The notes under the pieces were generated by a model, which saw only the letters and a program-made list of their open reading frames with translations, did no database searches and was not told where the DNA came from. DNA of 64,000 nt. Origin: Mesorhizobium sp. 65-26 (GTDB lineage: Bacteria > Pseudomonadota > Alphaproteobacteria > Rhizobiales > Rhizobiaceae). Below are positions 1-64,000 of the stretch, piece after piece (positions within the stretch are counted from its first letter, which is position 1; the number at the start of each line of letters is the position of its first letter). A program made the position numbers and the translations under genes. The DNA is taken from positions 371,269 through 435,268 of the forward strand of contig MKVL01000032.1 of NCBI GenBank assembly GCA_001899205.1, written 5' to 3'.

Positions 1-10
1 CTAGCGCAGG

Positions 11-763
11 ATGACCGGCGCGGCGGCACTCGGCTCCGTCAGCCAGCTCTGGCGCTATCCGGCGAGTTCGCTCGCCGGCGAGCGCCGGGACGCCATTTCC
101 GTCGACACGGCGACCGTCGATGGCGACCGGCTGTTCGGGCTGGTCGATGCCTCGGATGGCGAGATCGCCCGGCCGGATCGCGGACCGAAATGGCACAAGG
201 TGCCGCTGATCCGCACCCGGCTCAGCGAGGATCGTCGGCTGGAGGTGGCCGTGCCGGGCGGCGACTGGATGCCGGCGCCCGACCCGCGAAGCGATCGCGC
301 CATTTCCGAATTCCTCGGCTTCGGAGCCGCCATCCGGCCCTATTTCCAGGAAAACGCGACGCCGGACTATGTTGGCCCGCTGACGACAGAGCGCTACAAC
401 AGGGCGCCGATCCACCTGTTGACCACGGCATCGCTGGCGCGGCTCAAGGCGCTGCATCCGGAAGGCACCCCGGACCCGCGGCGCTTCCGCCCCAACATCC
501 TCGTCGACATGGACCCGGTCGAGGGCTCTTTCCCCGAGACCGAGTGGATCGGCCGCAAGCTGGCGATCGGCGACCTTCTGGTGACCGTATCCGAGCCATG
601 CCGCCGCTGCGGCTTCACCATCATCGCCCAGGACGGCTTCGACAACGATCCGGGCATCCTGCGCAATCTGGTGCGCCACAACGCCCACAACATCGGCGTC
701 TATTGCACCGTCGACCGCCCGGCGCGCGTCGAGATCGGCGCGCCGATGCGCTTCCTGTCCTAG
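11..763 (+). CDS. MOSC domain-containing protein
   Basis: This 250-residue protein has an N-terminal MOSC_N-like beta-barrel part (about residues 8-100) followed by a MOSC domain. The conserved cysteine region PCRRCG lies near residue 200, preceded by RFRPNILVD, a stretch typical of MOSC proteins. MOSC proteins are sulfur-carrier or molybdenum-cofactor-linked enzymes that often reduce N-hydroxylated substrates together with electron-transfer partners. No partner gene is adjacent, so the substrate is unknown. The ATG follows a weak purine-rich stretch (gcgcagg). The gene is complete inside the window, although the upstream region lies outside it. Confidence 0.85.
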   Translation: MTGAAALGSVSQLWRYPASSLAGERRDAISVDTATVDGDRLFGLVDASDGEIARPDRGPKWHKVPLIRTRLSEDRRLEVAVPGGDWMPAPDPRSDRAISEFLGFGAAIRPYFQENATPDYVGPLTTERYNRAPIHLLTTASLARLKALHPEGTPDPRRFRPNILVDMDPVEGSFPETEWIGRKLAIGDLLVTVSEPCRRCGFTIIAQDGFDNDPGILRNLVRHNAHNIGVYCTVDRPARVEIGAPMRFLS

Positions 764-768
764 AGTTT

Positions 769-807
769 GATCCCGAAAAGTCGCGGACTTTTCGGTACGA
801 AATGATC
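769..807. repeat. Rhizobiales intergenic palindrome, copy A
   Basis: An imperfect palindrome with GATCCCGAAAAGTC on the left and GACTTTTCGG...GATC on the right. It lies between two convergent genes, directly after the MOSC stop codon. The same core (gatcccgaaaag) occurs again at 1862-1910. Such short palindromes are common between genes in Mesorhizobium-type genomes. It could also fold in the RNA and act as a weak bidirectional transcript end. Confidence 0.7.
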
Positions 808-824
808 TTCGCTCCGACCGCTGA

Positions 825-1436
825 TCAGCGCGCCGCGATCGCCGCCGCCGCTCCGGCCATGGTGGTCGCGCTGACGCAATTGGCGATCCGCATCGCCCGT
901 TTGCTGCGCAGCAGCTTGCGCGCCTGGGAAGCGGCCAGCACCCAGGCGAGGTCGATGGCGATGAGCACCACGGCCATCGTGACCGTAAGCTCGACCCAGC
1001 CCACCACCGTGACCTTGGCGAGGTCGATGATCGTCGGCAGCAGCGCCAGGTAGAACATCATGATCTTGGGGTTGCCGAGCGTCACCGCCATGCCGGCGAA
1101 GAACAGCTTGAGGGGTGAGTCCTCGCGCGGCATCTCGCCCGTCCTGGCCTCGACCGGCGCGGTCCACATCTTCCAGGCGAGATAGGCCAGGTAGGCGACA
1201 CCGGCCCATTTGACGATGACGAAGGCGAGATGGAAGGTCTGCGCCACCACTGCCAGGCCGAAGACCGCCAGCGACAACCAGATGCCTTCGCCGATCCACA
1301 TGGCGAGCAGGAAGGGAAAGACATCACGGAAACCCTTCGAGATCACCCGCGCGACCAGCGCGGCGATCGAAGGCCCCGGCGAGCCGGCGGCGACGAACAG
1401 CGCGGCGGCGAAGATCATCAGCGAGGTGAGTTGCAT
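825..1436 (-). CDS. LysE/RhtB family translocator
   Basis: A 203-residue integral membrane protein of the LysE/RhtB amino-acid exporter family. The N-terminal segment (MQLTSLMIFAAALFVAAGSP, continuing GPS) carries the SPGPS motif of the family, and GNPKI at mid-length is the second hallmark. About six hydrophobic segments are visible. The start was chosen at the methionine just before the first membrane segment; a longer reading from 1517 adds 27 arginine-rich residues that do not resemble the family. It converges with the MOSC gene and the shared intergenic palindrome. The substrate cannot be told from sequence. Confidence 0.88.
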   Translation of the reverse strand: MQLTSLMIFAAALFVAAGSPGPSIAALVARVISKGFRDVFPFLLAMWIGEGIWLSLAVFGLAVVAQTFHLAFVIVKWAGVAYLAYLAWKMWTAPVEARTGEMPREDSPLKLFFAGMAVTLGNPKIMMFYLALLPTIIDLAKVTVVGWVELTVTMAVVLIAIDLAWVLAASQARKLLRSKRAMRIANCVSATTMAGAAAAIAAR

Positions 1437-1861
1437 GGCATGGTCCGTCCTGCGGCGGTGCGCCCGGAGCAATTCCAGCGTCCGGAATGTTCTCGACGAT
1501 ACCCGATCGAAGGACATTTGGCATCCCGCACCGGCTGATGGCCTTTGCCATGGGTCGCATCAGCCTTTCGGGGATTACACGTGCCGTGCCGTTCCACCGG
1601 TCGCTGCCCTTGCCCGGCAGCCGCCTTGCGGCTAGAAGGGCCGCCCCGACATCCATTTCGAGCTTCACTTTGCCTCAGTAAGCGCCGGTCTCGTCAACTC
1701 CTCTGAATGCACCGCAAGGCTCCGCAGTGGCGGCGCCTGCATTGTTCACGTGTTCTTCAGGCGGCGGTTCGAGACCGGTTTGGCATTGCTGAACCGCTGC
1801 CGCGCGCCAACTCGCCGCGAGGCCCGATCTTCACAGACGCAGTTCCACGCCGCGCCCGCCT
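1437..1861. other. Gene-free stretch upstream of LysE gene
   Basis: No convincing coding frame was found. A fragment near 1469-1489 (gcaattccagcgtccggaat) resembles the outer ends of the 'gcaattcc...ggaattgc' repeat seen intact at 33083-33126, so this may be a degenerate copy. The region must contain the promoters for the divergent LysE-type and DUF1062 genes, but none could be assigned. Confidence 0.4.
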
Positions 1862-1910
1862 GGGCATGATCCCGAAAAGTGGTACCCGGTTTTCGGAAGC
1901 GATCATGCCC
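1862..1910. repeat. Rhizobiales intergenic palindrome, copy B
   Basis: An imperfect inverted repeat beginning gggcatgatcccgaaaagtg and ending with gatcatgccc, with a central ggtacc. The outer arms GGGCATGATC and GATCATGCCC are perfect complements. It is the better-preserved relative of the palindrome at 769-807 and sits about 65 bp upstream of the DUF1062 gene. Confidence 0.8.
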
Positions 1911-1974
1911 GACAGATAAGGGCATCTCGACATTGCCGTCCTGACGAACTTCCCAACGGGAAGGGCTTTTCGGC

Positions 1975-2598
1975 ATGTCTGGACTTCTGCGCACCCACTG
2001 GGCCATCGCGCCCGTCACCGCGCCTCGACCCCTTATCAACTGCAATCGCTGCGGCGGCCCGAGGCCGTACCGGTGCAGCGACAAATTCCGCGTCAACGCC
2101 AACGGCAAGCGCATCGACGTCTGGCTGATCTACCGCTGCATCGGTTGCGACAATTCCTGGAACTTCACCATTCTGGAGCGCCGCAACCGCCGCGACATCG
2201 AGCCGACCATGCTTGCCGCGCTGGAAAGCAATGACCCGGCATTTGCCCGCCGCCATGCCTTCGACGCGGCGGCCCTACGCTGCAGGGTCGGCCATGTCGA
2301 GGAGTTCCCCGAGGTGACCGTGCGCAAGCGCGGCCTCGACGGAGCGGAAGCGGCTACCGTGCTGGAGTTGCGGCTCGATCTCGAGCTTCCCGTCTCCGCC
2401 CGCCTCGATCGGATGCTGGCCGGCGAACTCGGCATGTCGCGCTCGCGCCTTCAGGCGCTCGACGAGAAAGGCCGGCTGGCGATCGCGCCGGAAGGCGGCA
2501 AGGCCCTGCGCAAGCCGGTGCGGCATGGGACGGTCGTTCGCATCGACCTTGCCGGAGAATCCGACCGGGCGGCCATTTTCACCGCGGCCGGCGGCTGA
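1975..2598 (+). CDS. DUF1062 domain-containing protein
   Basis: A 207-residue protein matching the DUF1062 family as I recognise it. The N-terminus has a probable zinc ribbon built from CNRCGG (about residues 24-29) and CIGCDNSW (about residues 57-64). The C-terminal part (ELPVSARLDRMLAGELGMSR) is typical of the family and looks like a small S4-like or nucleic-acid-binding fold, which is inference. The function is unknown. It has no operon partner and is followed by a strong hairpin shared with the convergent typA gene. Confidence 0.85.
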   Translation: MSGLLRTHWAIAPVTAPRPLINCNRCGGPRPYRCSDKFRVNANGKRIDVWLIYRCIGCDNSWNFTILERRNRRDIEPTMLAALESNDPAFARRHAFDAAALRCRVGHVEEFPEVTVRKRGLDGAEAATVLELRLDLELPVSARLDRMLAGELGMSRSRLQALDEKGRLAIAPEGGKALRKPVRHGTVVRIDLAGESDRAAIFTAAGG

Positions 2599-2604
2599 AA
2601 CGAA

Positions 2605-2634
2605 GAAGGGAGGAAGCCGATGCTTCCTCCCTTC
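2605..2634. terminator. Bidirectional hairpin between DUF1062 and typA
   Basis: A perfect 13-bp stem (gaagggaggaagc with gcttcctcccttc) and a 4-nt loop lie between two convergent genes. The flanks are only weakly T-rich in each direction, so it is a plausible but not textbook Rho-independent terminator. Confidence 0.65.
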
Positions 2635-2659
2635 GAAAAATGCGACCTGTAGCGTTATC

Positions 2660-4489
2660 TTATGCCGCGCCGACGGCCTTGGCCGACTTCTCGAAGCGCT
2701 TACGCTCGTTCGGGTCGAGATAGAGCTTGCGCAGACGGATGGTCTTCGGCGTCACCTCGACCAGCTCGTCGTCCTGGATCCAGGCCAGCGCGCGCTCCAG
2801 CGTCATGCGGATCGGCGGGGTCAGCTTGACGGCCTCGTCCTTGCCGGCGGCGCGGATGTTGGTCAGCTTCTTGCCCTTCAGCACATTGACCTCGAGGTCG
2901 TTGTCGCGGGAGTGGATGCCGATGATCATGCCCTGGTAGACCTTGACGCCCGGATCGATGATCATCGGGCCGCGATCCTCCAAGTTCCACATGGCGTAGG
3001 CAACGGACTCGCCCTGCTCGTTGGAGATCAGCACGCCGTTGGTGCGACCGGCGAGTTCACCCTTGTAGGGGCCGTACTCGTGGAAAAGCCGGTTCATCAC
3101 GGCGGTGCCGCGCGTATCGGTCAGCAGTTCCGACTGATAGCCGATCAGGCCGCGCGTCGGCGCGTGGAAGACCAGGCGCTGGCGATTGCCGCCCGAAGGA
3201 CGCAGCTCGACCATCTCGGCCTTGCGCTCCGACATCTTCTGCACGACGACGCCGGCATGTTCCTCGTCGACGTCGATGACGACTTCCTCGATCGGCTCCA
3301 GCGTTTCGCCGTTCTCGCCCTTCTGCATGACGACGCGCGGCCGCGACACGGCAAGCTCGAAGCCTTCGCGGCGCATCGTCTCGATCAGCACGGCAAGCTG
3401 AAGTTCGCCACGGCCCGACACGAAGAAAGAATCCTTGTCCGGCGATTCCTCGATCTTCAGCGCGACATTGCCTTCGGCCTCGCGCAGCAGGCGGTCGCGG
3501 ATGACGCGGCTGGTCACCTTGTCGCCTTCGGTGCCGGCGAGCGGCGAATCGTTGACCAGGAAGGACATGGTGACGGTCGGCGGATCGATCGGCTGCGCGT
3601 GCAGCGGCTCGCTCACCGACAGATCGCAGAACGTGTCTGCGACGGTACCCTTGGACAGGCCGGCGATGGCGACGATGTCACCCGCCTGCGCTTCCTCGAT
3701 CGGCTGGCGCTCGAGGCCGCGGAAGGCGAGGATCTTGGAGACGCGGCCGGTCTCGATCTGGGTGCCGTCATGGTGCAGCACCTTGACGGCCTGGTTGGAC
3801 TTCAGCGAACCGCTTTCGATGCGTCCGGTGATGATGCGGCCGAGGAACGGGTTGGCTTCCAGGATGGTGCCGATCATGCGGAACGGGCCAGGATGGACGG
3901 TCGGCGCCGGCACGTGCTTGACGACGAGGTCGAACAGCGGCGCGAGGCCCTGGTCCTTCGGGCCTTCCGGATTTTCCGACACCCAGCCATCCCGGCCGGA
4001 ACCGTAGAGGATCGGGAAGTCGAGCTGCTCGTCGGTGGCGTCGAGCGCGGCGAACAGGTCGAACACCTCGTTGATGACCTCGACATGGCGGGCGTCGGGA
4101 CGGTCGATCTTGTTGATGACGACGATCGGCCGCAGGCCGACCTTGAGCGCCTTGCCGACCACGAACTTGGTCTGCGGCATCGGGCCTTCGGCGGCGTCGA
4201 CCAGCACGATGGCCGAATCCACCATCGACAGGATGCGCTCGACCTCGCCGCCGAAATCGGCGTGGCCGGGCGTGTCGACGATGTTGATGCGGGTGCCGTG
4301 CCAGTCGACCGAAGTCGCCTTGGCAAGGATGGTGATGCCGCGTTCCTTTTCGAGATCGTTGGAATCCATGGCGCGTTCGGCGACGCGCTGGTTGTCTCGG
4401 AAGGCGCCGGATTGCTTCAGAAGCTGGTCGACGAGGGTGGTTTTGCCATGGTCGACGTGCGCGATGATCGCGATATTACGGAGGTTCAT
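2660..4489 (-). CDS. typA: Ribosome-associated GTPase TypA/BipA
   Basis: A 609-residue translational GTPase. The P-loop AHVDHGKTT is at residues 10-18, the effector-region RGITI follows, then DTPGHADFG (G3) and NKID (G4). The C-terminal half has the EF-G-like domains and the TypA-specific end. TypA/BipA binds the ribosome and supports growth under stress and cold and 50S assembly. The start was placed at MNLRNIAI, the usual family start; the upstream in-frame methionine adds an atypical arginine-rich stretch. It is transcribed alone and ends at the shared hairpin with DUF1062. Confidence 0.97.
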
Positions 4490-4688
4490 GTCCTGGTCTC
4501 GGGAGCGTTGCGGGCGGCAGGCCAAACGGCGCCGCCTCTTTCGGTTGCGCGGCTCTTACAGGTTTTTTCGCATTTGCGAAAGGGGACGCCACCCCCCAAA
4601 TGACGGTTACCGATTCTTAAACCTTCTGATGTGAAATGAAACCGTTAACCAAGGCGGGACCTTCAGGGGTGCCGGACAGTTCGACATC

Positions 4689-4970
4689 ATGACCGATAGA
4701 CTAACCCGTTTCTGGCCGCTCATCGCGGCGGCGTCGTTCGCAGTGCTGCTCGCCGTCAACGCCGCGCAGTCCGCGGCGACGCGTACCGACACGCACACCC
4801 TCCTGCCGACGGACGCCACCCCGGCGCAGCAGGCCTATGCCGACGCGCCCGACGGGGTCGATCCTATCGTGACCGGTCCGGTCAGCACCGCCTTCAAGCA
4901 GCGCCAGGCCGCCGCCGGCTGCGAAACCGCCTCCTGGCCGAACATTCCGCTGGTCTGCTATCCCGACTGA
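4689..4970 (+). CDS. Small exported hypothetical protein
   Basis: A 93-residue protein with a positively charged start and one hydrophobic segment (about residues 9-30), consistent with a signal peptide or membrane anchor. The rest is polar, with two cysteines close to the C-terminus (GCETASWPN and LVCYPD) that could form a disulfide. I do not recognise a family. It stands alone, divergent from typA, and a short GC hairpin follows. Small exported proteins of this shape are common in rhizobia. Confidence 0.65.
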   Translation: MTDRLTRFWPLIAAASFAVLLAVNAAQSAATRTDTHTLLPTDATPAQQAYADAPDGVDPIVTGPVSTAFKQRQAAAGCETASWPNIPLVCYPD

Positions 4971-4979
4971 TCGCGCCTC

Positions 4980-5004
4980 GCCCTCCCCCAGCGGGAGGGC
5001 CTTT
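4980..5004 (+). terminator. GC hairpin after small exported gene
   Basis: The stem gccctccc/gggagggc with a 5-nt loop begins 9 bp after the stop codon and is followed by cttt. It is a short intrinsic-terminator-like hairpin lying between the convergent small gene and the phosphatase gene. Confidence 0.55.
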
Positions 5005-5063
5005 GCCGGGCGCGGCCTGAGTAGACAGGCCGCTTTATGCGCGCGCATCTATTCCCGTGCCTG

Positions 5064-6638
5064 TTACGCCGACCGGACGGGATCGAGCGTCACCTTGTAG
5101 AGTTCGTTGTCATCGCGATCCATCAGCCGCACGGTGAGCTGCTCGCTGGCGCCGGAGATATCGACGAGGCCGAAGAACTGCAGGCCCGCCGACGGCGGCA
5201 GGTTCTGGCCCTGCTCGGCGGTCGGCGCTTTGATGAACTTCAGCTCCGGCCCGAACGTCATGTCCAGGTCGTTGGGGCCGAACGTGCCGGCGTGGATCGG
5301 ACCGGACACGAATTCCCAGAACGGGTTGAAGTCCTGGAACTGCGCCTTGTCGGGATTGTAGTAGTGCGCCGCCGTGTAGTGGACGTCGGCGGTGAGCCAC
5401 ACTGTGTTGGTGATGCCGGCGTTCTTGATGAAGCGCAGCAGATCGGCGAATTCGAGCTCGCGACCCTTCGGCGCGCCGTTGTCGCCATTGCTGACGGCCT
5501 CCGCGCCGGCTTTCCTGGCGGCGTCGTCCCAGACGACGAGGCCAAGCGGCATGTCGGCGGCGATGATCTTCCACGTCGCCTTCGAATTCGTCAGCTCGCG
5601 CTTCAGCCACTTCGTCTGCTGCTCGCCCAGCATGCGCGACTTCGGCGTCAGCGTGTCCTCCATGTCGGGACCGTTGGCGCCGCGATAGGACCGCATGTCG
5701 AGGAAGAACACGTCGAGCAACGGGCCATAGGCGATCTTGCGGTAGACGCGGCCCGGCTCCGACGGCTCGTAGCGGATCGTCGTCATTTCGTGGAAGGCGC
5801 GCGCCGCGCGGGCGGCCAGAACGTGGATCGACTTCTCGCTGTAGCGGTCGTCGGCGGTCAGGTCCTTCGAATCCGACCAGTTGTTGACCACCTCATGGTC
5901 GTCCCACTGGTAGAAGGTCGGGCAGATGGCGCTGAGGCCCAGCACATGCTGGTCCATCATGTTGTATTTCCACTGCGCCCGGTACTCGTCCAGCGTCTGG
6001 GCCACCTTGCGCTTCTCATCGACGAGCACGACGTTCTTCCACTTGCCGCCGCCGGGCAGGTCGACCTCGTCCTTCATGACGCCATCGGCATAGATGGTGT
6101 CGCCCGAATGCAGGAAGAAATCCGGCGTGTGCCGGGCGATGGTGGCATAGGTCTTCATGCCGGCCTCGTCGATGCCCCAGCCCTGACCGGCCGTGTCGCC
6201 TGACCAGGCGAAGCGCACGTCGCGCTTCGAGGCCGGCGCGGTGCGGAAACGCCCCACGATCGGCTCCGAAACCACGTTGATGTCGGAAAGATCGGCAGCA
6301 GTCATGCGGTAGAAGATGTCCTGGTCGGAGGCGAGATCGGTGAGCAGCCGCTTCACCGTGTAGTCGCTGGCGGACGAGGTATCGAGCGGCGCGAGTCTTG
6401 TCGCGTTGGCGAAGCTCTCCGTGGACGACACTTCGAACATCACGCGCGACGGCCGGTCCGTGCGCGTCCACACCATGCCGCTTGAGGCATCGATATCGCC
6501 GGACTGCACGCCGTGCGTAAAGCTCGGGCGCTGGTTAGCGCGCGAATAATAGGGCAATGCGAGGCCGGACGCGCCGACAAGGCCGAATGCGCTCGCTGAG
6601 GTGACGAAGGCGCGGCGGGTCAATGAGATCTTGTTCAT
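5064..6638 (-). CDS. phoD: Alkaline phosphatase D (PhoD) family protein
   Basis: A 524-residue exported phosphodiesterase/phosphatase of the PhoD family. The N-terminus SLTRRAFVTSASAFGLVGAS is a twin-arginine (Tat) signal. The mature part starts with a PhoD_N domain (FTHGVQSGD), followed by the metallophosphatase domain with FLHSGDTIYADG, WDDHEVVNNW and TADVHYTAAH metal-binding motifs. The expected role is release of phosphate from phosphodiesters in the periplasm. The start was set at MNKISLTRRAF because the twin-arginine motif then sits in the usual place. No PHO box was identified upstream. Confidence 0.93.
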   Translation of the reverse strand: MNKISLTRRAFVTSASAFGLVGASGLALPYYSRANQRPSFTHGVQSGDIDASSGMVWTRTDRPSRVMFEVSSTESFANATRLAPLDTSSASDYTVKRLLTDLASDQDIFYRMTAADLSDINVVSEPIVGRFRTAPASKRDVRFAWSGDTAGQGWGIDEAGMKTYATIARHTPDFFLHSGDTIYADGVMKDEVDLPGGGKWKNVVLVDEKRKVAQTLDEYRAQWKYNMMDQHVLGLSAICPTFYQWDDHEVVNNWSDSKDLTADDRYSEKSIHVLAARAARAFHEMTTIRYEPSEPGRVYRKIAYGPLLDVFFLDMRSYRGANGPDMEDTLTPKSRMLGEQQTKWLKRELTNSKATWKIIAADMPLGLVVWDDAARKAGAEAVSNGDNGAPKGRELEFADLLRFIKNAGITNTVWLTADVHYTAAHYYNPDKAQFQDFNPFWEFVSGPIHAGTFGPNDLDMTFGPELKFIKAPTAEQGQNLPPSAGLQFFGLVDISGASEQLTVRLMDRDDNELYKVTLDPVRSA

Positions 6639-6767
6639 GGCTGTCTCCGGGATGGCGTTGAACATCGCCAGCACGGTCACGCCTCAGTGTTTCAGGGGCA
6701 TCTCGAAACCATGAAGTTTTGATAACAAGCCACGGCTGATCTCCCCCCCCCGAGGGGGAGACTGGCG

Positions 6768-8051
6768 CTATGCCGCCTGCGGCTCCGGCTCGAAGGCGGG
6801 CCTGCTGGTGTCGATCAGCAGCGAGATGCAGGCCGCCGCGATGCCCGTCATGCCGGCGATGAGGAAGGCCAGTTCGTAGTTGCCCTGCATCTCGCGCATG
6901 GTGCCGCCGAAGGCCGCCGCGGCCGCCGCCCCGACCTGGTGGCCGGCGACGATCCAGCCGAAGACGATCGGCCCGCTGCGGTCGCCGAATGCCTCGTTGG
7001 CGAGCCGCAGCGTCGGCGGAACGGTGGCGATCCAGTCGAGACCGTAGAGCACGGCGAAGACGATCAGGCTGGTCGCCGAGAAGCCGGAATAAGGCAGGTA
7101 GATCAGCGACAGGCCGCGCACCGCGTAATAGACGCCGAGCAGCTTGCGCGGGTCGTAGCGATCGGTCAGCCAGCCCGACAGTGTGGTGCCGATCAGGTCG
7201 AATATGCCCATCATCGACAAAAGCCCGGCCGCCTGCACCTCGCCTATGCCCATGTCGCCGCAGAAGGCGATGAGATGCGTTCCCACCAGCCCGTTGGTGG
7301 TGAAGCCGCAGACGAAGAAGGTGGCGAACAGGTACCAGAACACCCGCGTGCCGGCGGCGCGCCGCAAGGTGGAAAGCGTGTGGGTGAGGAAATTGCCCTG
7401 CGAGGCCGGCGATACCGGCGGCACATCGTCGGCATCGGCGCCATAGCGCACCTGGCCGATCGAGGCCGGACGCTCCGGCACCAGCAAGAACACCAGCGGG
7501 ATCAACGCGGCGGTGGCGATCGAGACGGCGATGGCGACCGGCTTCCAGCCGCCGGCCTGCGCCAGGGAAGCGATCAGCGGCAGGAAGATCAGCATGCCCG
7601 TGGCGCTGGAGGCCGACATCAGGCCCATCATCAGGCCGCGATTGGTCTTGAACCAGCGATTGACGATTGTCGCGCCGAGCACCGAGGCGACGGCGCCCGA
7701 GCCGATTCCCGAGAACACGCCCCATGTGATGAACAAATGCCACGGCTTGGTCATCAGCAGGCTGAGCACCGTAGAGGCCGACATCACCACCAGCGACGCG
7801 AGCAGCGTTCTGCGTAGCCCGATGCGCTCCATCAGCGCGGCGGCGAACGGCCCGGTCAGGCCGTAGAGAAGGATGCCGACGCTGGCTGCCAGCGAGACGA
7901 CGTCGCGCCGCCAGCCGAAGCTCTCTTCCAGCGGCAGCATCATCACCGCCGGCGCGGAGCGAAGCCCCGCCGCGATCAGCAGGCAGAAGAAGATGACGCC
8001 GACCACGACGAAAGCGTAGCGCTGGCCAAACGGGCGGGACTGGGCTATCAT
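6768..8051 (-). CDS. MFS transporter, probably TetR-controlled
   Basis: A 427-residue membrane protein with about twelve hydrophobic segments and typical major-facilitator loops (GWLTDRYDPRKLLG is a MotifA-like loop). It resembles the monocarboxylate/oxalate-type or unassigned MFS carriers. The start was chosen at MIAQSRPFG, immediately next to the operator; the longer version would run through the operator. It is divergent from a TetR-family gene and its start codon abuts a double palindrome, so it is very likely repressed by that regulator. The substrate is unknown. Confidence 0.9.
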   Translation of the reverse strand: MIAQSRPFGQRYAFVVVGVIFFCLLIAAGLRSAPAVMMLPLEESFGWRRDVVSLAASVGILLYGLTGPFAAALMERIGLRRTLLASLVVMSASTVLSLLMTKPWHLFITWGVFSGIGSGAVASVLGATIVNRWFKTNRGLMMGLMSASSATGMLIFLPLIASLAQAGGWKPVAIAVSIATAALIPLVFLLVPERPASIGQVRYGADADDVPPVSPASQGNFLTHTLSTLRRAAGTRVFWYLFATFFVCGFTTNGLVGTHLIAFCGDMGIGEVQAAGLLSMMGIFDLIGTTLSGWLTDRYDPRKLLGVYYAVRGLSLIYLPYSGFSATSLIVFAVLYGLDWIATVPPTLRLANEAFGDRSGPIVFGWIVAGHQVGAAAAAAFGGTMREMQGNYELAFLIAGMTGIAAACISLLIDTSRPAFEPEPQAA

Positions 8052-8104
8052 GTTACTGACCGGTACGTTTCGGATGGACCGGACCATACGTACCGATCGG
8101 TAAC
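8052..8104. promoter_or_regulatory. Twin TetR-type operators between MFS and TetR genes
   Basis: Two near-identical 12-bp palindromes, TACTGACCGGTA (8054-8065) and TACCGATCGGTA (8091-8102), lie 37 bp apart centre to centre, each inside 16-bp arms that are inverted relative to each other. The second is a perfect palindrome; the first has one mismatched pair. They fill the short region between the divergent genes, overlapping the expected promoters of both. Confidence 0.8.
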
Positions 8105-8124
8105 ATTGTCAAGCGAACCGCCTG

Positions 8125-8739
8125 ATGCCTACTGACAAAAAAATTGAAACATCCATCAGCGACGCTCATCGATCGACGCCGCCCAGGGCCGCCGAGAAGA
8201 TCCTCGGCGTGGCGCGCGACCTGTTCTACCGACAGGGCATCCGGGCCATCGGCGTCGACGAGATCGTCAAGCGCGCCGGCGTCACCAAGCCCAGCCTCTA
8301 CCGCAGCTTTCCCTCCAAGGACGAACTGGCCGCTTCCTATCTGCGGCAGTACGATCTGGAGTTCTGGGAGCGTTTCAATGAGGCGGTCGACGCCCATCCC
8401 GGCGATCCGCGCGCGCAGATCATCGCCTTCCTGACACGCGTCGGGAAGCGCACGCAGCGGCCTGAATATCGTGGTTGCGGCATGACCAACGCCGCGGTCG
8501 AATATCCCGAACGCGACCATCCGGCGCGCATCGTCAGCGAGGCCAACAAGCAGGAGCTGCGCCGTCGGCTGCGCGCCATGGCCTCCGCCATGGGCGCCGC
8601 CAATTCCGACACGCTCGGCGACGGCCTGCTGCTCCTCATCGAGGGCGCCTACATCAGCGGGCAACTGTTCGGCGAGGGCGGGCCGGCGGCCTCGGTCGCC
8701 CGCAACGCCGATCTTCTGATCGCCGCGAGCCTTGCCTAG
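8125..8739 (+). CDS. TetR/AcrR family transcriptional regulator
   Basis: A 204-residue repressor. The N-terminal HTH occupies about residues 20-70 (KILGVARDLFYRQGIRAIGV, then VTKPSLYRSFPSKDELAASY), the standard TetR arrangement. The C-terminal ligand-binding part carries RGCGMTNAAVEYPE, seen in one TetR subgroup. It most likely binds the two palindromes just upstream and represses itself and the divergent MFS exporter. The start at 8125 leaves 20 bp to the second operator. The inducing ligand is unknown. Confidence 0.93.
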   Translation: MPTDKKIETSISDAHRSTPPRAAEKILGVARDLFYRQGIRAIGVDEIVKRAGVTKPSLYRSFPSKDELAASYLRQYDLEFWERFNEAVDAHPGDPRAQIIAFLTRVGKRTQRPEYRGCGMTNAAVEYPERDHPARIVSEANKQELRRRLRAMASAMGAANSDTLGDGLLLLIEGAYISGQLFGEGGPAASVARNADLLIAASLA

Positions 8740-8790
8740 GCGGGTCGTCGAACGTCCGGTCGCTTTTCAGGCCGCGGCTCGGCTCACGCC

Positions 8791-9204
8791 TCACATCGAG
8801 ACGTAGACGATCTCGCCCTCGCGGCTGGTCTCGAACGTGGTCGCCACCAGCCTTTCACCGCATTCGTTTTCGCCGCCGACGGACGTCTCGTATCTGCGCA
8901 CCTTGACGCGCGCCGGATCGATCCGCGACAGGCCGGTATCGATATCGAACTCCCAATGGTGCCAGGGACAGCGGATGATCATGTTGCGCCGGCAGTAATG
9001 GTGTTCGCCCGGCCGGGCGGCGCTGAGCTCGCCGATCTGGTCGCCTTCCGACAGCGGCCCGCCCTGGTGCGGGCAGCGATCGGCCAGCGCGTAGAAGGCG
9101 CCGTCCACCCGAAACAGCACGATCGAGCGCCCCGCCACGTCGACCTTGAGGCGGCCGCCCTCGGTGATGTCGTCGGCGGCCGCGACCGCGTAGCGCTGTT
9201 TCAT
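8791..9204 (-). CDS. Rieske (2Fe-2S) domain protein
   Basis: A 137-residue stand-alone Rieske protein. The cluster ligands are in CPHQGG (about residues 37-42) and CPWHH (about residues 71-75); the interval between the two boxes is longer than usual because of an inserted GEHHYC stretch. Its start overlaps the stop of the upstream amidohydrolase by 4 bp (ATGA), so translation is probably coupled. In this operon it may be the ferredoxin of an oxygenase encoded elsewhere, or a redox partner of the two amidohydrolase-linked steps. That role is inference. Confidence 0.88.
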   Translation of the reverse strand: MKQRYAVAAADDITEGGRLKVDVAGRSIVLFRVDGAFYALADRCPHQGGPLSEGDQIGELSAARPGEHHYCRRNMIIRCPWHHWEFDIDTGLSRIDPARVKVRRYETSVGGENECGERLVATTFETSREGEIVYVSM

Positions 9205-10307
9205 CCTGTGGCCCCATAGAGCGCGGCCGCGTTGTCGTGGAGGATGGCGCGTTTGAGCTCGGGCCCGATATGCGGCGGCAGCGCATGTCGCGGATCGTCG
9301 AAATCCCAATGCGGATAGTCGGAGGAAAAGACCACGCGGTCATGGCCGATCCAATCCAGGACATCGACGAGGTGACGCTTGTTGTCAGGCTCTTCCATCG
9401 GCTGGGTGGCAAGCCACACATGCTGCCTGAGATATTCCGACGGCGGCCGTTTGACGTGTGGCACCTCATCGCGCATGCGCGCCCAGAGCCGGTCGAGGCG
9501 CCAGGCAAGAGCCGGCATCCAGGCAAGGCCAGCCTCGAGCAGGACGATGCGTGTGCCTGGATAGCGCTCGAACAGCCCCTCGAAGACCATGCTGGCCAGC
9601 ATCGCCTGGGCCGATGGCGCATGCTCGGTCATTTCCTCGATATAGTAGGACGGCCAGCCCGCGGCGCTGATCGCCTGGCCGGAATAGCCGAACACATGGA
9701 TGCCGACCGGCAGCCTGGCTTCCTGCGCGGCCTCGAAGATAGGCCAGTAGCGACGCTGGCCGAGCAGTTCGGCGGTGCGGCTGAGCAGCAGCACCTGGGC
9801 GAAACGCCGGTCGCCGGCATAGTGGCGGATTTCGTCGCGCGCCAGCTCGCCATTCTCATAGGGCACGCAGATCGAGCATTTCAGCCGCGGCTCCGGCGCG
9901 TTGTAGAGATCGAGCTGCCACAGATTGGTGGCCCGGCAGAGCGCGGCCGAGAACTCGTCGCCCAGCACGCCCTGCCCCGTCGGCCAGAGCGGGTTCATGA
10001 TGCCGAACTCCATGTCGTAGAGATCGAGGAGCTGGCTTTGCAGCAGGCCGACATCCGAGCCCGGCAACCCGCCGCCGGCCGGCCAGGTATCGCGACGCGA
10101 TGAGGCGGGCGCGGCCTTCGGATAGGGATTTCCATCCTGGTAGCCCATGCGATAGCGCAGGCCATAGGTCTTAAGATGGTCCTGCCATCGCTGGCTGAGG
10201 AACGGCATCAGATCGTTCGCGGAGCTGAGCTTGGGGTGAATGTCGCAGTCGATGATCTTCTGCGAGACGGCCGCCTCGGCCGTTGGCGAGCCGGCGTGGA
10301 TCGTCAT
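9201..10307 (-). CDS. Amidohydrolase family protein (ACMSD-like)
   Basis: A 368-residue member of the amidohydrolase_2 (TIM-barrel decarboxylase/hydrolase) family. The metal-binding start CDIHPK is near residue 20, HVFGYSG in the middle gives a metal-ligand histidine, and SSDYPHWDFD near the C-terminus contains the catalytic aspartate. The start MTIHAGS overlaps the stop of the upstream gene (ATGA, 10304-10307). The longer reading extends into the upstream gene and was rejected. It is a divergent paralogue of its neighbour; the pair may act as subunits or in successive steps of an aromatic or cyclic acid pathway. Confidence 0.88.
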   Translation of the reverse strand: MTIHAGSPTAEAAVSQKIIDCDIHPKLSSANDLMPFLSQRWQDHLKTYGLRYRMGYQDGNPYPKAAPASSRRDTWPAGGGLPGSDVGLLQSQLLDLYDMEFGIMNPLWPTGQGVLGDEFSAALCRATNLWQLDLYNAPEPRLKCSICVPYENGELARDEIRHYAGDRRFAQVLLLSRTAELLGQRRYWPIFEAAQEARLPVGIHVFGYSGQAISAAGWPSYYIEEMTEHAPSAQAMLASMVFEGLFERYPGTRIVLLEAGLAWMPALAWRLDRLWARMRDEVPHVKRPPSEYLRQHVWLATQPMEEPDNKRHLVDVLDWIGHDRVVFSSDYPHWDFDDPRHALPPHIGPELKRAILHDNAAALYGATG

Positions 10308-11398
10308 GAGTGCCTCTCCATCAAACGCGGATAGGTGGCGAGCGGATTGTCGACGGCGATCCTGCGCACCAGCGCGGGATCGAGTCCCGACGGCAGGACG
10401 GCGTCGCCGTCGAACTGCCAGTGCGGGTAATCCGAGGAGAACAACAGCATCTCGTCGGAGCCGATCTGGTCGAGCAGCCGGGGCAACACCCCCGGATCGT
10501 CGGGCAGGTCGAAAGGCTGCGTTGTCAGCCGTACATGGTCGCGCACGATCTCGGTCGGCGACCGGTCGACCCATGGCGTTTCGAAGCGCAGGCCTTTCCA
10601 GAACTTGCCGAAGCGCCATAGGAATGCCGGCAGCCAGCTCACGCCCGATTCGATCAGCACCACCTTGAGGGAGGGGAACTCGGCGAACACGCCTTCCGAC
10701 ACCAGGCTGGCGAGCTGCGTCTGCATGATCTGCGATTGCGCCGCGTAGTCCTCGATCATCGTGTTCGGCCAGCCGAGCGACGTCACCGGGTGATGATAGG
10801 CGCTGCCGGCATGGATGCCGATCGGCAGGCCGTGCCGCGCCGCCGCCCGGTAGAGAGGCCAGTAGACGCGATGGCCGTAGGGCTGGTGCGCGGCGGAAGG
10901 CAGCAGGACCTGCACGAAGCGGCGATCCGCGGCGCAGCGATCGACCTCGGCGACCGCCGCGCCGATATCCTGCAGGGGCGGCACGATGGAGGCCCGCAGG
11001 CCGTCATGCCTGTCCAGCCATTCCACCCGCGTCCAATCGTTGAGCGCCCTGGTCACGGCGACCGCCATGTAGCTGTCGTAGAACATGTGGACGCCGCACA
11101 GATTGTTCAGGATTCCCAGCCTTGCGCCCAACCGGTCGAGGGCCTCCGCCGCCAGCCGCTCCGGCGTGGCCGACAAGCCCCCCGCCGGATCCCGCCAGTC
11201 GGGCCGGCAGGAAAGCGGCGCGTTGCCGGGATAGGCGATGCTGTCGAGCTGCGTAATGCCGCGCGCGGCGATGAGGTCGCGCCAGACATCGTCCATGAAG
11301 GGCATCAGCTCCCTCATCGTCGGATTGGGGTGATGGATGTCGCAATTGACGCTGCCGGCCGGCAACACCGCCGCCGCAGCCTGCTCAAGCACGGTCAT
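10304..11398 (-). CDS. Amidohydrolase family protein (paralogue)
   Basis: A 364-residue amidohydrolase_2 family protein with NCDIHHPNP near residue 20, GIHAGSAYHHP in the middle and FSSDYPHWQFD near the C-terminus, matching the motif order of the following gene. It is the first enzyme gene after the GlxA-type regulator and is translationally coupled to the second amidohydrolase. Family members include decarboxylases and hydrolases of aromatic acids and lactones. The specific substrate is not visible. Confidence 0.88.
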   Translation of the reverse strand: MTVLEQAAAAVLPAGSVNCDIHHPNPTMRELMPFMDDVWRDLIAARGITQLDSIAYPGNAPLSCRPDWRDPAGGLSATPERLAAEALDRLGARLGILNNLCGVHMFYDSYMAVAVTRALNDWTRVEWLDRHDGLRASIVPPLQDIGAAVAEVDRCAADRRFVQVLLPSAAHQPYGHRVYWPLYRAAARHGLPIGIHAGSAYHHPVTSLGWPNTMIEDYAAQSQIMQTQLASLVSEGVFAEFPSLKVVLIESGVSWLPAFLWRFGKFWKGLRFETPWVDRSPTEIVRDHVRLTTQPFDLPDDPGVLPRLLDQIGSDEMLLFSSDYPHWQFDGDAVLPSGLDPALVRRIAVDNPLATYPRLMERHS

Positions 11399-11533
11399 GT
11401 CGAAAGCTCTGATGTCTCGTGCGCAATCAATGCGCCCTTGCTCGCTGATCTCTCTCGATGATCCTCTTGATGATCGCGAGACGACGCCAGTTTCTCGCCA
11501 GGATTGGCGAATTATTCGCCTTTGGCGGGGGCT

Positions 11534-12508
11534 TCAGCGCGCCGGCCGGCGCTCCTTCGAGGGCAGGTAGCCGAATTTCTGGCGAAAACTGTGCGCGAAA
11601 TAAGATTGCGAGGCAAAGCCGGTCGCCAGCGCCACCGCCAGGATCGACATCGGCGTCTGGCGCAACAGCGCGCGAGCCCGTTCGAGCCGCAGGACAACGT
11701 AGTAGCGGCCCGGCGTCGTCTCCACATGGCTCGCGAACAGCCGCTCCATCTGCCGGACCGAAAGCCCGCCCTCCTTTGCCAGTTCGACGACGGAGACGGG
11801 ATGTTCCAGATTCTCCGCCATCAGCTCGATGATCCTGCGCAGGACGACCGGCTTGCTGGTGAGATCCCGGCCCGGTCCGAGGCGTTGCCTGTCCGCCGGC
11901 GAGCGCACGCGCTCGTGCTGGAACTGCCCCGCCACCTCGTTGGCGATCGCCAGGCCGAGATCGCGCCGGATGATCTCGAGGAAGAGGTCCATCGAAGTGG
12001 TGCCGCCCGCCGAGGTGTAGCGATTGCGGTCGATCTCGTAGACGTTGCTGGTGCACTCGATGTCGGGGAAGGTTTCGCGAAACCCGGCGCGATTCTGCCA
12101 GTGGATGGTGCAGCGATGCCCGGCGAGTTGTCCGGCCTCGGCAAGCACATGGCTGCCGAGCGTCAGCGCGCCGAGCGTCCAGCCCAGCCGGCCCCATTGG
12201 CGCAGGGCCGAAAGGACTGCCGGCTTTTCCGGAAAGTCGATCGCGGTGCCGGCACAGACGAACAGTATGTCGGGGCGTGGCTGGTTTCTGAGCGAACAAT
12301 CGACATTGAGCTTCATGCCGTTCGAGGCCATGACCGGCTCACCATCGACCGACACTGTCGTCCATTTGTAGAATTCGCGATCGAAGGTCTCGTTGGCTGT
12401 GCGCATGGTGTCTGCCGCCGACGCCAGGCTGAACATCGGAAAACGATCCACCAGCAGGAAGGTCATCACCCGCTGGTCGCTCTGTCGATCGGAGGCTCTA
12501 TCCTTCAC
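11534..12508 (-). CDS. GlxA family transcriptional regulator (DJ-1/PfpI + AraC HTH)
   Basis: A 324-residue regulator with an N-terminal DJ-1/PfpI-like domain (about residues 12-185) and a C-terminal AraC double HTH (about residues 215-320, e.g. GGLSVRQMERLF and GFASQSYFAHSFRQKFGYLP). GlxA-type regulators often control metabolism of quaternary amines, amino acids or arginine-like compounds. It is followed after 135 bp by the amidohydrolase operon on the same strand and is divergent from the ABC binding-protein gene, so it is the natural candidate regulator of both. Confidence 0.92.
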   Translation of the reverse strand: MKDRASDRQSDQRVMTFLLVDRFPMFSLASAADTMRTANETFDREFYKWTTVSVDGEPVMASNGMKLNVDCSLRNQPRPDILFVCAGTAIDFPEKPAVLSALRQWGRLGWTLGALTLGSHVLAEAGQLAGHRCTIHWQNRAGFRETFPDIECTSNVYEIDRNRYTSAGGTTSMDLFLEIIRRDLGLAIANEVAGQFQHERVRSPADRQRLGPGRDLTSKPVVLRRIIELMAENLEHPVSVVELAKEGGLSVRQMERLFASHVETTPGRYYVVLRLERARALLRQTPMSILAVALATGFASQSYFAHSFRQKFGYLPSKERRPAR

Positions 12509-12708
12509 GTATCTTCCGTTTTGCCGGTTCTTGCCGTCGGCTCCCGGGGAGGCCGGCGCGCGTTTTTGTTGCCAATATTGTCGCGTTTCCGCGACACAAC
12601 GAGATTCAACCCAAAGATAGCTAGGGCTTCAGGCCACGCACAGCATACCGGGCTTGCGCGGCCGGGCTTTAGGTTTTGCGGCGAACAGCCATGAAGGGGA
12701 GGCAGCTC

Positions 12709-14361
12709 GTGACAGTCTACAAAAGCAATCGGAATCGCGTTCCCGCATTTATCCGGGAAATGGCAAGGGAGGCGCGATCCGGCGGCATGGACCGTCGCGA
12801 ATTCCTGGCGCTGGCGAGCGCCTTCGGCGCCACGACGGCTGGCGCCTACGCCATGGCCGGCCTGGCAGCTCCGACGCCGGCACGCGCCGAGGAGCCCAGG
12901 CAGGGCGGCGTGATCAAGGTCGCGATGTACGTCAAGGATCCCAAGGATCCGCGTACCGCCGACTGGTCGCAGATCACCACGGCGGAGCGCCAGACGCTGG
13001 AGCCGCTGATCAAATACACCAACGACTTCACCTTCGAGCCCTACCTGCTGGAAAGCTGGGAGGTGAACGAAGACGCGACCGAATACGTCCTGCATGTCCG
13101 CAAGGGCGTGACCTGGACCAATGGTGAAACGTTCAACGCCGACGACGTGATCTACAATTTCACCCGCTGGTGCGACAAGCACGCCGAGGGCAATTCCATG
13201 GCCGGCCGCATGGGCACGCTGGTGGACGGCGGAACCGGCAAGCTGCGCGAAGGCGCCGTCACAAAGGTGGACGACTGGACGATCAAGCTGTCGCTGACGA
13301 CCTCCGACATCGCGCTGATTCCCAATCTGTGCGACTACCCGGCGCTGGTCGTCCACAACGGCTTCGACAAGGCGGGCGGCGATTTCCTGGCTCACCCCGT
13401 CGGCACCGGGCCGTTCGAGCTCGTCTCCTACCAGGTCGGCGACCGGGCCGTCTTCAAGCGCCGCGAGGACGGCAAGTGGTGGCAGGGCGAGGTCTATCTC
13501 GACGGTGTCGAGTTCATCGACTACGGCACAGACAACACCGCCCTCGTCAGCGCCTTCGAGGCCGGTGAAATTCACACCAACTACGAGACCCAGGCCGAGG
13601 CCGTGCAGATGCTCGACCAGCTCGACCTGGTAAAGTCGGAAGTGCTGACGGCGGGCACCATCGTGGCGCGCACCAATGTGCGCAACAAACCCTATGACGA
13701 CCAGCGCGTGCGCAACGCCCTGCAATTGGCGGTCGACAATGCCGTCGTGCTGAAGCTCGGCTACGACGACGCGGGCGCCGTTGCCGAGAACCACCACGTC
13801 TGCCCGATCCATCCCGACTATGCCGAGCTGCCGAAGGTCGCCCACGATCCGGCCAAGGCGAAGGCATTGATGGAGGAAGCCGGCCAGCTCGATTTCGAGC
13901 ACGAGCTGATCACGGTCGACGAGGGCTGGCACAAGAATTCGGGCGATGCCATCGCCGCCCAGTTGCGCAGCGCCGGCATCAAGGTCAAGCGCACGGTCCT
14001 GCCCGGCTCCACCTTCTGGAACGACTGGACCAAGTATCCCTATTCGATGACCAACTGGAACATGCGGCCGCTTGGCGTGCAGGTGCTGGCAACCGCCTAT
14101 CGCAGCGGCGAGCCGTGGAACGAATCGGCCTATGCCAATCCGGATTTCGACACCCTGATCAAGCAGGCGCTGTCAGTCTCCGACGTCGCCAAGCGCAAGG
14201 CCCTGATGGCCGACATCCAGAAGACCCTGCAGGACTCGGGCATCCTTATCCAGCCCTACTGGCGCAAGCTGTACAACCACTCGACCGCCGCGGTGAAGAA
14301 CCACCGCATGCACCCGACCTACGAGCACGATTTCGGCAAGGTCTGGCTGGACGAGGCCTGA
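12709..14361 (+). CDS. ABC transporter substrate-binding protein, peptide/SBP_bac_5 family
   Basis: A 550-residue exported solute-binding protein of the dipeptide/oligopeptide/nickel family. A Tat signal ([16 protein letters not shown]) starts about 25 residues in, after a charged leader typical of a rhizobial subgroup. The GTG start was preferred because ggggagg lies at 12696-12702; an in-frame ATG lies at 12691. It contains [11 protein letters not shown] and [15 protein letters not shown], hallmark regions of SBP_bac_5. No permease or ATPase genes follow, so it is an orphan that must use a transporter encoded elsewhere. Context suggests it delivers the substrate of the divergent amidohydrolase operon. 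Confidence 0.9.
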
Positions 14362-14502
14362 GGCCCCGGCAGACCTCATGATTTGACTGGAGGAGGCCGG
14401 CCATCGCCCGCCTCTTCCAGATCGCCAGCCCGCAAATGTCGGGAGTCTGGGCACGCGCTTCCTTTGACGCTACCGTGTGGCGCATCGAAAAGGGGGAAGG
14501 CC

Positions 14503-15093
14503 GTGCGCGCGCTTTTGATACCGATTGCCCTCGTCGCCCTCGGCCACGCGGCCCAGGCAAGCGACATCTCCAGTGCTTACACCGATCTCGACGCCAAGAA
14601 GGACTGCGTGACCTACGCGCAATCGGGCGAGAGCGACGGCGACTGGGCCGACCTCGCCTGCGCCGGCTATCGCGGCTATCCCGTGCTGATCGCCTATGAT
14701 GACGCGCGCGAATCGCTGTTCTACGGCTTTCCGCCGGGCGACATGACGCCTGTCTGGGAGAGTTTCTCCGGCTTCAACTCCGCCGGCCCCAAGGTGGAAT
14801 GGCGCATCGAGACGAATGGCGACGTCGCCGTGCCCTTTGCCGCGATCCACCGCCGTTCCGTCAGCAATGCCGAGGACCCGGACAAGCCGGCGGAGGTACT
14901 GGTCGTCGCCAAGGTCGGCCAGATGGACAAACGCGATGGCTGCACCGTCGCGCTGGTCATGGCCACAGGCAACCCGGATGCCAACGACCAGGCGCGCAGG
15001 ATCGCCGACGAGAAGGCGCGGGCCTTCGCCTGCGGCAAGGACAAGCGCGAGGTAATCGGCAAGGTGCCGGACTTCGGCCGGGTGGATAACTAA
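14503..15093 (+). CDS. Exported hypothetical protein
   Basis: A 196-residue protein with a clear signal peptide (residues 1-19, ending HAAQA) and several cysteines (KKDCVTYAQ, LACAGY, DGCTVAL, FACGKD) likely to form disulfides in the periplasm. The GTG start at 14503 is supported by agggggaagg directly upstream; a longer reading from 14383 lacks a signal sequence. I do not recognise a named domain. It stands alone between the binding-protein gene and ppa. Confidence 0.75.
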   Translation: MRALLIPIALVALGHAAQASDISSAYTDLDAKKDCVTYAQSGESDGDWADLACAGYRGYPVLIAYDDARESLFYGFPPGDMTPVWESFSGFNSAGPKVEWRIETNGDVAVPFAAIHRRSVSNAEDPDKPAEVLVVAKVGQMDKRDGCTVALVMATGNPDANDQARRIADEKARAFACGKDKREVIGKVPDFGRVDN

Positions 15094-15122
15094 GCTCGCA
15101 CCGCCGCGCGCGGGACGGACAA

Positions 15123-15146
15123 GGGGGAGCCGACAGGGCGTCCCCC
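15123..15146. terminator. Possible terminator hairpin before ppa 3' end
   Basis: The arms ggggga and tccccc, separated by 12 nt, lie between two convergent genes. No strong T-run follows in either direction, so this is a weak call. Confidence 0.35.
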
Positions 15147-15162
15147 TCGGAGTCGATCTCGC

Positions 15163-15696
15163 CTACTTGCTGTTCTTGGCGCGGTCGATCGCGTCGACGA
15201 TCATCTTCTTGGCGTATTTGGAATCGTGCCAGCCCTCGATCTTCACCCACTTGCCGGGCTCGAGGTCCTTGTAGTGCTCGAAGAAGTGCTGCACCTGGTG
15301 TCGGGTGATCTCGGGCAGGTGCGTGTATTCGGTGACGTTCTCGTAGCGCAGCGTCAGCTTCGGCGACGGCACCGCGATCACCTTCTCGTCCTGGCCGGCA
15401 TTGTCTTCCATGATCAGCACGCCGATCGGCCGCACATTGATGACGCAGCCCGGCACCAGGGCGCGCGTGTTGCAGATCAGCACGTCGATCGGGTCGCCGT
15501 CGCCCGACAGCGTGTGCGGCACGAAGCCGTAGTTGCCGGGATAACGCATCGAGGTGTGCAGGAAGCGGTCGACGAACAACGTGCCGGCCTCCTTGTCCAT
15601 CTCGTACTTGATCGGCTCGCCGCCGATCGGCACCTCGATGATGACGTTGACGTCGTCGGGCGGATTCTTCCCGGTGGCAATCGCTTCGATGCGCAT
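15163..15696 (-). CDS. ppa: Inorganic pyrophosphatase (family I)
   Basis: A 177-residue soluble family-I pyrophosphatase that hydrolyses pyrophosphate to phosphate. The metal-binding signature DGDPIDVLI is present, along with YGFVPHT and EDNAGQDEK, and the length matches bacterial enzymes. The start MRIEAIATG was chosen because family members begin here and gagaggg lies shortly upstream. It stands alone. Confidence 0.97.
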
Positions 15697-15959
15697 GGCT
15701 TGACCCTCTCTGCGAGCATTGTGTGGCCAGATGATTAACCTGGGGTTGCACAATGCAATTCAAAATTGATGAAAGACCGGACCGCTCAAATCGGCCCGCC
15801 CCCGTTGCGCGACCGATAGCGGCAGGCGTGGCGAGACGCAATGCGGCGAATGGTGCGAACCCTCGCCTCGAACGCATCTCTTCGCGAATGCGGGCCGCGA
15901 CGCGATTCAGGCGCCGCGCACCGGAACGACAAATGAAGACTGGAGATCTGTAAGACCGG

Positions 15960-16466
15960 TCAGTCCCAGACGAACGCGACCTTCTTCAGCGCCTTGTGCT
16001 CGAAGATCTCGATACCTTCGGCGACGTCGCGGCCGCCGATGCCGGTGTAGAAGGAAAGCGCGTTCTGGTTGTCTTCCAGCGCCCACACCACCATGCCCTT
16101 GAGGCCGTGGTCGGCCAGACGGCTCCTCGCCGCCTTGAACAGGCGGCTGCCAAGGCCGATGCCCTGATATTCGGGCCGCATGTAGAGCTCGTAGATCTCG
16201 CCCTGCTGCTTGAGTTCGCGGGCGCGGTTCTTGCCGATCGTGGCATAGCCGGCGATCCGGCCGCCGATCTCGACGACCAGGACGGTTGCCGCGCGCCGAA
16301 TCGCATTGGCCCACCAGTCGGCGCCGCGCCGGTTGATCATCGTCGTCAGGGCCCGATGCGGGATGATGCCGCTATAGGCGCCGCGCCATGCCTCCTGATG
16401 CACGTCCGCGATGGCGTCCGCGTCGCGTGGTTCGGCTTTCCTGATGTCGATCGTCAGCGTGTTCAT
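15960..16466 (-). CDS. GNAT family N-acetyltransferase
   Basis: A 168-residue acetyltransferase. The central YELYMRPEYQGIGLGSRLF is the acetyl-CoA-binding motif A of the GNAT fold, and NQNALSFYTGIGG is the motif-B region. The N-terminal part (IRKAEPRDADAIADVHQEAW) is typical of the family. The substrate is not predictable. It is followed by no clear operon partner; the region to ppa (about 260 bp) shows no gene. Confidence 0.9.
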   Translation of the reverse strand: MNTLTIDIRKAEPRDADAIADVHQEAWRGAYSGIIPHRALTTMINRRGADWWANAIRRAATVLVVEIGGRIAGYATIGKNRARELKQQGEIYELYMRPEYQGIGLGSRLFKAARSRLADHGLKGMVVWALEDNQNALSFYTGIGGRDVAEGIEIFEHKALKKVAFVWD

Positions 16467-16575
16467 GATTTGTTAACCATAAACCCGCTTCGGCTGATTG
16501 CAAGAGTCGGCGACAGGCGCCCGGTCGCTTTCTCACAACCAGGCGATTTGCCCGCGCATGATGGGCCGCCGGCGC

Positions 16576-17214
16576 TCAGATCTCGACCAGATGATCGTCC
16601 AGTTCGTTGATGTCGCCGGGTGAAACCGGGAAATGCTCGGTCAGCACGACACCGACCGATTCGATCGCCTTGACGAAGCCGTCGGCGAGCCTGTCGTCGC
16701 CCGCATGCGCCGTCAGTTCCCGCACCACGCCGTCCCAGACATGCTGGCCGACACGGCCGTTGATGCCGCTGTCTGCCACCACCTCGGCGTAACGCTCGGC
16801 GATCGACACGAACACCAGCACGCCGGTGCGCGATGCCGTGCGATGGACGTTGCGGGCCAGGAACTGCTTCATCGCATTGGCATGCGCCGCCTTGTAGCGC
16901 TGCCGCCTCGGCACCAGATGCATGCGCAGGGCTGGGAAGGCCCATAGCAGCGCCAGCAGGCAGCCGAGCGCCAGCAACTGGGCGATGACGAAATACGGCA
17001 GACGGATCGACAGCCACAGGCTCTCGATCCCGAAAGCGACCACCAGGCTGACGACGAGCATGGACAGCGTCGCGACGAACGCGGCGGGGAAGAAATAGCC
17101 CTCGCTGGCGTGGGCGACGACGCAGTAGATCTCGCCGTCAGTCTTCTTCTCGGCGGCGCGTATCGCCTCGGCGATGCGCTCATGGTCTTGCGGGCTGATC
17201 GGTCGTGTCGCCAT
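16576..17214 (-). CDS. TPM domain membrane protein
   Basis: A 212-residue protein with an N-terminal TPM-fold part (HERIAEAIRAAEKKTDGEIY), two or three membrane segments (about residues 45-105) and a C-terminal TPM-like part (VLVFVSIAERYAEVVADSGI). The start MATRPISPQ was chosen since the longer reading extends into the upstream gene's glycine-rich tail. It lies 11 bp after that gene, in the order LemA, YgcG-like, TPM. This trio is widespread and linked to envelope or membrane quality control, but its biochemical role is unclear. Confidence 0.85.
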   Translation of the reverse strand: MATRPISPQDHERIAEAIRAAEKKTDGEIYCVVAHASEGYFFPAAFVATLSMLVVSLVVAFGIESLWLSIRLPYFVIAQLLALGCLLALLWAFPALRMHLVPRRQRYKAAHANAMKQFLARNVHRTASRTGVLVFVSIAERYAEVVADSGINGRVGQHVWDGVVRELTAHAGDDRLADGFVKAIESVGVVLTEHFPVSPGDINELDDHLVEI

Positions 17215-17225
17215 GATCGATGCCT

Positions 17226-18038
17226 CTACCAGCTTCCCGAGGAGCCGCCGCCGCCGGACGAGCCGCCGCCGCCTGAAAATCCCCCGCCCCCACCGCCCGA
17301 CGACCATCCGCCGCCACTGCCGGAAGACCAGCCGCCACCGGAGGACGAGCCGCGGCCCGGCTCGAACGTCATGCCCAGCCAGCGATAACGGCCGGGGCCG
17401 ATCTTCTGGCCGAAGATCGGCGGCAGCACCGACATGGCGATGCCGCCGAAGAAGATCAGCACCCAGATGGTGATGAATATGGCGAAGAACAGGTCATCGG
17501 AGTTGAACGGCGCCTGCTCGTTGCGCTTGCCGCGCGCCTCCAGCTCTTCCGGATTGCCCTGCAGCACCATGATCATGTCGTCGACGGCCTTCTCGATGCC
17601 GCCGGAGAAGTCGCCGGCGCGGAAGGCCGGCACCATGTCGTTCTCGATGATCAGCTTGGTGTGCAGGTCGGTCAGCGTGCCTTCCAGCCCGTAGCCGACC
17701 TCGATGCGCATCTTTCGGTCGTTCTTGGCCACCAGAAGAAGGACGCCGTTGTTCTCCTTCGCCTGGCCTAGCTTCCAGAAACGGAAGAGGCGGTTGGCGT
17801 AGGGTTCGATCTCCTCGCCGTCGAGGCTGGGGATGGTGGCGACGACGATCTGGTCGGATCCCTTGGCTTCGAAATCGGCAAGTTTCTGCGTCAGCAGCAC
17901 CTTGGTCGCGGCGTCGATCAGGTTGGCGTCGTCGACGACACGTCCGGTAAGCGCCGGCAGGTCGGCGGCGAGCGCGGCGAGCGGAAAAAGGAGGCAGAAG
18001 AGGCTAAACAGAACACCGACGAAGGCGCTCCGTCCCAC
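17226..18038 (-). CDS. YgcG-like TPM domain protein with Gly/Ser-rich tail
   Basis: A membrane-anchored TPM-domain protein of about 270 residues. It has a signal peptide (SAFVGVLFSLFCLLFPLAAL), a TPM domain (LTGRVVDDANLIDAATKVLL through the next 140 residues), one further membrane helix and a C-terminal tail of GGGGSS-type repeats. The start is uncertain: a GTG at 18038 gives a good signal peptide and lies at the edge of the inverted-repeat element at 18037-18192. A longer reading would translate through that element and is unlikely. Confidence 0.8.
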   Translation of the reverse strand: MGRSAFVGVLFSLFCLLFPLAALAADLPALTGRVVDDANLIDAATKVLLTQKLADFEAKGSDQIVVATIPSLDGEEIEPYANRLFRFWKLGQAKENNGVLLLVAKNDRKMRIEVGYGLEGTLTDLHTKLIIENDMVPAFRAGDFSGGIEKAVDDMIMVLQGNPEELEARGKRNEQAPFNSDDLFFAIFITIWVLIFFGGIAMSVLPPIFGQKIGPGRYRWLGMTFEPGRGSSSGGGWSSGSGGGWSSGGGGGGFSGGGGSSGGGGSSGSW

Positions 18039-18192
18039 CCCCCTGTGTCCTGCCGGACGTCTCCCCCGCAAGGGAGGAGATTGGATGTCACCAGCCCTTC
18101 CGTCAATTTTCGCCCTCTCAAAGAGATCGGCGGCAGCGAAGCTGCCAATCTCCCCCCTTGCGGGGGAGACGTCCGGCAGGACAGAGGGGGGT
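18037..18192. repeat. 156-bp inverted-repeat element
   Basis: Two 48-bp arms, almost perfect complements, start with acccccctgtgtcctgccgg on the left and end with ggacagaggggggt on the right, separated by about 60 bp. The arms contain the core gccggacgtctcccccgcaa. It lies between lemA and the YgcG-like gene and reaches the latter's likely start codon. It looks like a small non-coding mobile repeat. Confidence 0.85.
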
Positions 18193-18227
18193 GCGAAGGA
18201 ACTCAAGGTCGACAGGCCCTGTTGAAT

Positions 18228-18872
18228 TCACCCGCCCTGCTTCGTGCTCGTGCCGAAGTCCACCTTCGGCACCTGCATCTTGTCTTCGTCGACAGTGAAG
18301 TTGGCGAAGGGCTGGTTGGATCGGAACCAGAGCGTGGCCCACAGCACCGACGGGAAGGTCTTCAGCGTCAGATTATAATCCCGAACCGCCTGGATGTAGT
18401 CGCGGCGCGCCACGGCGATGCGATTCTCCGTGCCCTCGAGCTGCGCCTGGAGCGCGAGGAAGTTCTGGTTGGCTTTCAGGTCGGGATAGCTTTCGGAGAC
18501 GGCGATCAGCCGCGACAGCGCGCTGGTCAGGCCGGACTGGGCATCCTGGAATTTCTTGAACGCTTCCGGATCCTTGAGCGTCTCGGGCGTCACGGTGATC
18601 TGCGTCGCCTTGGCGCGCGCCTCGACCACCGCGTCGAGCGTGTCCTTCTCGTGCGTCGCGTAGCCCTTGACCGTCTCTACGAGGTTCGGGATCAGGTCTG
18701 CCCGGCGCTGGTACTGATTGAGCACCTCGCTCCATGCTGCCTTGGCATTCTCTTCCGCTGTCGGAATGGTGTTGTAGCCGCAGCCGGCCAGCATCGGCAG
18801 CATGATGGCAAACAGTGTCATGATCGCAGGCAGGCGGAACGCGCGCGGGGAGGAAAGGCGCTGGGCAAACAT
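18228..18872 (-). CDS. lemA: LemA family lipoprotein
   Basis: A 214-residue LemA-family protein. The N-terminus is hydrophobic and ends with LAGCGYN, a lipobox, so it is probably a lipoprotein. The body is helical, with the family hallmarks NQYQRRADLIPNLVETVKGY and SYPDLKANQNFLALQAQLEG. LemA proteins commonly accompany TPM-domain proteins, as here. The start MFAQRL follows a purine-rich stretch; the alternative ATG adds 11 residues. It is the first gene of the trio. Confidence 0.93.
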   Translation of the reverse strand: MFAQRLSSPRAFRLPAIMTLFAIMLPMLAGCGYNTIPTAEENAKAAWSEVLNQYQRRADLIPNLVETVKGYATHEKDTLDAVVEARAKATQITVTPETLKDPEAFKKFQDAQSGLTSALSRLIAVSESYPDLKANQNFLALQAQLEGTENRIAVARRDYIQAVRDYNLTLKTFPSVLWATLWFRSNQPFANFTVDEDKMQVPKVDFGTSTKQGG

Positions 18873-19045
18873 GTCTTGGGTTCCCTCGGTGGACGTTGGT
18901 GCCAAGCATTAGCACAATCCACGCGCAAGAAAATGACCCCGCCTTCCCGTCACGGTGGCATGGCGGGCATTCCTGGTGCGAGAACGTGGGCCCTGTGCTT
19001 GCGCGATCGAACGCTGTAGTGTCGCCGCCCGAACGGGACACCATC

Positions 19046-19297
19046 ATGGCGGCACGTCAGGACAGGGATCTGGAGTCGCGGCGCATCCTCGAGCGGGTCG
19101 AGCGCGAGACCACGCCCGGCGGTACGTCGGCTGTCACGCGCGCCGCCAGAAACGCGCGCGACCATGTCACGGCCGCCGATGCAGACAGGTCCGACCCGAT
19201 CGAATATTGGGGCACCCGCATCGGCCGGGCGCTCGGCCTGCTGATCGCGCTTGGCCTGATGGTCTGGCTCGTGCTGTTCATTTCCCGGGGCGGATAG
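19046..19297 (+). CDS. Small membrane protein
   Basis: An 83-residue protein with a charged N-terminal 50 residues (DRDLESRRILERVERE) and a single C-terminal membrane helix (GRALGLLIALGLMVWLVLFI). This layout suggests a cytosolic head tethered to the inner membrane. No family is recognised. The ATG follows gggacacc, a weak ribosome-binding site. It lies between lemA and the pyridoxal kinase gene. Confidence 0.7.
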   Translation: MAARQDRDLESRRILERVERETTPGGTSAVTRAARNARDHVTAADADRSDPIEYWGTRIGRALGLLIALGLMVWLVLFISRGG

Positions 19298-19383
19298 GGC
19301 GATGCCGGCAACCCTGCAAGACAAGAACCTGTAGAACTCCACCGCCCCCTAAAACGCCAGAAAGATCCAGGACCGAGACATCC

Positions 19384-20268
19384 ATGAGTGCCGAACACGC
19401 CGACAAGCCGCGCGCGGTCATCGTTATTTCCAGCCACGTCGCTCGCGGCTCCGTCGGCAATCGCGCCGCGGTGTTCGCGCTGGAGACGCTGGGCTTTCCC
19501 GTCTGGGCGGTGCCGACCGTCATCCTGCCCTGGCACCCCGGCCACAGCAGGGCGACGCGCATCGTGCCGCCGCTCGACCAGTTCAAGGCGATGATGGCCG
19601 ATCTCGAGCGCGCGCCATGGCTGGGCGAGGTCGGCGCGGTGCATTCGGGCTATCTCGGCGAGGCCGGCCAGGCCGAGGCCGTCGCCTCGCTGGTCGCCGC
19701 CGTCCGGGCCAGGACGCCCGGCGCGCTCTACATATGCGACCCGGTCATGGGCGATTCGGGCGGCCTCTACGTGCCGGAGGCGACCGCGGTCGCCATGCGC
19801 GACCTGCTGATGCCGATCGCCGACATCGCCACGCCCAACCGCTACGAGCTGGCCTGGATGGCCGGGGCGCCGCTGCCCGACCTCAAGTCGGTGATGGCGG
19901 CGGCGCTCCATGCCGGCCCCTCGACCATGCTGGTGACGTCGGCGCCTTCGATGATGGCCGGCGGCACCGGCAACCTGTTGCTCAACGGCAGGGAAGCGCT
20001 GCTCGCCGAGCACCGGCTGATCGACAGGCCGCCGAATGGGCTGGGCGACCTGACGGCTGCCGTCTACCTGGCGCGCATCATGTCCGGCCAGCCGCCGAGC
20101 AAGGCGCTGCAGACGACGACAGCCGCGGTCTACGAGATCCTGGCGCGGACGGCGAAGCGTGGCGGCGACGAACTGCAACTCGAAACCGACGCCCAGAGCC
20201 TGTCGCACCCGATGGCCATGGTACAGCTTCGCCACCTCCTGCATCCGGGGCGGGACAAGCGGGCGTGA
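19384..20268 (+). CDS. pdxY: Pyridoxal kinase (PdxY/PdxK family)
   Basis: A 294-residue ribokinase-fold enzyme that phosphorylates pyridoxal for PLP salvage. The N-terminal SHVARGSVGNRAAVFALETL motif, DPVMGDSGGLYV and TPNRYE are standard, and GLGDLTAAV carries the catalytic aspartate in the GxGD anion hole. The start MSAEHADKPR follows a gap with gaccgagac. Its stop overlaps the next gene by 4 bp (GTGA), indicating translational coupling. Confidence 0.93.
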   Translation: MSAEHADKPRAVIVISSHVARGSVGNRAAVFALETLGFPVWAVPTVILPWHPGHSRATRIVPPLDQFKAMMADLERAPWLGEVGAVHSGYLGEAGQAEAVASLVAAVRARTPGALYICDPVMGDSGGLYVPEATAVAMRDLLMPIADIATPNRYELAWMAGAPLPDLKSVMAAALHAGPSTMLVTSAPSMMAGGTGNLLLNGREALLAEHRLIDRPPNGLGDLTAAVYLARIMSGQPPSKALQTTTAAVYEILARTAKRGGDELQLETDAQSLSHPMAMVQLRHLLHPGRDKRA

Positions 20269-21038
20269 CTTCGGGCGACGGCCGCGTCCTTGCCGGCGTC
20301 GATGGCTGCAAGGCCGGCTGGATCGCCGTCCACGGCGAGCCGGGCGCGCCGCCCTCGGTGACGGTCTTTCCCACCTTCGCGGCCCTGCTCGATGCCCTGC
20401 CTGCCGATGTCATCATTGCCGTCGACATGCCGATCGGGCTGCCGGATTTTTCCCGGCGCGGCGGTCGTGGGCCCGAGGCACTGGTGCGGCCCATGCTCGG
20501 CGCGCGCCAGTCCAGCGTGTTTTCGATCCCGTCGCGCGCGGCGCTCTATGCCGACACCAGCGATTTCACGTCCATCGAGGCATGGTATGCCGCGCATCGT
20601 CGCGCCAGCGCGGTGGCGAAGGCCACGTCCGACCCGCCGCGCGGCGTGTCGATCCAGGCTTTCGGCATTTTCGCCAAGATCCGCGAGGTCGACGCCCTGC
20701 TGGCCGCGCGGCCGGATCTGCGCGGCCGCATCTTCGAATCGCATCCGGAAGTCGCCTTCTGCCGGCTGAATGGCGGCACGGCGATGACGCTGCCGAAGAA
20801 GATCAAGGGCGCGGTCAACCCGGCCGGCATGGAGGAGCGCAAAGCGCTGCTCCGCCGGCACGGCTATGCGAAGGTCTTTCTCGATCAGCCGCCACCGAAG
20901 GGCGCCGCCAGCGACGACTTCCTCGACGCCGCGGCCATGATGCTGATCGCCGGGCGGATCGCCGGCGGCGAGGCGCGGCCCTATCCGGACCCGCCCGAAT
21001 TCGATCGCCTCGGCATTACGGTGGCGATCTGGGCCTGA
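20265..21038 (+). CDS. DUF429 domain-containing protein
   Basis: A 257-residue protein of the DUF429 family, which has an RNase H-like fold (family knowledge). It begins LAGVDGCKAGWIAV, with a conserved aspartate, then IIAVDMPIGLP, and ends with SDDFLDAAAMM, giving the three acidic regions expected of the fold. It may be a nuclease, but no activity is established. The GTG start overlaps the pyridoxal kinase stop codon. A longer reading that runs inside the kinase gene was rejected. Confidence 0.85.
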   Translation: MTSGDGRVLAGVDGCKAGWIAVHGEPGAPPSVTVFPTFAALLDALPADVIIAVDMPIGLPDFSRRGGRGPEALVRPMLGARQSSVFSIPSRAALYADTSDFTSIEAWYAAHRRASAVAKATSDPPRGVSIQAFGIFAKIREVDALLAARPDLRGRIFESHPEVAFCRLNGGTAMTLPKKIKGAVNPAGMEERKALLRRHGYAKVFLDQPPPKGAASDDFLDAAAMMLIAGRIAGGEARPYPDPPEFDRLGITVAIWA

Positions 21039-21184
21039 GGATATCTGCCCGGCCTTCACGCCGGATGCATGGCTTTTGCGGCCGACCTCGCAATTCTGCA
21101 TTGCTCGCGACAGGCTTTTGCCGCTAGAGCCTTTCTCGACCGCGAAGACCTGCCGCCTCCAACCCCGGAAAGGCTTTGGCCGCC

Positions 21185-21829
21185 ATGCCCCACCTGCCAG
21201 AACATCTGCTGACCGGCTACCGCAACTTCATGAACGGACGTTACGTCGCCGAGAGCGGCCGCTATCGCTCGCTCGCCCGCGAGGGACAGTCGCCGGAAAC
21301 GATGATCATCGCCTGCTGCGACTCGCGCTCGGCCCCCGAAGCGATCTTCGACGCCGGTCCGGGCGAGCTCTTCGTGCTGCGCAACGTCGGCAACCTGGTG
21401 CCGCCCTATGAGCCCGACGGCGAGTTCCACTCGACCTCCGCCGCGCTCGAATTCGCCGTGCAGAGCCTCAAGGTCAAGAACATCGTCGTGATGGGTCATG
21501 GCCGCTGCGGCGGTATCCGCGCCGCGCTCGACACCAATTCCGCGCCGTTGTCGCCCGGCGACTTCATCGGCAAATGGATGAGCCTGATCGCGCCGGCGGC
21601 CGAGACCGTGGCGGCCAGCACGATGATGACGGCGACGGAGCGCCAGACGGCGCTGGAGCGCATCTCGATCCGCTACTCCATCGCCAATCTGAAGACCTTC
21701 CCCTGCATCTCGATTCTCGAGGGCAAGGGCAAGCTCACCCTGCATGGCGCCTGGTTCGACATTTCCACCGGCGAGCTCTGGGTGATGAACAAGGACACCG
21801 GCGACTTCGAGCGCCCGGATCTGGGCTAG
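21185..21829 (+). CDS. Beta-class carbonic anhydrase
   Basis: A 214-residue beta-carbonic anhydrase interconverting CO2 and bicarbonate. The zinc ligands are in CCDSRS (C44, with the D46/R48 dyad) and in GHGRCGG (histidine and cysteine around residue 105). The C-terminal part is complete. An ATG at 21185 was chosen; an in-frame TTG lies 9 bp upstream. It is followed 5 bp later by a small secreted protein gene, suggesting cotranscription. Confidence 0.95.
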   Translation: MPHLPEHLLTGYRNFMNGRYVAESGRYRSLAREGQSPETMIIACCDSRSAPEAIFDAGPGELFVLRNVGNLVPPYEPDGEFHSTSAALEFAVQSLKVKNIVVMGHGRCGGIRAALDTNSAPLSPGDFIGKWMSLIAPAAETVAASTMMTATERQTALERISIRYSIANLKTFPCISILEGKGKLTLHGAWFDISTGELWVMNKDTGDFERPDLG

Positions 21830-21834
21830 ATCGG

Positions 21835-22245
21835 ATGCTGGACCGGCGCGCCCTCGTCCTGGCCGCCGCCCTGTTGCTGGGCGTCGCGCCGGCGTCCGCC
21901 GACGACGAGGCGGTCATCGGACGCTGGTACTCGGCCTTGCTGGTCGCCGACCGCACGGAACTGTCCGACCTGCTCGCCGACAATGCCCGCATCCGGCTGG
22001 GCGACCTCGGCATCGAACAGAGCAAGCAGGAATTCATCGCTTCGATGGACGAATGGCAGGGCGCGGTCTCGGGCGCCGCGATCCGCCATCGCATCGAGAA
22101 GACCGCGGGCGGCACGGTCACGGTCATCGCCTGCTATGATTTTCCCAGCAACGAGATGCTGATGCAGGAAACCTTCGCGATTGCCGGCGGCCACATCTCG
22201 GCCAGTTCGCAGTCGACCATCGCCGAGAGCTGCGAAGCCTTCTGA
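21835..22245 (+). CDS. Exported NTF2-like hypothetical protein
   Basis: A 136-residue protein with a signal peptide (LDRRALVLAAALLLGVAP, cut after ASA). The mature part (DDEAVIGRWYSALLVADRTE and following) resembles the small alpha/beta cone fold of NTF2/SnoaL-like proteins, which is inference from pattern. It starts 5 bp after the carbonic anhydrase stop and probably shares its transcript. Confidence 0.7.
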   Translation: MLDRRALVLAAALLLGVAPASADDEAVIGRWYSALLVADRTELSDLLADNARIRLGDLGIEQSKQEFIASMDEWQGAVSGAAIRHRIEKTAGGTVTVIACYDFPSNEMLMQETFAIAGGHISASSQSTIAESCEAF

Positions 22246-22383
22246 TCGCGCAGGGCATGCGCCGCGCGATTTCGGCCGATCGAAACAGGCAAGGCGGCTC
22301 GCCTGCCCGAGCGTATTGCACGGCCCCTGCCACCGCCCTACATCGGTAGCCGACCCGCCCTTGTTCCAAGCGAAAGATCCTTC

Positions 22384-24438
22384 ATGTCCGCCACCAAAGC
22401 CGTCGACCTCGCCGCTCATCCTCTGACCGCCTGGCAGGGACCGCTTGGCCTTCCCGATTTCGCCGTCATCGGCGACGACCAGTTCGGCCCGGTCTTCGAC
22501 GCGGCGCTGAAGGCGCATGCGGCCGAGATCGACGCCATTGCCGGCAACGGCGAGGCGCCGACGGTCGAGAACACGCTCGCCGCGCTGGAACTGGCGGGCG
22601 ACGCGCTCGACAAGGTGTCCTCGATCTTCTGGTGCCGGGCCGGCGCCCACACCAACGACACCATCCAGGCGCTGGAGCGCGAGGTCTCGCCGAAGATGTC
22701 CAGGCATTTCTCGGCGATCTCGATGAACGAGAAGCTGTTCGCCCGCATCGACGACCTCTACCAGCGTCGCGACGGGCTTAAGCTCGACCCCGAAACGCTG
22801 CGCGTGCTGGAGAAGACCTGGAAAGGCTTTGTGCGGTCGGGCGCGAAGCTCGACGCCGAGGGCAAGAAGCGACTTGCGTCCATCAATGAGGAACTCTCCT
22901 CGCTCGGCACCAATTTCGGCCAGAACGTCCTGGCCGATGAGCGCGACTGGGCGCTGTTCCTCGACGAGGGCGACCTTGCCGGCCTGCCCGACTTCCTGAA
23001 GAGCGCGATGGCGGAAGCCGCCGAGATGCGCGGGCAGAAAGGCCGTTACGCCGTCACCTTGTCGCGCTCGATCTATGAGCCGTTCTCGACCTTCTCGGAG
23101 CGCCGCGACCTGCGCGAGATCGCCTTCCGCGCCTTCACCATGCGCGGCCAGAACGGCGGCGCCACCGACAACACCAATGTCGTGCGCGACATGCTGAAGC
23201 TGCGCGCCGAGAAGGCGAAGCTGCTCGGTTACGATTCCTTCGCGGCGCTGAAACTCGACGATACCATGGCCAAGACGCCGAAGGCCGTGCACGCGCTGCT
23301 CGATCCGGTCTGGGAAAAGGCGCTCGAGAAGGCGGCCGCCGACCAGAAGGATCTGGAGCGGCTCGCCACGGAAGCCGGCAGCAACGAAAAATTCGCCGCC
23401 TGGGACTGGCGCTTCTATCAGGAAAAGCTGCGCGCCGAGAAATTCGCCTTCGACGAAGCGGAGCTGAAGCCCTACCTGCAGCTCGAACGCGTCATCGAGG
23501 CCTGCTTCGACGTCGCCACGCGCCTGTTCGGCATCACCTTTGAGGAGAGGAAGGGCATCGCCGCCTGGCACCTCGACGCGCGCGTCTTCGTGGTGAGAAA
23601 CGCCGACGGCAGCGAACGCGGCCTGTTCCTGGCCGACTATTTCGCCCGACCCTCGAAGCGCTCGGGCGCCTGGATGAGCGCGCTGCAATCCGGCTACAAG
23701 CTTGGCCACGGCGCCAGGCCGGTGATCTACAACATCATGAACTTCGCCAAGCCGCCGGCGGGCGAGGCGGCACTTCTGTCGGTCGATGAGGCAAAGACCC
23801 TGTTCCACGAATTCGGTCACGCCCTGCACGGCATGCTGACTGACGTGACCTGGCCGTCGGTCTCCGGCACCTCCGTCAGCCGCGATTTCGTGGAACTGCC
23901 CTCGCAGCTTTACGAGCACTGGCTGACCGTGCCCGCCGTGCTGGAAAAGCACGCGCTACACGTGAAGACGGGCAAGCAGATGCCGAAGGAACTGCTCGAC
24001 AAGATGCTTGCCGCCCGGACCTTCGGCGCCGGCTTCGCGACCGTCGAATTCACCGCCTCGGCGCTGATCGACATGGCCTATCACGCGCGGTCCGACGCGC
24101 CGGCGGAACCGCTTCGCTTCGAAGCCGAAACGCTCGAGACGCTGCACATGCCCGACACCATCGCCATGCGCCACCGCACCCCGCATTTCGGCCATGTCTT
24201 CGCCGGCGACGGCTATTCAGCCGGCTACTATTCCTACATGTGGTCGGAAGTGCTCGACGCCGACGCCTTCGCCGCCTTCGAGGAAACGGGCGACCCCTTC
24301 AATCCGGCGCTCGCCGAGCGACTGCGCAAGAACATCTACGCCGCCGGCGGTTCGAAGGACCCGGAAGAGCTCTACACGGCATTCCGCGGCAAGATGCCTT
24401 CGCCCGAGGCGATGATGGTGAAGCGCGGACTGGTCTGA
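22384..24438 (+). CDS. M3 family oligopeptidase (OpdA/Dcp type)
   Basis: A 684-residue cytosolic zinc metallopeptidase of family M3. The zinc site HEFGH is at residues 475-479, within TLFHEFGHALHGML, and the third zinc ligand glutamate is expected about 25 residues later (FVELPSQLYEHW). The length fits oligopeptidase A or dipeptidyl carboxypeptidase. It degrades short peptides, including cleaved signal peptides in relatives. The start MSATKAVDL is preceded by gcgaaaga. It converges with the ABC permease gene. Confidence 0.95.
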   Translation: MSATKAVDLAAHPLTAWQGPLGLPDFAVIGDDQFGPVFDAALKAHAAEIDAIAGNGEAPTVENTLAALELAGDALDKVSSIFWCRAGAHTNDTIQALEREVSPKMSRHFSAISMNEKLFARIDDLYQRRDGLKLDPETLRVLEKTWKGFVRSGAKLDAEGKKRLASINEELSSLGTNFGQNVLADERDWALFLDEGDLAGLPDFLKSAMAEAAEMRGQKGRYAVTLSRSIYEPFSTFSERRDLREIAFRAFTMRGQNGGATDNTNVVRDMLKLRAEKAKLLGYDSFAALKLDDTMAKTPKAVHALLDPVWEKALEKAAADQKDLERLATEAGSNEKFAAWDWRFYQEKLRAEKFAFDEAELKPYLQLERVIEACFDVATRLFGITFEERKGIAAWHLDARVFVVRNADGSERGLFLADYFARPSKRSGAWMSALQSGYKLGHGARPVIYNIMNFAKPPAGEAALLSVDEAKTLFHEFGHALHGMLTDVTWPSVSGTSVSRDFVELPSQLYEHWLTVPAVLEKHALHVKTGKQMPKELLDKMLAARTFGAGFATVEFTASALIDMAYHARSDAPAEPLRFEAETLETLHMPDTIAMRHRTPHFGHVFAGDGYSAGYYSYMWSEVLDADAFAAFEETGDPFNPALAERLRKNIYAAGGSKDPEELYTAFRGKMPSPEAMMVKRGLV

Positions 24439-24488
24439 AGCTCGTCGGGGCAGGCCCACTATCAGGCGTCGTGGATCCCGCGCCGCCG

Positions 24489-25427
24489 TCACTCCCGGCG
24501 ATAGGACGCCATCAGCGCTTCGGGCTGATGGGTCTTGCCCAATATGCCCGACATCGCAAGGATGGTCAGCAAATAGGGTAGGCTCAGCAGCAATTGCGGC
24601 GGCAAGCCGACCTGGAAGAGTTGCAGCGAGAGCTGCAGCGCGTCGGCGGCTCCGAACACGAAGGCGGCAATCGCCACCTTCCACGGATCCCAGCGCCCGA
24701 AGATGACGATCGCCAGCGCGATGAAGCCTTGCCCCGCGACGATCGTCTCGCGGAAGAGGCCCACCTGCACAAGCACAAGATAGGCCCCGGCCGCCGCCGC
24801 CGCGATTCCGGAAATCAAGACGCCGGCATAACGCATGCGCACGATGTCGATGCCGGCCGCGCTCCCGGCCCGCGGGTTTTCACCGGCGGCCCGTAGCTGA
24901 AGCCCGAACCGCGTGCGGTAGAGAACGAAAGCGGCGACAGCGACCAGCGCCACCGTCAGGTAGAGCAGGATCGAATGGGTGAACAGGATCGGGCCGACAA
25001 TCGGGATGGCTGCCAGCCCCGGGATCGGAATAGGCTCGAACATCGCGACTTTCTGCGGTCCGGTTACCCCTTCCATCGACAGCCTGTATGTGTAGCTGGC
25101 GACGCCAAGCGCCAGGATGTTGAAGATGATGCCGACCACGACCTGGTTGGCCTGCACCTGCACATACATCCAGGCGAGAAACGTATTGGCCAGGAGGCCG
25201 ATCAGCATCGCGGCAAGCAAGCCGAGCCACGGACTACCCGTCCACAGCGTCACCAGATAGCTGGTGATGGCTCCGAGCAACATGGTTCCTTCGATACCGA
25301 TGTTGAGCAGGCCGGAGCGTTCCGAGAACGTCTCGCCCAGCGCGGCCAGCAACAGCGGCCCGGAGAGACGGATGGCGGCGGTCAGCCAGGCAACCAGGAA
25401 GACCGAGAAGGTAAAACCTTGATCCAT
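24489..25427 (-). CDS. ABC transporter permease, BMP-type system (second permease)
   Basis: A 312-residue permease with about eight membrane helices. The segment GETFSERSGLLNIGIEGTML is the signature of the permease family that works with BMP/PnrA-type binding proteins in nucleoside or purine uptake. It also has ENPRAGSAAGIDI, the cytoplasmic coupling loop. It is the last gene of the operon, starting 1 bp after the upstream permease stop. Confidence 0.93.
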   Translation of the reverse strand: MDQGFTFSVFLVAWLTAAIRLSGPLLLAALGETFSERSGLLNIGIEGTMLLGAITSYLVTLWTGSPWLGLLAAMLIGLLANTFLAWMYVQVQANQVVVGIIFNILALGVASYTYRLSMEGVTGPQKVAMFEPIPIPGLAAIPIVGPILFTHSILLYLTVALVAVAAFVLYRTRFGLQLRAAGENPRAGSAAGIDIVRMRYAGVLISGIAAAAAGAYLVLVQVGLFRETIVAGQGFIALAIVIFGRWDPWKVAIAAFVFGAADALQLSLQLFQVGLPPQLLLSLPYLLTILAMSGILGKTHQPEALMASYRRE

Positions 25428-25428
25428 G

Positions 25429-26541
25429 TCAGCCGCTCACTTCGACGGGGGTCGTCTTGGCCGGGCCGACCCGGCTGATGCGATAATAGCGCAGGATGTC
25501 GCTTGCCAGCACAAAGAGGATGATCAGGCTCTGCACGATGAAGATGACCGAGGCCGGCAGGCCGGCCTGTCTCTGCATGGCATCCGCGCCGACGGTCAGG
25601 CCGGCATAGAGGATCGCGGCGATCACGCAGCCGATCGGATTGAGCTTGCCGAGCAGCGCGACGACAATGCCGACGAAGCCGGTGCCCTCCGCCAACCCGT
25701 CGACAAGCCGGTGATGCACGCCCAGAATGTCGACCGTGCCGGCCATGGCGGCGAGGCCGCCGGCGAGAAACGAAGCCAGCAACTGCCTCGTGCCGACATT
25801 GATACCGCCATAGCGGGCGGCCTTGGGATTGAGCCCGGTGACGATCAGTTCGTAGCCGACGCGGCTTTTCAGCAGCAGCACCCAGACCAGCAATGTCGCG
25901 ACCAGGGCCATGACGATGCCGAGATGGGCTCGCGACCCGTCGAACAGATAGGGTAGCCACGTGTTTTCCGGCAGCCGGGGACTGACCGGCAAATCGCCCT
26001 TTGCGCGAAGCGGTCCTGAGACAAGATACTGGACGAGGAAGATCGCAACGTAGTTCATCATCAGCGAAGTGATGACCTCGTTGCCGCCGAACCGGCTCTT
26101 GAAATAGCCGACAATACCGCTCCAGATCGCACCTGAAAGCATTGAAACGGCGATCACCATCGGCAGGAACATGAAGAAGGGCACGCCTTCCAGCACGGCG
26201 CCCGGCAGCGCTTGCATGGCCGTCCACGTCGCGGCGGCGGCACCGATCAGGAGGCAACCCTCGAAGCCGAGATAGGCAAAGCCCGTGCGCCAGGCACAAA
26301 TCGTCGCCAGTCCGACCATGATCAGCGGCGCCGCCTTGACCAGGGTGAAGCCGAAGCCGCGCCAGGTTGCGAAACCCGCCTCGAACAACTGCCAGTAGGC
26401 CAGGAACGGATTGGCCCCGAACGGCATCATCAGCACGCCGCCGATGACGAGCGCGGCGACCACTGACAGCAGCGTGATCAGCGCCAGCGAGAGCGACGTG
26501 TCCACCGGCATCAGGCGGCGCTCGACAGAAAAGCCTTTCAT
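25429..26541 (-). CDS. ABC transporter permease, BMP-type system (first permease)
   Basis: A 370-residue membrane permease with about ten hydrophobic segments. GFEGCLLIGAAAATW and TGLNPKAARYGGINV (coupling loop) are typical of the larger subunit of these importers. It overlaps the ATPase gene by 4 bp (ATGA, 26538-26541). Together with the next gene it forms a heterodimeric channel for the substrate brought by the BMP-family protein. Confidence 0.93.
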   Translation of the reverse strand: MKGFSVERRLMPVDTSLSLALITLLSVVAALVIGGVLMMPFGANPFLAYWQLFEAGFATWRGFGFTLVKAAPLIMVGLATICAWRTGFAYLGFEGCLLIGAAAATWTAMQALPGAVLEGVPFFMFLPMVIAVSMLSGAIWSGIVGYFKSRFGGNEVITSLMMNYVAIFLVQYLVSGPLRAKGDLPVSPRLPENTWLPYLFDGSRAHLGIVMALVATLLVWVLLLKSRVGYELIVTGLNPKAARYGGINVGTRQLLASFLAGGLAAMAGTVDILGVHHRLVDGLAEGTGFVGIVVALLGKLNPIGCVIAAILYAGLTVGADAMQRQAGLPASVIFIVQSLIILFVLASDILRYYRISRVGPAKTTPVEVSG

Positions 26542-28088
26542 TGCGGCGCTCCGCTGTTTGCAGGATGTGCCTCGCCGGCCATCATCAGGCCGATCTGCTC
26601 GATCGTCGCCTCCGACGTTTTGACGATGCCCATGATGCGACCCTCGTAGATGACGGCGATGCGGTCGGCGAGGTTGAAGATCTCCTCCAGCTCGGCGGAG
26701 ATCAGGAGGATTGCCTTGCCGGCATCGCGTTGCGCGATGAGTTCGCGCCAGACAACCTCGATCGCCCCGACATCGAGGCCGCGTGTCGGCTGTTCGATGA
26801 CGATCGCGCGCGGATCGCGCATGACCTCACGACCGAGGATGAGTTTTTGCAGATTACCCCCGGACAGCCGTCCGGCGAGATAGTCCGGGCGTTTCGGGCG
26901 AATGCCGAAGCGCTCGATCAACGCGTCGGCGAACTGACCGATCTTCGGCTCTTCCATGAGGCCGCAGGCGGACGCAAACTGGCGATGCCGTCCGAGAATT
27001 GCGTTGCGGTGGATGGGCAGTTCACCGAGCGAGCCGACATGACGCCGGTCAGCTGGCACATAGGCCAGTCCCAGCTCATGATGGGCGGCCGGGCTCAGTC
27101 GCGTCACATCCTCGCCGTCGAACAGGACACGCCCGCCGGTGATCGAGGCAAGGTTCATGATTGCGCCCGCAAGTTCGGACTGGCCGTTGCCATCCACTCC
27201 AGCGACACCCAGTATCTCGCCCTCGTGAACCGTCAGCGCCACGGCGTTAAGCGCGCGCGCGCCGCGCGCGTCCAACGCGCTGAGCCCCTCAAGCTGAAGC
27301 AACGGCTTGCCGGGCTGGCGCGGCGCCTTCTCGGCGCGCAGCGACACATCGCGCCCGACCATCAGGCGGGCCAACTCATCCTTGCAACTCAGCGCGGTTT
27401 TGACGGCGCCGACAACCCGCCCGTCGCGCATGATGGTCACGCGGTCGCTGATCTCCATGATCTCATGGAGCTTGTGCGTAACGATGACGATCGAATGCCC
27501 CATGCTGGCGAGATGACGCAACACGACGAACAGACCGGCGGTTTCCTGAGGGGTGAGCACTGCCGTCGGCTCGTCCAGGATCAGCAGTCGGGCATTGCGG
27601 TAAAGCAGCTTCAGGATTTCCACCCTTTGCTGGACACCGATGGGCAACTGCTCGACGATATCGTCGGGTTCGACATGAAGACCGTGCTGAAGCGACAGTT
27701 CGCGCAACCGGTCCGCGGCCTTTTTCAGATCGACCGTCCACCTCTTGTCGTCGCCGATGCCCATGATCACGTTCTCGACCACGGAAAACCGCCGCACCAG
27801 CATGAATTCCTGATGGATCATTCCGATGCCGAGACGGATGGCGTCGCGGGTGCTGTCGAGGGCACAGACCTGGCCATCGACCAGAATGTCGCCACTGTCG
27901 CGGCCATATTGCCCATAGAGTATCTGCATAAGCGTGGACTTGCCCGCGCCATTTTCGCCAAGAAGCGCATGGATCTCGCCCTTCCTGACATCGAAATTCA
28001 CGTGGTCGTTGGCCACGACGCCCGGAAATCGCTTGACGATTTGTCTCAAGCTGTAGGCCGGGTCGCCTTCTTCGTTTTGTGCCGCCAT
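26538..28088 (-). CDS. Duplicated ABC transporter ATP-binding protein, BMP-type system
   Basis: A 516-residue protein with two ATPase modules. The first has Walker A GENGAGKST, signature LPIGVQQRVEIL and Walker B LLILDEPTAVL; the second has a divergent nucleotide site (GVDGNGQSE) and RLSGGNLQKLILGRE. This arrangement matches ribose- and nucleoside-type importers. The start MAAQNEEGD was used; the longer reading adds basic residues. It drives the two following permeases and is 310 bp downstream of the binding-protein gene. Confidence 0.94.
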   Translation of the reverse strand: MAAQNEEGDPAYSLRQIVKRFPGVVANDHVNFDVRKGEIHALLGENGAGKSTLMQILYGQYGRDSGDILVDGQVCALDSTRDAIRLGIGMIHQEFMLVRRFSVVENVIMGIGDDKRWTVDLKKAADRLRELSLQHGLHVEPDDIVEQLPIGVQQRVEILKLLYRNARLLILDEPTAVLTPQETAGLFVVLRHLASMGHSIVIVTHKLHEIMEISDRVTIMRDGRVVGAVKTALSCKDELARLMVGRDVSLRAEKAPRQPGKPLLQLEGLSALDARGARALNAVALTVHEGEILGVAGVDGNGQSELAGAIMNLASITGGRVLFDGEDVTRLSPAAHHELGLAYVPADRRHVGSLGELPIHRNAILGRHRQFASACGLMEEPKIGQFADALIERFGIRPKRPDYLAGRLSGGNLQKLILGREVMRDPRAIVIEQPTRGLDVGAIEVVWRELIAQRDAGKAILLISAELEEIFNLADRIAVIYEGRIMGIVKTSEATIEQIGLMMAGEAHPANSGAPQ

Positions 28089-28267
28089 CAAACTGTTCCG
28101 AATGGTCCGACGCGCTCGCGTCCTGAAGTGCATTCGCTTGGCTGACCCCGCGCCTCAAGAACACCTAGGCACGCCCCAGTGCGCCAACTGAGAAAACCGC
28201 GGCGAAAAAGGACTGCCGCCGTCACTCGGTTCGACGCGCAACAGACTTTCAGGGCCAGGCTACTGGT

Positions 28268-28302
28268 GCGGGGTGCCTTCCGGCTTGAACGTGGCACCCC
28301 GC
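28268..28302 (-). promoter_or_regulatory. Intercistronic hairpin between BMP protein and ATPase genes
   Basis: A perfect 10-bp stem (gcggggtgcc with ggcaccccgc) and a 15-nt loop lie 96 bp after the binding-protein stop in a 310-bp gap (28089-28398) with no gene. No T-run follows on the minus strand. Such stem-loops often stabilise binding-protein mRNA and lower expression of later genes. Confidence 0.55.
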
Positions 28303-28398
28303 CTTGTCTTTGGTTCGGCCGCGTTGCCGCAACGAAGCGTTGCAGCACGCGCTCCTGATGAATGCCGGCCGCAAGCGCTGCGGCGTGAGCGACACCCG

Positions 28399-29406
28399 TC
28401 AATGAACCAGGCTGGCCACGTCGATCTTCTTCTCGCCAAGACCGTTCCAGACCTCGGTGAACTTTTTCCAGGCATCGGCGTCGGCAACCGAGGGATCGTG
28501 ATCGCCATTCGTTCCGCATTTCGGCGACCACATCTCGGTCACCTTGGGCGTCCATTCCTTGCCGCCCTCGAATGTCCCGTCGGCGATCGATTTGGCGACC
28601 TCCTTCACCATCCAGCCGAGATTCAGCACGAGGCTCGTCGCCATCTTGCCTGGCGCCAGGTCGGTCTGATCCGAGTAGCAGCCGATGACCTTGGCGCCGG
28701 CCGCGGCCGCGCCCTGGATGGCTCCGAGGCCCGTGACATTGGCGGCATGCCAGATCACGTCGGCGCCGTTGGCGGCCATGGTTTCAGCCGCCTCCTTGCC
28801 ACGCGCGGCATTGTCATAGTCGCCGGTCACGATGCCGTTGGCCTTGAGGCCGGGCCGGGTCGCCTCGGCGGCGGCGATGAAGCATTTCATGATCCGCTGC
28901 TGGGTCGGGTTGTCGCCGCCGCCAACAAAACCGACGGATTTTCCCGAATTCGAGATCATCGCCGCCAGGGCGCCGGCGCCGTAGGCTGCGTCGAAATAGG
29001 CCAGGTCGATATAGCGTGCGTTGGGCGGAAGCTCGTCTTGCGGCTTGAAGGTGGACGCGAAGAACCTCTGCTCCGGATATTGCGGCGCCAATTCGATAAA
29101 GGCGCTGCCGAACTCGAAGCCATGTCCGATGATGAGATCATAGCCATCATCGGCATAGCCTTGCACCACCTGGGGGATCTTCGCCTGGGTGACGTTCTCG
29201 GCGTAGGCGGTTTCAAATCCACCCGCCTTGAGATCGTTCAGGCCTTCATAGGCGAACTGGTTCCAGCCGCCGTCTGTCACGGAGCCCGTCATGATCAAGG
29301 CCACCCTTTTGCCGGCGGCGAATGCACGGTTGAAGCCCGCGCCGGCAGCACCGCCGGCGACAATCGCCAGCGTGGAAACCTTCAGGAAAGTGCGACGATT
29401 GAACAT
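28399..29406 (-). CDS. BMP/PnrA family ABC substrate-binding protein
   Basis: A 335-residue exported binding protein. The twin-arginine signal NRRTFLKVSTLAIVAGGAAG starts it, followed by VALIMTGSVTDGGWNQFAYE, the BMP/Med-type domain start. Further motifs are IIGHGFEFGSAF and VGFVGGGDNPTQQR. BMP-family proteins usually bind nucleosides or related heterocycles. The neighbouring cyclo-ligase paralogue hints at a thiamin- or folate-related ligand, which is inference. The start was placed at MFNRRTFLK. Confidence 0.93.
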   Translation of the reverse strand: MFNRRTFLKVSTLAIVAGGAAGAGFNRAFAAGKRVALIMTGSVTDGGWNQFAYEGLNDLKAGGFETAYAENVTQAKIPQVVQGYADDGYDLIIGHGFEFGSAFIELAPQYPEQRFFASTFKPQDELPPNARYIDLAYFDAAYGAGALAAMISNSGKSVGFVGGGDNPTQQRIMKCFIAAAEATRPGLKANGIVTGDYDNAARGKEAAETMAANGADVIWHAANVTGLGAIQGAAAAGAKVIGCYSDQTDLAPGKMATSLVLNLGWMVKEVAKSIADGTFEGGKEWTPKVTEMWSPKCGTNGDHDPSVADADAWKKFTEVWNGLGEKKIDVASLVH

Positions 29407-29516
29407 TTCTTGTATCCCTCTGTCAGTTGGCTTTTCGCCGGTTCTTATCGCGATGGCCGGCCCGCACGGGCGCCGGCCGGTTGGCATGCTCCTTCACGCC
29501 GCCGGGGCTCTCCCGG

Positions 29517-30332
29517 CTATCGTTCTCCCTTTCCTGCGAGGATGTCCTCCTTCAGCTTCCTGAGGAACCAGATCTCGTCGAACTGGTCGGGCTGAACGAG
29601 ATTCCAAACCACGCCCTTTGGCTGCGATTTGGTCGTTTTGGTGTAGATGACATCCCTCTCCGTCACGATCACGTTGAGAAGCGAGTCATGTTCCATGATC
29701 GGAAGACGCTCATCGGCGACGACCATGCTCGAGTGGACGGTCGTCACGATTGGCGTCTGCGGATTGATCTTGCCCAGCTCGCGGAAAAGACCGAGCTCGA
29801 GATCGGCGAAACCTCCACCCTTGCCGGTGCGTCCGCCGGCATTGGTTACCGCGATGCAGCCGCACACGACGATGTCGAGCGGCAGCATTTCCTCGAAGGT
29901 CTGCTTCTGGCCGACCTGAACGGCGCCGGCGGATGTCGCAGCGAGTTCGAACTGCACGCCATCCTGGGCCAGCTTGTGCGGATCGAGCAGAACCCATGGA
30001 AGCTCGCCGGAGCCGAACTCCGGAACAGGCATGTAGAGCAGCTTGCCGTCATAGAGCGCGCGCAGCCGCACCGGTATTTGCGGTGGGTCGGGATTGCACT
30101 TGACGACCTTGGCGTCTTTCCAGATCTGCAATTCAGAAAGCCGCCTGGCTGCCTCGTCGGCGCCGACCCAGTTTGAGATGCGGCTCCAGACCGGCCCGAC
30201 ATTGATGCCGGACGTCTCGAGGCCTTCCCATATTTCCTTGCGTAGCTGGTCCTTGTCGACATTGCGCCCGGCCCAGCGGCCAGCCTTTTCCTCGTCCGTC
30301 GACTCTAGTGTTGATTGCATTGTGGAATGCAT
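29517..30332 (-). CDS. 5-formyltetrahydrofolate cyclo-ligase family protein (COG0212 paralogue)
   Basis: A 271-residue protein of the 5-formyl-THF cyclo-ligase fold. The signature GRTGKGGGFADLELGLFREL is clear and corresponds to the phosphate-binding and catalytic loop. It is longer than the true enzyme and probably belongs to the paralogous branch that comparative genomics has linked to thiamin metabolism rather than folate. It is the first gene of the transport operon, 110 bp upstream of the BMP gene. The start MHSTMQSTL was chosen because the longer reading lacks family similarity. Confidence 0.82.
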   Translation of the reverse strand: MHSTMQSTLESTDEEKAGRWAGRNVDKDQLRKEIWEGLETSGINVGPVWSRISNWVGADEAARRLSELQIWKDAKVVKCNPDPPQIPVRLRALYDGKLLYMPVPEFGSGELPWVLLDPHKLAQDGVQFELAATSAGAVQVGQKQTFEEMLPLDIVVCGCIAVTNAGGRTGKGGGFADLELGLFRELGKINPQTPIVTTVHSSMVVADERLPIMEHDSLLNVIVTERDVIYTKTTKSQPKGVVWNLVQPDQFDEIWFLRKLKEDILAGKGER

Positions 30333-30460
30333 GGCGTCGTCCTTCTGGATTGTCACTGAAGGAAGGAGGCCCGACCTCGTCCCAACCGTTGACCGCGTTC
30401 TCATGAGGACGCTAACAGCGGGCCGATAATAACGTCAGTGCGCTAGGGCTTAAGGAGTCT

Positions 30461-30476
30461 ATATCGATTCCGATAT
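30461..30476. promoter_or_regulatory. Candidate LysR operator (palindrome)
   Basis: The palindrome atatcg-attc-cgatat (16 bp, perfect arms of 6) lies in the 170-bp gap between the LysR-family gene and the cyclo-ligase gene. It contains a T-N11-A spacing typical of LysR boxes. It is well placed to control the transport operon on the minus strand. Confidence 0.5.
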
Positions 30477-30502
30477 GATGAACCACGTCCAGCGCGCGTG
30501 TT

Positions 30503-31420
30503 CTACAGTCCTCGCGCGATGGACATGATCTGGTTGCGCAGCCAGACGTTGCGCCCGGTGACATGGGATCGTTCATGCCAGAGGAGGTGGAAGCCGAGGC
30601 TTCCGCATTCGCGCGGCGCCGGCAAGCTTCGCAACGGCAGCAGCGAGCAGAAATGCTGCGCGAAATGACGGCTGCTGGTGAACACCAGATTGGACGACTG
30701 CAGGATATAGGGAATGAGCGTGAATTCCGGCAACATGACCCGGATGTCGCGTTTCAGGCCATGCGTTGCCAATTGGCTGTCGATCGGGCCAGGGTCGGCT
30801 TTTGACCGCGCGACCGGCGCGACATGCTCCGCCCTCAGATAGTCCTCGATCGAGATCCGTTCCATCGAGGCGAACGGATGATGGGAAGCGAACAGGCAGG
30901 AGACTTCCTCGCCAAGCAACCGCGCAGTCTTCAGATGGTTCGGCGCGCCTGGCCAATTGGAGATCAGTGCATCCAGTTCATCGCGCTCCAGCGCCCCCGC
31001 ATAGTCGTAGGCCTGATCGACAGCACGGATGACGATGCGCGACAGTGGGGCTGCCGCCCGCAGCCGATCGACAAGTTGCGGCAGCAGGAAAGCCTCAAGA
31101 CAATCCGCCGAGGCAATGCGGAATGTCCCTTCGTCGAGCTTGGGGTCGAATGCCCTTGGCACGGAGACGATCTTCTCGATACCGGCAAGAGCCGCGCGTG
31201 TCGGCTCGATCATGGTTTCGCCGCGCTCGGTCAGCACCATCTTCGAACCGCTGCGGACCAGGATGGGATCGCCGACGACTTCGCGCAGCCGCCTGAGCAC
31301 CAGGCTTACATAGGGTTGGGATTGTTCCAGGAGCTGTGCTGTTTTGGTGACGCTGCGTTCCTCGAGCAATGTCCGCAACACGCGCAACTGTCTTGCATCG
31401 ATATCCCTGAGCTCGGTCAT
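30503..31420 (-). CDS. LysR family transcriptional regulator
   Basis: A 305-residue regulator with an N-terminal winged HTH (residues 7-66, LRVLRTLLEERSVTKTAQLL then YVSLVLRRLREVVGDPILVR) and a C-terminal co-inducer domain. It lies directly upstream of the cyclo-ligase/BMP operon in the same direction, so it probably controls that operon. The effector is unknown. It ends next to the palindrome at 30461-30476. Confidence 0.92.
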   Translation of the reverse strand: MTELRDIDARQLRVLRTLLEERSVTKTAQLLEQSQPYVSLVLRRLREVVGDPILVRSGSKMVLTERGETMIEPTRAALAGIEKIVSVPRAFDPKLDEGTFRIASADCLEAFLLPQLVDRLRAAAPLSRIVIRAVDQAYDYAGALERDELDALISNWPGAPNHLKTARLLGEEVSCLFASHHPFASMERISIEDYLRAEHVAPVARSKADPGPIDSQLATHGLKRDIRVMLPEFTLIPYILQSSNLVFTSSRHFAQHFCSLLPLRSLPAPRECGSLGFHLLWHERSHVTGRNVWLRNQIMSIARGL

Positions 31421-31554
31421 GGCGCATGCCCCGTATGGCTGTTCCGGCCTCGCCAGCCAACCCTACGCACACCATAGAGAAACAGACGCCCCGCACAACC
31501 ATCTCGGCTTGCCGGGCAATGGAAGGCAGAGAGCCGGCACCGCGCGCGCCAACC

Positions 31555-33039
31555 CTAACCTCCGGCATCTCTCCACGGATTGGCGACCCGTGGCCAGATC
31601 GGCCGGTTGAGCTTCCTGTAGTCCGTCTTCGCCGGGCTGCTCGGATACGAGCTCGGCGCCGTCACATAGATGATCTCGGCGGCGATTGGCGCGAAGCCGG
31701 CGTAGAAATGGTTGGTCGACTTGACCAGCAATATGTCCTTGCTCATCGGGTCGACGCCGAGATTGGAAAAGATATCCGGCTCGAAGGTCTGCGTGCGGTT
31801 GGTGTTGAGGATGATGTCGACCTCTGTCCCCTCGATGCGCACCACCGCTGACGGACCCAGCGTCACCCGGCTCGGGCCGAAACTCTGCCAGCCCTCTTCG
31901 ACCGCCTTCAGCACGGTGACGCGTGCGTCGACCGGCTCGCCGGCCTGCGGACCCGCCTTGCCGCCGAAGCGCAGGTCGATGACGGCGCCCTCGCCCGCCG
32001 CCAGGCAAAAGGTCACGGCGATCGGGTCCCAGATCGTCGCCACGCCGACATTGCCGACGCCGCGCGCCAGCAACTCCCTCAGCACGACGGTGCCGTCACC
32101 CGGCACGCCACCGCCGGGATTGTCCCAGACATCGGCGATGACGGCCGGCTTGTCCCGGTGCGCGGCGCGCACGGCGAGCGCCCGCTCGATGCCGTCTGCG
32201 GCCGACAGCATCGTCATCGCCGTCTTCTCGCGCAGATCGTAGAGCTCGCGCCCCAACCTTTCCGCCAGCGCGTCACCCCGTGGCCTGTCATTGTCGGTGA
32301 CGACCATGATGCGCGTGCCCATTTCCGGCACGTCGGCTGCCATGAAGCCATGGATGACCGAGACCGACAGGATGCCGTCCGTGCCGTGCAGCGCCTTGAT
32401 GCGATCGACGAAGGAGCGCATCGGCTCGCGGCTGGTCGGCAGCACCTGGATCATGCGGCAGTCGAAGGTCGAGATGACCGGTTTTATCTCGCCGCGCGCC
32501 GCCGCGAGACCGAGCTCGACGACATGCTCGCCGCGCTCGTAGAAATCGGTGTGCGGGAATTCGAGGAACGCCGCGAGGATGTTGGCGGCGGCCACGCGCT
32601 TCGGCGTCAGGTGGCTGTGTGGATCGAGCTCGGACGCGATGACCACCTCGGACCCAACCATCGCGCGCATGCGTTCGAGCAGGTCGCCCTCGCAGTCGTC
32701 ATAGCCTTGCGCCACCATCGCGCCGTGCAGGCCGAGGATGACGGCGTCGACAGGCAAGGCGGCCTTCAACTGGCCGAGGATCTCGTCGCGCAGCGCCTCG
32801 TAGGTCTGCCTCTGCACCAGCCCGCCGGGCTCCGCCCAGGTGGCGGTGCCTTCGATGACGGTCAGCACCTCGGCATCGGCGCGGCGTCGCAGCGCGACGA
32901 TCGGCGAGGAGCACAGCGTCGGCGTATCGGGGTGCTTGCCGGGCCCGGCGTAAAAGGCCATCTCGAACGAGGCGCGATCGGTCGGCACCGGCGAGAAGGT
33001 GTTGGTTTCGGTCGCCAGCGAGGCGGTGAAGATGCGCAT
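31555..33039 (-). CDS. M81 family metallopeptidase (MlrC-like)
   Basis: A 494-residue protein of the M81/DUF1485 family. The start MRIFTASLATETNTFSPVPT is the characteristic N-terminus, with GLHGAM, ELDPHSHLTP and FLEFPHTDFYERG as likely metal-binding parts, and a C-terminal MlrC_C domain (VWDNPGGGVPGDGT). MlrC in microcystin degraders cleaves the linearised peptide; in rhizobia the true substrate is unknown. It is downstream of and co-oriented with a CUT1 ABC importer, suggesting it acts on the imported compound or a derivative. Confidence 0.92.
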   Translation of the reverse strand: MRIFTASLATETNTFSPVPTDRASFEMAFYAGPGKHPDTPTLCSSPIVALRRRADAEVLTVIEGTATWAEPGGLVQRQTYEALRDEILGQLKAALPVDAVILGLHGAMVAQGYDDCEGDLLERMRAMVGSEVVIASELDPHSHLTPKRVAAANILAAFLEFPHTDFYERGEHVVELGLAAARGEIKPVISTFDCRMIQVLPTSREPMRSFVDRIKALHGTDGILSVSVIHGFMAADVPEMGTRIMVVTDNDRPRGDALAERLGRELYDLREKTAMTMLSAADGIERALAVRAAHRDKPAVIADVWDNPGGGVPGDGTVVLRELLARGVGNVGVATIWDPIAVTFCLAAGEGAVIDLRFGGKAGPQAGEPVDARVTVLKAVEEGWQSFGPSRVTLGPSAVVRIEGTEVDIILNTNRTQTFEPDIFSNLGVDPMSKDILLVKSTNHFYAGFAPIAAEIIYVTAPSSYPSSPAKTDYRKLNRPIWPRVANPWRDAGG

Positions 33040-33082
33040 GTCGGGATTTCCGCTTCGCTCGATTCAGTTCGTTGCGGCCAGA

Positions 33083-33126
33083 GCAATTCCAGGAAAAGTG
33101 TGCAACGTTTTTCCATCCGGAATTGC
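33083..33126. repeat. Short palindromic repeat
   Basis: Perfect outer arms gcaattcc and ggaattgc flank a central acgttttt segment; the inner part (aggaaaagtg) nearly pairs with the right half. It is a rhizobial intergenic repeat of the type seen in degenerate form near 1469. A second hairpin (cgttcggcgtttc with gaaacgctgaacg) follows at 33148-33176. Confidence 0.7.
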
Positions 33127-33287
33127 GCAAGAACAAAGAGGCCGAGGCGTTCGGCGTTTCTGTGAAACGCTGAACGACTCCAGGCCTTTGGACCAAGGCG
33201 CTCGACGTGTCGACCGCGGCGCGCGCGGGCGCCCGGACACATTTTGGTGTGGCATCGCAGAAGACTGCATGTTCGAACGCCTCGCCG

Positions 33288-34112
33288 CTATTTCACCGCA
33301 CCCAGCGCCAGTCCGCGGACCAGATAGCGCTGCAGCCAGATGAACAGGATGGCCACCGGCAGGGTGGCGAGCAGCGTCGCCGCCATGACATGGTGCCACT
33401 CGATCGTGTAGCGGCCGGCGACCAGCGAGAACACCTGGATCGGCAGCGTGTAGCTCTCCTGGCTGCGCAGCATGGTGAGCGCCACCACGAATTCGTTCCA
33501 GGCGTTGATGAAGGTGAAGATCGCGGTGACCGCGATGGCCGGCAGGCACAGCGGCAGGAACACCTTGCGCAATGTCAGCCAGCGACCGGCGCCCTCCATC
33601 CACGCTGCCTCCTCCAGGTCGCGCGGGATGGTGTCGAAATAGCTTTGCAGCATCCACACCGTGAAGGCGACGTTGAAGGCCATGTAGATGAAGCCCAGCG
33701 CCGTCGTGCTCTCGACCAGGCCCCAGGCGGCCATAAGCCGGAACAGGCCGAGCACCAGCACGATGGGCGAGATCATCTGCGAGACGAGCAGGAACTGGCG
33801 GAAAGCGCCATAGCCGGCGAAGCGGAAGCGCGACATCGCGTAGGCCGCCGGCACCGAGAGCAGGATGGCGCCGACTGTGGCGATGATGGAGACATAGAGC
33901 GAGTTGAGCAGCGCCCGTCCGAAACCAGTCGCCACCCACATGTCGGAGAAATTCGACCAGCGGAACTCGCTCGGCCACCAGGTGGGTGACAGCACCTCGG
34001 CTCGCGGCTTCACCGCGGTCAGGAACATCACCGCGAACGGAAACAGCGTCACCACGATCAGCGGCAGCAGCAGCAGCCACGCGATGACGGAACGTCTGAG
34101 CTTGCTCGTCAT
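33288..34112 (-). CDS. Carbohydrate ABC transporter permease (CUT1, MalG-like)
   Basis: A 274-residue inner-membrane permease with six helices. The EAA loop [20 protein letters not shown] lies around residue 165, the docking site for the ATPase. The start MTSKLRRSV overlaps the upstream permease stop by 4 bp (ATGA). A longer reading would enter the upstream permease gene. It partners the next-listed permease in the CUT1 sugar importer. Confidence 0.93.
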
Positions 34113-34978
34113 GCGCGTTGCTCCCGCATCGCCAGCCGCACATAGATCATGGTGAAGACCAGGAGGATCACGAACATCACCACCGACACGGCCGAGGCCT
34201 CGCCGAGTTTGCCGATGCGGAAGGCGAGCTTGTAGAGATGCGTCACCAGTATGTCGGTGGAATTGGCCGGCCCGCCCTGCGTCATCACCCAGATGATCGG
34301 GAACGAGTTGAAGACGTAGATGGTGTTGAGCACGATGGCGATGTTGATGAACGGCTTCAGCAGCGGGAATGTGATCTCGCGGAACTGCTGGAGCGGCGTG
34401 GCGCCCTCGAGCGCGGCCGCCTCGTAGAGGTCGTCGGGAATCGACGACAAGCCGCCGAGGAAAATGGTAGTGGTGAACGGCACCGTCACCAATATGCCGA
34501 TCAGCACCTGCATCGGGAAGGCGGTGGCGGCGCTCGCCAGCCACTGGATGTTCTGGCTGATCAGCCCCAGCTTCATCAGCGCCGAGTTCAGCATGCCGCT
34601 CTCGCCATTGAGCGCCCAGCGCCAGACAACGGCCGTCATGGTCAGCGACACCGCCCAGGGCAGCATGATGATGACCCGGGCGAGCCCCCTGCCGTAGAAA
34701 TCCATGTTGAGGATCATCGCCACCGGGATCGAGACCAGCAGCGCGCCGCCGACCACCAGCACGGTCCACAGCACGGTGCGCCAGAGCGCCGCGATGAAAT
34801 CCGGATCGTCGAGCAGCGTCCAGAAATTGGCGAGGCCGGTGAAGTCGCGCAACTGGCCGAAGCGGCTGACATCGTGCGTCGAGATCTGCAGAAGATCCCA
34901 GACCGGCCAGAAGATCACCACCGCCGCCAGGAAAAGGCTCGGCAGCGTCAGGAGATAGGGTAGGAGACGATTTTGCAT
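34109..34978 (-). CDS. Carbohydrate ABC transporter permease (CUT1, MalF-like)
   Basis: A 289-residue permease with six helices and the EAA loop [20 protein letters not shown]. The segment [20 protein letters not shown] is typical of MalF/UgpA-like subunits. The start MQNRLLPY was chosen; a longer reading gives non-family sequence. It is co-transcribed with the MalG-like gene and lies about 300 bp downstream of the binding-protein gene. Confidence 0.93.
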
Positions 34979-35078
34979 CGGCTGGTTTGTACCGCGTTGC
35001 GAAGCATTCGTGGCGCTGACTTGCCAGGCCGCCAATTCTGACCTGTTCTACACTCAGTTTGGTACTCTTCCCCGGCGT

Positions 35079-35137
35079 CGGCGCTGCCCCTCACCTGCCT
35101 GACGGCATCCTCTCCCGTATAGTGACGGGGAGAGGGA
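35079..35137. repeat. Single arm of the 'ctccccgtatag' repeat
   Basis: The stretch contains gcgctgcccctcacctgcct and cccgtatagtgacggggaga, closely matching one arm of the inverted element at 58434-58620. Only one arm is present. The 295-bp gap 34979-35273 otherwise holds no gene, only this repeat and the hairpin at 35223-35254. Confidence 0.75.
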
Positions 35138-35222
35138 CGATGTCGCCAGCGATTTCGCCAATCGCCAACGTGGCCATTCTTCGGAATTCGAAGACCGTCA
35201 CGCAGTTGAGAAGAAGAAAGCT

Positions 35223-35254
35223 GTGGCGCGCCCCAGGAGGGTGGGGCGCGCCAC
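35223..35254 (-). terminator. Strong hairpin after the CUT1 binding-protein gene
   Basis: A perfect 12-bp stem (gtggcgcgcccc with ggggcgcgccac) with an 8-nt loop lies 19 bp after the binding-protein stop. On the minus strand it is followed by agctttcttctt, a T-rich run. It is probably a partial terminator or mRNA stabiliser that keeps binding protein in excess over permeases. Confidence 0.7.
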
Positions 35255-35273
35255 GGGCGCCGGGAGATACGCC

Positions 35274-36500
35274 CTATTTCTTCAGCACCGCATTGGCCTT
35301 GGCGGCCGCGTCCTTCAGGCCGGCCTCGGGGTCGCCGCCGAGATAGATCTTCTGCATGGCGTCCGAGGTGATCTGGGCGATCTCTTCCCAACCCGGGATG
35401 ACCGGCGCGAAGCGGGCGTCGGGCAAGAGCGCGGTGAAGGCGGCGAGGTCGGCGTTGTTGACGTAGTAGTCCATCTTCGCCTCTTCCTTGTTCACCGGCA
35501 GGAAGCCTTCGCCCTGGGTGAACTTGGCGCGCTGCTCCTTGGTGAACAGGAAGTCGAGCAGCTTCCAGGCCTCGTCCTTGTTCTTGGAGTTCTTGAACAT
35601 GATGATGGAATCGGTGACGCCATAAGTGCCGCGCGCGCCGGTCGGCCCGGCGGGGATCGCCGCAACGCCGTATTTCAGGTTCGGCACTTCTTCCTTGATC
35701 TGGTTGGACAGGAAGGGCGCGGTGATCATCATGCCGACCTTGCCCTGCTTGAACAGGTTCTGCACGTCCTCGCGGTTGTTGGAGGTGACGCCGGGCTGGG
35801 TCAGGCCTTCGTCGATCATCGACTTGTAGAGCTTGGCGGCTTCGAGCGCGCCCGGCGTGCCGAGGCCGGACGTGCCGTCCTTGTTGAGGATCTCGGTGCC
35901 CTGCGACCACATCGCGTAGTAATAGTAGACGTCGGTCTCTATCTCCTTGCCCTGCAGGCCGAAACCGAAGGCGCCCTGCGCCTTGATCTTGCGGGCGTCC
36001 TCCTGCAGCTCGGTCCAGGTTGCCGGCGGCTTGGCGATGCCAGCCTTCTCGAACAGCTCCTTGTTGTAGTACATGGCGCGCGCCGAGGCGGCGATCGGCA
36101 GGCCGTAGGTCTTGCCGTTCATGATCGAGGGCGACAGGAAGGTGTCGATGAAGCGCCCCTTGAAGTCAGGCGTGATGTAGCTGTCGAGCGGCTCGGCGAC
36201 ATCCTGTTGCACGAAGTCGATCAGCCAGCGCGTGCCGATGATCGACAGGTCGGCATTGGTGCCGGCGGTGATGTCGGTGGTCAGCTTCTGCAGCAGCACG
36301 TCCCACGGCACCACTTCGAACTTGACCGTGATGCCGGGATTAGCGGCCTCGAACTCCTTCTTGACCTCGTCGAAATAGGGGCCGGTCTTGGCGCTGTATT
36401 CGGCGACGGTGACGCGCACCTCGCCGGCGTCGGCCGGCGCCGCAAGCGCCAGCATGCTCATTCCGGCCAACAGGCCGACAGTCCACTTTGCAAGGCTCAT
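35274..36500 (-). CDS. CUT1 ABC transporter substrate-binding protein
   Basis: A 408-residue exported protein with a Sec signal (WTVGLLAGMSMLALAAPADA). The mature part (EVRVTVAEYSAKTGPYFDEV, then KEFEAANPGITVKFEVVPWD) is typical of extracellular solute-binding family 1 proteins for sugars, sugar alcohols or oligosaccharides. The start MSLAKWTV was chosen since the signal then begins at once. It is divergent from the SDR gene, the 180-bp gap holding both promoters. Confidence 0.93.
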   Translation of the reverse strand: MSLAKWTVGLLAGMSMLALAAPADAGEVRVTVAEYSAKTGPYFDEVKKEFEAANPGITVKFEVVPWDVLLQKLTTDITAGTNADLSIIGTRWLIDFVQQDVAEPLDSYITPDFKGRFIDTFLSPSIMNGKTYGLPIAASARAMYYNKELFEKAGIAKPPATWTELQEDARKIKAQGAFGFGLQGKEIETDVYYYYAMWSQGTEILNKDGTSGLGTPGALEAAKLYKSMIDEGLTQPGVTSNNREDVQNLFKQGKVGMMITAPFLSNQIKEEVPNLKYGVAAIPAGPTGARGTYGVTDSIIMFKNSKNKDEAWKLLDFLFTKEQRAKFTQGEGFLPVNKEEAKMDYYVNNADLAAFTALLPDARFAPVIPGWEEIAQITSDAMQKIYLGGDPEAGLKDAAAKANAVLKK

Positions 36501-36680
36501 CCGATCTCTCCCATTGACCCGCGCATTCGCGCTTCCATGCCGAACGATCGGCACGAGATTTATGTTACTTTCCTACATTATCGAGGATTCACAGCCGCGC
36601 AAGCAGATTTATTCTGTTGCTTAATTACATTTCGCTGATTAGCCTGCGGGGTATCAACCGGACAAGACGAGGGGCGTAGC

Positions 36681-37451
36681 GTGGTTTCGAGAACCGAGTT
36701 CGAGGACAGGACCGTCGTGGTGACGGGCGCCGGCGGTGGCCTCGGCTCGGCGATCGTCGCGCTGCTCGCTGAAAGGGGCGCGCGCGTGATTGGCTGCGAC
36801 CTGTCGGAGGAGGCGCTCGCCAGCCCGCATATCGCCTCGCGCCACGTCTTCGACCTGCTCGATCCGGCCGCGATCAAGGCCGCGATCCCGGCTTTGCTCG
36901 ACAGGGACGGCACCCCCGACATACTGATCAACAATGCCGGCTGGACACGCGCCGAGACGCTGCCCGCCTTGACCTCCGAGACGATCGAGCGGGAGCTCGA
37001 TCTCAACCTGACCGGCGTGATGACGTTCGCCGACCCGCTGATCAAGGCGATGGCGGCGCGCGGTTCCGGCAGCGTCGTCTTCATCTCCTCGGTCAACGCC
37101 ATCGCGCATTTCGGCAATCCCGCCTATGCCGCGGCCAAGGCAGGCATCAATGCCTATGCCAAATCGATCGCCGTCGAGCTCGGTCGCAGCGGCGTGCGCG
37201 CCAATGTCGTCTGCCCGGGGTCGATCCGCACCGCCGCCTGGGACCATCGCCTCGCCAAGGATCCGGAGATCCTCGGCAAGCTGAAACGGCTCTATCCGCT
37301 CGGCCGTATCGTGGATGCCGATGAGGTGGCCGAGGTGGTGGCCTTCCTTGCCTCCGACCGCGCATCGGGCGTAACAGGCGTGGTGATGCCGGTCGATGCC
37401 GGCCTGACCGCCGGCTGCCTGCCCTTCATCGACGACATATTGGGAGCGTGA
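36681..37451 (+). CDS. SDR family oxidoreductase
   Basis: A 256-residue NAD(P)-dependent short-chain dehydrogenase. The cofactor motif TGAGGGLG is at residues 14-21, followed by NNAG, the catalytic serine in ISSVNA and YAAAKAG with the catalytic tyrosine and lysine. The start is GTG. Its stop overlaps the possible GTG start of the ATPase gene. It is grouped with a sugar importer, suggesting a sugar-alcohol or aldonate dehydrogenase. Confidence 0.93.
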   Translation: MVSRTEFEDRTVVVTGAGGGLGSAIVALLAERGARVIGCDLSEEALASPHIASRHVFDLLDPAAIKAAIPALLDRDGTPDILINNAGWTRAETLPALTSETIERELDLNLTGVMTFADPLIKAMAARGSGSVVFISSVNAIAHFGNPAYAAAKAGINAYAKSIAVELGRSGVRANVVCPGSIRTAAWDHRLAKDPEILGKLKRLYPLGRIVDADEVAEVVAFLASDRASGVTGVVMPVDAGLTAGCLPFIDDILGA

Positions 37452-37453
37452 CC

Positions 37454-38521
<1,068 letters not shown>

Positions 38522-38531
38522 CGACACGCGA

Positions 38532-39413
38532 ATGAAAACCCCGGCCGACATCATCACGCGGCTGCAACTGATGGCGCAGGACGGCACCAAGTCGGATCGC
38601 CGGCTGGCCGGGCTCGTGCTTTCCGATCTCGATTTCGCCTCCAAGGCCGCCATCTCGGAGATCGCGGCGCGCGTCGGGGTCAGCGAGCCGACGGTCACCC
38701 GCTTCTGCCGCAACCTCGGCTGCGAAGGCCTGCGCGACTTCAAGTTCTACCTGGCGCAGGCGATCGCCATCGGCGGGCAATATCTGTCGCCAGAACCGCT
38801 CAGCCGCGACGCGCGCGAACAGCGCATCGCCTCCGCCATCACCGAGGCGGCGATTGCCGCCATCCAGCGCGCCAGCGAGAACCTCGACATGACAACGCTG
38901 GTCGCGGTGGCCAACCGCATCGCCAGCTCGGGCAATGTCCTGTGCGTCGGCTCGGGCGGCATATCCTCGATGATGGCGACGGAGATGCAGAACCGGCTCT
39001 TCCGGCTCGGCCTGTCGGCGCTTGCCCAGGTCGACGGTCAGTTGCAGCGCATGTACGCCGCCGTGGCGACGCCGGAGACGACGCTGGTCGCCTTCTCGGT
39101 TTCCGGCTACGCGCGCTCGGTCATCGAGGCGGTCGAGGTCGCCCAGCAATATGGCGCGGCCACCGTCGCCGTCACAGCACCGGATTCGGCCCTGGCCAAG
39201 GCCGCCGACACGGTCATCCTCCTGCAGCCTTTCGAGGACGGCAACATCTACAAGCCGACCTCGTCGCGCTACGCGCTGCTCGCCATCGTCGACATGATCG
39301 CCACCACGGTCGCCGAGACGCGCGGCCCCAAGGTGCTGGAGAACCTGCGCCGCATCAAGCAGAGCGTGAACACGCTGAAGGTCGACGACCCGCGCCTGCC
39401 GCTGGGCGACTGA
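38532..39413 (+). CDS. MurR/RpiR family transcriptional regulator
   Basis: A 293-residue regulator with an N-terminal HTH (about residues 1-80, SKAAISEIAARVGVSEPTVT) and a C-terminal SIS domain (about residues 130-260) that binds a phosphosugar. It begins 11 bp after the ATPase gene. It is the probable regulator of the importer/SDR/M81 cluster, responding to a phosphorylated sugar. Confidence 0.93.
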   Translation: MKTPADIITRLQLMAQDGTKSDRRLAGLVLSDLDFASKAAISEIAARVGVSEPTVTRFCRNLGCEGLRDFKFYLAQAIAIGGQYLSPEPLSRDAREQRIASAITEAAIAAIQRASENLDMTTLVAVANRIASSGNVLCVGSGGISSMMATEMQNRLFRLGLSALAQVDGQLQRMYAAVATPETTLVAFSVSGYARSVIEAVEVAQQYGAATVAVTAPDSALAKAADTVILLQPFEDGNIYKPTSSRYALLAIVDMIATTVAETRGPKVLENLRRIKQSVNTLKVDDPRLPLGD

Positions 39414-39488
39414 GGCATCTTTCCGCGCGAGAGGAATATTCGGCAGGACACGTGGCAGCATGGCGCGCCACGTATCTCGACTCGCGAT

Positions 39489-39806
39489 CTACCGGGAAAG
39501 TGCCGCCGCGCTTTCCAGCAGCGTCGCCGTATCGCCGAGCACGCGCAGTGTCTTCAGCCGCGCCGTGCCGCCTGCGACGACCGAGACTGAAGAAGCCGGC
39601 ACTCCGATGGCCTTGGCGACCAGGCGCTCCAGCGCCTTGTTGGCGGCGCCGTTTTCCGGCACGGCCCGCACCCGGGCCTTGAGATGGCTGCGCCCATCGG
39701 CCGTCGTCTCGGCGCCGTCGATCCGGTCGAAGGCCGCCTTGGGCGTCAGCCGCACGTAGAGGTCGATGCCGCCCGGCCCAGCCTTGAAATAACCGAGCGC
39801 GGCCAC
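39489..39806 (-). CDS. DUF167 (YggU) family protein
   Basis: A 105-residue protein of the DUF167/YggU family, recognised by [15 protein letters not shown] and the [18 protein letters not shown] segment. The function is unknown. It lies 4 bp after the YggT-family gene, an association common in alphaproteobacteria. Confidence 0.88.
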
Positions 39807-39810
39807 GGAA

Positions 39811-40101
39811 TCAGTAGAACAGGCTTCTGACGGTGCTGTTCAGGAACTGCTGCAGGAAGAAGATCACCAGCAGCACGATGATCGGGGAGATATCGACGCC
39901 GCCGAGGTCCGGCATGAAGCGCCGGATCGGCCGCAGCACCGGCTCGGTCAGCCGGTAAAGCATGTTGCCGATGGTGCCGACCACCTGGTTGCGCGGATTG
40001 ACGACGTTGAAGGCATAGAGCCAGGAGAAGATCGCCGAGGCGATGATGACCCACCAGTAAAGGCTGAGCGCGTAGATCAGCGTATTGATAAGCGCGTCCA
40101 T
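39811..40101 (-). CDS. YggT family membrane protein
   Basis: A 96-residue membrane protein with two hydrophobic segments (about residues 5-27 and 66-90). The middle [20 protein letters not shown], then [19 protein letters not shown], is the YggT signature. The family is linked to membrane integrity or cell-division-related processes, without a firm activity. It precedes the DUF167 gene in the same direction. Confidence 0.92.
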
Positions 40102-40354
40102 TCAAGCTCCTAGGGCATTTTGCCACCAAGCGAAAACGCCTTGGCTTCGCACAAATGCGGCAAGTCACACGGATTGAGCGGCATGCCCGGTCCACCCTGG
40201 CGCATCCCGCTCGAGGATTTCGCGCAGATGTAGCCATTGCCCGGCGAACCGGCAAGGCCTGCGCTTGCGCAATGCCTCGCGGAGATCGCATCGGCCCAGC
40301 ACAGCCGCCTTGACAGGAAAGGGCCGCGCCCGATAAATGCGCCATCCGCTGGAC

Positions 40355-40430
40355 GGGGCTGTAGCTCAGCTGGGAGAGCGCATCGTTCGCAATGATGAGG
40401 TCAGGGGTTCGATCCCCCTCAGCTCCACCA
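40355..40430 (+). tRNA. tRNA-Ala(CGC)
   Basis: A complete 76-nt cloverleaf including the encoded CCA. The acceptor stem ggggctg pairs with cagctcc (one G-U); the D-arm is gctc...gagc, the anticodon stem catcg/tgatg with loop ttcgcaa gives anticodon CGC (Ala, codon GCG), and the T-arm is aggggttcgatccccct. Its 3' end is the insertion site of the island that follows. Confidence 0.97.
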
Positions 40431-40438
40431 ACGGATTT
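40415..40438 (+). repeat. attL-like repeat at tRNA-Ala 3' end
   Basis: The sequence cccctcagctccacca plus acggattt is the 3' end of tRNA-Ala and the following 8 bp. It matches 43206-43229 at 23 of 24 positions. Confidence 0.85.
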
Positions 40439-40495
40439 GAAACAAAGCGTTAGCAATGGGTACTCGTTGGTGGGACAACCAAGTGAGACATTGCT

Positions 40496-40605
40496 ATGCG
40501 CGTTCCAGCCTATTTGTCCGTCTCCCGTCACCGTCTTTCTACTTTCGATATCCGCTCCCGCGAAGGCTGCACCCGATTGGCAGGCGGATCGCTAGCACCG
40601 CTTGA
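40496..40605 (+). pseudogene. Truncated, frameshifted tyrosine-integrase N-terminus
   Basis: The first frame reads [12 protein letters not shown] and the sequence then continues, after a one-base frame change, as [18 protein letters not shown]. Joined together these match the N-terminal start of rhizobial tyrosine recombinases, as I recognise it (MRxPxYLxxSRHGxFYFRxP). The frame ends at a stop near 40605 and no catalytic domain follows before the ATPase gene at 40998. It is a remnant of the integrase that inserted the island, in the normal position next to the tRNA. Confidence 0.65.
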
Positions 40606-40997
40606 GGTGCATTGCCTCGAACGTGACGTGGCGGAGGCACGATTTCCCACCACAGACCCCATGCAGGCCCGTCTGAAGACCTATACAAAAGGGTACGGGC
40701 GCGCAGAGGACACGGCTCCGCTACCGAAGACCTACAGCCAAGCACCCTGACCGGGGCTCCCCCTAGACGGCGGGGGTAAGATACCCGAACAAAATTTTAC
40801 GGTTTTGAGGCAGAGGACCGCATGTGCCAACCATGCAATCTTGGAGGATACAGGTGGCGTTTGCGGAAACTGAACCGTAGCGACTTGCCCGATCACCGCA
40901 TGCCTCGCCACCCAGCGCAGATTCACACAACAGACGAATGCCAGACTATAACTTCCATGATACCAATCTAAGTCTCTTGTACTGCGGAGGGGCAAAA

Positions 40998-42308
40998 GTG
41001 GCCAAAGGTGGAACGATATTCAAGTCGCTCAAAATCAATGGATGGCGACAGTTTCAATCTATAGACATTGATTTTCATCCAAGATTGACCGTTATAACCG
41101 GGACAAATGGCGCAGGAAAAAGCACGATACTGAATATATTATCGATGCACGTTGGCATATCAAGGCAGTATTATGCACTACCTCATAGACGCGGAAACAT
41201 ATTGTCGTATCTACCTGGAATTTTCAATATTCCGAAGAAGCTTTTCAAATGGATAGTGCCAGACAGAACTCCATTTCAACAGTACCTAGGCGAAATTTCC
41301 TATAGCAATGATATTACTTCAAAAATCGTGATACCAACAAGTCCCGGCCTGGCCTATGATGTGACTCTCGAAAATCAGCAAAACATCGTCGGTTTTCATA
41401 TGCCATCTCATAGATTGCTACCCCATTATCAGCCGGTTGCTAATTTATCATTCTCCGGCATCGAACCAAACGTAAGTTTTCAAATGCTGATTGGAGAGAC
41501 TTATTCCGGATTCCGTGGTCAAAATACCGGAAACTCCCTTCTATACCAACTAAAGCAGATTCTAGCCTCATGGGCAGCAATTGGAGAAGGCAATTCATCC
41601 CTTAGGCCACGCTCCAATCAACTGGCAGCTTACAATGGCTTCATAGATGTCCTGAGGCGAGTCATTCCAAAAGAAATAGGCTTCCAAGGGATAGAAATCG
41701 AGCCTCCGGATATCCTTGTCAAAACCGATACAGGAACGTTCATTATAGACTCGTGCTCTGGCGGCTTACTTACGATGATCGAAATAGCCGCCCTGATATA
41801 TACCTGCTCACTTCGAGATGACGTGACTGGAAAGCGATTTGTGGTGACGTTCGATGAGCCGGAAAACCATTTACACCCGTCCTTGCAACGATCTCTACTT
41901 CCGACTCTCGTTAACACATTCCCCGACGTCCAGTTCATTGTCGCAACGCACAGTCCTTTCGTTGTTTCCTCACTCAAGGACTCCTCGGTTTATGTCTTGA
42001 GATACATGGATAGTGAAAAATCGTTGTCGGGCCAAGATTTGATACCGATCGCGAACCGCCGCATTGAGAGCCTTAAGCTTGAGAGTTTTGATCGATCAGG
42101 AAATGCCAGCGAGATCCTCCGCGAAGTACTCGGCGTAACTGTTACCTTCCCACAATGGGTCGAGGCAGACTTGGAAACGATCGTAAAGAAATACCAGAAT
42201 TCCGCTTTAACTGAAGAAGTCATCAAGGCTATCAAATCGGATATCGATAAGGCAGGCTTGGAGGAGATGTTCTCAGAGGCGCTCACGCTTATAGGCGAAC
42301 GTAAATGA
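40998..42308 (+). CDS. AAA family ATPase, Septu PtuA-like
   Basis: A 436-residue cytosolic ATPase of the AAA15/21 (OLD-like) type. Walker A GTNGAGKST is at residues 35-43; the Walker B region VVTFDEPENHLHP carries D286 and E287, followed by FIVATHSPFVVSS. No TOPRIM nuclease domain is visible. The GTG start is supported by ggagg seven bases upstream; a longer ATG reading at 40938 lacks a good site. It overlaps the HNH gene by 4 bp. An ATPase of this type directly followed by a small HNH nuclease is the Septu (PtuAB) anti-phage arrangement; assignment to Septu rather than a related pair is inference. Confidence 0.85.
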   Translation: MAKGGTIFKSLKINGWRQFQSIDIDFHPRLTVITGTNGAGKSTILNILSMHVGISRQYYALPHRRGNILSYLPGIFNIPKKLFKWIVPDRTPFQQYLGEISYSNDITSKIVIPTSPGLAYDVTLENQQNIVGFHMPSHRLLPHYQPVANLSFSGIEPNVSFQMLIGETYSGFRGQNTGNSLLYQLKQILASWAAIGEGNSSLRPRSNQLAAYNGFIDVLRRVIPKEIGFQGIEIEPPDILVKTDTGTFIIDSCSGGLLTMIEIAALIYTCSLRDDVTGKRFVVTFDEPENHLHPSLQRSLLPTLVNTFPDVQFIVATHSPFVVSSLKDSSVYVLRYMDSEKSLSGQDLIPIANRRIESLKLESFDRSGNASEILREVLGVTVTFPQWVEADLETIVKKYQNSALTEEVIKAIKSDIDKAGLEEMFSEALTLIGERK

Positions 42309-42949
42309 TCATGCTGACGAAGGGCGCGGAACCCGCCATCCTGGCGAAAAATTCGGAAAAATGGACAACTGAGTTGGAGGCCGAAATACTGAATGGCGGC
42401 GACAACGTCTCCTATAGAACATCTAAGTATAATACGAAAGAAATAAAATCGGCACTGCAAGAAGAGGTAAACGGTAAATGCGCTTACTGTGAATCTAAAT
42501 TACTACATGTCACCTACGGTGATATCGAGCACATAGTTCCAAAGAGCACCGACATAAAGCTGACATTCGCCTGGCCGAATCTAACACTCGCGTGTGACAA
42601 ATGTAATACGTATAAGGCCGCAAAGATCGGAATCTATGATCCGTACGGCAGCAATCCTGAGCTAGACTTTCGATTCTACGGTCCGATGATTTCACATAGC
42701 CCTGGAAGTGACGTTGCTGAGATAACTCACATAGAGCTTGAACTGAATAGAGCGCAACTTCTGGAGCGTCGTCATGAGAAAATCAAAAGCCTGTTGACGA
42801 GTTTGGATAGGCTCGCGAATATTGCTGACAATCAGATGAGAGAATTGTTGAAGAACTCCATAATATCTCACGAAAGCTCTCCAGAGAGGGAGTTCTCAGC
42901 ATGTTTGAAATCTCTCATTGAGACAAAGAGGCAGCGAGGTGAGATTTAG
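42305..42949 (+). CDS. HNH endonuclease, Septu PtuB-like
   Basis: A 214-residue nuclease with a zinc-bound HNH fold. The zinc cysteines are C59 and C62 (CAYC) and C97 and C100 (CDKC), and the catalytic region is DIEHIVPKS (E75-H76), followed by WPNLTLACDKCN. The 5' end overlaps the ATPase gene (ATGA), so the two are coupled. The C-terminal part is helical without a recognised domain. In Septu-like systems the HNH protein is the effector that cuts nucleic acid when the ATPase senses infection. Confidence 0.88.
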   Translation: MIMLTKGAEPAILAKNSEKWTTELEAEILNGGDNVSYRTSKYNTKEIKSALQEEVNGKCAYCESKLLHVTYGDIEHIVPKSTDIKLTFAWPNLTLACDKCNTYKAAKIGIYDPYGSNPELDFRFYGPMISHSPGSDVAEITHIELELNRAQLLERRHEKIKSLLTSLDRLANIADNQMRELLKNSIISHESSPEREFSACLKSLIETKRQRGEI

Positions 42950-43205
42950 CGCCGGTGAAATTCTTCATCGCGACAGACGGGCAAAGCCAATCGCAGGTGA
43001 CGTCAAAGGGGAGGCATTTCGTCTCTCGTCCTTGCCAACGTGCTCAGCAGCACGGGGCGTCAAGGCGATGGTGGATAGCCCTTTCCTGTCCATCGCTTGC
43101 AAATTATCGTGTTGCTGTCAGGTGAGACACTAAGGTGGGACATCCCGTCCCACTTCCCGCTACAGACCTATAGCACCTAAGGCTTTGCGAACCTTGGTGG
43201 ACGCT

Positions 43206-43229
43206 CCCCTCAGCTCCACCAGCGGATTT
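43206..43229 (+). repeat. attR-like repeat
   Basis: The sequence cccctcagctccacca plus gcggattt duplicates the tRNA-Ala 3' end and its flank. No other tRNA parts are present here. It marks the right end of the island. Confidence 0.85.
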
Positions 43230-43630
43230 TCCCGCAATCGTCATGAACGCTTCGGTCCGTGAGGGCGATTGGGGAACCACGCCGGGACAATGACGTTCCT
43301 GCCCGGCGGGTGCGTTTGAGTGGTCTTGCCGAAGCCAGCGGAGGCTCGGCGCGGTTCGCCAGCACAGCCGGCGCGAGCAATGTCGCAGCCACATATATTA
43401 GCGCGTGTCGTCGATAGGCGGCGGCTTGGCATTTGGCGCCTGTCAATTGAACTTATAGGCAAGGTTGCGACGGGGATCGTGCTGTTTTTTTCGGCGACGA
43501 GCCCTTTAGACTGACACATCTGAAAGTCGGTTTTATTCTGTGGGTTGCGCCAAAACGTTCCCTTTGGGGCGACTGAAAGCATTAAACAAAATTCGAACAA
43601 AAACTTGAATGCGCCCGCGGAAGTGATGAC
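43230..43630. other. Gene-free stretch between island and HTH gene
   Basis: About 400 bp with no convincing gene on either strand. The last 90 bp before the HTH gene are AT-rich (gcattaaacaaaattcgaac) and probably contain its promoter. The region 42950-43205 inside the island also shows no gene; near 43130 it has a short inverted repeat (gtgggacatcccgtcccac). Confidence 0.5.
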
Positions 43631-44380
43631 GTGTCCATTCGCGAGAATCTCGCAGCCAATCTCAGGCGACTTTGCAAGGACCATGCTTCGGTAAGCGCGG
43701 TCTGCCGCGAGCTCCATATCAACCGCACCCAGTTCGAGCGTTACCTCCAGGGGCGCACCGTGCCCAACAAGGCCACGGCCAAGCTGATATGCGACTATTT
43801 CAAGATCGACGAGGCCGAGCTCTACCAGGATCACGACGCCGCCGAATCGATGACGCCGGGCCTGCCGCCGGTTTCCGAGATCCTGTTCGGCCAGATGATT
43901 CGTCCGCCGAGCCCTTCGATCGCCGGCGGCACATATTTCACCTACTTCTCGATCCCGAACCGGAACGACCTCCTGATGCGGTCGGTGACGTTCGTGCGCC
44001 GGGAGACCGACCTTGTCACCTTCAGGCGCGTGACCGGATGGTCCGAGCGCCGCGGATCGACATGGGCCCGCGCGCGCGGCAACCATTATGGCGTTGCCAT
44101 CTCGCGCCTCAATTGGATCTATTTCAGCGGCATCAACCGACGGCAGACGGGAGAGCCGTCATTGATCTCGGTGCAATGGGCGCCGATCTCCGATCCGATA
44201 CTCACCGGCAAGGCCATGCTTCTCACGGAGACCGGGCCGGCCTTCGTTTCAGTGATCATGCGGCAGGATGTTTCCAACATCAGCGCGAGAAAGGCGATCC
44301 GCATGGCGCATGTCATCAGCCTCGATGACCCGAGCGTGGACCAACTGGTGGTCAGCGTGACCCGCGACGGCATCGCCTGA
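43631..44380 (+). CDS. XRE-type HTH transcriptional regulator
   Basis: A 249-residue regulator. The N-terminal HTH (about residues 5-65, ENLAANLRRLCKDHASVSAV, then LHINRTQFERYLQGRTVPNK) resembles XRE/Cro-type domains. The remaining 180 residues form an unassigned domain, possibly a sensor. The start is GTG. It lies 390 bp upstream of the small peptide gene in the same direction and could control that cluster, which is inference from position only. Confidence 0.8.
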   Translation: MSIRENLAANLRRLCKDHASVSAVCRELHINRTQFERYLQGRTVPNKATAKLICDYFKIDEAELYQDHDAAESMTPGLPPVSEILFGQMIRPPSPSIAGGTYFTYFSIPNRNDLLMRSVTFVRRETDLVTFRRVTGWSERRGSTWARARGNHYGVAISRLNWIYFSGINRRQTGEPSLISVQWAPISDPILTGKAMLLTETGPAFVSVIMRQDVSNISARKAIRMAHVISLDDPSVDQLVVSVTRDGIA

Positions 44381-44772
44381 TGCGCACTGCCTGAGGCATC
44401 TCAAAGCATCGCGGAGAGAGGCTCGAAGAAACTTCGGGAGCCGTGCCAGGAACCGGCATGCCGGCGGAAGCCGGGGAACACATTTGTGCTCGGGTAAACA
44501 GGTCCGGTAACGCTCTCTGGATTCTCGCACCTAGCGTATCCAGCGCAATCTGACGCTAAAATAGAACAAACATACTCTAAAAAAGCATAATACAGACGAC
44601 GCTGTCTCTCTATTTGAGCATCCTTATGTTGTTGTCGATAAACATCAACAACAACTCGTGATTGCCATCGTGATTAGTTGAAAATTTACTACAATTTTAA
44701 CAGGCTGTTAGCATCTCAGCTTCTACCTTTCTTGGGCAGATCCCACTGGGGGGTCGGAGAAAGGGACTACAG
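44381..44772 (+). promoter_or_regulatory. AT-rich control region before the peptide gene
   Basis: The 390-bp gap has no gene. From about 44555 to 44710 it is strikingly AT-rich for this genome. It contains an inverted repeat tgttgttg (44627-44634) and caacaaca (44646-44653) with 11 nt between, a possible operator. A ggagaaagg stretch precedes the peptide ATG by about 10 bases. No firm -35/-10 boxes were assigned. Confidence 0.5.
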
Positions 44773-44868
44773 ATGGCCAAGAAAGTGACCACCGCTCCGA
44801 AGCTGACGATCGCCGCCGGCACGCAGACCGCGTTCTTCACGCAGGGCATGCACTACAACAAGCGCTGA
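44773..44868 (+). CDS. 31-residue peptide, candidate precursor
   Basis: The frame starts MAKKVTTAPKLTIAAG and ends AFFTQGMHYNKR before a TGA. It is rich in threonine, has no cysteine or serine, and carries an aromatic patch (AFF, HY) near its basic C-terminus. It is preceded by a purine-rich site and a long AT-rich region and lies 51 bp before a SagB/McbC-type dehydrogenase gene. This makes it a candidate precursor or substrate peptide for that enzyme. No known family is recognised, and expression is not proven. Confidence 0.6.
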   Translation: MAKKVTTAPKLTIAAGTQTAFFTQGMHYNKR

Positions 44869-44919
44869 TTTACGCGAGGCGCCGTCGCGATCCCGTGTCG
44901 GCGCCTCCCGTTAGCTAAG

Positions 44920-45990
44920 ATGTCCGCTCCCATGAAGATGCGCTCCTCGAAAACGTTGGTTTTCTACCCCGGGCCGGACAAGGTCACGGCCTGCAATTTC
45001 CTGACCAGGAACGTGTTCGAATGCAGCCCCGAAGTGGTCGGCCTGCTGGCCTCCTGGGACGACTGGGCTTCGCCCGCCGATATTTCCCGCGCACGCGGCT
45101 GGCCGCGCTCCGAGCTGAAAGCCATCGTCCCGCAACTGCTGGATTTTTCCGCCCTGGTGACGGCCGGTTCGTCGCTGGCCGAGGAAGAAGCGCGGTTTTC
45201 GGGACAATGGAGCTGGGGCATTCCAACCGCCCTGATGCACTTCTGCGTCTAGGACAGCGCCTACATCAGCATCGAGCAGTCCGAGGAGAAGCAGAAGCAG
45301 CGCGCGGGCCACGCCCCGCAGCCGGAGCTGATGCTGAGGAACCCGCCCGGCGCCATCCGCCTGCCCGATCCGCTGGCAGGCAACGAGCTTCTCTCCCTCA
45401 TGGCAAGGCGACGCACCAACCGCCAGGCCGGCGCCCCCACGATCACGGTGCGCCAACTGGCGGACTGCCTGTTTGCGGGACTTGGCCTCACGGGCGAAAC
45501 CCGCAACTGCGTCGGGTCGCTGCCGCTCGGCATGACGCCTTCCGGCGGCGCGCGGAACCCCTACGAAGCCTATGTGGTCGCACGCGCGGTCGAAGGTCTC
45601 GACCCCGGGGTCTACCATTATTCCGCCCTGGATCATGATCTCGGCCGCGTCGCGGCCAACCACCTGCCCAACCTCTCGGAACTGGTCGGCGGACAGGAAT
45701 GGGCCGATGACATGCCGTGCCTGATCCTGTTGTGCGCCAGGCTCGAGCGCACGATGTGGAAATACGATGACGCCAACGCCTATCGCGTGGTGCTCATCGA
45801 GGCCGGCCATATCGGCCAGAACATCATGCTGGCGGCCACAAGCCATGGCCTTTCGGCATGCCCGACGGCTGCACTGTGCCATTCACCGATCAAACGCCTG
45901 CTCGGCCTCGACCGCGTGACCGATGCCCCCGTCTACGCCTTGACCCTTTCAGTACCGGAAATGGACGGCGCCAGCCGGACCATCAACTAG
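44920..45990 (+). pseudogene. SagB/McbC-type dehydrogenase with an in-frame amber codon
   Basis: One continuous frame of 357 codons interrupted only by TAG at 45250-45252 (codon 111). The part before it (residues 1-110, e.g. FLTRNVFECSPEVVGLLASW) is the variable N-terminal region; the part after it is a full nitroreductase-like SagB domain with RRRTNRQ, TPSGGARNPYEAYVVAR, PGVYHYSALDHDL and VVLIEAGHIGQNIML. FMN-dependent SagB enzymes oxidise azolines in peptide natural products. A CAG to TAG change would explain the stop. Either the gene is inactivated, it is read through by suppression, or the second part restarts at 45331. No YcaO cyclase gene is nearby. Confidence 0.75.
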
Positions 45991-46062
45991 AAATAATTAG
46001 TCGACTTAGTTTTGTCAGTAAGCGTTCCACGAGTACAGAAATCAAATGACAGGATCAGCCCA

Positions 46063-46311
46063 ATGGCAAACCAATCCCTACGCCAGTCAGAAATCGAGAG
46101 TTTGCAGTACATCTCGTCGATGACCAACGAACTCGTGCAGATGGCCGAGGCCAGCCGCTTTCCGATGATCTCCTATCTGCTCGGCATGGCCTACGCGGAA
46201 GCCTTCGACATCCTTCGCGGCGCCCGCCCGTCGAGGCAGGGGCAGGCGGCGCCGGGCGCCCGGCGCAAGGCATCGTCCGGGGATAGCCGCCCGCAGCCCA
46301 GAAGGGCTTGA
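46063..46311 (+). CDS. Small helical hypothetical protein A
   Basis: An 82-residue protein, helical in its first 50 residues (SLRQSEIESLQYISSMTNEL, then FPMISYLLGMAYAEAFDILR), with a basic and proline-rich tail (SRQGQAAPGARRKASSGD). No family is recognised. It is preceded by a weak aggat site and followed 4 bp later by the next small gene. The position after the dehydrogenase and before two other small genes suggests one transcriptional unit. Confidence 0.65.
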   Translation: MANQSLRQSEIESLQYISSMTNELVQMAEASRFPMISYLLGMAYAEAFDILRGARPSRQGQAAPGARRKASSGDSRPQPRRA

Positions 46312-46315
46312 GGCG

Positions 46316-46594
46316 ATGCACATGCTGGCGTTGAACTGCAGGATCGACGCCCTGCCCCGCCCGAACCGGTGGGAAACACTTTGCGCCTTGCAGGGTATGT
46401 TGCCCCAGTTGCGCAAGAACGCCGCTCGCCTCGGCCACGCCGAACTCGCCTATTGGCTGGAACGGGCCGAAATCGAGGCGAGGAACATCGTCAAGGGCCG
46501 GCAGGGCGACGTCGGCGCCTTGCCAGGCCTGATCGCGGCCAGCCCGCGCAAGCTTACGGCCGCCGCGCCGCTCAAGGGGGAGACCACGCCATGA
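46316..46594 (+). CDS. Small helical hypothetical protein B
   Basis: A 92-residue protein (NRWETLCALQGMLPQLRKNA, then HAELAYWLERAEIEARNIVK) predicted mostly helical. It lacks a membrane segment. It begins 4 bp after protein A with gagg upstream and overlaps the next gene by 4 bp (ATGA). No family is recognised. It may be a binding or adaptor protein for the cluster, which is inference only. Confidence 0.65.
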   Translation: MHMLALNCRIDALPRPNRWETLCALQGMLPQLRKNAARLGHAELAYWLERAEIEARNIVKGRQGDVGALPGLIAASPRKLTAAAPLKGETTP

Positions 46595-46896
46595 ACATGA
46601 TTACGCCCATCGCCGGGCTCGAGATCCGGGACAGCCTGTACGGCCAGCTCGACTGGCTGATAGCCGGACGGCCGCAATCGCCGCGCGAGGCCTGCGCCGA
46701 GGCGCGACGGCTCGTCGACCTGGCGATCGCCGATACCTGCCAGGCGGACAATCTGTGGGGCGCGGTGGACGCGTTTCACGACCATTTCGACCTGCTGATG
46801 CGGACCATCGACCTCAAGGGCGCCGACGATGCCGGCGTCGGAGATCTGCGCGCGCGCTGCCGCTTCTACCTGGAGCAGGTCGAAGCCCTCGCCTGA
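46591..46896 (+). CDS. Small helical hypothetical protein C
   Basis: A 101-residue soluble protein (LYGQLDWLIAGRPQSPREAC and AVDAFHDHFDLLMRTIDLKG), predicted helical. The start overlaps the preceding stop codon, so it is translationally coupled. It ends 74 bp from the convergent rtcR gene. No family is recognised. A 'caaggggga' stretch upstream supports the start. Confidence 0.65.
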   Translation: MNMITPIAGLEIRDSLYGQLDWLIAGRPQSPREACAEARRLVDLAIADTCQADNLWGAVDAFHDHFDLLMRTIDLKGADDAGVGDLRARCRFYLEQVEALA

Positions 46897-46969
46897 GGTT
46901 CCGCCGTCGGCACGCAAAATCGCCGCGCCGCGCCGCGTGGGCGTGCCCAGGTAAGCGCGAGCGGTTCAA

Positions 46970-48571
46970 TCAGGCCCTGGCAACATCGTCGAAGCTCAGG
47001 CTGAAACGCTGGAGATATTTGCGCAAGCGATCGGCATCGTTGCCGCTCGCCTTCTTCAGCCGCGAAACCGAGAACAGTTTTCGCCCCGCGGCGCTGATCG
47101 AGCTGCTGTCGCGGCAGGCCCGGATGACGGCGGCGAGTTGCACACGGTCGAACGGGTCGATACCGGCCGCGCCGTCCGGCCCGAGCACCTCGCGCAGCAC
47201 GCTGTCTCCATCGCCGCCCTCGACAGGGCCCGCGCCCCAGAGCAAACCCAACCGCCCGATCTCGTCACGCACGGCCTCTTCGTTGATGCGGCCGAGCGGC
47301 GCCAGCGTCGCCATGCGTGTGATCGAAGCGGAGAGGTCGCGGAAATTCGCCCGCCACAACGCTTCCGGCGCCACCGCGAATTTGAGGTAGAGGTCCCTGG
47401 CCTCCTTGTTGAAGGTCACGTTCTGTCCCTCGCGCTCGCCATAGCGTCGCAGCTCGAACTCGAGATTGGGCTCGATGTCCTCCTTGCGGTCGCGAAGCGC
47501 CGGCAGCTGGAATGTCCACAGGTTCAGCCGCGCGAACAGGTCCTCGCGGAATTTGCCCGCACGCACGTCGATCGACAGATCGCGATTGGTGCCGGCTAGA
47601 AGCTGGAAGTCCGACGTCACGTCCCGGTCGGCTCCGACCGGCAGGAAGCGTTTCTCCTCGATGGCCCTGAGGCACATGGCCTGCTCGTCGAGGCCGAGCT
47701 CGCCGATCTCGTCGAGGAACAGCACGCCCTTGCTGGCCGACTTCATCAGCCCGGCGCGTTCGCCCTGCGCGCCGGTGAAGGCGCCCTTGACGTGCCCGAA
47801 CAGCGTCGACATCGCCTGATCGCCACGCAGCGTCGCGCAATTGACCTCGATGAAGTCGCCCGACACCTGCCGCTGCGCCTTCTTGAGCTCATAGATACGA
47901 CGCGCCAGCTGCGACTTGCCGGCGCCGGTCGGGCCGGTGAGCAACACAGGCGCGCGCGAGCGGATCGCCACCTTCTCGATCTGGTCGATCATCCGGTTGA
48001 AGGCGGGATTACGGGTCGCGATGCCCGATTTCAGGAAGGAGGTGGCCTCGTCACGCTCGGCCGCGAAGCGGGTAGCTATCGCGTCGTAGCGCGACAGGTC
48101 GAGATCGATGATCGAGTAGCTGCCGGCGGGATAATCACCGCCCTCCTTGCGTGGTGAAAGCTGCAGCAGCCGCGCCGGTATGAACCGCGCTTCGGTAAGA
48201 AGGAACCAGCAGATCTGCGCCACATGCGTGCCGGTGGTTATGTTGACGAGATAATCCTCCTTCTCGGGATCGAAGCTGTAGGCGCGGGCGAATTCGCGCA
48301 GGCCCGTATAGACCTCGCTGAAATCCCATGGGTCCTTCATGCTTATGATATGCCGCCTGACCTCCGTCGCCGGCGATATCACCTCGATATCGGAGATGAT
48401 CTGTCTCGCCAGCCGCTCCGAACGATCGTCATGGAGAAGCTCGAGCCGGTCGATGAACAATCCCGGCTGCTGGCAAAGCGCGACGGTCGGGCGCCATTTC
48501 TTCCAACGGTCCTCGCGGCCGCTTGCGTCGAGCGTCGTTCCCAGAATGCCGATCGCTACGCGCCTTTTCAT
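46970..48571 (-). CDS. rtcR: RtcR, sigma-54-dependent activator of RNA repair
   Basis: A 533-residue enhancer-binding protein. The N-terminal RtcR domain (about residues 1-185) is a CARF-type sensor in this family. The AAA+ domain has Walker A GPTGAGKSQLA, the sigma-54-contact motif GAFTGA in HVKGAFTGAQ and Walker B VLFLDEIGELG. A C-terminal HTH follows. It senses RNA damage ligands and switches on the divergent operon. It lies head to head with the Ro60 gene across 200 bp. Confidence 0.96.
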   Translation of the reverse strand: MKRRVAIGILGTTLDASGREDRWKKWRPTVALCQQPGLFIDRLELLHDDRSERLARQIISDIEVISPATEVRRHIISMKDPWDFSEVYTGLREFARAYSFDPEKEDYLVNITTGTHVAQICWFLLTEARFIPARLLQLSPRKEGGDYPAGSYSIIDLDLSRYDAIATRFAAERDEATSFLKSGIATRNPAFNRMIDQIEKVAIRSRAPVLLTGPTGAGKSQLARRIYELKKAQRQVSGDFIEVNCATLRGDQAMSTLFGHVKGAFTGAQGERAGLMKSASKGVLFLDEIGELGLDEQAMCLRAIEEKRFLPVGADRDVTSDFQLLAGTNRDLSIDVRAGKFREDLFARLNLWTFQLPALRDRKEDIEPNLEFELRRYGEREGQNVTFNKEARDLYLKFAVAPEALWRANFRDLSASITRMATLAPLGRINEEAVRDEIGRLGLLWGAGPVEGGDGDSVLREVLGPDGAAGIDPFDRVQLAAVIRACRDSSSISAAGRKLFSVSRLKKASGNDADRLRKYLQRFSLSFDDVARA

Positions 48572-48590
48572 TTTTATCCCAATTTATAAA

Positions 48591-48620
48591 GTCTGATCCA
48601 TTGCTATCATAATTTCAGAC
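48591..48620. promoter_or_regulatory. Candidate RtcR enhancer repeat
   Basis: An inverted repeat gtctga ... tcagac with an 18-nt spacer lies about 110 bp upstream of the sigma-54 promoter, a normal distance for an enhancer-binding protein. The arms are only 6 bp, so this is tentative. Confidence 0.35.
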
Positions 48621-48728
48621 GACACAGAACCCGTCAAACGCCGACAGGGATTCTTGTCCATTTTTTATTCGTTCAAAAACAATATCTTACGAAAAATCAA
48701 GTAGCCGGCCGGCGCTACCAGCCCAGAC

Positions 48729-48744
48729 TGGCACGCGGCTTGTA
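48729..48744 (+). promoter_or_regulatory. Sigma-54 (-24/-12) promoter of the RNA-repair operon
   Basis: The sequence TGGCACGCGGCTTGTA matches the consensus TGGCAC-N5-TTGCW with one difference. It ends 33 bp before the Ro60 start codon and faces the operon. The adjacent rtcR gene encodes the expected activator. Confidence 0.9.
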
Positions 48745-48777
48745 ATGATCCTGGCGTTGACAAGAAGGATCAGGACA

Positions 48778-50337
48778 ATGGCAAACAAATCCGTGTTTGC
48801 GACGATAGCAGGAAAGCTGCTCCCGCGAGCTGACGCCAGGAACCACCACGGCGCCCAGGCCTACAGCCTGTCGCCCGAACAGGCCCTGGCTCAGCTCGCG
48901 GCGACGGGAACGTTCAACGCCACATTCTACGCCGAGCCGCGCGAGCAGCTCGACGAGGTGCTGAAGCTTGCTTGGCAGGTCGAGCCGGCTTTTCTGGCAA
49001 AGACCGCCGTCCACGCTTTCGAGCAGGGCTACATGAAGGACATGCCGGCGCTGTTGCTTGCCGTTCTGTCCTCAATGCAGGGCGACGAGTTCAACCGCGC
49101 CTTCGCCCGGATCGTGCGCAACGGCAAGATGCTGCGCAACTTCGTGCAGGTGATGCGCTCCGGTGCCACCGGTCGCAAGTCGCTCGGCACGCGGCCGAAA
49201 CGGCTCGTCCAGGCCTGGCTCGAGCATGCGTCGGACTTCGAGATCATGCGCGCCGCGGTCGGCAACGACCCGTCGCTGGCCGATGTCGTCAGGATGGTTC
49301 ACCCGAAGCCGGCCTCGGCCTCGCGTGAAGCACTCTATGGCTACCTCATAGGCAAGCCGCATGACGTCGCCGTGCTGCCGGAGGTGGTGAAGGCTTTCGA
49401 GGCCTTCAAGCGCGACCCGTCGCTGCCCGTGCCGGAAGTGCCATTCCAGATGCTGACCTCGATGCCGCTGTCGCGCGAGCATTGGGTGCAGATCGCGGAG
49501 ACGGCCGGCTGGCAGATGCTGCGGCAGAATCTGAACACCTTCGGCCGCAACGGCGTGTTCGAGGTGGAGGGCTTTGCCGAAAAGCTGGCGGCGCGTCTGC
49601 GAGACCCGGAGGAAGTCCGGCGCGCCAGGGTGTTTCCGTACCAGCTCATGGTGGCCTTCACCATGACCAGCGCGCAGGTGCCGGAAATGGTCAGGGACGC
49701 ACTGCAGGACGCGATGCAAGTCGCGCTCGGCAACGTGCCCAGGGTCAAGGGCAATGTGGTCGTCTGCCCGGACGTGTCCGGCTCGATGTCCTCGCCGGCG
49801 ACCGGCTATCGCAAGGGCGCGACCTCGGCGGTGCGCTGCATCGACGTGGCTGCCCTGGTGGCTGCCGCGCTGCTGCGCCGCAACCCGACGGCGAGGGTGT
49901 TGCCGTTCGAGAACGATGTGGTGGATGTCCATCTCAACGCTCGCGACACGGTGATGACCAACGCGGCGAAGCTGGCGGCCGTCGGCGGCGGCGGGACCAA
50001 CTGCTCGGCGCCGCTGGCGCAGCTGGTGCGTGAGAAGGCTGATGTCGACCTGGTGGTGTTCGTTTCGGACAACCAGTCCTGGGTGGACGCGACGCAGAAC
50101 GCGCATCAGGGCACGGCGACGATGCAGGAATGGCAGAAGCTGAAGGTGAACAACCCGAAGGCCAGGCTGGTCTGCATCGACATCCAGCCCTACGCCACGA
50201 CGCAGGCCAAGCCGCGGGCCGACGTCCTGAACGTCGGCGGCTTCTCCGACCGCGTCTTCGACGTGGTCGGGACGATGCTGTCCTCGAACGGGGACCCGGA
50301 CCATTGGGTGCGCACGATCGAGGCGGTGGAGCTCTAG
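48778..50337 (+). CDS. rsr: Ro60-family (TROVE) protein, bacterial Rsr
   Basis: A 519-residue TROVE-domain protein. The TROVE ring of helical repeats covers about residues 10-340 (e.g. EAVRRAR... region at 270-290), and a vWA-like domain follows with MIDAS residues in DVSGSMS, GGGGTNC and VSDNQSW. Bacterial Ro60 proteins bind Y RNAs and misfolded RNA and feed RNA to exonucleases. The start MANKSVFATIAG is preceded by aggac. It is the first gene after the sigma-54 promoter and precedes the RNA array and rtcB. Confidence 0.95.
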   Translation: MANKSVFATIAGKLLPRADARNHHGAQAYSLSPEQALAQLAATGTFNATFYAEPREQLDEVLKLAWQVEPAFLAKTAVHAFEQGYMKDMPALLLAVLSSMQGDEFNRAFARIVRNGKMLRNFVQVMRSGATGRKSLGTRPKRLVQAWLEHASDFEIMRAAVGNDPSLADVVRMVHPKPASASREALYGYLIGKPHDVAVLPEVVKAFEAFKRDPSLPVPEVPFQMLTSMPLSREHWVQIAETAGWQMLRQNLNTFGRNGVFEVEGFAEKLAARLRDPEEVRRARVFPYQLMVAFTMTSAQVPEMVRDALQDAMQVALGNVPRVKGNVVVCPDVSGSMSSPATGYRKGATSAVRCIDVAALVAAALLRRNPTARVLPFENDVVDVHLNARDTVMTNAAKLAAVGGGGTNCSAPLAQLVREKADVDLVVFVSDNQSWVDATQNAHQGTATMQEWQKLKVNNPKARLVCIDIQPYATTQAKPRADVLNVGGFSDRVFDVVGTMLSSNGDPDHWVRTIEAVEL

Positions 50338-50343
50338 ACATCG

Positions 50344-50370
50344 GGTCCCGGCGGCGCGTCCGCCGGGACC
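50344..50370 (+). promoter_or_regulatory. GC hairpin directly after the Ro60 stop
   Basis: A perfect 11-bp stem (ggtcccggcgg with ccgccgggacc) and a 5-nt loop begin 7 bp after the stop codon. No T-run follows, so it is more likely an mRNA 3'-protecting or processing element than a terminator. It separates the coding part from the RNA array. Confidence 0.6.
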
Positions 50371-50386
50371 ATCGGAACGGAATTCA

Positions 50387-50522
50387 GGGCATGACGAATG
50401 CCGATGGAACTACAGGCTGTTACCCTCCAGGTCGCGGGTTCGAATCCCGTCGGGTCCGCCAATTTGGACCCGTAGCTCAGCGGATAGAGCAGGACGTTTC
50501 GTCAAACCTTGTCGTCATGCCC
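50387..50522 (+). ncRNA. YrlA-like Y RNA module 1 (tRNA mimic)
   Basis: The closing stem pairs gggcatgacga with tcgtcatgccc. The 5' strand runs on as atgccgatggaactacagg, and ccttg precedes the 3' strand. Inside are a T-arm (gcgggttcgaatcccgt) and a hairpin cgggtcc/ggacccg with a tRNA-style CCA, so the acceptor halves are joined 3' to 5' through a short loop. A D-arm-like gtagctcagcggatagagca follows. The order is a circularly permuted tRNA with no anticodon arm of normal type. It matches the tRNA-like module of bacterial YrlA RNAs. Confidence 0.82.
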
Positions 50523-50576
50523 GGCGACTTATGCGCGGCTTCGGCCGAGACTTGAGAAGAAAAGAACCAGATACGA

Positions 50577-50707
50577 GGCATGGCGGATGCCGGTGGAACT
50601 ACAGCTTCAGGTGCTCCATACGCAGGTTCGATTCCTGCCGTGCTCTATCGGGCATGTGGCCGAGTGGTTAGGCGGGAAACGTTTCACCAACACCTTGCCG
50701 CCATGCC
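50577..50707 (+). ncRNA. YrlA-like Y RNA module 2
   Basis: The closing stem is ggcatggcgg/ccgccatgcc. The shared motif gtggaactacag follows the 5' strand. The T-arm is gcaggttcgattcctgc, and the acceptor-like hairpin pairs cgtgctc with gggcatg (two wobbles). The D-arm-like part tggccgagtggttaggcg resembles tRNA-Leu/Ser D-arms. The 3' strand is preceded by caccttg. Same layout as module 1 but a different core. Confidence 0.8.
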
Positions 50708-50716
50708 CCTCACGAA

Positions 50717-50846
50717 GCCGCGGCGAATGCATGATGGAACTACAGCTCCAAGAACGGGATGCTCCGTGAGGTTCGACTCCTCACCTTGGCGGCGCTCTCT
50801 GGCACGAGCGGGACTCCCGGGTTTCATCTTCCTTTGTCGCCGCGGC
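50717..50846 (+). ncRNA. YrlA-like Y RNA module 3
   Basis: The closing stem is gccgcggcga/tcgccgcggc, with gaatgc and gatggaactacag inside. The T-arm is tgaggttcgactcctca. The acceptor-like hairpin is shorter (cgctc/gagcg). The D-arm part is less clear. The 3' side has cctttgtcgcc. The core is more degenerate than modules 1 and 2. Confidence 0.72.
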
Positions 50847-50858
50847 GAATGGATCAAA

Positions 50859-50890
50859 GCATGATACCGGAAATCCATTTGGGATCATGC
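50859..50890. repeat. Degenerate gcatgat palindrome inside the RNA array
   Basis: The outer ends gcatgata and ggatcatgc are almost complementary and resemble the ends of the repeat at 1862-1910. It lies in the spacer between RNA modules 3 and 4, so an insertion between modules is possible. Confidence 0.4.
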
Positions 50891-50898
50891 GCGGGACA

Positions 50899-51023
50899 TG
50901 GCGAATGCAGGCAGGATTACAGGTAGCGCGCCCGCCGGAAGGCGGGAGGTCGGGTGTTCAAATCACTCCCTCGCTCTGCGGAGCGGGGTGGCGCAGTCAC
51001 CGTCTTGCCAATCCTTGTCGCCA
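50899..51023 (+). ncRNA. YrlA-like Y RNA module 4
   Basis: The closing stem is tggcga/tcgcca, followed by atgcaggcaggattacagg. A hairpin cccgccggaaggcggg precedes the T-arm gggtgttcaaatcactc, and the acceptor-like hairpin pairs cctcgctc with gagcgggg. The D-like segment is gtggcgcagtcaccg. The 3' strand is introduced by atccttg. The additional GC hairpin sits where a tRNA variable arm would be. Confidence 0.75.
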
Positions 51024-51035
51024 GCCGATTGAACA

Positions 51036-51128
51036 GGGCGAATGCCTGCGGGAATACATTGGGATCTGGTGGTTCGAATCCACCGTCGATCACAGGATCG
51101 ATCGGTTTCTCGCATCGACTTGTCGCCC
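51036..51128 (+). ncRNA. YrlA-like Y RNA module 5 (short)
   Basis: The closing stem is gggcga/tcgccc with atgcctgcgggaatacattg inside (the shared motif is diverged to ggaataca). The T-arm is ggtggttcgaatccacc and the acceptor-like hairpin is tcgatc/gatcga around acag. Little D-arm is left. The 3' strand is preceded by gacttg. At 93 nt it is the shortest of the seven. Confidence 0.7.
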
Positions 51129-51163
51129 GCGCGTGAAATGCAGTTGAGACATTGAAAGACGAA

Positions 51164-51297
51164 TGGCGAATGCAGGCAGGACTACAGGGATAGAGCGTCC
51201 GCGACGGATGTCGTGGAAGGTCGGGTGTTCAAGCCACCCCTTCCATCTTCAGGGTGGAAAGTAGCTCAGTAAATTGTCTTGCCGCCCGTTGTCGCCA
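51164..51297 (+). ncRNA. YrlA-like Y RNA module 6
   Basis: The closing stem is tggcga/tcgcca, followed by atgcaggcaggactacaggg. The T-arm is gggtgttcaagccaccc, and the acceptor-like hairpin is ttccatc/ggtggaa around ttcag. The D-arm-like segment agtagctcagtaaattg is well preserved. The 3' strand is preceded by ccgttg. Its start is very like module 4. Confidence 0.75.
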
Positions 51298-51308
51298 GAC
51301 CGGATCGA

Positions 51309-51453
51309 GGACGAATGCTACGGGACTACAGGTAGACGCAGCCTGCTCAAAGTGAAATGTCGAGAGCGGGTGCCGAAAGGCGTGAGGGTTCGTGTCCCTC
51401 CTTCGCAAGAAACTGCGAAGTGGCGGAAAAGCGTCTCGTGACTCTTGTCGTCC
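51309..51453 (+). ncRNA. YrlA-like Y RNA module 7
   Basis: The closing stem is ggacga/tcgtcc, extended outward by atcga/tcgat after one bulged base. The 5' strand continues as atgctacgggactacagg. The T-arm is gagggttcgtgtccctc, and the acceptor-like hairpin cttcgca/tgcgaag is perfect. The D-like segment tggcggaaaagcgtctcg is weak. The 3' strand is preceded by ctcttg. It ends 36 bp before the rtcB start. Confidence 0.74.
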
Positions 51454-51489
51454 GTCGATTGAAATGACGACCGACCGAAAGTGAAAGAC

Positions 51490-52881
51490 ATGACCGAGAT
51501 TGTAAGCGGACAGGATTTGATCGACGCCGGAATGCAGCAGGGCAAGTGGTTTGCCCGGGCGCTCGTGGCGGCCAACGACGTGCTGGAGAAGGGCGGGTCG
51601 CATGAGGATGCGATCGAGACCGCGCGGGGCTTCGCGCCGCCGCCGGCCATGCCGCTCCATGCGAGCGGCGCGCTGCCGCTGCACCTCAACATCCAGGCCG
51701 AAAACCCGCACGAGGCCGCCAACGTGGAAGCCGTCACGCGCAGCATGATCGAGCTGATGCGTACACCCGTGGTGCGGGCCGGCGCCATCATGCCGGATGC
51801 CTGCCCGGCGGGTTCGCCCGGCACCATTCCGGTTGGCGGCGTGGCCGTGTCCGAGGGCATCCATCCCGGCATGCATTCGGCCGACATCTGCTGCTCGATG
51901 GCGATCTCGGTGTTTCCCGGCGTGGCGCCTGCCGCGCTGCTCGACGCCGTGCATGCCGTGACCCATTTCGGGCCCGGCGGGCGCCAGCGCGGCCAGCAGT
52001 TCCGGCCTTCGGCGGACCTCTTCGAGCGCTTCGACGCGAACGCCTTGCTGCGCGACCTGAAGAGCGCGGCGATCGAGCATTTCGGCACGCAGGGCGACGG
52101 CAATCATTTCGCCTATGTCGGCACGCTGAAGTCGAGCGGCGAAACGGCGCTGGTGACCCATCACGGGTCGCGCGCGCCGGGCGCGCGGCTCTACGCCAAG
52201 GGCATGAGGATCGCGGAAGGCGTGCGCCGGACGTTGTCGCCGGAGACCCTGCCGCAGAACGCCTGGATTCCGGCCGACACGCCGGAAGGCGATGAGTATT
52301 GGGAGGCTCTGCAGGCGATCCGCGAATGGACCAAGGGCAACCACCTGCTCATCCACGATCTCGCTGCCGAGAAGTTGTCGGCGAAGGTCTCGGACCGGTT
52401 CTGGAACGAGCACAACTTCGTCTTCCGCCGTTCGGACGGCCTGTTCTACCACGGCAAGGGCGCCACGCCGGCCTTCGACGACTGGGCCCACGACGCGACC
52501 GATCTGACGCTGATCCCGCTCAACATGGCGGAACCGGTGCTGATCGTGCGCGGCAAGAACGCCGGGAACGGCCTTGGCTTCTCGCCGCACGGCGCCGGGC
52601 GCAATTTCTCGCGCACCCAGCACCGGCGCATGCAGGCCGGGCGCGGCGACGCCGAGATCTTCGCCGAGGAGACCAAGGGTATCGATGCCCGGTTCTTCAG
52701 CGGGGTGACCGATATTTCGGAGCTGCCGAGCGCCTACAAGAACGCCGCGTCGATGCGCCGCCAAATCGAGCATTTCGGCCTGGCGGAGATCGTCGACGAG
52801 GTGCTGCCCTACGGCTGCATCATGGCCGGCGATTGGGAAGCCAACGCGCCGTGGCGCAAGAAGAAGCAGCAGCGCTCCTGA
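51490..52881 (+). CDS. rtcB: RNA-splicing ligase RtcB
   Basis: A 463-residue RNA ligase that joins 2',3'-cyclic-phosphate or 3'-phosphate ends to 5'-OH ends using GTP and manganese. The metal and nucleotide-site motifs are HSADICCSM (C in the D-x-C position), GDGNHFAYVG, THHGSRAPGARLY and SPHGAGR. The C-terminus is complete. The ATG at 51490 was used; a GTG at 51481 is also in frame. No rtcA gene follows, so the locus has Ro60, Y-like RNAs and ligase but no cyclase. Confidence 0.95.
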   Translation: MTEIVSGQDLIDAGMQQGKWFARALVAANDVLEKGGSHEDAIETARGFAPPPAMPLHASGALPLHLNIQAENPHEAANVEAVTRSMIELMRTPVVRAGAIMPDACPAGSPGTIPVGGVAVSEGIHPGMHSADICCSMAISVFPGVAPAALLDAVHAVTHFGPGGRQRGQQFRPSADLFERFDANALLRDLKSAAIEHFGTQGDGNHFAYVGTLKSSGETALVTHHGSRAPGARLYAKGMRIAEGVRRTLSPETLPQNAWIPADTPEGDEYWEALQAIREWTKGNHLLIHDLAAEKLSAKVSDRFWNEHNFVFRRSDGLFYHGKGATPAFDDWAHDATDLTLIPLNMAEPVLIVRGKNAGNGLGFSPHGAGRNFSRTQHRRMQAGRGDAEIFAEETKGIDARFFSGVTDISELPSAYKNAASMRRQIEHFGLAEIVDEVLPYGCIMAGDWEANAPWRKKKQQRS

Positions 52882-52888
52882 GTGCTGC

Positions 52889-52924
52889 AAAGGTCCGGAC
52901 GCCATAGCGCCCGGACCTTTTTGC
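52889..52924 (+). terminator. Rho-independent terminator of the rtcB operon
   Basis: A 10-bp stem (aaaggtccgg with ccggaccttt) and a 12-nt loop, followed directly by more T residues. It starts 8 bp after the rtcB stop and ends the operon. Confidence 0.88.
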
Positions 52925-52938
52925 CGCCGTAGCGGTGT

Positions 52939-53868
52939 CTAACCGGCGACGCGGGAAAGCCGCTCGGGATCCGACGCCGGGAGGCCGGGCCTGTCGGCTT
53001 CCCGGCGCGAAACCGAATTGCGCACCAGCGCGATCGTCTCGCGGCCGGCGGTGGAGATCGCCCACGGGCTGTCGAGCCCGGCAACCATGAATTCCTCGAT
53101 GCCGAGCGTGGCGTAGGACAGCAGCGTCAGCGCCGCCCGCGCGGGCGGATCCGCCAGCTCGACCGCCGGCCGCTCGAAGGCCGAATAACCGCTGGCGCCC
53201 AGCCGCACCGGCAGCGCGAACCGCAGCTTGCCAGCGCGGCCGTGCTCGGCGGCGACGGCCCGCACACGCGCCATCAGGCGCCCGACTTCATCGATCGAAC
53301 CCGGCGCGAGCTCGAAAACGTCGGCGTGGCGCCCCGCGACCTTGAGCGCCGTTCCGGAAGGGCCGCCAAGGCGGATGTCGATGGAAACGCCGCGCGATCC
53401 CTTGCGCGGCACGAAACCGCCCTTGACGCTGTAGAAGGCGCCTTCATGGTCGAAGGGACGCTCGTTCGACCACAACCGCTTCAGCAGTACCAGATATTCG
53501 TCGATGCGCTGCCAGGCGGCCACGTGGCCTGCCGCGTCGTCGCCGGCGGTCTCACCGAGCACGCGCAAGGCAACGCGCCCCTTGCCTCTGGCGTCGAGCG
53601 CCGCGAGCTGACGCGCGGCCGCTGTCGGCTCCAGGCTCGTCACGCGATGGCTGACGGCGATGTCCAGCGGCGACGCGCTGTCAAGCACGCTCGCGGCGCC
53701 CTCGATATTGGCAGGCAGACCCTTCGGGTCATCGACGACGACCTTGTTGAAACCTGCGTCTTCCAGGCGAGACAGCATCCTCGCCGCCTCGGCGACATCG
53801 CGAAAGAACGGGGCTCCGGCCTCATTGCGCCATGTTGCGGCTGGAACATGCGTGAACTCGATCGGCAT
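52939..53868 (-). CDS. LLM class flavin-dependent oxidoreductase
   Basis: A 309-residue luciferase-like (TIM-barrel) flavin monooxygenase. The N-terminal MPIEFTHVPAATWRNE and the segments ALRVLGETAGDDA and DIRLGGPSGTALKVAGRHAD fit SsuD-type alkanesulfonate or related enzymes. The start was set at MPIEFTHV because ggagg lies 8 bases upstream; an earlier ATG has a poorer site. It is convergent with rtcB. The substrate is unknown. Confidence 0.85.
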   Translation of the reverse strand: MPIEFTHVPAATWRNEAGAPFFRDVAEAARMLSRLEDAGFNKVVVDDPKGLPANIEGAASVLDSASPLDIAVSHRVTSLEPTAAARQLAALDARGKGRVALRVLGETAGDDAAGHVAAWQRIDEYLVLLKRLWSNERPFDHEGAFYSVKGGFVPRKGSRGVSIDIRLGGPSGTALKVAGRHADVFELAPGSIDEVGRLMARVRAVAAEHGRAGKLRFALPVRLGASGYSAFERPAVELADPPARAALTLLSYATLGIEEFMVAGLDSPWAISTAGRETIALVRNSVSRREADRPGLPASDPERLSRVAG

Positions 53869-54082
53869 TGCCATCTCCTCCATCATGTCATCGAGCGATC
53901 CGTGCAAAACACCAAGCGGCTTTCCGGAAGCGAAAGCGGACGTCGACCTCCCCGGAAAAATGCGTGCAATTTCCCCGGGGAAAACGCGCTGCGTTTTCCT
54001 CCAGGCGCGCGCAAACGCGCCGGCTCGGCTTCTCAAAACTCGAACTAAAAACGCCAGGCCTGTTCAGGCCTGCGCGAAACTG

Positions 54083-54232
54083 TCAGGGAATGATGCCCAG
54101 CACGACCGCGCCGGTGAACACGAATGCCAGGGCAAAGACGATATAGGCAAAGGTTCCGCCATAGGCGGGCCGCCACGCCTGGTCGCCGGTCGAGCCCTTG
54201 CGGGCGGACTGAGCATTCTGGATATAGGTCAT
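54083..54232 (-). CDS. 49-residue membrane protein
   Basis: The protein begins MTYIQNAQSARKGSTG and has one membrane helix (FAYIVFALAFVFTGAVVLGI) ending in IP. A ggagg site lies 5 bases upstream of this ATG; an alternative ATG gives four more residues. It is too short to assign a family. It lies between the monooxygenase gene and asmA, in the same direction as both. Confidence 0.6.
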   Translation of the reverse strand: MTYIQNAQSARKGSTGDQAWRPAYGGTFAYIVFALAFVFTGAVVLGIIP

Positions 54233-54389
54233 CTTGGCCTCCATCACGGCCATTAATCTATAAACTCAGTAGACTTTGTCGATTGCTATTTTCGGCCCGA
54301 TTCCGGAATGAACGTCCTCCAGATCGGTAATGGTTAGGTGTTTTTTCCAAAAATCGACAAAACGGGCCTTACTGCCTGATCTTTGATCA

Positions 54390-57300
54390 TCAGTTTGCCA
54401 ACTGATCGAGAAGCGTGTCGATCTCACCCTTCTTTGGTGCTTCCGGTGACTCGGCGGGAGCCTGCGGGTCGGCTGGAACAGGTTCCGCGACCGGCGCGGG
54501 CGCTTCGGCTTCCGCTTCGCTGGCCGGTTTTGGCGCGAGCGCCGGCGTTTGGCTTTCCGCTTCGGCATTGCCATCGGAATTACCCGCTGCAGGGGCCGCG
54601 ACCGGATCGGCGGGCGACGGTTTTACTCGTGGCTTGGCATTCCCCAGAAGATCGCCGATCAGGTCGGCCGCGCCCTTGGCGGGGTCATTGCCGCTCGCTC
54701 CCGTCTGGCCGGAGAGCAGCTTGTCGAGATTGAGCTTTCCGGTCGGCAGCCCAAGGCGGCTCAACATGTCCAGCGCGCCCTGCGGGTCCTTCGCCAGCGC
54801 GCTGAGGTCCGGATAGATCCGGGGCGCGGAAAACGAGCCGTCGACCACGACCGGCACACCGATGCCTTTCACGGCAACGTCGCCGCCTTGCCCGGCGAGC
54901 GAAGCGACGAGGCGGGGATTGAGGCGAACGTCGAGCGTCTGGTCGGCAAGGTCCATCTTGCCCGAACCGTCCATGCGCAGCAGCGGCCCGACCAGGTTGA
55001 TGTCCTTTGTCTGGGCGACGCCGTTCTCGATCGTGAACGAGGCGTCGAGCTCGGTGAACGTCGTCTTCTTGTTCTGGTCCTGTTTGAAGCCGCTGGCCAG
55101 CAGTCCGACCAGGTTGTTGTAGACCTCGGCTATATCGATGCCGCGAAACGCGCCGTCGCTGAATTTCGCCGCCGCCTTGCCATTGAGCGAACGGGTAAGC
55201 GTCTTCGTGGACTTGCCCGCGCCGGTGACGGCAAGGTTGGCGTTCAGCGTTCCTTCGAGCCGGTTGAAATTCGCCGCATCGGCAAGCAGTGGAGCTGCCG
55301 CCGCGCCGGCGATTGTCGTGCCAAGCTCGATGGCGGCGGCGTCGCGAGAACCGTCAGCGGTCATTTCCGCCGCGATCGTGCCGCCATAGAAGGCGCTTTG
55401 CGGCACGGTGAGATGCGCCTTCCCGTCAGCGACAGTGAGCGTGGTTGCCACCGGTCCGGCGAAGACCTTTCCATAGCCCAGCTTGTCGGCCTGGATCTCG
55501 ATCTTGGCGTCGATGCCCCGCAGGAAGGAAAGATCGATCGGCGCATCCGTCGCCCCCGCCGGCTTCTTTTTGCCGTCGGCGGCGGGCGCGGTGGCCCCGC
55601 CGCCGGCAAGCGCAGCGAAGTCGAGTTTCGCGAACTTGAGCGACGTCCGGACCGTGAGCGGCTCTCCGAGCTTCATCGAGCCTTGCCCCGATGCCTTGAC
55701 CCCGTTGAGGGCAAGGGCTGCCTTGTCGAAGGAAAGCCGCCCGGGGCCGGCGTCCACATCGCCCTTGAAGGCGAAATCCTGCAGGCTGCGGGAAGCGCCC
55801 TGCCCCAGCCATTGCATGAGCCTGTCCACCGAAGGCGACGTGACCGAGACCTGGCCCTTGAAGGTGCCGCCACCGCCCGCCACGCCATTGACGCTGCCTT
55901 CGAGATATTTGGAGGCGATCGACAGGCTGATCGGCCCCGATGCATCGGCGATGGACGCGGCCGAGAGGAATGAGGCCGGCGCGACCTGGGACTGGAACGT
56001 CACGGCCTGTCCCCGCCAGGCGAACTTGCCGGAGAGGTCGACCGGCTTGGCGATATCGCGAACCTTCACATCCAGGTTGAGCCCGGTGATGTCGTTGGCC
56101 GCCCGGTCCTTGGTCTCCGAGAATGCCGCCAGCGCAACCCTGCCGTCGCGGATCCCGACGGTGCCCTGCAGATTGGCGCTGCCGCGTATGCGCTTCTCGC
56201 TCAGCCCGCGAAATGCAAATCCCAGGTCGGCCGTCAGCTTACCGGAAAGGGGGACGGACTGCCCGACGAGCTTCGCCATCGAGCCTATGTCCAGCCCGGA
56301 ACTCGCGATCCGGCCCTGCACGGTGGGCGTCGTCTGGCTGACATCGGTCGAGGCCTGCGCGGTGATGCTTCCCGCGTCGAGCCCGAAATTCTCGAGCCTG
56401 GCTTCGAGATGCCCGTCGCGCAGCGTCGCACTGAACTGGACGTTGGAAGCCTTGATCTTGCCGCTGACCAGCTCGTCGGCGGCAACGCTGATGTCGGCAT
56501 CGAAGGCCGCCAGCATGGCCAGGTTGGCTTCGCCGGCATCGGCTTGTGCCTTGCCGCCGCCGGAACCGCTTCCACCAACGTCGCTGAGCGCATCGATGTC
56601 GATACGCTTTGCCGTCAGGTCGGCGAAGAAGCGATGCCGCACGCCCGGCTGGAACAGCGCGTCCATCTGGAAGCTCTGGTCGCCGACATCGAACTTTCCA
56701 CCCCGGATCTGGTAGCTGCCGTTCTGGTTGAGCTGAACCTGTCCGCTTGCGCGCACCGAGGAGAACCTGGGCGCCGGCGCCGGGTCCAGCCGCGCCTGAA
56801 TCGCGACATCGGCGGCTTGCCGTTTGAGGATCGGCCGCAACGCCGACAACGTGCCGCTCGTTTCGAGACGGCGGCCATTGGTCGTGCCGGCCAGGGAGAA
56901 CGAAACTTCCCGGTCGAGGTCGGGAATGCGCAGGTCAGCGTCGATCGCGGTGATCGGCGTCGCCTTGCCGGAGGTCAGCGTGCCGTTCTTGATGGTCAAC
57001 TCATTGATCGCCAGCCGCTCGAACGTATCGACGATCGACGCGAAAGGATCAACCGCGGCCCCCTGCGAGGCCGCCGTGGACGGCGCCGCGCCCTCTGGCG
57101 CCGTGACCACGATTTTCGGGTCCTTCAGCGAGACGGCCCGAATCTCCAGTTTTTTCGACCAGAAAGACGACAGCGTTATCGACGTCGAAAAGCGCGGCGC
57201 GACCATCGAGAAATCGCCGGCGCCGGTCGACAGGGACACATTCTCGGCAACCACCGACGGATTGGGAAAGAGTGACAGGCTGACGGGTCCATCCAGTCGG

Positions 57301-57440
57301 ATGGCCATCCCGGTGGCGGACGAAAGTTGCCGGCTCAGTTCGGAACGAACCCAATCGGTCGACACCAAAGCGGGCAGCAGGAAGAGCAGTCCGCCGACCA
57401 TGAACCCAATCAGAGCGAGTGCAACGGGGATCTTTCTCAC
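54390..57440 (-). CDS. AsmA family protein
   Basis: A 1016-residue envelope protein of the AsmA/DUF748 group. One N-terminal membrane helix (MRKIPVALALIGFMVGGLLF) is followed by AsmA N-terminal (DWVRSELSRQLSSATGMAIR) and long beta-rich repeats, then a C-terminal AsmA domain (GIDIAEVYNNLVGLLASGF). The last 90 residues form an alanine/proline/glutamate-rich tail, ending in a helix GEIDTLLDQL. Family members span the periplasm and are implicated in lipid transport and outer-membrane assembly. It stands alone. Confidence 0.92.
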   Translation of the reverse strand: MRKIPVALALIGFMVGGLLFLLPALVSTDWVRSELSRQLSSATGMAIRLDGPVSLSLFPNPSVVAENVSLSTGAGDFSMVAPRFSTSITLSSFWSKKLEIRAVSLKDPKIVVTAPEGAAPSTAASQGAAVDPFASIVDTFERLAINELTIKNGTLTSGKATPITAIDADLRIPDLDREVSFSLAGTTNGRRLETSGTLSALRPILKRQAADVAIQARLDPAPAPRFSSVRASGQVQLNQNGSYQIRGGKFDVGDQSFQMDALFQPGVRHRFFADLTAKRIDIDALSDVGGSGSGGGKAQADAGEANLAMLAAFDADISVAADELVSGKIKASNVQFSATLRDGHLEARLENFGLDAGSITAQASTDVSQTTPTVQGRIASSGLDIGSMAKLVGQSVPLSGKLTADLGFAFRGLSEKRIRGSANLQGTVGIRDGRVALAAFSETKDRAANDITGLNLDVKVRDIAKPVDLSGKFAWRGQAVTFQSQVAPASFLSAASIADASGPISLSIASKYLEGSVNGVAGGGGTFKGQVSVTSPSVDRLMQWLGQGASRSLQDFAFKGDVDAGPGRLSFDKAALALNGVKASGQGSMKLGEPLTVRTSLKFAKLDFAALAGGGATAPAADGKKKPAGATDAPIDLSFLRGIDAKIEIQADKLGYGKVFAGPVATTLTVADGKAHLTVPQSAFYGGTIAAEMTADGSRDAAAIELGTTIAGAAAAPLLADAANFNRLEGTLNANLAVTGAGKSTKTLTRSLNGKAAAKFSDGAFRGIDIAEVYNNLVGLLASGFKQDQNKKTTFTELDASFTIENGVAQTKDINLVGPLLRMDGSGKMDLADQTLDVRLNPRLVASLAGQGGDVAVKGIGVPVVVDGSFSAPRIYPDLSALAKDPQGALDMLSRLGLPTGKLNLDKLLSGQTGASGNDPAKGAADLIGDLLGNAKPRVKPSPADPVAAPAAGNSDGNAEAESQTPALAPKPASEAEAEAPAPVAEPVPADPQAPAESPEAPKKGEIDTLLDQLAN

Positions 57441-57634
57441 ATTGACCAGCCTGGATGACCCGAATCAGCATGATAGTCACATATGCCCGGAAGGGTAAGA
57501 CAGCCGGCCGCCTCGCCAGGCAGCGCCGGTCCGCGCTGGCCTCACGCGACGTGCTTGGCCCCGGGCCAAGCCGGCGATAGCATCGGCGCTCCAGGCGGCG
57601 ATGCCGCCGTGGCGAGAGAGGGAGGAATTCGACA

Positions 57635-58402
57635 ATGGCAGGAAAACTGGCCGGCAAGGTCGCCATCATCTCGGGCGGCGCGACGGGAATGGGCGGAGCG
57701 GCCTCGGCGCTGTTCGCCGCGGAAGGCGCCAAGGTGGCGATCATCGATCGAAACGGCGAGGCTGCCGCCGCGACCGCGGCGGCGATCCGCGCCCGAGGCC
57801 ATGTCGCCGAGCATTTCGTCGCCGACGTTTCGGACGAGCAGCAGGTCGAGGCGGCGGCAAGGGCTGCCGCTGAGACGTTCGGACCGGTCACCGTGCTGTT
57901 CAACCATGCCGGCACCATCGTCATCAAACCATTCCTGGAAACGACCTTGCAGGAGTGGGACTGGCTGCACGCCGTCAACGTGCGCTCGATGTTCCTGATG
58001 ACGCGCGCCGTGCTGCCCGGCATGATCGCGGCCGGCGGCGGCTCGATCGTCTGCACCTCCTCGATCTCGGCGGTGGCCGCGACGCCGAACGAAGTGCTCT
58101 ACGACACCACCAAGGGCGCCTGCCACATGTTCGCCCGCGCCATAGCGGTCGAGTTCCGCGATCGCAACATCCGCTGCAACGCCGTCTGCCCCGGCTTCAT
58201 CCGCACGCCGCACGGGCTGCGCGAGGTGGCCGATCTCGGCAAGCTCGGCGTCGACGTCTCCGACGCGGCGCTGGCCGCGCAGCAGGGCCGCATCGGCGAG
58301 CCGGAAGAGGTGGCGAAGGCCGCGCTCTACCTGGCCAGCGACGATTCGAGCTTCGTCAACGGCGCGCACCTCTTCGTCGATAACGGCTTTACGGCAATGT
58401 GA
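57635..58402 (+). CDS. SDR family oxidoreductase
   Basis: A 255-residue short-chain dehydrogenase. The cofactor motif is SGGATGMGG (residues 14-22), followed by NHAGT, the catalytic serine region TSSISAV and YDTTKGA with catalytic tyrosine and lysine. The start follows gagggaggaattcgac, a strong ribosome-binding site. Substrate unknown. It is divergent from asmA, and a repeat element follows it. Confidence 0.93.
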   Translation: MAGKLAGKVAIISGGATGMGGAASALFAAEGAKVAIIDRNGEAAAATAAAIRARGHVAEHFVADVSDEQQVEAAARAAAETFGPVTVLFNHAGTIVIKPFLETTLQEWDWLHAVNVRSMFLMTRAVLPGMIAAGGGSIVCTSSISAVAATPNEVLYDTTKGACHMFARAIAVEFRDRNIRCNAVCPGFIRTPHGLREVADLGKLGVDVSDAALAAQQGRIGEPEEVAKAALYLASDDSSFVNGAHLFVDNGFTAM

Positions 58403-58433
58403 GGCGGTAGCTTTAGCGCGACCATCTCGAGGG

Positions 58434-58620
58434 CGGCGCTGCCCCTCATCCGCCTGCCGGCACCTTCTCCCCGTATAGAGACGGGGAGAAGAGAGATGGT
58501 CGCAACGCCGACACTCGTTCTCTGACGCTGACAATTGGCGAAACCATTGATGTCGGCGTCCTTTCTCCCCGTCACTATACGGGGAGAAATGCCCGGCAGG
58601 GCAATGAGGGGCAGCGCGAC
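58434..58620. repeat. 187-bp inverted-repeat element
   Basis: The left arm (ggcgctgcccctcatccgcc, then cttctccccgtatagagacg) and right arm (tactatacggggag... reading toward ggcaatgaggggcagcgc) are inverted copies about 55 bp long around a 70-bp centre. One arm also occurs singly at 35079-35137. It fills the gap between the SDR gene and the permease gene. Confidence 0.8.
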
Positions 58621-58668
58621 GCTGACAAGCTCGCCGCTACAAACGGAAACGACCCGACAAGCTCCGAC

Positions 58669-59613
58669 CTACCGCTCTTCCCGTCGGAATGGCTTCAGCA
58701 GCGCCGATGGCGCGACCGCATTGCGCGACATGAAGGCCATGGCGACGATGGTGAAGATGAAGGGCAGCATAAGGAACGCCTCATAGGGGATGTGCCCGAG
58801 GCCACTGGCCTGCATGCGCAGTTGCAGCGCGTCGACGAAGGCGAAAAGCAGCGCCGCTCCCGCCGAGCGCCATGGATCCCAGCGGCCGAACACGACCAGC
58901 GCGATCGCCACCCAGCCGCGCCCTGAAACAACACCGAAGGTGAAGGCGTTGAACTGCGCCATCGTGAGGAACGCCCCGGCAAGCCCCATCAGCGCGCCGC
59001 CGAGGATCACCGCCTGGAAGCGCGTCGCGATCACGCTGACGCCGGCCGAATCGGCGGCGCGCGGGTTTTCGCCCACCATGCGCACCGAGAGCCCCCATGG
59101 CGTGCGGTAGAGCACGAAGGCCGACAGCGGGATGGCGACGATGGCGAAATAGACCAGCGTGAACTGATTGAACACGGCAGGCCCAATCACTGGTATGTCG
59201 GACAGCAACGGGATGGGCTGCGTCTCGAACCCCTTGATGCTCGGCGGCACCGATTGCTGGCCGAAGATCAGCCGGTAGAGAAAATAGGCAAGACCAGACG
59301 AGAACAGCGTCACGCCGATGCCGCAGACGTGCTGGCTGAGGCCCAGCGCCACCGTGAACAGCGCATGCAGCGCCCCCATCAGCGCGCCGGTGAGCACCGC
59401 CACCAGAACGCCCAGCCACAGGCTGCCGCTGAGGCTGGCGGCGGTGAAGCCAGCCATCGCCGACAGCAGCATGATGCCCTCGATGCCCAGGTTGAGGACG
59501 CCCGCCCGCTCGGAAAACATCTCGCCCAGCGTGGCGAAGGCGAGCGGCGTGGCGATGCGGATGATGGCGGCGAGGAAGCCGACCTGGAAGATCTGTTCCA
59601 GCACCGCGCTCAT
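58669..59613 (-). CDS. ABC transporter permease, second BMP-type system
   Basis: A 314-residue permease of the BMP-linked importer family, with the signature LGEMFSERAGVLNLGIEGIM and the coupling loop GENPRAADSAGVS. It is a paralogue of the permease at 24489-25427. The start MSAVLEQIF overlaps the upstream permease by 4 bp (ATGA); a longer reading was rejected because it lies inside that gene. It ends the operon. Confidence 0.93.
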   Translation of the reverse strand: MSAVLEQIFQVGFLAAIIRIATPLAFATLGEMFSERAGVLNLGIEGIMLLSAMAGFTAASLSGSLWLGVLVAVLTGALMGALHALFTVALGLSQHVCGIGVTLFSSGLAYFLYRLIFGQQSVPPSIKGFETQPIPLLSDIPVIGPAVFNQFTLVYFAIVAIPLSAFVLYRTPWGLSVRMVGENPRAADSAGVSVIATRFQAVILGGALMGLAGAFLTMAQFNAFTFGVVSGRGWVAIALVVFGRWDPWRSAGAALLFAFVDALQLRMQASGLGHIPYEAFLMLPFIFTIVAMAFMSRNAVAPSALLKPFRREER

Positions 59614-60665
59614 GAGGAGGCTCCGACGCGGCGGATGCGGTAGGCGGTGAACAGCAGCGCCACCAGCATGGCGAGCAGCGCGGTCCCCTGAATGACGTCG
59701 CTGAGGAAGGCCGGCACGCCCGTTGCCCTCGACATCGCCTCGGCGCCGGTCATGACGGCGGCGAGGAAGATTGCCGCCGGCACCACGCCGAGCGGGTTGA
59801 GGCGGGCGAGCATGGCGACGACGATGCCGGAATAGCCGTAGCCCGGTGAGATGTCGCTCATCACCTGGAAATGCACGCCGCCCACCTCGCCCACGCCGGC
59901 GAGCCCCGCCAGCGCGCCCGAGAGCAGCGCGGTGGAAAGCAGCACGCGCTGCACATTGATGCCGCCATAGCGCGCCGCTTCGGGATTCTCGCCGGTGACG
60001 CGGATGCGGAAGCCGAGCGTGGTGCGCGCGATCAGGAACCAGCACAGCGGCGCGGCGATCAGCGCCACGATCACGCCGAGATGGAGCCGCGTGCCTTCGA
60101 TGAGAACCGGGAAATTGGCCGAGTCCTCGATCGGCGGCGAGATCGGATAGCCACTGAAACTGTCCTTCCACGGTCCTTCGATCAGCGCCATCAGCGCGTA
60201 GTAGATGACCGAGTTGAGCAGCAGCGAGCTGACCACGTCGTCGACCTTGAACCGGACCCGCAAGGTTGCCGGCACCAGCGCCACCGCCGCCCCGGCCGCC
60301 GCGCCCGCCAGAGCCATCAGCAGCATGGCGAGCGGCCCGGGCATGGGGATGGCGCCGACGGCGCAACTGGCCACCGCTCCGGCCAGCAACTGCCCCTCGG
60401 CGCCGATGTTCCAGAACTTGGCCCGGAAGGCGACCGCGACGGCAAGGCCGGTGAAGATCATCGGCGCCGCGCGCACCAAAGTCTCGGTGATGGCATAGCT
60501 GTCACCGAGCGAGGCCGACAGCATCACGCCATAGGCCTCGACCACGCTGGCGCCAGCCGCCGCGATCAGCCCGCTGCACAGCACCAGCGTGGCGGCGATC
60601 GCAGCCAGCGGCAGCGCGAGGTTGAACCAGGCGGGCGTCGAGGTGCGGACTTCCAGGCGAAACAT
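59610..60665 (-). CDS. ABC transporter permease, second BMP-type system
   Basis: A 351-residue permease with about ten membrane segments, including NIGAEGQLLAGAVASCAVG and TGENPEAARYGGINV (coupling loop). It is the larger partner of the permease that follows and a paralogue of the gene at 25429-26541. Its start shares one base with the ATPase stop codon (60663-60667). Confidence 0.93.
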   Translation of the reverse strand: MFRLEVRTSTPAWFNLALPLAAIAATLVLCSGLIAAAGASVVEAYGVMLSASLGDSYAITETLVRAAPMIFTGLAVAVAFRAKFWNIGAEGQLLAGAVASCAVGAIPMPGPLAMLLMALAGAAAGAAVALVPATLRVRFKVDDVVSSLLLNSVIYYALMALIEGPWKDSFSGYPISPPIEDSANFPVLIEGTRLHLGVIVALIAAPLCWFLIARTTLGFRIRVTGENPEAARYGGINVQRVLLSTALLSGALAGLAGVGEVGGVHFQVMSDISPGYGYSGIVVAMLARLNPLGVVPAAIFLAAVMTGAEAMSRATGVPAFLSDVIQGTALLAMLVALLFTAYRIRRVGASS

Positions 60666-62176
60666 CAGGCGTGCCCCTCCGCGCCGGTCATCATCAGACC
60701 GAGCCGCTCGACGGTGGCGTCAGCGCCGGAGAGCGTGCCGGCGATGCGGCCCTCGTACATCACCGCGATGCGGTCCGAGAGCATCAGCAGTTCCTCGAGG
60801 TCCTCGCCAATCACGACGAGGCCGCAGCCCCTGGCGCGCATGGCGAGGAATTTTTCATGGATGAAGCGGGCGGCGCCGATGTCGAGGCCGCGCGTCGGCT
60901 GCGCCACGATCAGCACCTTCGGGTCGAAGGCCAGTTCGCGCGCCAACAGCGCCTTCTGCAGATTGCCGCCGGACAGCGCGCCGGCGCGCGCCATCGGACC
61001 GGGGCAGCGTATATCGTAGGCCTTGATCTGCTCCTCGGCGAAGGCGCGGATGGCGTCCGGCTTCAACAGCCCCTTGCGGCTGAAGGCTTCAGTGCCGATG
61101 CGCGGCAGCACCATGGAATCGGCGAGCGGCAGGTTGGTGACCAGCCCAGTCGTCATCCGGTCCTCGGGAATGCGGCCGAGACCGAGCGCCTGCACCTCGA
61201 CCGGCGAGAACCGCGACACCGTTTTGCCGGCTATCATCATCGTGCCCGAGCGCGGCGACAGCATGCCGGAGATGACGTCGGCCAGCGCGCGTTGGCCATT
61301 GCCCGAGACGCCGGCGATGCCGAGCACCTCGCCAGCACGCACCGACAGCGACACGTCGCGCAGCGCCATGCCGGCGTGCCCGGAGGTCGAGATGCCGGCG
61401 AGCGTCAGCACCTCGGCGCCGGGCGTCGACGCGCCCCTGGCGGGCGGAACGATTTCATGGCCGCACATCAGCTTGGCCATCTCGGCCGATGTCGTGCTTG
61501 CCGGGTGGTCGACACGTCCGGCGACCTTGCCATGGCGGAGCACCACGCAGCGATGCGTCAGCGCCCGTACCTCGTTGAGCTTGTGCGAGATGAAGATGAT
61601 GCCCAGCCCCTGGCCCGCCATGGAACGCAGGGCGGCGAACAGGCCGTCGACCTCCGAGGGCGCGAGCACGGCGGTCGGCTCGTCGAGGATCAGGAGCTTG
61701 GCGCCGCGAAACAGCGCCTTGACGATTTCCAGCCGCTGCTGCTCGCCGACCGAAAGCGCCGAGACCGGCAGGTCGGCATCGAGCTTCAGTCCGTACTGGC
61801 GCTCGATTTCGCCAAGCCTGTGCAGGCCACCGGCGCGATCGATCCGGCCCGCCTTGCCCGATATGCCGATCAGCAGGTTCTCCAGCACCGTCAGCCGCGA
61901 TGCCAGATGAAAATGCTGGTGCACCATGCCGATGCCGGCGGCCAGTGCATCAGCCGAATTGTGGATGGAAACCGGCCTGCCCTCGACCAGGATCTCGCCG
62001 GAGTCGGGCGCATAGGCGCCGAACAGCACGTTCATCAGCGTCGTCTTGCCGGCGCCGTTCTCGCCCAGCAGGCCGAGGATCTCGCCCGGCGCGACGCTGA
62101 GGTCGATGGCCTCGTTAGCCTTGACGGCGCCGAAGCTCTTGGTGATGCCGCGCATTTCGATGAGAGGGGCGGACAA
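60665..62176 (-). CDS. Duplicated ABC ATP-binding protein, second BMP-type system
   Basis: A 503-residue tandem ATPase. The first module has GENGAGKTT, the signature LSVGEQQRLEI and LILDEPTAVL; the second has GVSGNGQRA and LSGGNLQKALLARE. The start is uncertain: TTG at 62176 gives LSAPLIEMRGITKSFG, close to relatives; GTG at 62194 and ATG at 62155 are alternatives. The inverted-repeat element at 62208-62343 lies just upstream and may have altered the start region. Confidence 0.9.
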   Translation of the reverse strand: MSAPLIEMRGITKSFGAVKANEAIDLSVAPGEILGLLGENGAGKTTLMNVLFGAYAPDSGEILVEGRPVSIHNSADALAAGIGMVHQHFHLASRLTVLENLLIGISGKAGRIDRAGGLHRLGEIERQYGLKLDADLPVSALSVGEQQRLEIVKALFRGAKLLILDEPTAVLAPSEVDGLFAALRSMAGQGLGIIFISHKLNEVRALTHRCVVLRHGKVAGRVDHPASTTSAEMAKLMCGHEIVPPARGASTPGAEVLTLAGISTSGHAGMALRDVSLSVRAGEVLGIAGVSGNGQRALADVISGMLSPRSGTMMIAGKTVSRFSPVEVQALGLGRIPEDRMTTGLVTNLPLADSMVLPRIGTEAFSRKGLLKPDAIRAFAEEQIKAYDIRCPGPMARAGALSGGNLQKALLARELAFDPKVLIVAQPTRGLDIGAARFIHEKFLAMRARGCGLVVIGEDLEELLMLSDRIAVMYEGRIAGTLSGADATVERLGLMMTGAEGHA

Positions 62177-62207
62177 AGGGCAAATCCCGGTGACAATGGC
62201 GCGATTC

Positions 62208-62343
62208 TTTACCCTCCCCCTTGTGGGGAGGGTCGGCTTACGATCGAGGCGAAGATCGTGAGACGGGATGCGGTGTGCGGCGCCGAAGACCCCCACCCCG
62301 ATCCGCTTCGCGGATCGACCCTCCCCACAAGGGGGAGGGTAAA
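62208..62343. repeat. 136-bp element with perfect 28-bp inverted arms
   Basis: The arms (tttaccctcccccttgtggg, continuing gagggtcg) are perfect complements of each other, separated by 80 bp that contains another small palindrome (cgatccgcttcgcggatcg). It lies between the binding-protein and ATPase genes of the same operon, starting within 35 bp of each. It is a likely insertion of a small non-coding repeat. Confidence 0.85.
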
Positions 62344-62345
62344 GA

Positions 62346-63368
62346 TCAATCCGAAACGGGCGTGTTCTCGTCGACGTCGACGCGGAAGTTGCCTTCCAGG
62401 ATCTCGGCCTTCTTCTTTTCGACCAACTCCTTCACATCGGCCGGCAGCGTCTTGTCGAACTTGTGGAACGGCGCGAGGTAGGAGCCGCCCTTGGCCATGC
62501 GCGAGAAATCGCCATAATCCTGCGCCGTGAAGACGCCGGCCTTGACCAGTTTGATCGCCTGCTGGACGGTCGGGTACATATCCCACACCGGGCCGGTGAT
62601 GACCGTGTCGGGGCCGAGGCTCGACTGGTCGGACATGTTGGAAATGGCGTAGACCTTCTTGTCGACCGCCGCCTCGATGACGCCGAAGCGCTCGGCGTAG
62701 ATCACGTCGGCGCCGGCGTCGATCTGCGCCACGGCCGCTTCCTTGGCCTTGGGCGGATCGAAGAAGGAGCCGATGAAGGTGACCTTCTTCTTGACGTTCG
62801 GATTGACCTCCTTGGCGCCGGCGAAGAAGGCATTGACCAGCCGGTTCACTTCCGGAATGCCCATTGCCGCCACGGCGCCGACGGTACCGGTCTTCGACAT
62901 CTTCGCGGCGATCATGCCGGAAAGGTAAGCCGGCTCGTGGATCCAGTTGTCGAAGACGCCGAAATTGGGCTCGGCCGGACCGGCGCCCGAACCAAACAGG
63001 AAGGCCGTCTTGGGGAATTGCTTGGCGGTGCGGCGCGATTCACGCTCGGCCGCGAAGGCATCGCCCAGCACCAGCTCGTAGCCGCCCTGCGCGTATTCGC
63101 GCATCACGCGGCTGAAGTCGGCGGTCTGCACCTTCTCCGACCATTTGTATTCGATGCCCAGCTCCTTCTCGGCCTTCTGCAGGGCGACGTGGATCTGGTT
63201 GTCCCAGGGCTCCTCGATGGGCGTGGCGAAGATCGCCGCCACCTTGAGCTTCTTGTCCTTGGCGAAGGCGACGTTCGGCATGACAGTCGCTGCCAGCCCT
63301 AGCGCGCCGAGTTCCAGCACGTTGCGACGCGACAGCCCGTCGCGCATGTTACGCTTGCGATCTTCCAT
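62346..63368 (-). CDS. BMP family ABC substrate-binding protein, second system
   Basis: A 340-residue exported binding protein. A Tat-type signal (LSRRNVLELGALGLAATVMP) precedes KDKKLKVAAIFATPIEEPWD, the BMP domain start. Other parts are FLFGSGAGPAEPNFGVFDNW and AAMGIPEVNRLVNAF. Probable ligands are nucleosides or purines, inferred from family. The start MEDRKRNMR was chosen. It is the first gene of the operon. Confidence 0.93.
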   Translation of the reverse strand: MEDRKRNMRDGLSRRNVLELGALGLAATVMPNVAFAKDKKLKVAAIFATPIEEPWDNQIHVALQKAEKELGIEYKWSEKVQTADFSRVMREYAQGGYELVLGDAFAAERESRRTAKQFPKTAFLFGSGAGPAEPNFGVFDNWIHEPAYLSGMIAAKMSKTGTVGAVAAMGIPEVNRLVNAFFAGAKEVNPNVKKKVTFIGSFFDPPKAKEAAVAQIDAGADVIYAERFGVIEAAVDKKVYAISNMSDQSSLGPDTVITGPVWDMYPTVQQAIKLVKAGVFTAQDYGDFSRMAKGGSYLAPFHKFDKTLPADVKELVEKKKAEILEGNFRVDVDENTPVSD

Positions 63369-63498
63369 TGCTTGCCCCTCTGTTCGACAGCCGTGTCGAG
63401 CCGGCCGTTCCAAAAATCAGACGGGGAAACTATGGATCGGCGCCGGACTTTTGTCCACATGGTCAAATTTGACGGCGCCGAACTCGCGAACGGAGCGA

Positions 63499-64000
63499 TC
63501 AGACCCGCTCGAGCGCGATCGCGATGCCCTGGCCGACGCCGATGCACATGGTGGCCAACGCATAGCGGCCGCCGCGTTCGCGCAGTTCCAGCGCCGCCGT
63601 GCCCGATATGCGGGCGCCGGACATGCCGAGCGGATGGCCGAGCGCGATGGCGCCGCCATTCGGATTGACGTGCGCGGCATCCTCGGCGATGCCAAGCTGG
63701 CGCAGCACGGCGATGCCTTGCGAGGCGAAGGCTTCGTTGAGCTCGATGACGTCGAACTGGCTCGGCTTGAGGTCAAGCCGCGCGCACAGTTTCTGCGTCG
63801 CCGGAGCCGGCCCGATGCCCATGATGCGTGGCTCGACGCCGGCTGTGGCGCCGCCGAGGATACGGGCGATCGGCGTCAGACCGTATTTGCGGGCCGCCGC
63901 TTCCGAGGCGACAACGAGAGCGGCCGCGCCGTCATTGACGCCGGAAGCGTTGCCGGCCGTCACCGTGCCGCCCTGCCGGAACGGTGTCGGCAGCTTGGCC
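63499..64000 (-). CDS. pcaF: Acetyl-CoA acyltransferase, probable beta-ketoadipyl-CoA thiolase (3' part)
   Basis: The C-terminal 166 residues of a thiolase; the 5' part lies beyond the window and the frame stays open to 64000. The region [20 protein letters not shown], the active-site histidine motif [17 protein letters not shown] and the cysteine in CIGVGQG are standard. The sequence style fits PcaF, the last enzyme of the beta-ketoadipate pathway, rather than PhbA. It lies 130 bp from the BMP operon start, in the same direction. Confidence 0.85.

Follow-up and report, generated by a model that had tools for sequence, protein, structure and literature searches.

Between the genes for Ro60 and an RtcB-family RNA ligase, the 64,000-nucleotide stretch of Mesorhizobium sp. 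65-26 DNA analysed here (the window; genome size, 6.84 Mb) carries seven Y RNA modules of several architectures in series (M1 to M7, plus strand, ~50387-51456). They belong to a known kind, the bacterial Y RNAs; provisionally, a class whose tRNA body is open at the D loop, together with an N-CCA signature encoded in modules of the M1 type, seems to represent a variant not met before.

The modules were recognised by reading the sequence and with a relaxed detector that combines the 5' motif with a matching closing stem. The detector returned seven modules in the gap, whereas 1,000 dinucleotide shuffles of the gap averaged 0.015 and never gave more than one; the rest of the 64-kb window held one match on the plus strand (at 2847) and one on the minus strand. 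This bore out the seven tandem modules of the initial annotation, which had placed them at 50387-51453. The closing stem with GAAUG-type and UUGUCG-type strands was found in all seven modules by the relaxed detector and in five by a stricter first version of it, and the 5' strand that had been given as GCGAAUG reads GGCGGAUG in M2. The folding z-scores of the modules were between -1.9 and -3.1 (M7 shortened to 150 nt). In minimum-energy folds of the single sequences, M2 and M5 came out without the T arm and M6 without the D stem; these helices rest on comparison.

We have compared the array with the Rfam YrlA family (RF02553, gathering score 69 bits). M1 alone passed, with 72.1 bits; M2 (58.7 bits), M5 (44.1 bits), M4 (30.6 bits) and M6 (27.7 bits) matched at E<=1 below the cut-off, and M3 and M7 had no match at E<=1. 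Since only M1 passed, we file it as YrlA and list M2 to M7, which share its locus, as no more than Y RNA-like modules. The initial reading of the array as Y RNA modules of the YrlA type in series was supported. A model made in this analysis (R1) detected six of the seven, among them M4 (143.5 bits) and M6 (116.4 bits), both in its training set, and M7 (54.8 bits), with M3 not among the 300 of 379 matches listed.

The flanking genes supported the assignment of the array to an RNA-repair operon of the RtcR type. The divergent rtcR codes for a sigma-54 activator (46970-48571, minus strand; Pfam RtcR, 270 bits; NCBIfam RNA_repair_RtcR, 812 bits, cut-off 650), and a candidate -24/-12 sigma-54 promoter, TGGCAC-N5-TTGT, lies on the plus strand (48729-48743, one mismatch to TGGCAC-N5-TTGC). 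By raw count, 50 of 79 named loci had a site of the form TGGCAY-N5-TTGH in the 250 nt that precede Ro60. The Ro60/Rsr gene (48778-50337, plus strand, 519 amino acids, start codon picked from the sequence) has Pfam matches to vWA_Ro60 (65 bits) and TROVE (25 bits). Its top-scoring solved structure was D. radiodurans Rsr (2nvo, E 7.5e-26), and the product is 93% identical to the best-matching named Mesorhizobium records. The array is encoded beside Ro60, which ends at 50337, and occupies the 1.15-kb gap before rtcB (51490-52881, plus strand, 463 amino acids; Pfam RtcB, 111 bits). This RtcB is divergent and scores under the NCBIfam cut-offs; a second RtcB is encoded elsewhere in the genome. The cyclase gene rtcA was not found here, the whole genome giving no Pfam RTC match while the E. 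coli control was positive; some RtcR-controlled operons may do without it. No terminator-like site was found on the plus strand from 48989 to 53200, in agreement with the initial annotation, which had seen none between the modules. We infer that Ro60, the seven modules and rtcB are probably co-transcribed as a single RtcR/sigma-54-controlled transcript.

The tRNA-like parts follow several layouts. M1 (50387-50522) and M2 (50577-50709) show the YrlA order of T arm, acceptor hairpin and then D-arm hairpin, with the tRNA opened on the anticodon side. M1 has an Arg-like D arm and an encoded GCCA, its acceptor hairpin reading CGGGUCC - G CCA - AUUU - GGACCCG (50451-50472), and M2 has a Ser-like D arm. 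M4 (50896-51027) and M6 (51161-51301) carry ACAGG(GA)UA-GCGC (or GAGC) immediately 3' of the 5' Y strand and UG/UA-GCGC (or GCUC)-AG 3' of the acceptor. Going by the sequence, we read these segments as the two halves of the tRNA D loop and D stem, opened beside G18G19, where the Y stem is inserted (D-loop-open modules). The D-stem halves enclose an anticodon stem, AGGUC, the T arm and a small-loop acceptor hairpin. In M4, which has a Pro-like D stem and a GGAA-capped anticodon stem, the D-stem 3' strand GCGC (50926-50929, after GGUA) pairs with the 5' strand GCGC (50991-50994, flanked by UG and AG); in M6, the D stem is GAGC/GCUC and the anticodon stem is capped by GGAU. M7 (51305-51456), a class II tRNA-Leu mimic, is probably also D-loop-open, with its D stem split round the Y stem: it carries GGUAGACGC and UGGCGGAA, which are compatible with a split 3-bp D stem, plus a long variable arm (UGCCGAAAGGCGUG, 51371-51384).

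The remaining two modules are reduced forms. M3 (50716-50848) combines a T arm with a D-arm-like hairpin (loop UCUGGCAC; alignment, n = 13; fold z-score, -3.1) and its acceptor stem is not clear, and M5 (51033-51131) consists only of a T arm and an acceptor hairpin (a minihelix). The description of the array as one layout repeated seven times was thus ruled out: M3 lacks the acceptor hairpin, M5 lacks the D arm, and M4, M6 and probably M7 have the D stem in two halves, so that the order of T arm, acceptor hairpin and D-arm hairpin is restricted to M1 and M2. A candidate rhizobial repeat within the array (50850-50895) had only four genomic copies by pattern search.

As read from the modules, an intact anticodon arm with its loop would be present in none of the seven, the arm being interrupted by the Y stem, closed with a different loop or missing. 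M1 is not strictly free of anticodon sequence, since it keeps a 7-nt segment, on one side only, that resembles an anticodon loop strand; the anticodon arm with a 7-nt loop of a functional tRNA was not found. In a 31-row alignment of D-loop-open modules evaluated by script, the anticodon stem carried a 4-nt loop in 23 rows (GNRA in 14) and a 7-nt loop in 2.

We have then examined whether the proposed stems covary, using three sets of related modules. The initial annotation had named compensatory base changes in related genomes as one of the points on which it could fail; such changes were present in all three sets. The first alignment (A2) comprised 30 distinct D-loop-open rows, with the structure hand-written from the window row. 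In it, 94.0% of the cells paired, against 86.0% in shuffled alignments and at most 60.4% with slid partners, and both sides had changed in 17 of 35 pairs, against 10.6 in shuffles. The number of further pair types was less striking (36 vs. 31.6 in shuffles, with 14 of 500 shuffles equally high). The split D stem paired in 100% of the cells, all four positions of the M4 stem being paired in 30/30 distinct rows; one of its four pairs varied (CG 16, AU 14), and this variation is the difference between M4-type and M6-type modules. The acceptor paired in 77% of the cells, a value that is partly due to misalignment of M6 there.

The second set consisted of 55 rows selected and aligned by R1, namely those among its best 78 matches that came from outside 12 sources treated as Mesorhizobium (these being the window, L120-L129 and L134); two of the 55 rows (L132, titled Mesorhizobium) come from the same contig as training rows (L098). 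Here, the split D stem was paired in 55/55 rows at each of the four positions, while its second pair was AU in 51 rows, CG in 3 and GC in 1, and its third was GC in 52 and AU in 3. In the third alignment (A3), made of the best 150 of 379 R1 matches, of mixed types and fitted to the model structure, 95.6% of the cells paired, against 70.4% in shuffles, and all 35 pairs varied on both sides.

The R1 model was also specific for Ro60 loci. Among 99 genomes of the genus, 14 carried Ro60, and in all 14 R1 scored above 110 bits at Ro60. Every match above 44.1 bits in the genus lay at Ro60; the Ro60-negative genomes reached at most 44.1 bits, with 44 of them showing weak matches of ~29-44 bits. At a score of at least 71.5 bits, R1 gave 78 matches in 55 of 81 sources, counting the window.

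In the other 13 Ro60-positive genomes of the genus, the 5' motif occurred five to seven times in the same gap, and the same module types recurred. Ro60 was matched in 26 of 394 genomes of the family (one only partially) and in 34 of 297 genomes of the order, some of these matches being weak or partial. For a wider comparison, we have taken the best 80 of 502 Ro60 loci, a named set that for this reason leans toward close relatives. The relaxed detector found 312 modules within 2 kb downstream of Ro60 in these 80 loci, none on the opposite strand of the same 2 kb and three matches inside the Ro60 genes themselves. The number of modules per locus was 0 in 3 loci, 1 in 4, 2 in 11, 3 in 13, 4 in 15, 5 in 21, 6 in 9 and 7 in 4. 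As 73 of the best 80 of 502 loci have at least two modules and four have seven, the window array stands at the upper end of the range and its copy number is not exceptional, contrary to the first impression that seven was an unusual number. M7-type modules were present in 11 of 81 sources.

The modules differ in which tRNA they resemble. We have compared the module halves with the 41 distinct tRNAs of the same genome and with mononucleotide shuffles (n = 100). Four tRNA-Arg ranked at the top for the D-arm half of M1 (scores 44, 42, 42 and 38; next, 34), while Asn and Arg tied at 50 for its T-arm half. For the 5' half of M7, tRNA-Leu(UAG) scored 56, compared with 34 for the best non-Leu tRNA and 30 for the best of 100 shuffles, and the M7 variable arm is identical to that of the own tRNA-Leu(UAG), being unique to Leu(UAG) among the 41. 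In M7 modules of other genomes, in which three to five Leu tRNAs were found per genome, Leu(CAG) outscored Leu(UAG) in four of five (one titled Mesorhizobium). Mimicry of Leu(UAG) as a general rule was hence rejected; M7 is a Leu-type mimic whose UAG match is suggestive only. The words GGUAGCGC (M4) and GGAUAGAGCG (M6) occur only in tRNA-Pro and only in tRNA-Arg, respectively, among the own tRNAs; the isotype calls of M2, M4 and M6 are weak because they are based on short D-arm words. The 5' half of M2 tied with its best shuffle. Neither half of M3 scored better than its shuffles, and the same was true of the 3' half in each of M4 to M7.

The N-CCA sequence separates the classes further. The count took in those modules of the window and the best 80 of 502 loci whose T arm was fully paired, with a TTCRA-type loop, and whose acceptor formed no fewer than six of its seven pairs (n = 167; M3, M6 and M7 of the window fall outside this set). 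A D hairpin only was called in 90 of them, a split D stem only in 42 and neither in 34; the D-loop-open and D-hairpin calls coincided in only one module, which was omitted from the count. N-CCA followed the 7-nt acceptor strand in 57 of the 90 D-hairpin modules, compared with 2/42 with a split D stem and 0/34 with neither. When only distinct D-hairpin loops were considered, 40 of 70 had N-CCA, in these the discriminator was mixed and the linker measured 1-46 nt, and the base before the 5' acceptor strand was U in 30 of these 40 loops but in 9 of the 30 others. Upstream, the tRNA register runs on in the 57 N-CCA modules through five V-loop, five anticodon-stem and seven loop-like bases. Pair 27-43 was formed in 56 of them, 28-42 in 55, 29-41 in 35 and 30-40 in 25; base 33 was U in 41 and base 37 was A in 45. 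The anticodon position read CCU or UCU, like tRNA-Arg, in 8 of the 57 loops counted by eye. From this register and these loops we infer that M1 resembles a tRNA-Arg whose anticodon loop has been cut at its 5' edge and whose ends have been joined.

In our favoured interpretation, which we regard as possible, if somewhat short of probable, the array provides Ro60-bound tRNA decoys or adaptors that would be co-expressed with RtcB upon tRNA cutting. RtcR would detect tRNA 5' halves, and Ro60 would then be made together with varied tRNA bodies without a working anticodon. The closing stem, with its GAAUG...ACUACA and UUGUCG-type strands, is the predicted Ro60 dock by its stem motif, and each docked module would present a different rebuilt tRNA piece. 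Proteins that bind the tRNA body, such as nucleases, PNPase and enzymes of tRNA modification or processing, may be occupied or recruited by the docked modules. Intact or repairable tRNAs would in this way be spared, or broken ones passed on; N-CCA modules may additionally be cut by RNase P within the acceptor loop. Hughes et al. (PMC7790460) have suggested that the anticodon nuclease might be competitively inhibited by the tRNA-like domain of YrlA or, alternatively, that tRNA decay might involve Rsr and Y RNAs. The same source states that full induction in Salmonella needs RtcA. With no RtcA found by Pfam in this genome, the sensing step may differ from that of Salmonella and its signal is not to be carried over unchanged. 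In favour of the decoy reading are a number of modules beyond chance, the covarying D-loop-open structure, the near-complete separation of D-loop-open from D-hairpin modules and the coincidence of strong R1 matches with Ro60 in the genus. Against it count the presence of Ro60 in only 14 of 99 genomes of the genus, the weak R1 matches in Ro60-negative genomes, the Leu(UAG) match that does not hold generally, the weak isotype calls and the anticodon-like segment kept in M1. In its boldest form, which we advance as a rather unlikely proposal, a second bacterial Y RNA topology (D-loop-open, with the anticodon loop replaced, on a Ro60-binding stem) would make up with the N-CCA modules an operon library of tRNA decoys, some of them two-piece RNAs made by RNase P, that counters anticodon nucleases during RtcB repair.

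The modules could instead be additional copies of the PNPase-Ro60 tether (RYPER) that steers the decay of structured RNA, the differences between their tRNA parts being minor. The Ro-type stem common to all modules agrees with this, as does the tethering of Rsr to PNPase by a bacterial Y RNA (PMC8394870 and PMC7790460). Separate architectures with their own covarying tRNA parts across genera would, however, be left unexplained, as would the N-CCA in one class, and we consider such a dosage effect unlikely. Varied tRNA bodies whose anticodon arms are opened, capped or missing appear to fit the competitive-inhibitor idea better than extra tether copies do. Less likely still is a neutral expansion, in which fusions of tRNA fragments to a Y stem duplicate and drift while a single module does the work. 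The reduced M3 and M5 and a copy number of 0 to 7 in the best 80 of 502 loci (5-7 in the genus relatives) are in line with drift, but the closing, D, anticodon, T and acceptor stems stay paired despite changes on both sides, and the genus shows the same module types again.

Compatible with the decoy reading is the possibility, which we find doubtful without dismissing it, that N-CCA modules such as M1 are RNase P substrates. A cut in the acceptor loop would then leave the Y RNA in two pieces and create a mature CCA end, much as in the two-piece tmRNA of alphaproteobacteria. The frequency of N-CCA in D-hairpin modules and distinct loops, the free discriminator, the variable linkers and the U that precedes the 5' acceptor strand point in this direction. 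The CCA may, on the other hand, be partly inherited from a tRNA ancestor, and of the 73 sources that carry a D-hairpin module, 20 lacked N-CCA, including the non-alphaproteobacterial L196-L199. The alphaproteobacterial two-piece tmRNA is likewise permuted, with an acceptor hairpin with T arm, a CCA and a linker. Its permuted Rfam model matched M1 only at chance level (18 bits, cut-off 47, E 0.31), and no ribosome-rescue part was seen. That the modules are split or permuted genes for working tRNAs is most improbable. M1 has by sequence the makings of a permuted tRNA-Arg with CCA, but tRNA-Arg genes are present elsewhere in the genome, the D-loop-open modules mostly have 4-nt loops, and working permuted tRNAs were ruled out by the finding that no module, as read, has a complete anticodon arm.

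Among known systems, the closest are YrlA itself and the Salmonella rsr-yrlBA-rtcBA operon. The array shares with YrlA (RF02553; Salmonella YrlA, PDB 6CU1) the Ro-type closing stem (AAUGC...ACUAC and UUGUCG) and, in M1 and M2, the T arm, the acceptor hairpin and the D arm, and a circularly permuted match of 6CU1 to tRNAs has already been published (PMC11472068). It differs from YrlA in having seven modules in series and several architectures, with M4 and M6 far below the family cut-off, and in the N-CCA of M1-type modules, which was not seen by eye in the YrlA match of an enterobacterial contig (L220). With the Salmonella operon it has in common a divergent rtcR, a sigma-54 promoter, Ro60, Y RNAs and rtcB (PMC7790460 and PMC9879122); two Y RNAs are named there, compared with seven modules here, where the genome is without RtcA (Pfam RTC) and the RtcB is divergent. 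In a literature search whose reach did not extend to the main bacterial Y RNA papers, we recognised no description of D-loop-open modules, N-CCA or long arrays.

The array touches the question of what bacterial Y RNAs do in RNA repair, raised by Hughes et al. (PMC7790460). The D-loop-open modules M4 and M6 of the window lie far under the Rfam YrlA cut-off, yet 54 of the best 80 of 502 loci carry such a module with at least 71.5 bits in R1. Seven tRNA-derived parts on one type of stem would allow a module-by-module test of which tRNA part matters, and the N-CCA encoded in the M1 type gives a concrete predicted cleavage site. For the organism, the array suggests that the cell may hold varied tRNA look-alikes for times of tRNA cutting.

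The short contig OR851267.1 (L220), whose record is labelled as Salmonella phage, bears an enterobacterial Ro60-YrlB-YrlA-rtcB stretch, and a third Y-type module was found on it between yrlA and rtcB (L220:924-1037). This module scored 48.8 bits with R1, our covariance model of D-loop-open modules, and 31.7 bits with the Rfam YrlA model (RF02553), under the cut-off of 69 bits, with a folding z-score of -2.3. Passages in the published accounts PMC7790460 and PMC9879122 describe the Salmonella operon with two named Y RNAs. A search of E. coli genomes gave no match.

The RtcB encoded in the window (51490-52881) is divergent, with 111 bits against Pfam RtcB and a score far under the NCBIfam cut-offs. 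The same genome encodes a second RtcB elsewhere, and a genome-wide Pfam RTC search returned no RtcA. About 4 kb from rtcR, PADLOC identified a Septu-type defence pair (window 40938-42949) composed of PtuA (40938-42308) and PtuB (42305-42949), which lies beside a tRNA-Ala (40355-40430).

The interval between the predicted modules M3 and M4 (window 50850-50895) holds a palindrome-like sequence, AAAGCATGATACCGGAAATCC...GGGATCATG, the core pattern of which occurred in four copies in a genome-wide pattern search. A different palindromic insert lies in the anticodon-arm region of M7 in L129, another Ro60-bearing sequence.

M1-type modules (YrlA-like, with a D-arm hairpin) can accommodate long inserts between the encoded CCA and the 5' acceptor strand; by eye, L168:6596-6769, from a further Ro60-bearing sequence, is one example. 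The linker measured 20-46 nt in 6 of the 40 distinct N-CCA loops. Such lengths are as expected if the spacer is free to lengthen, or if it is removed.
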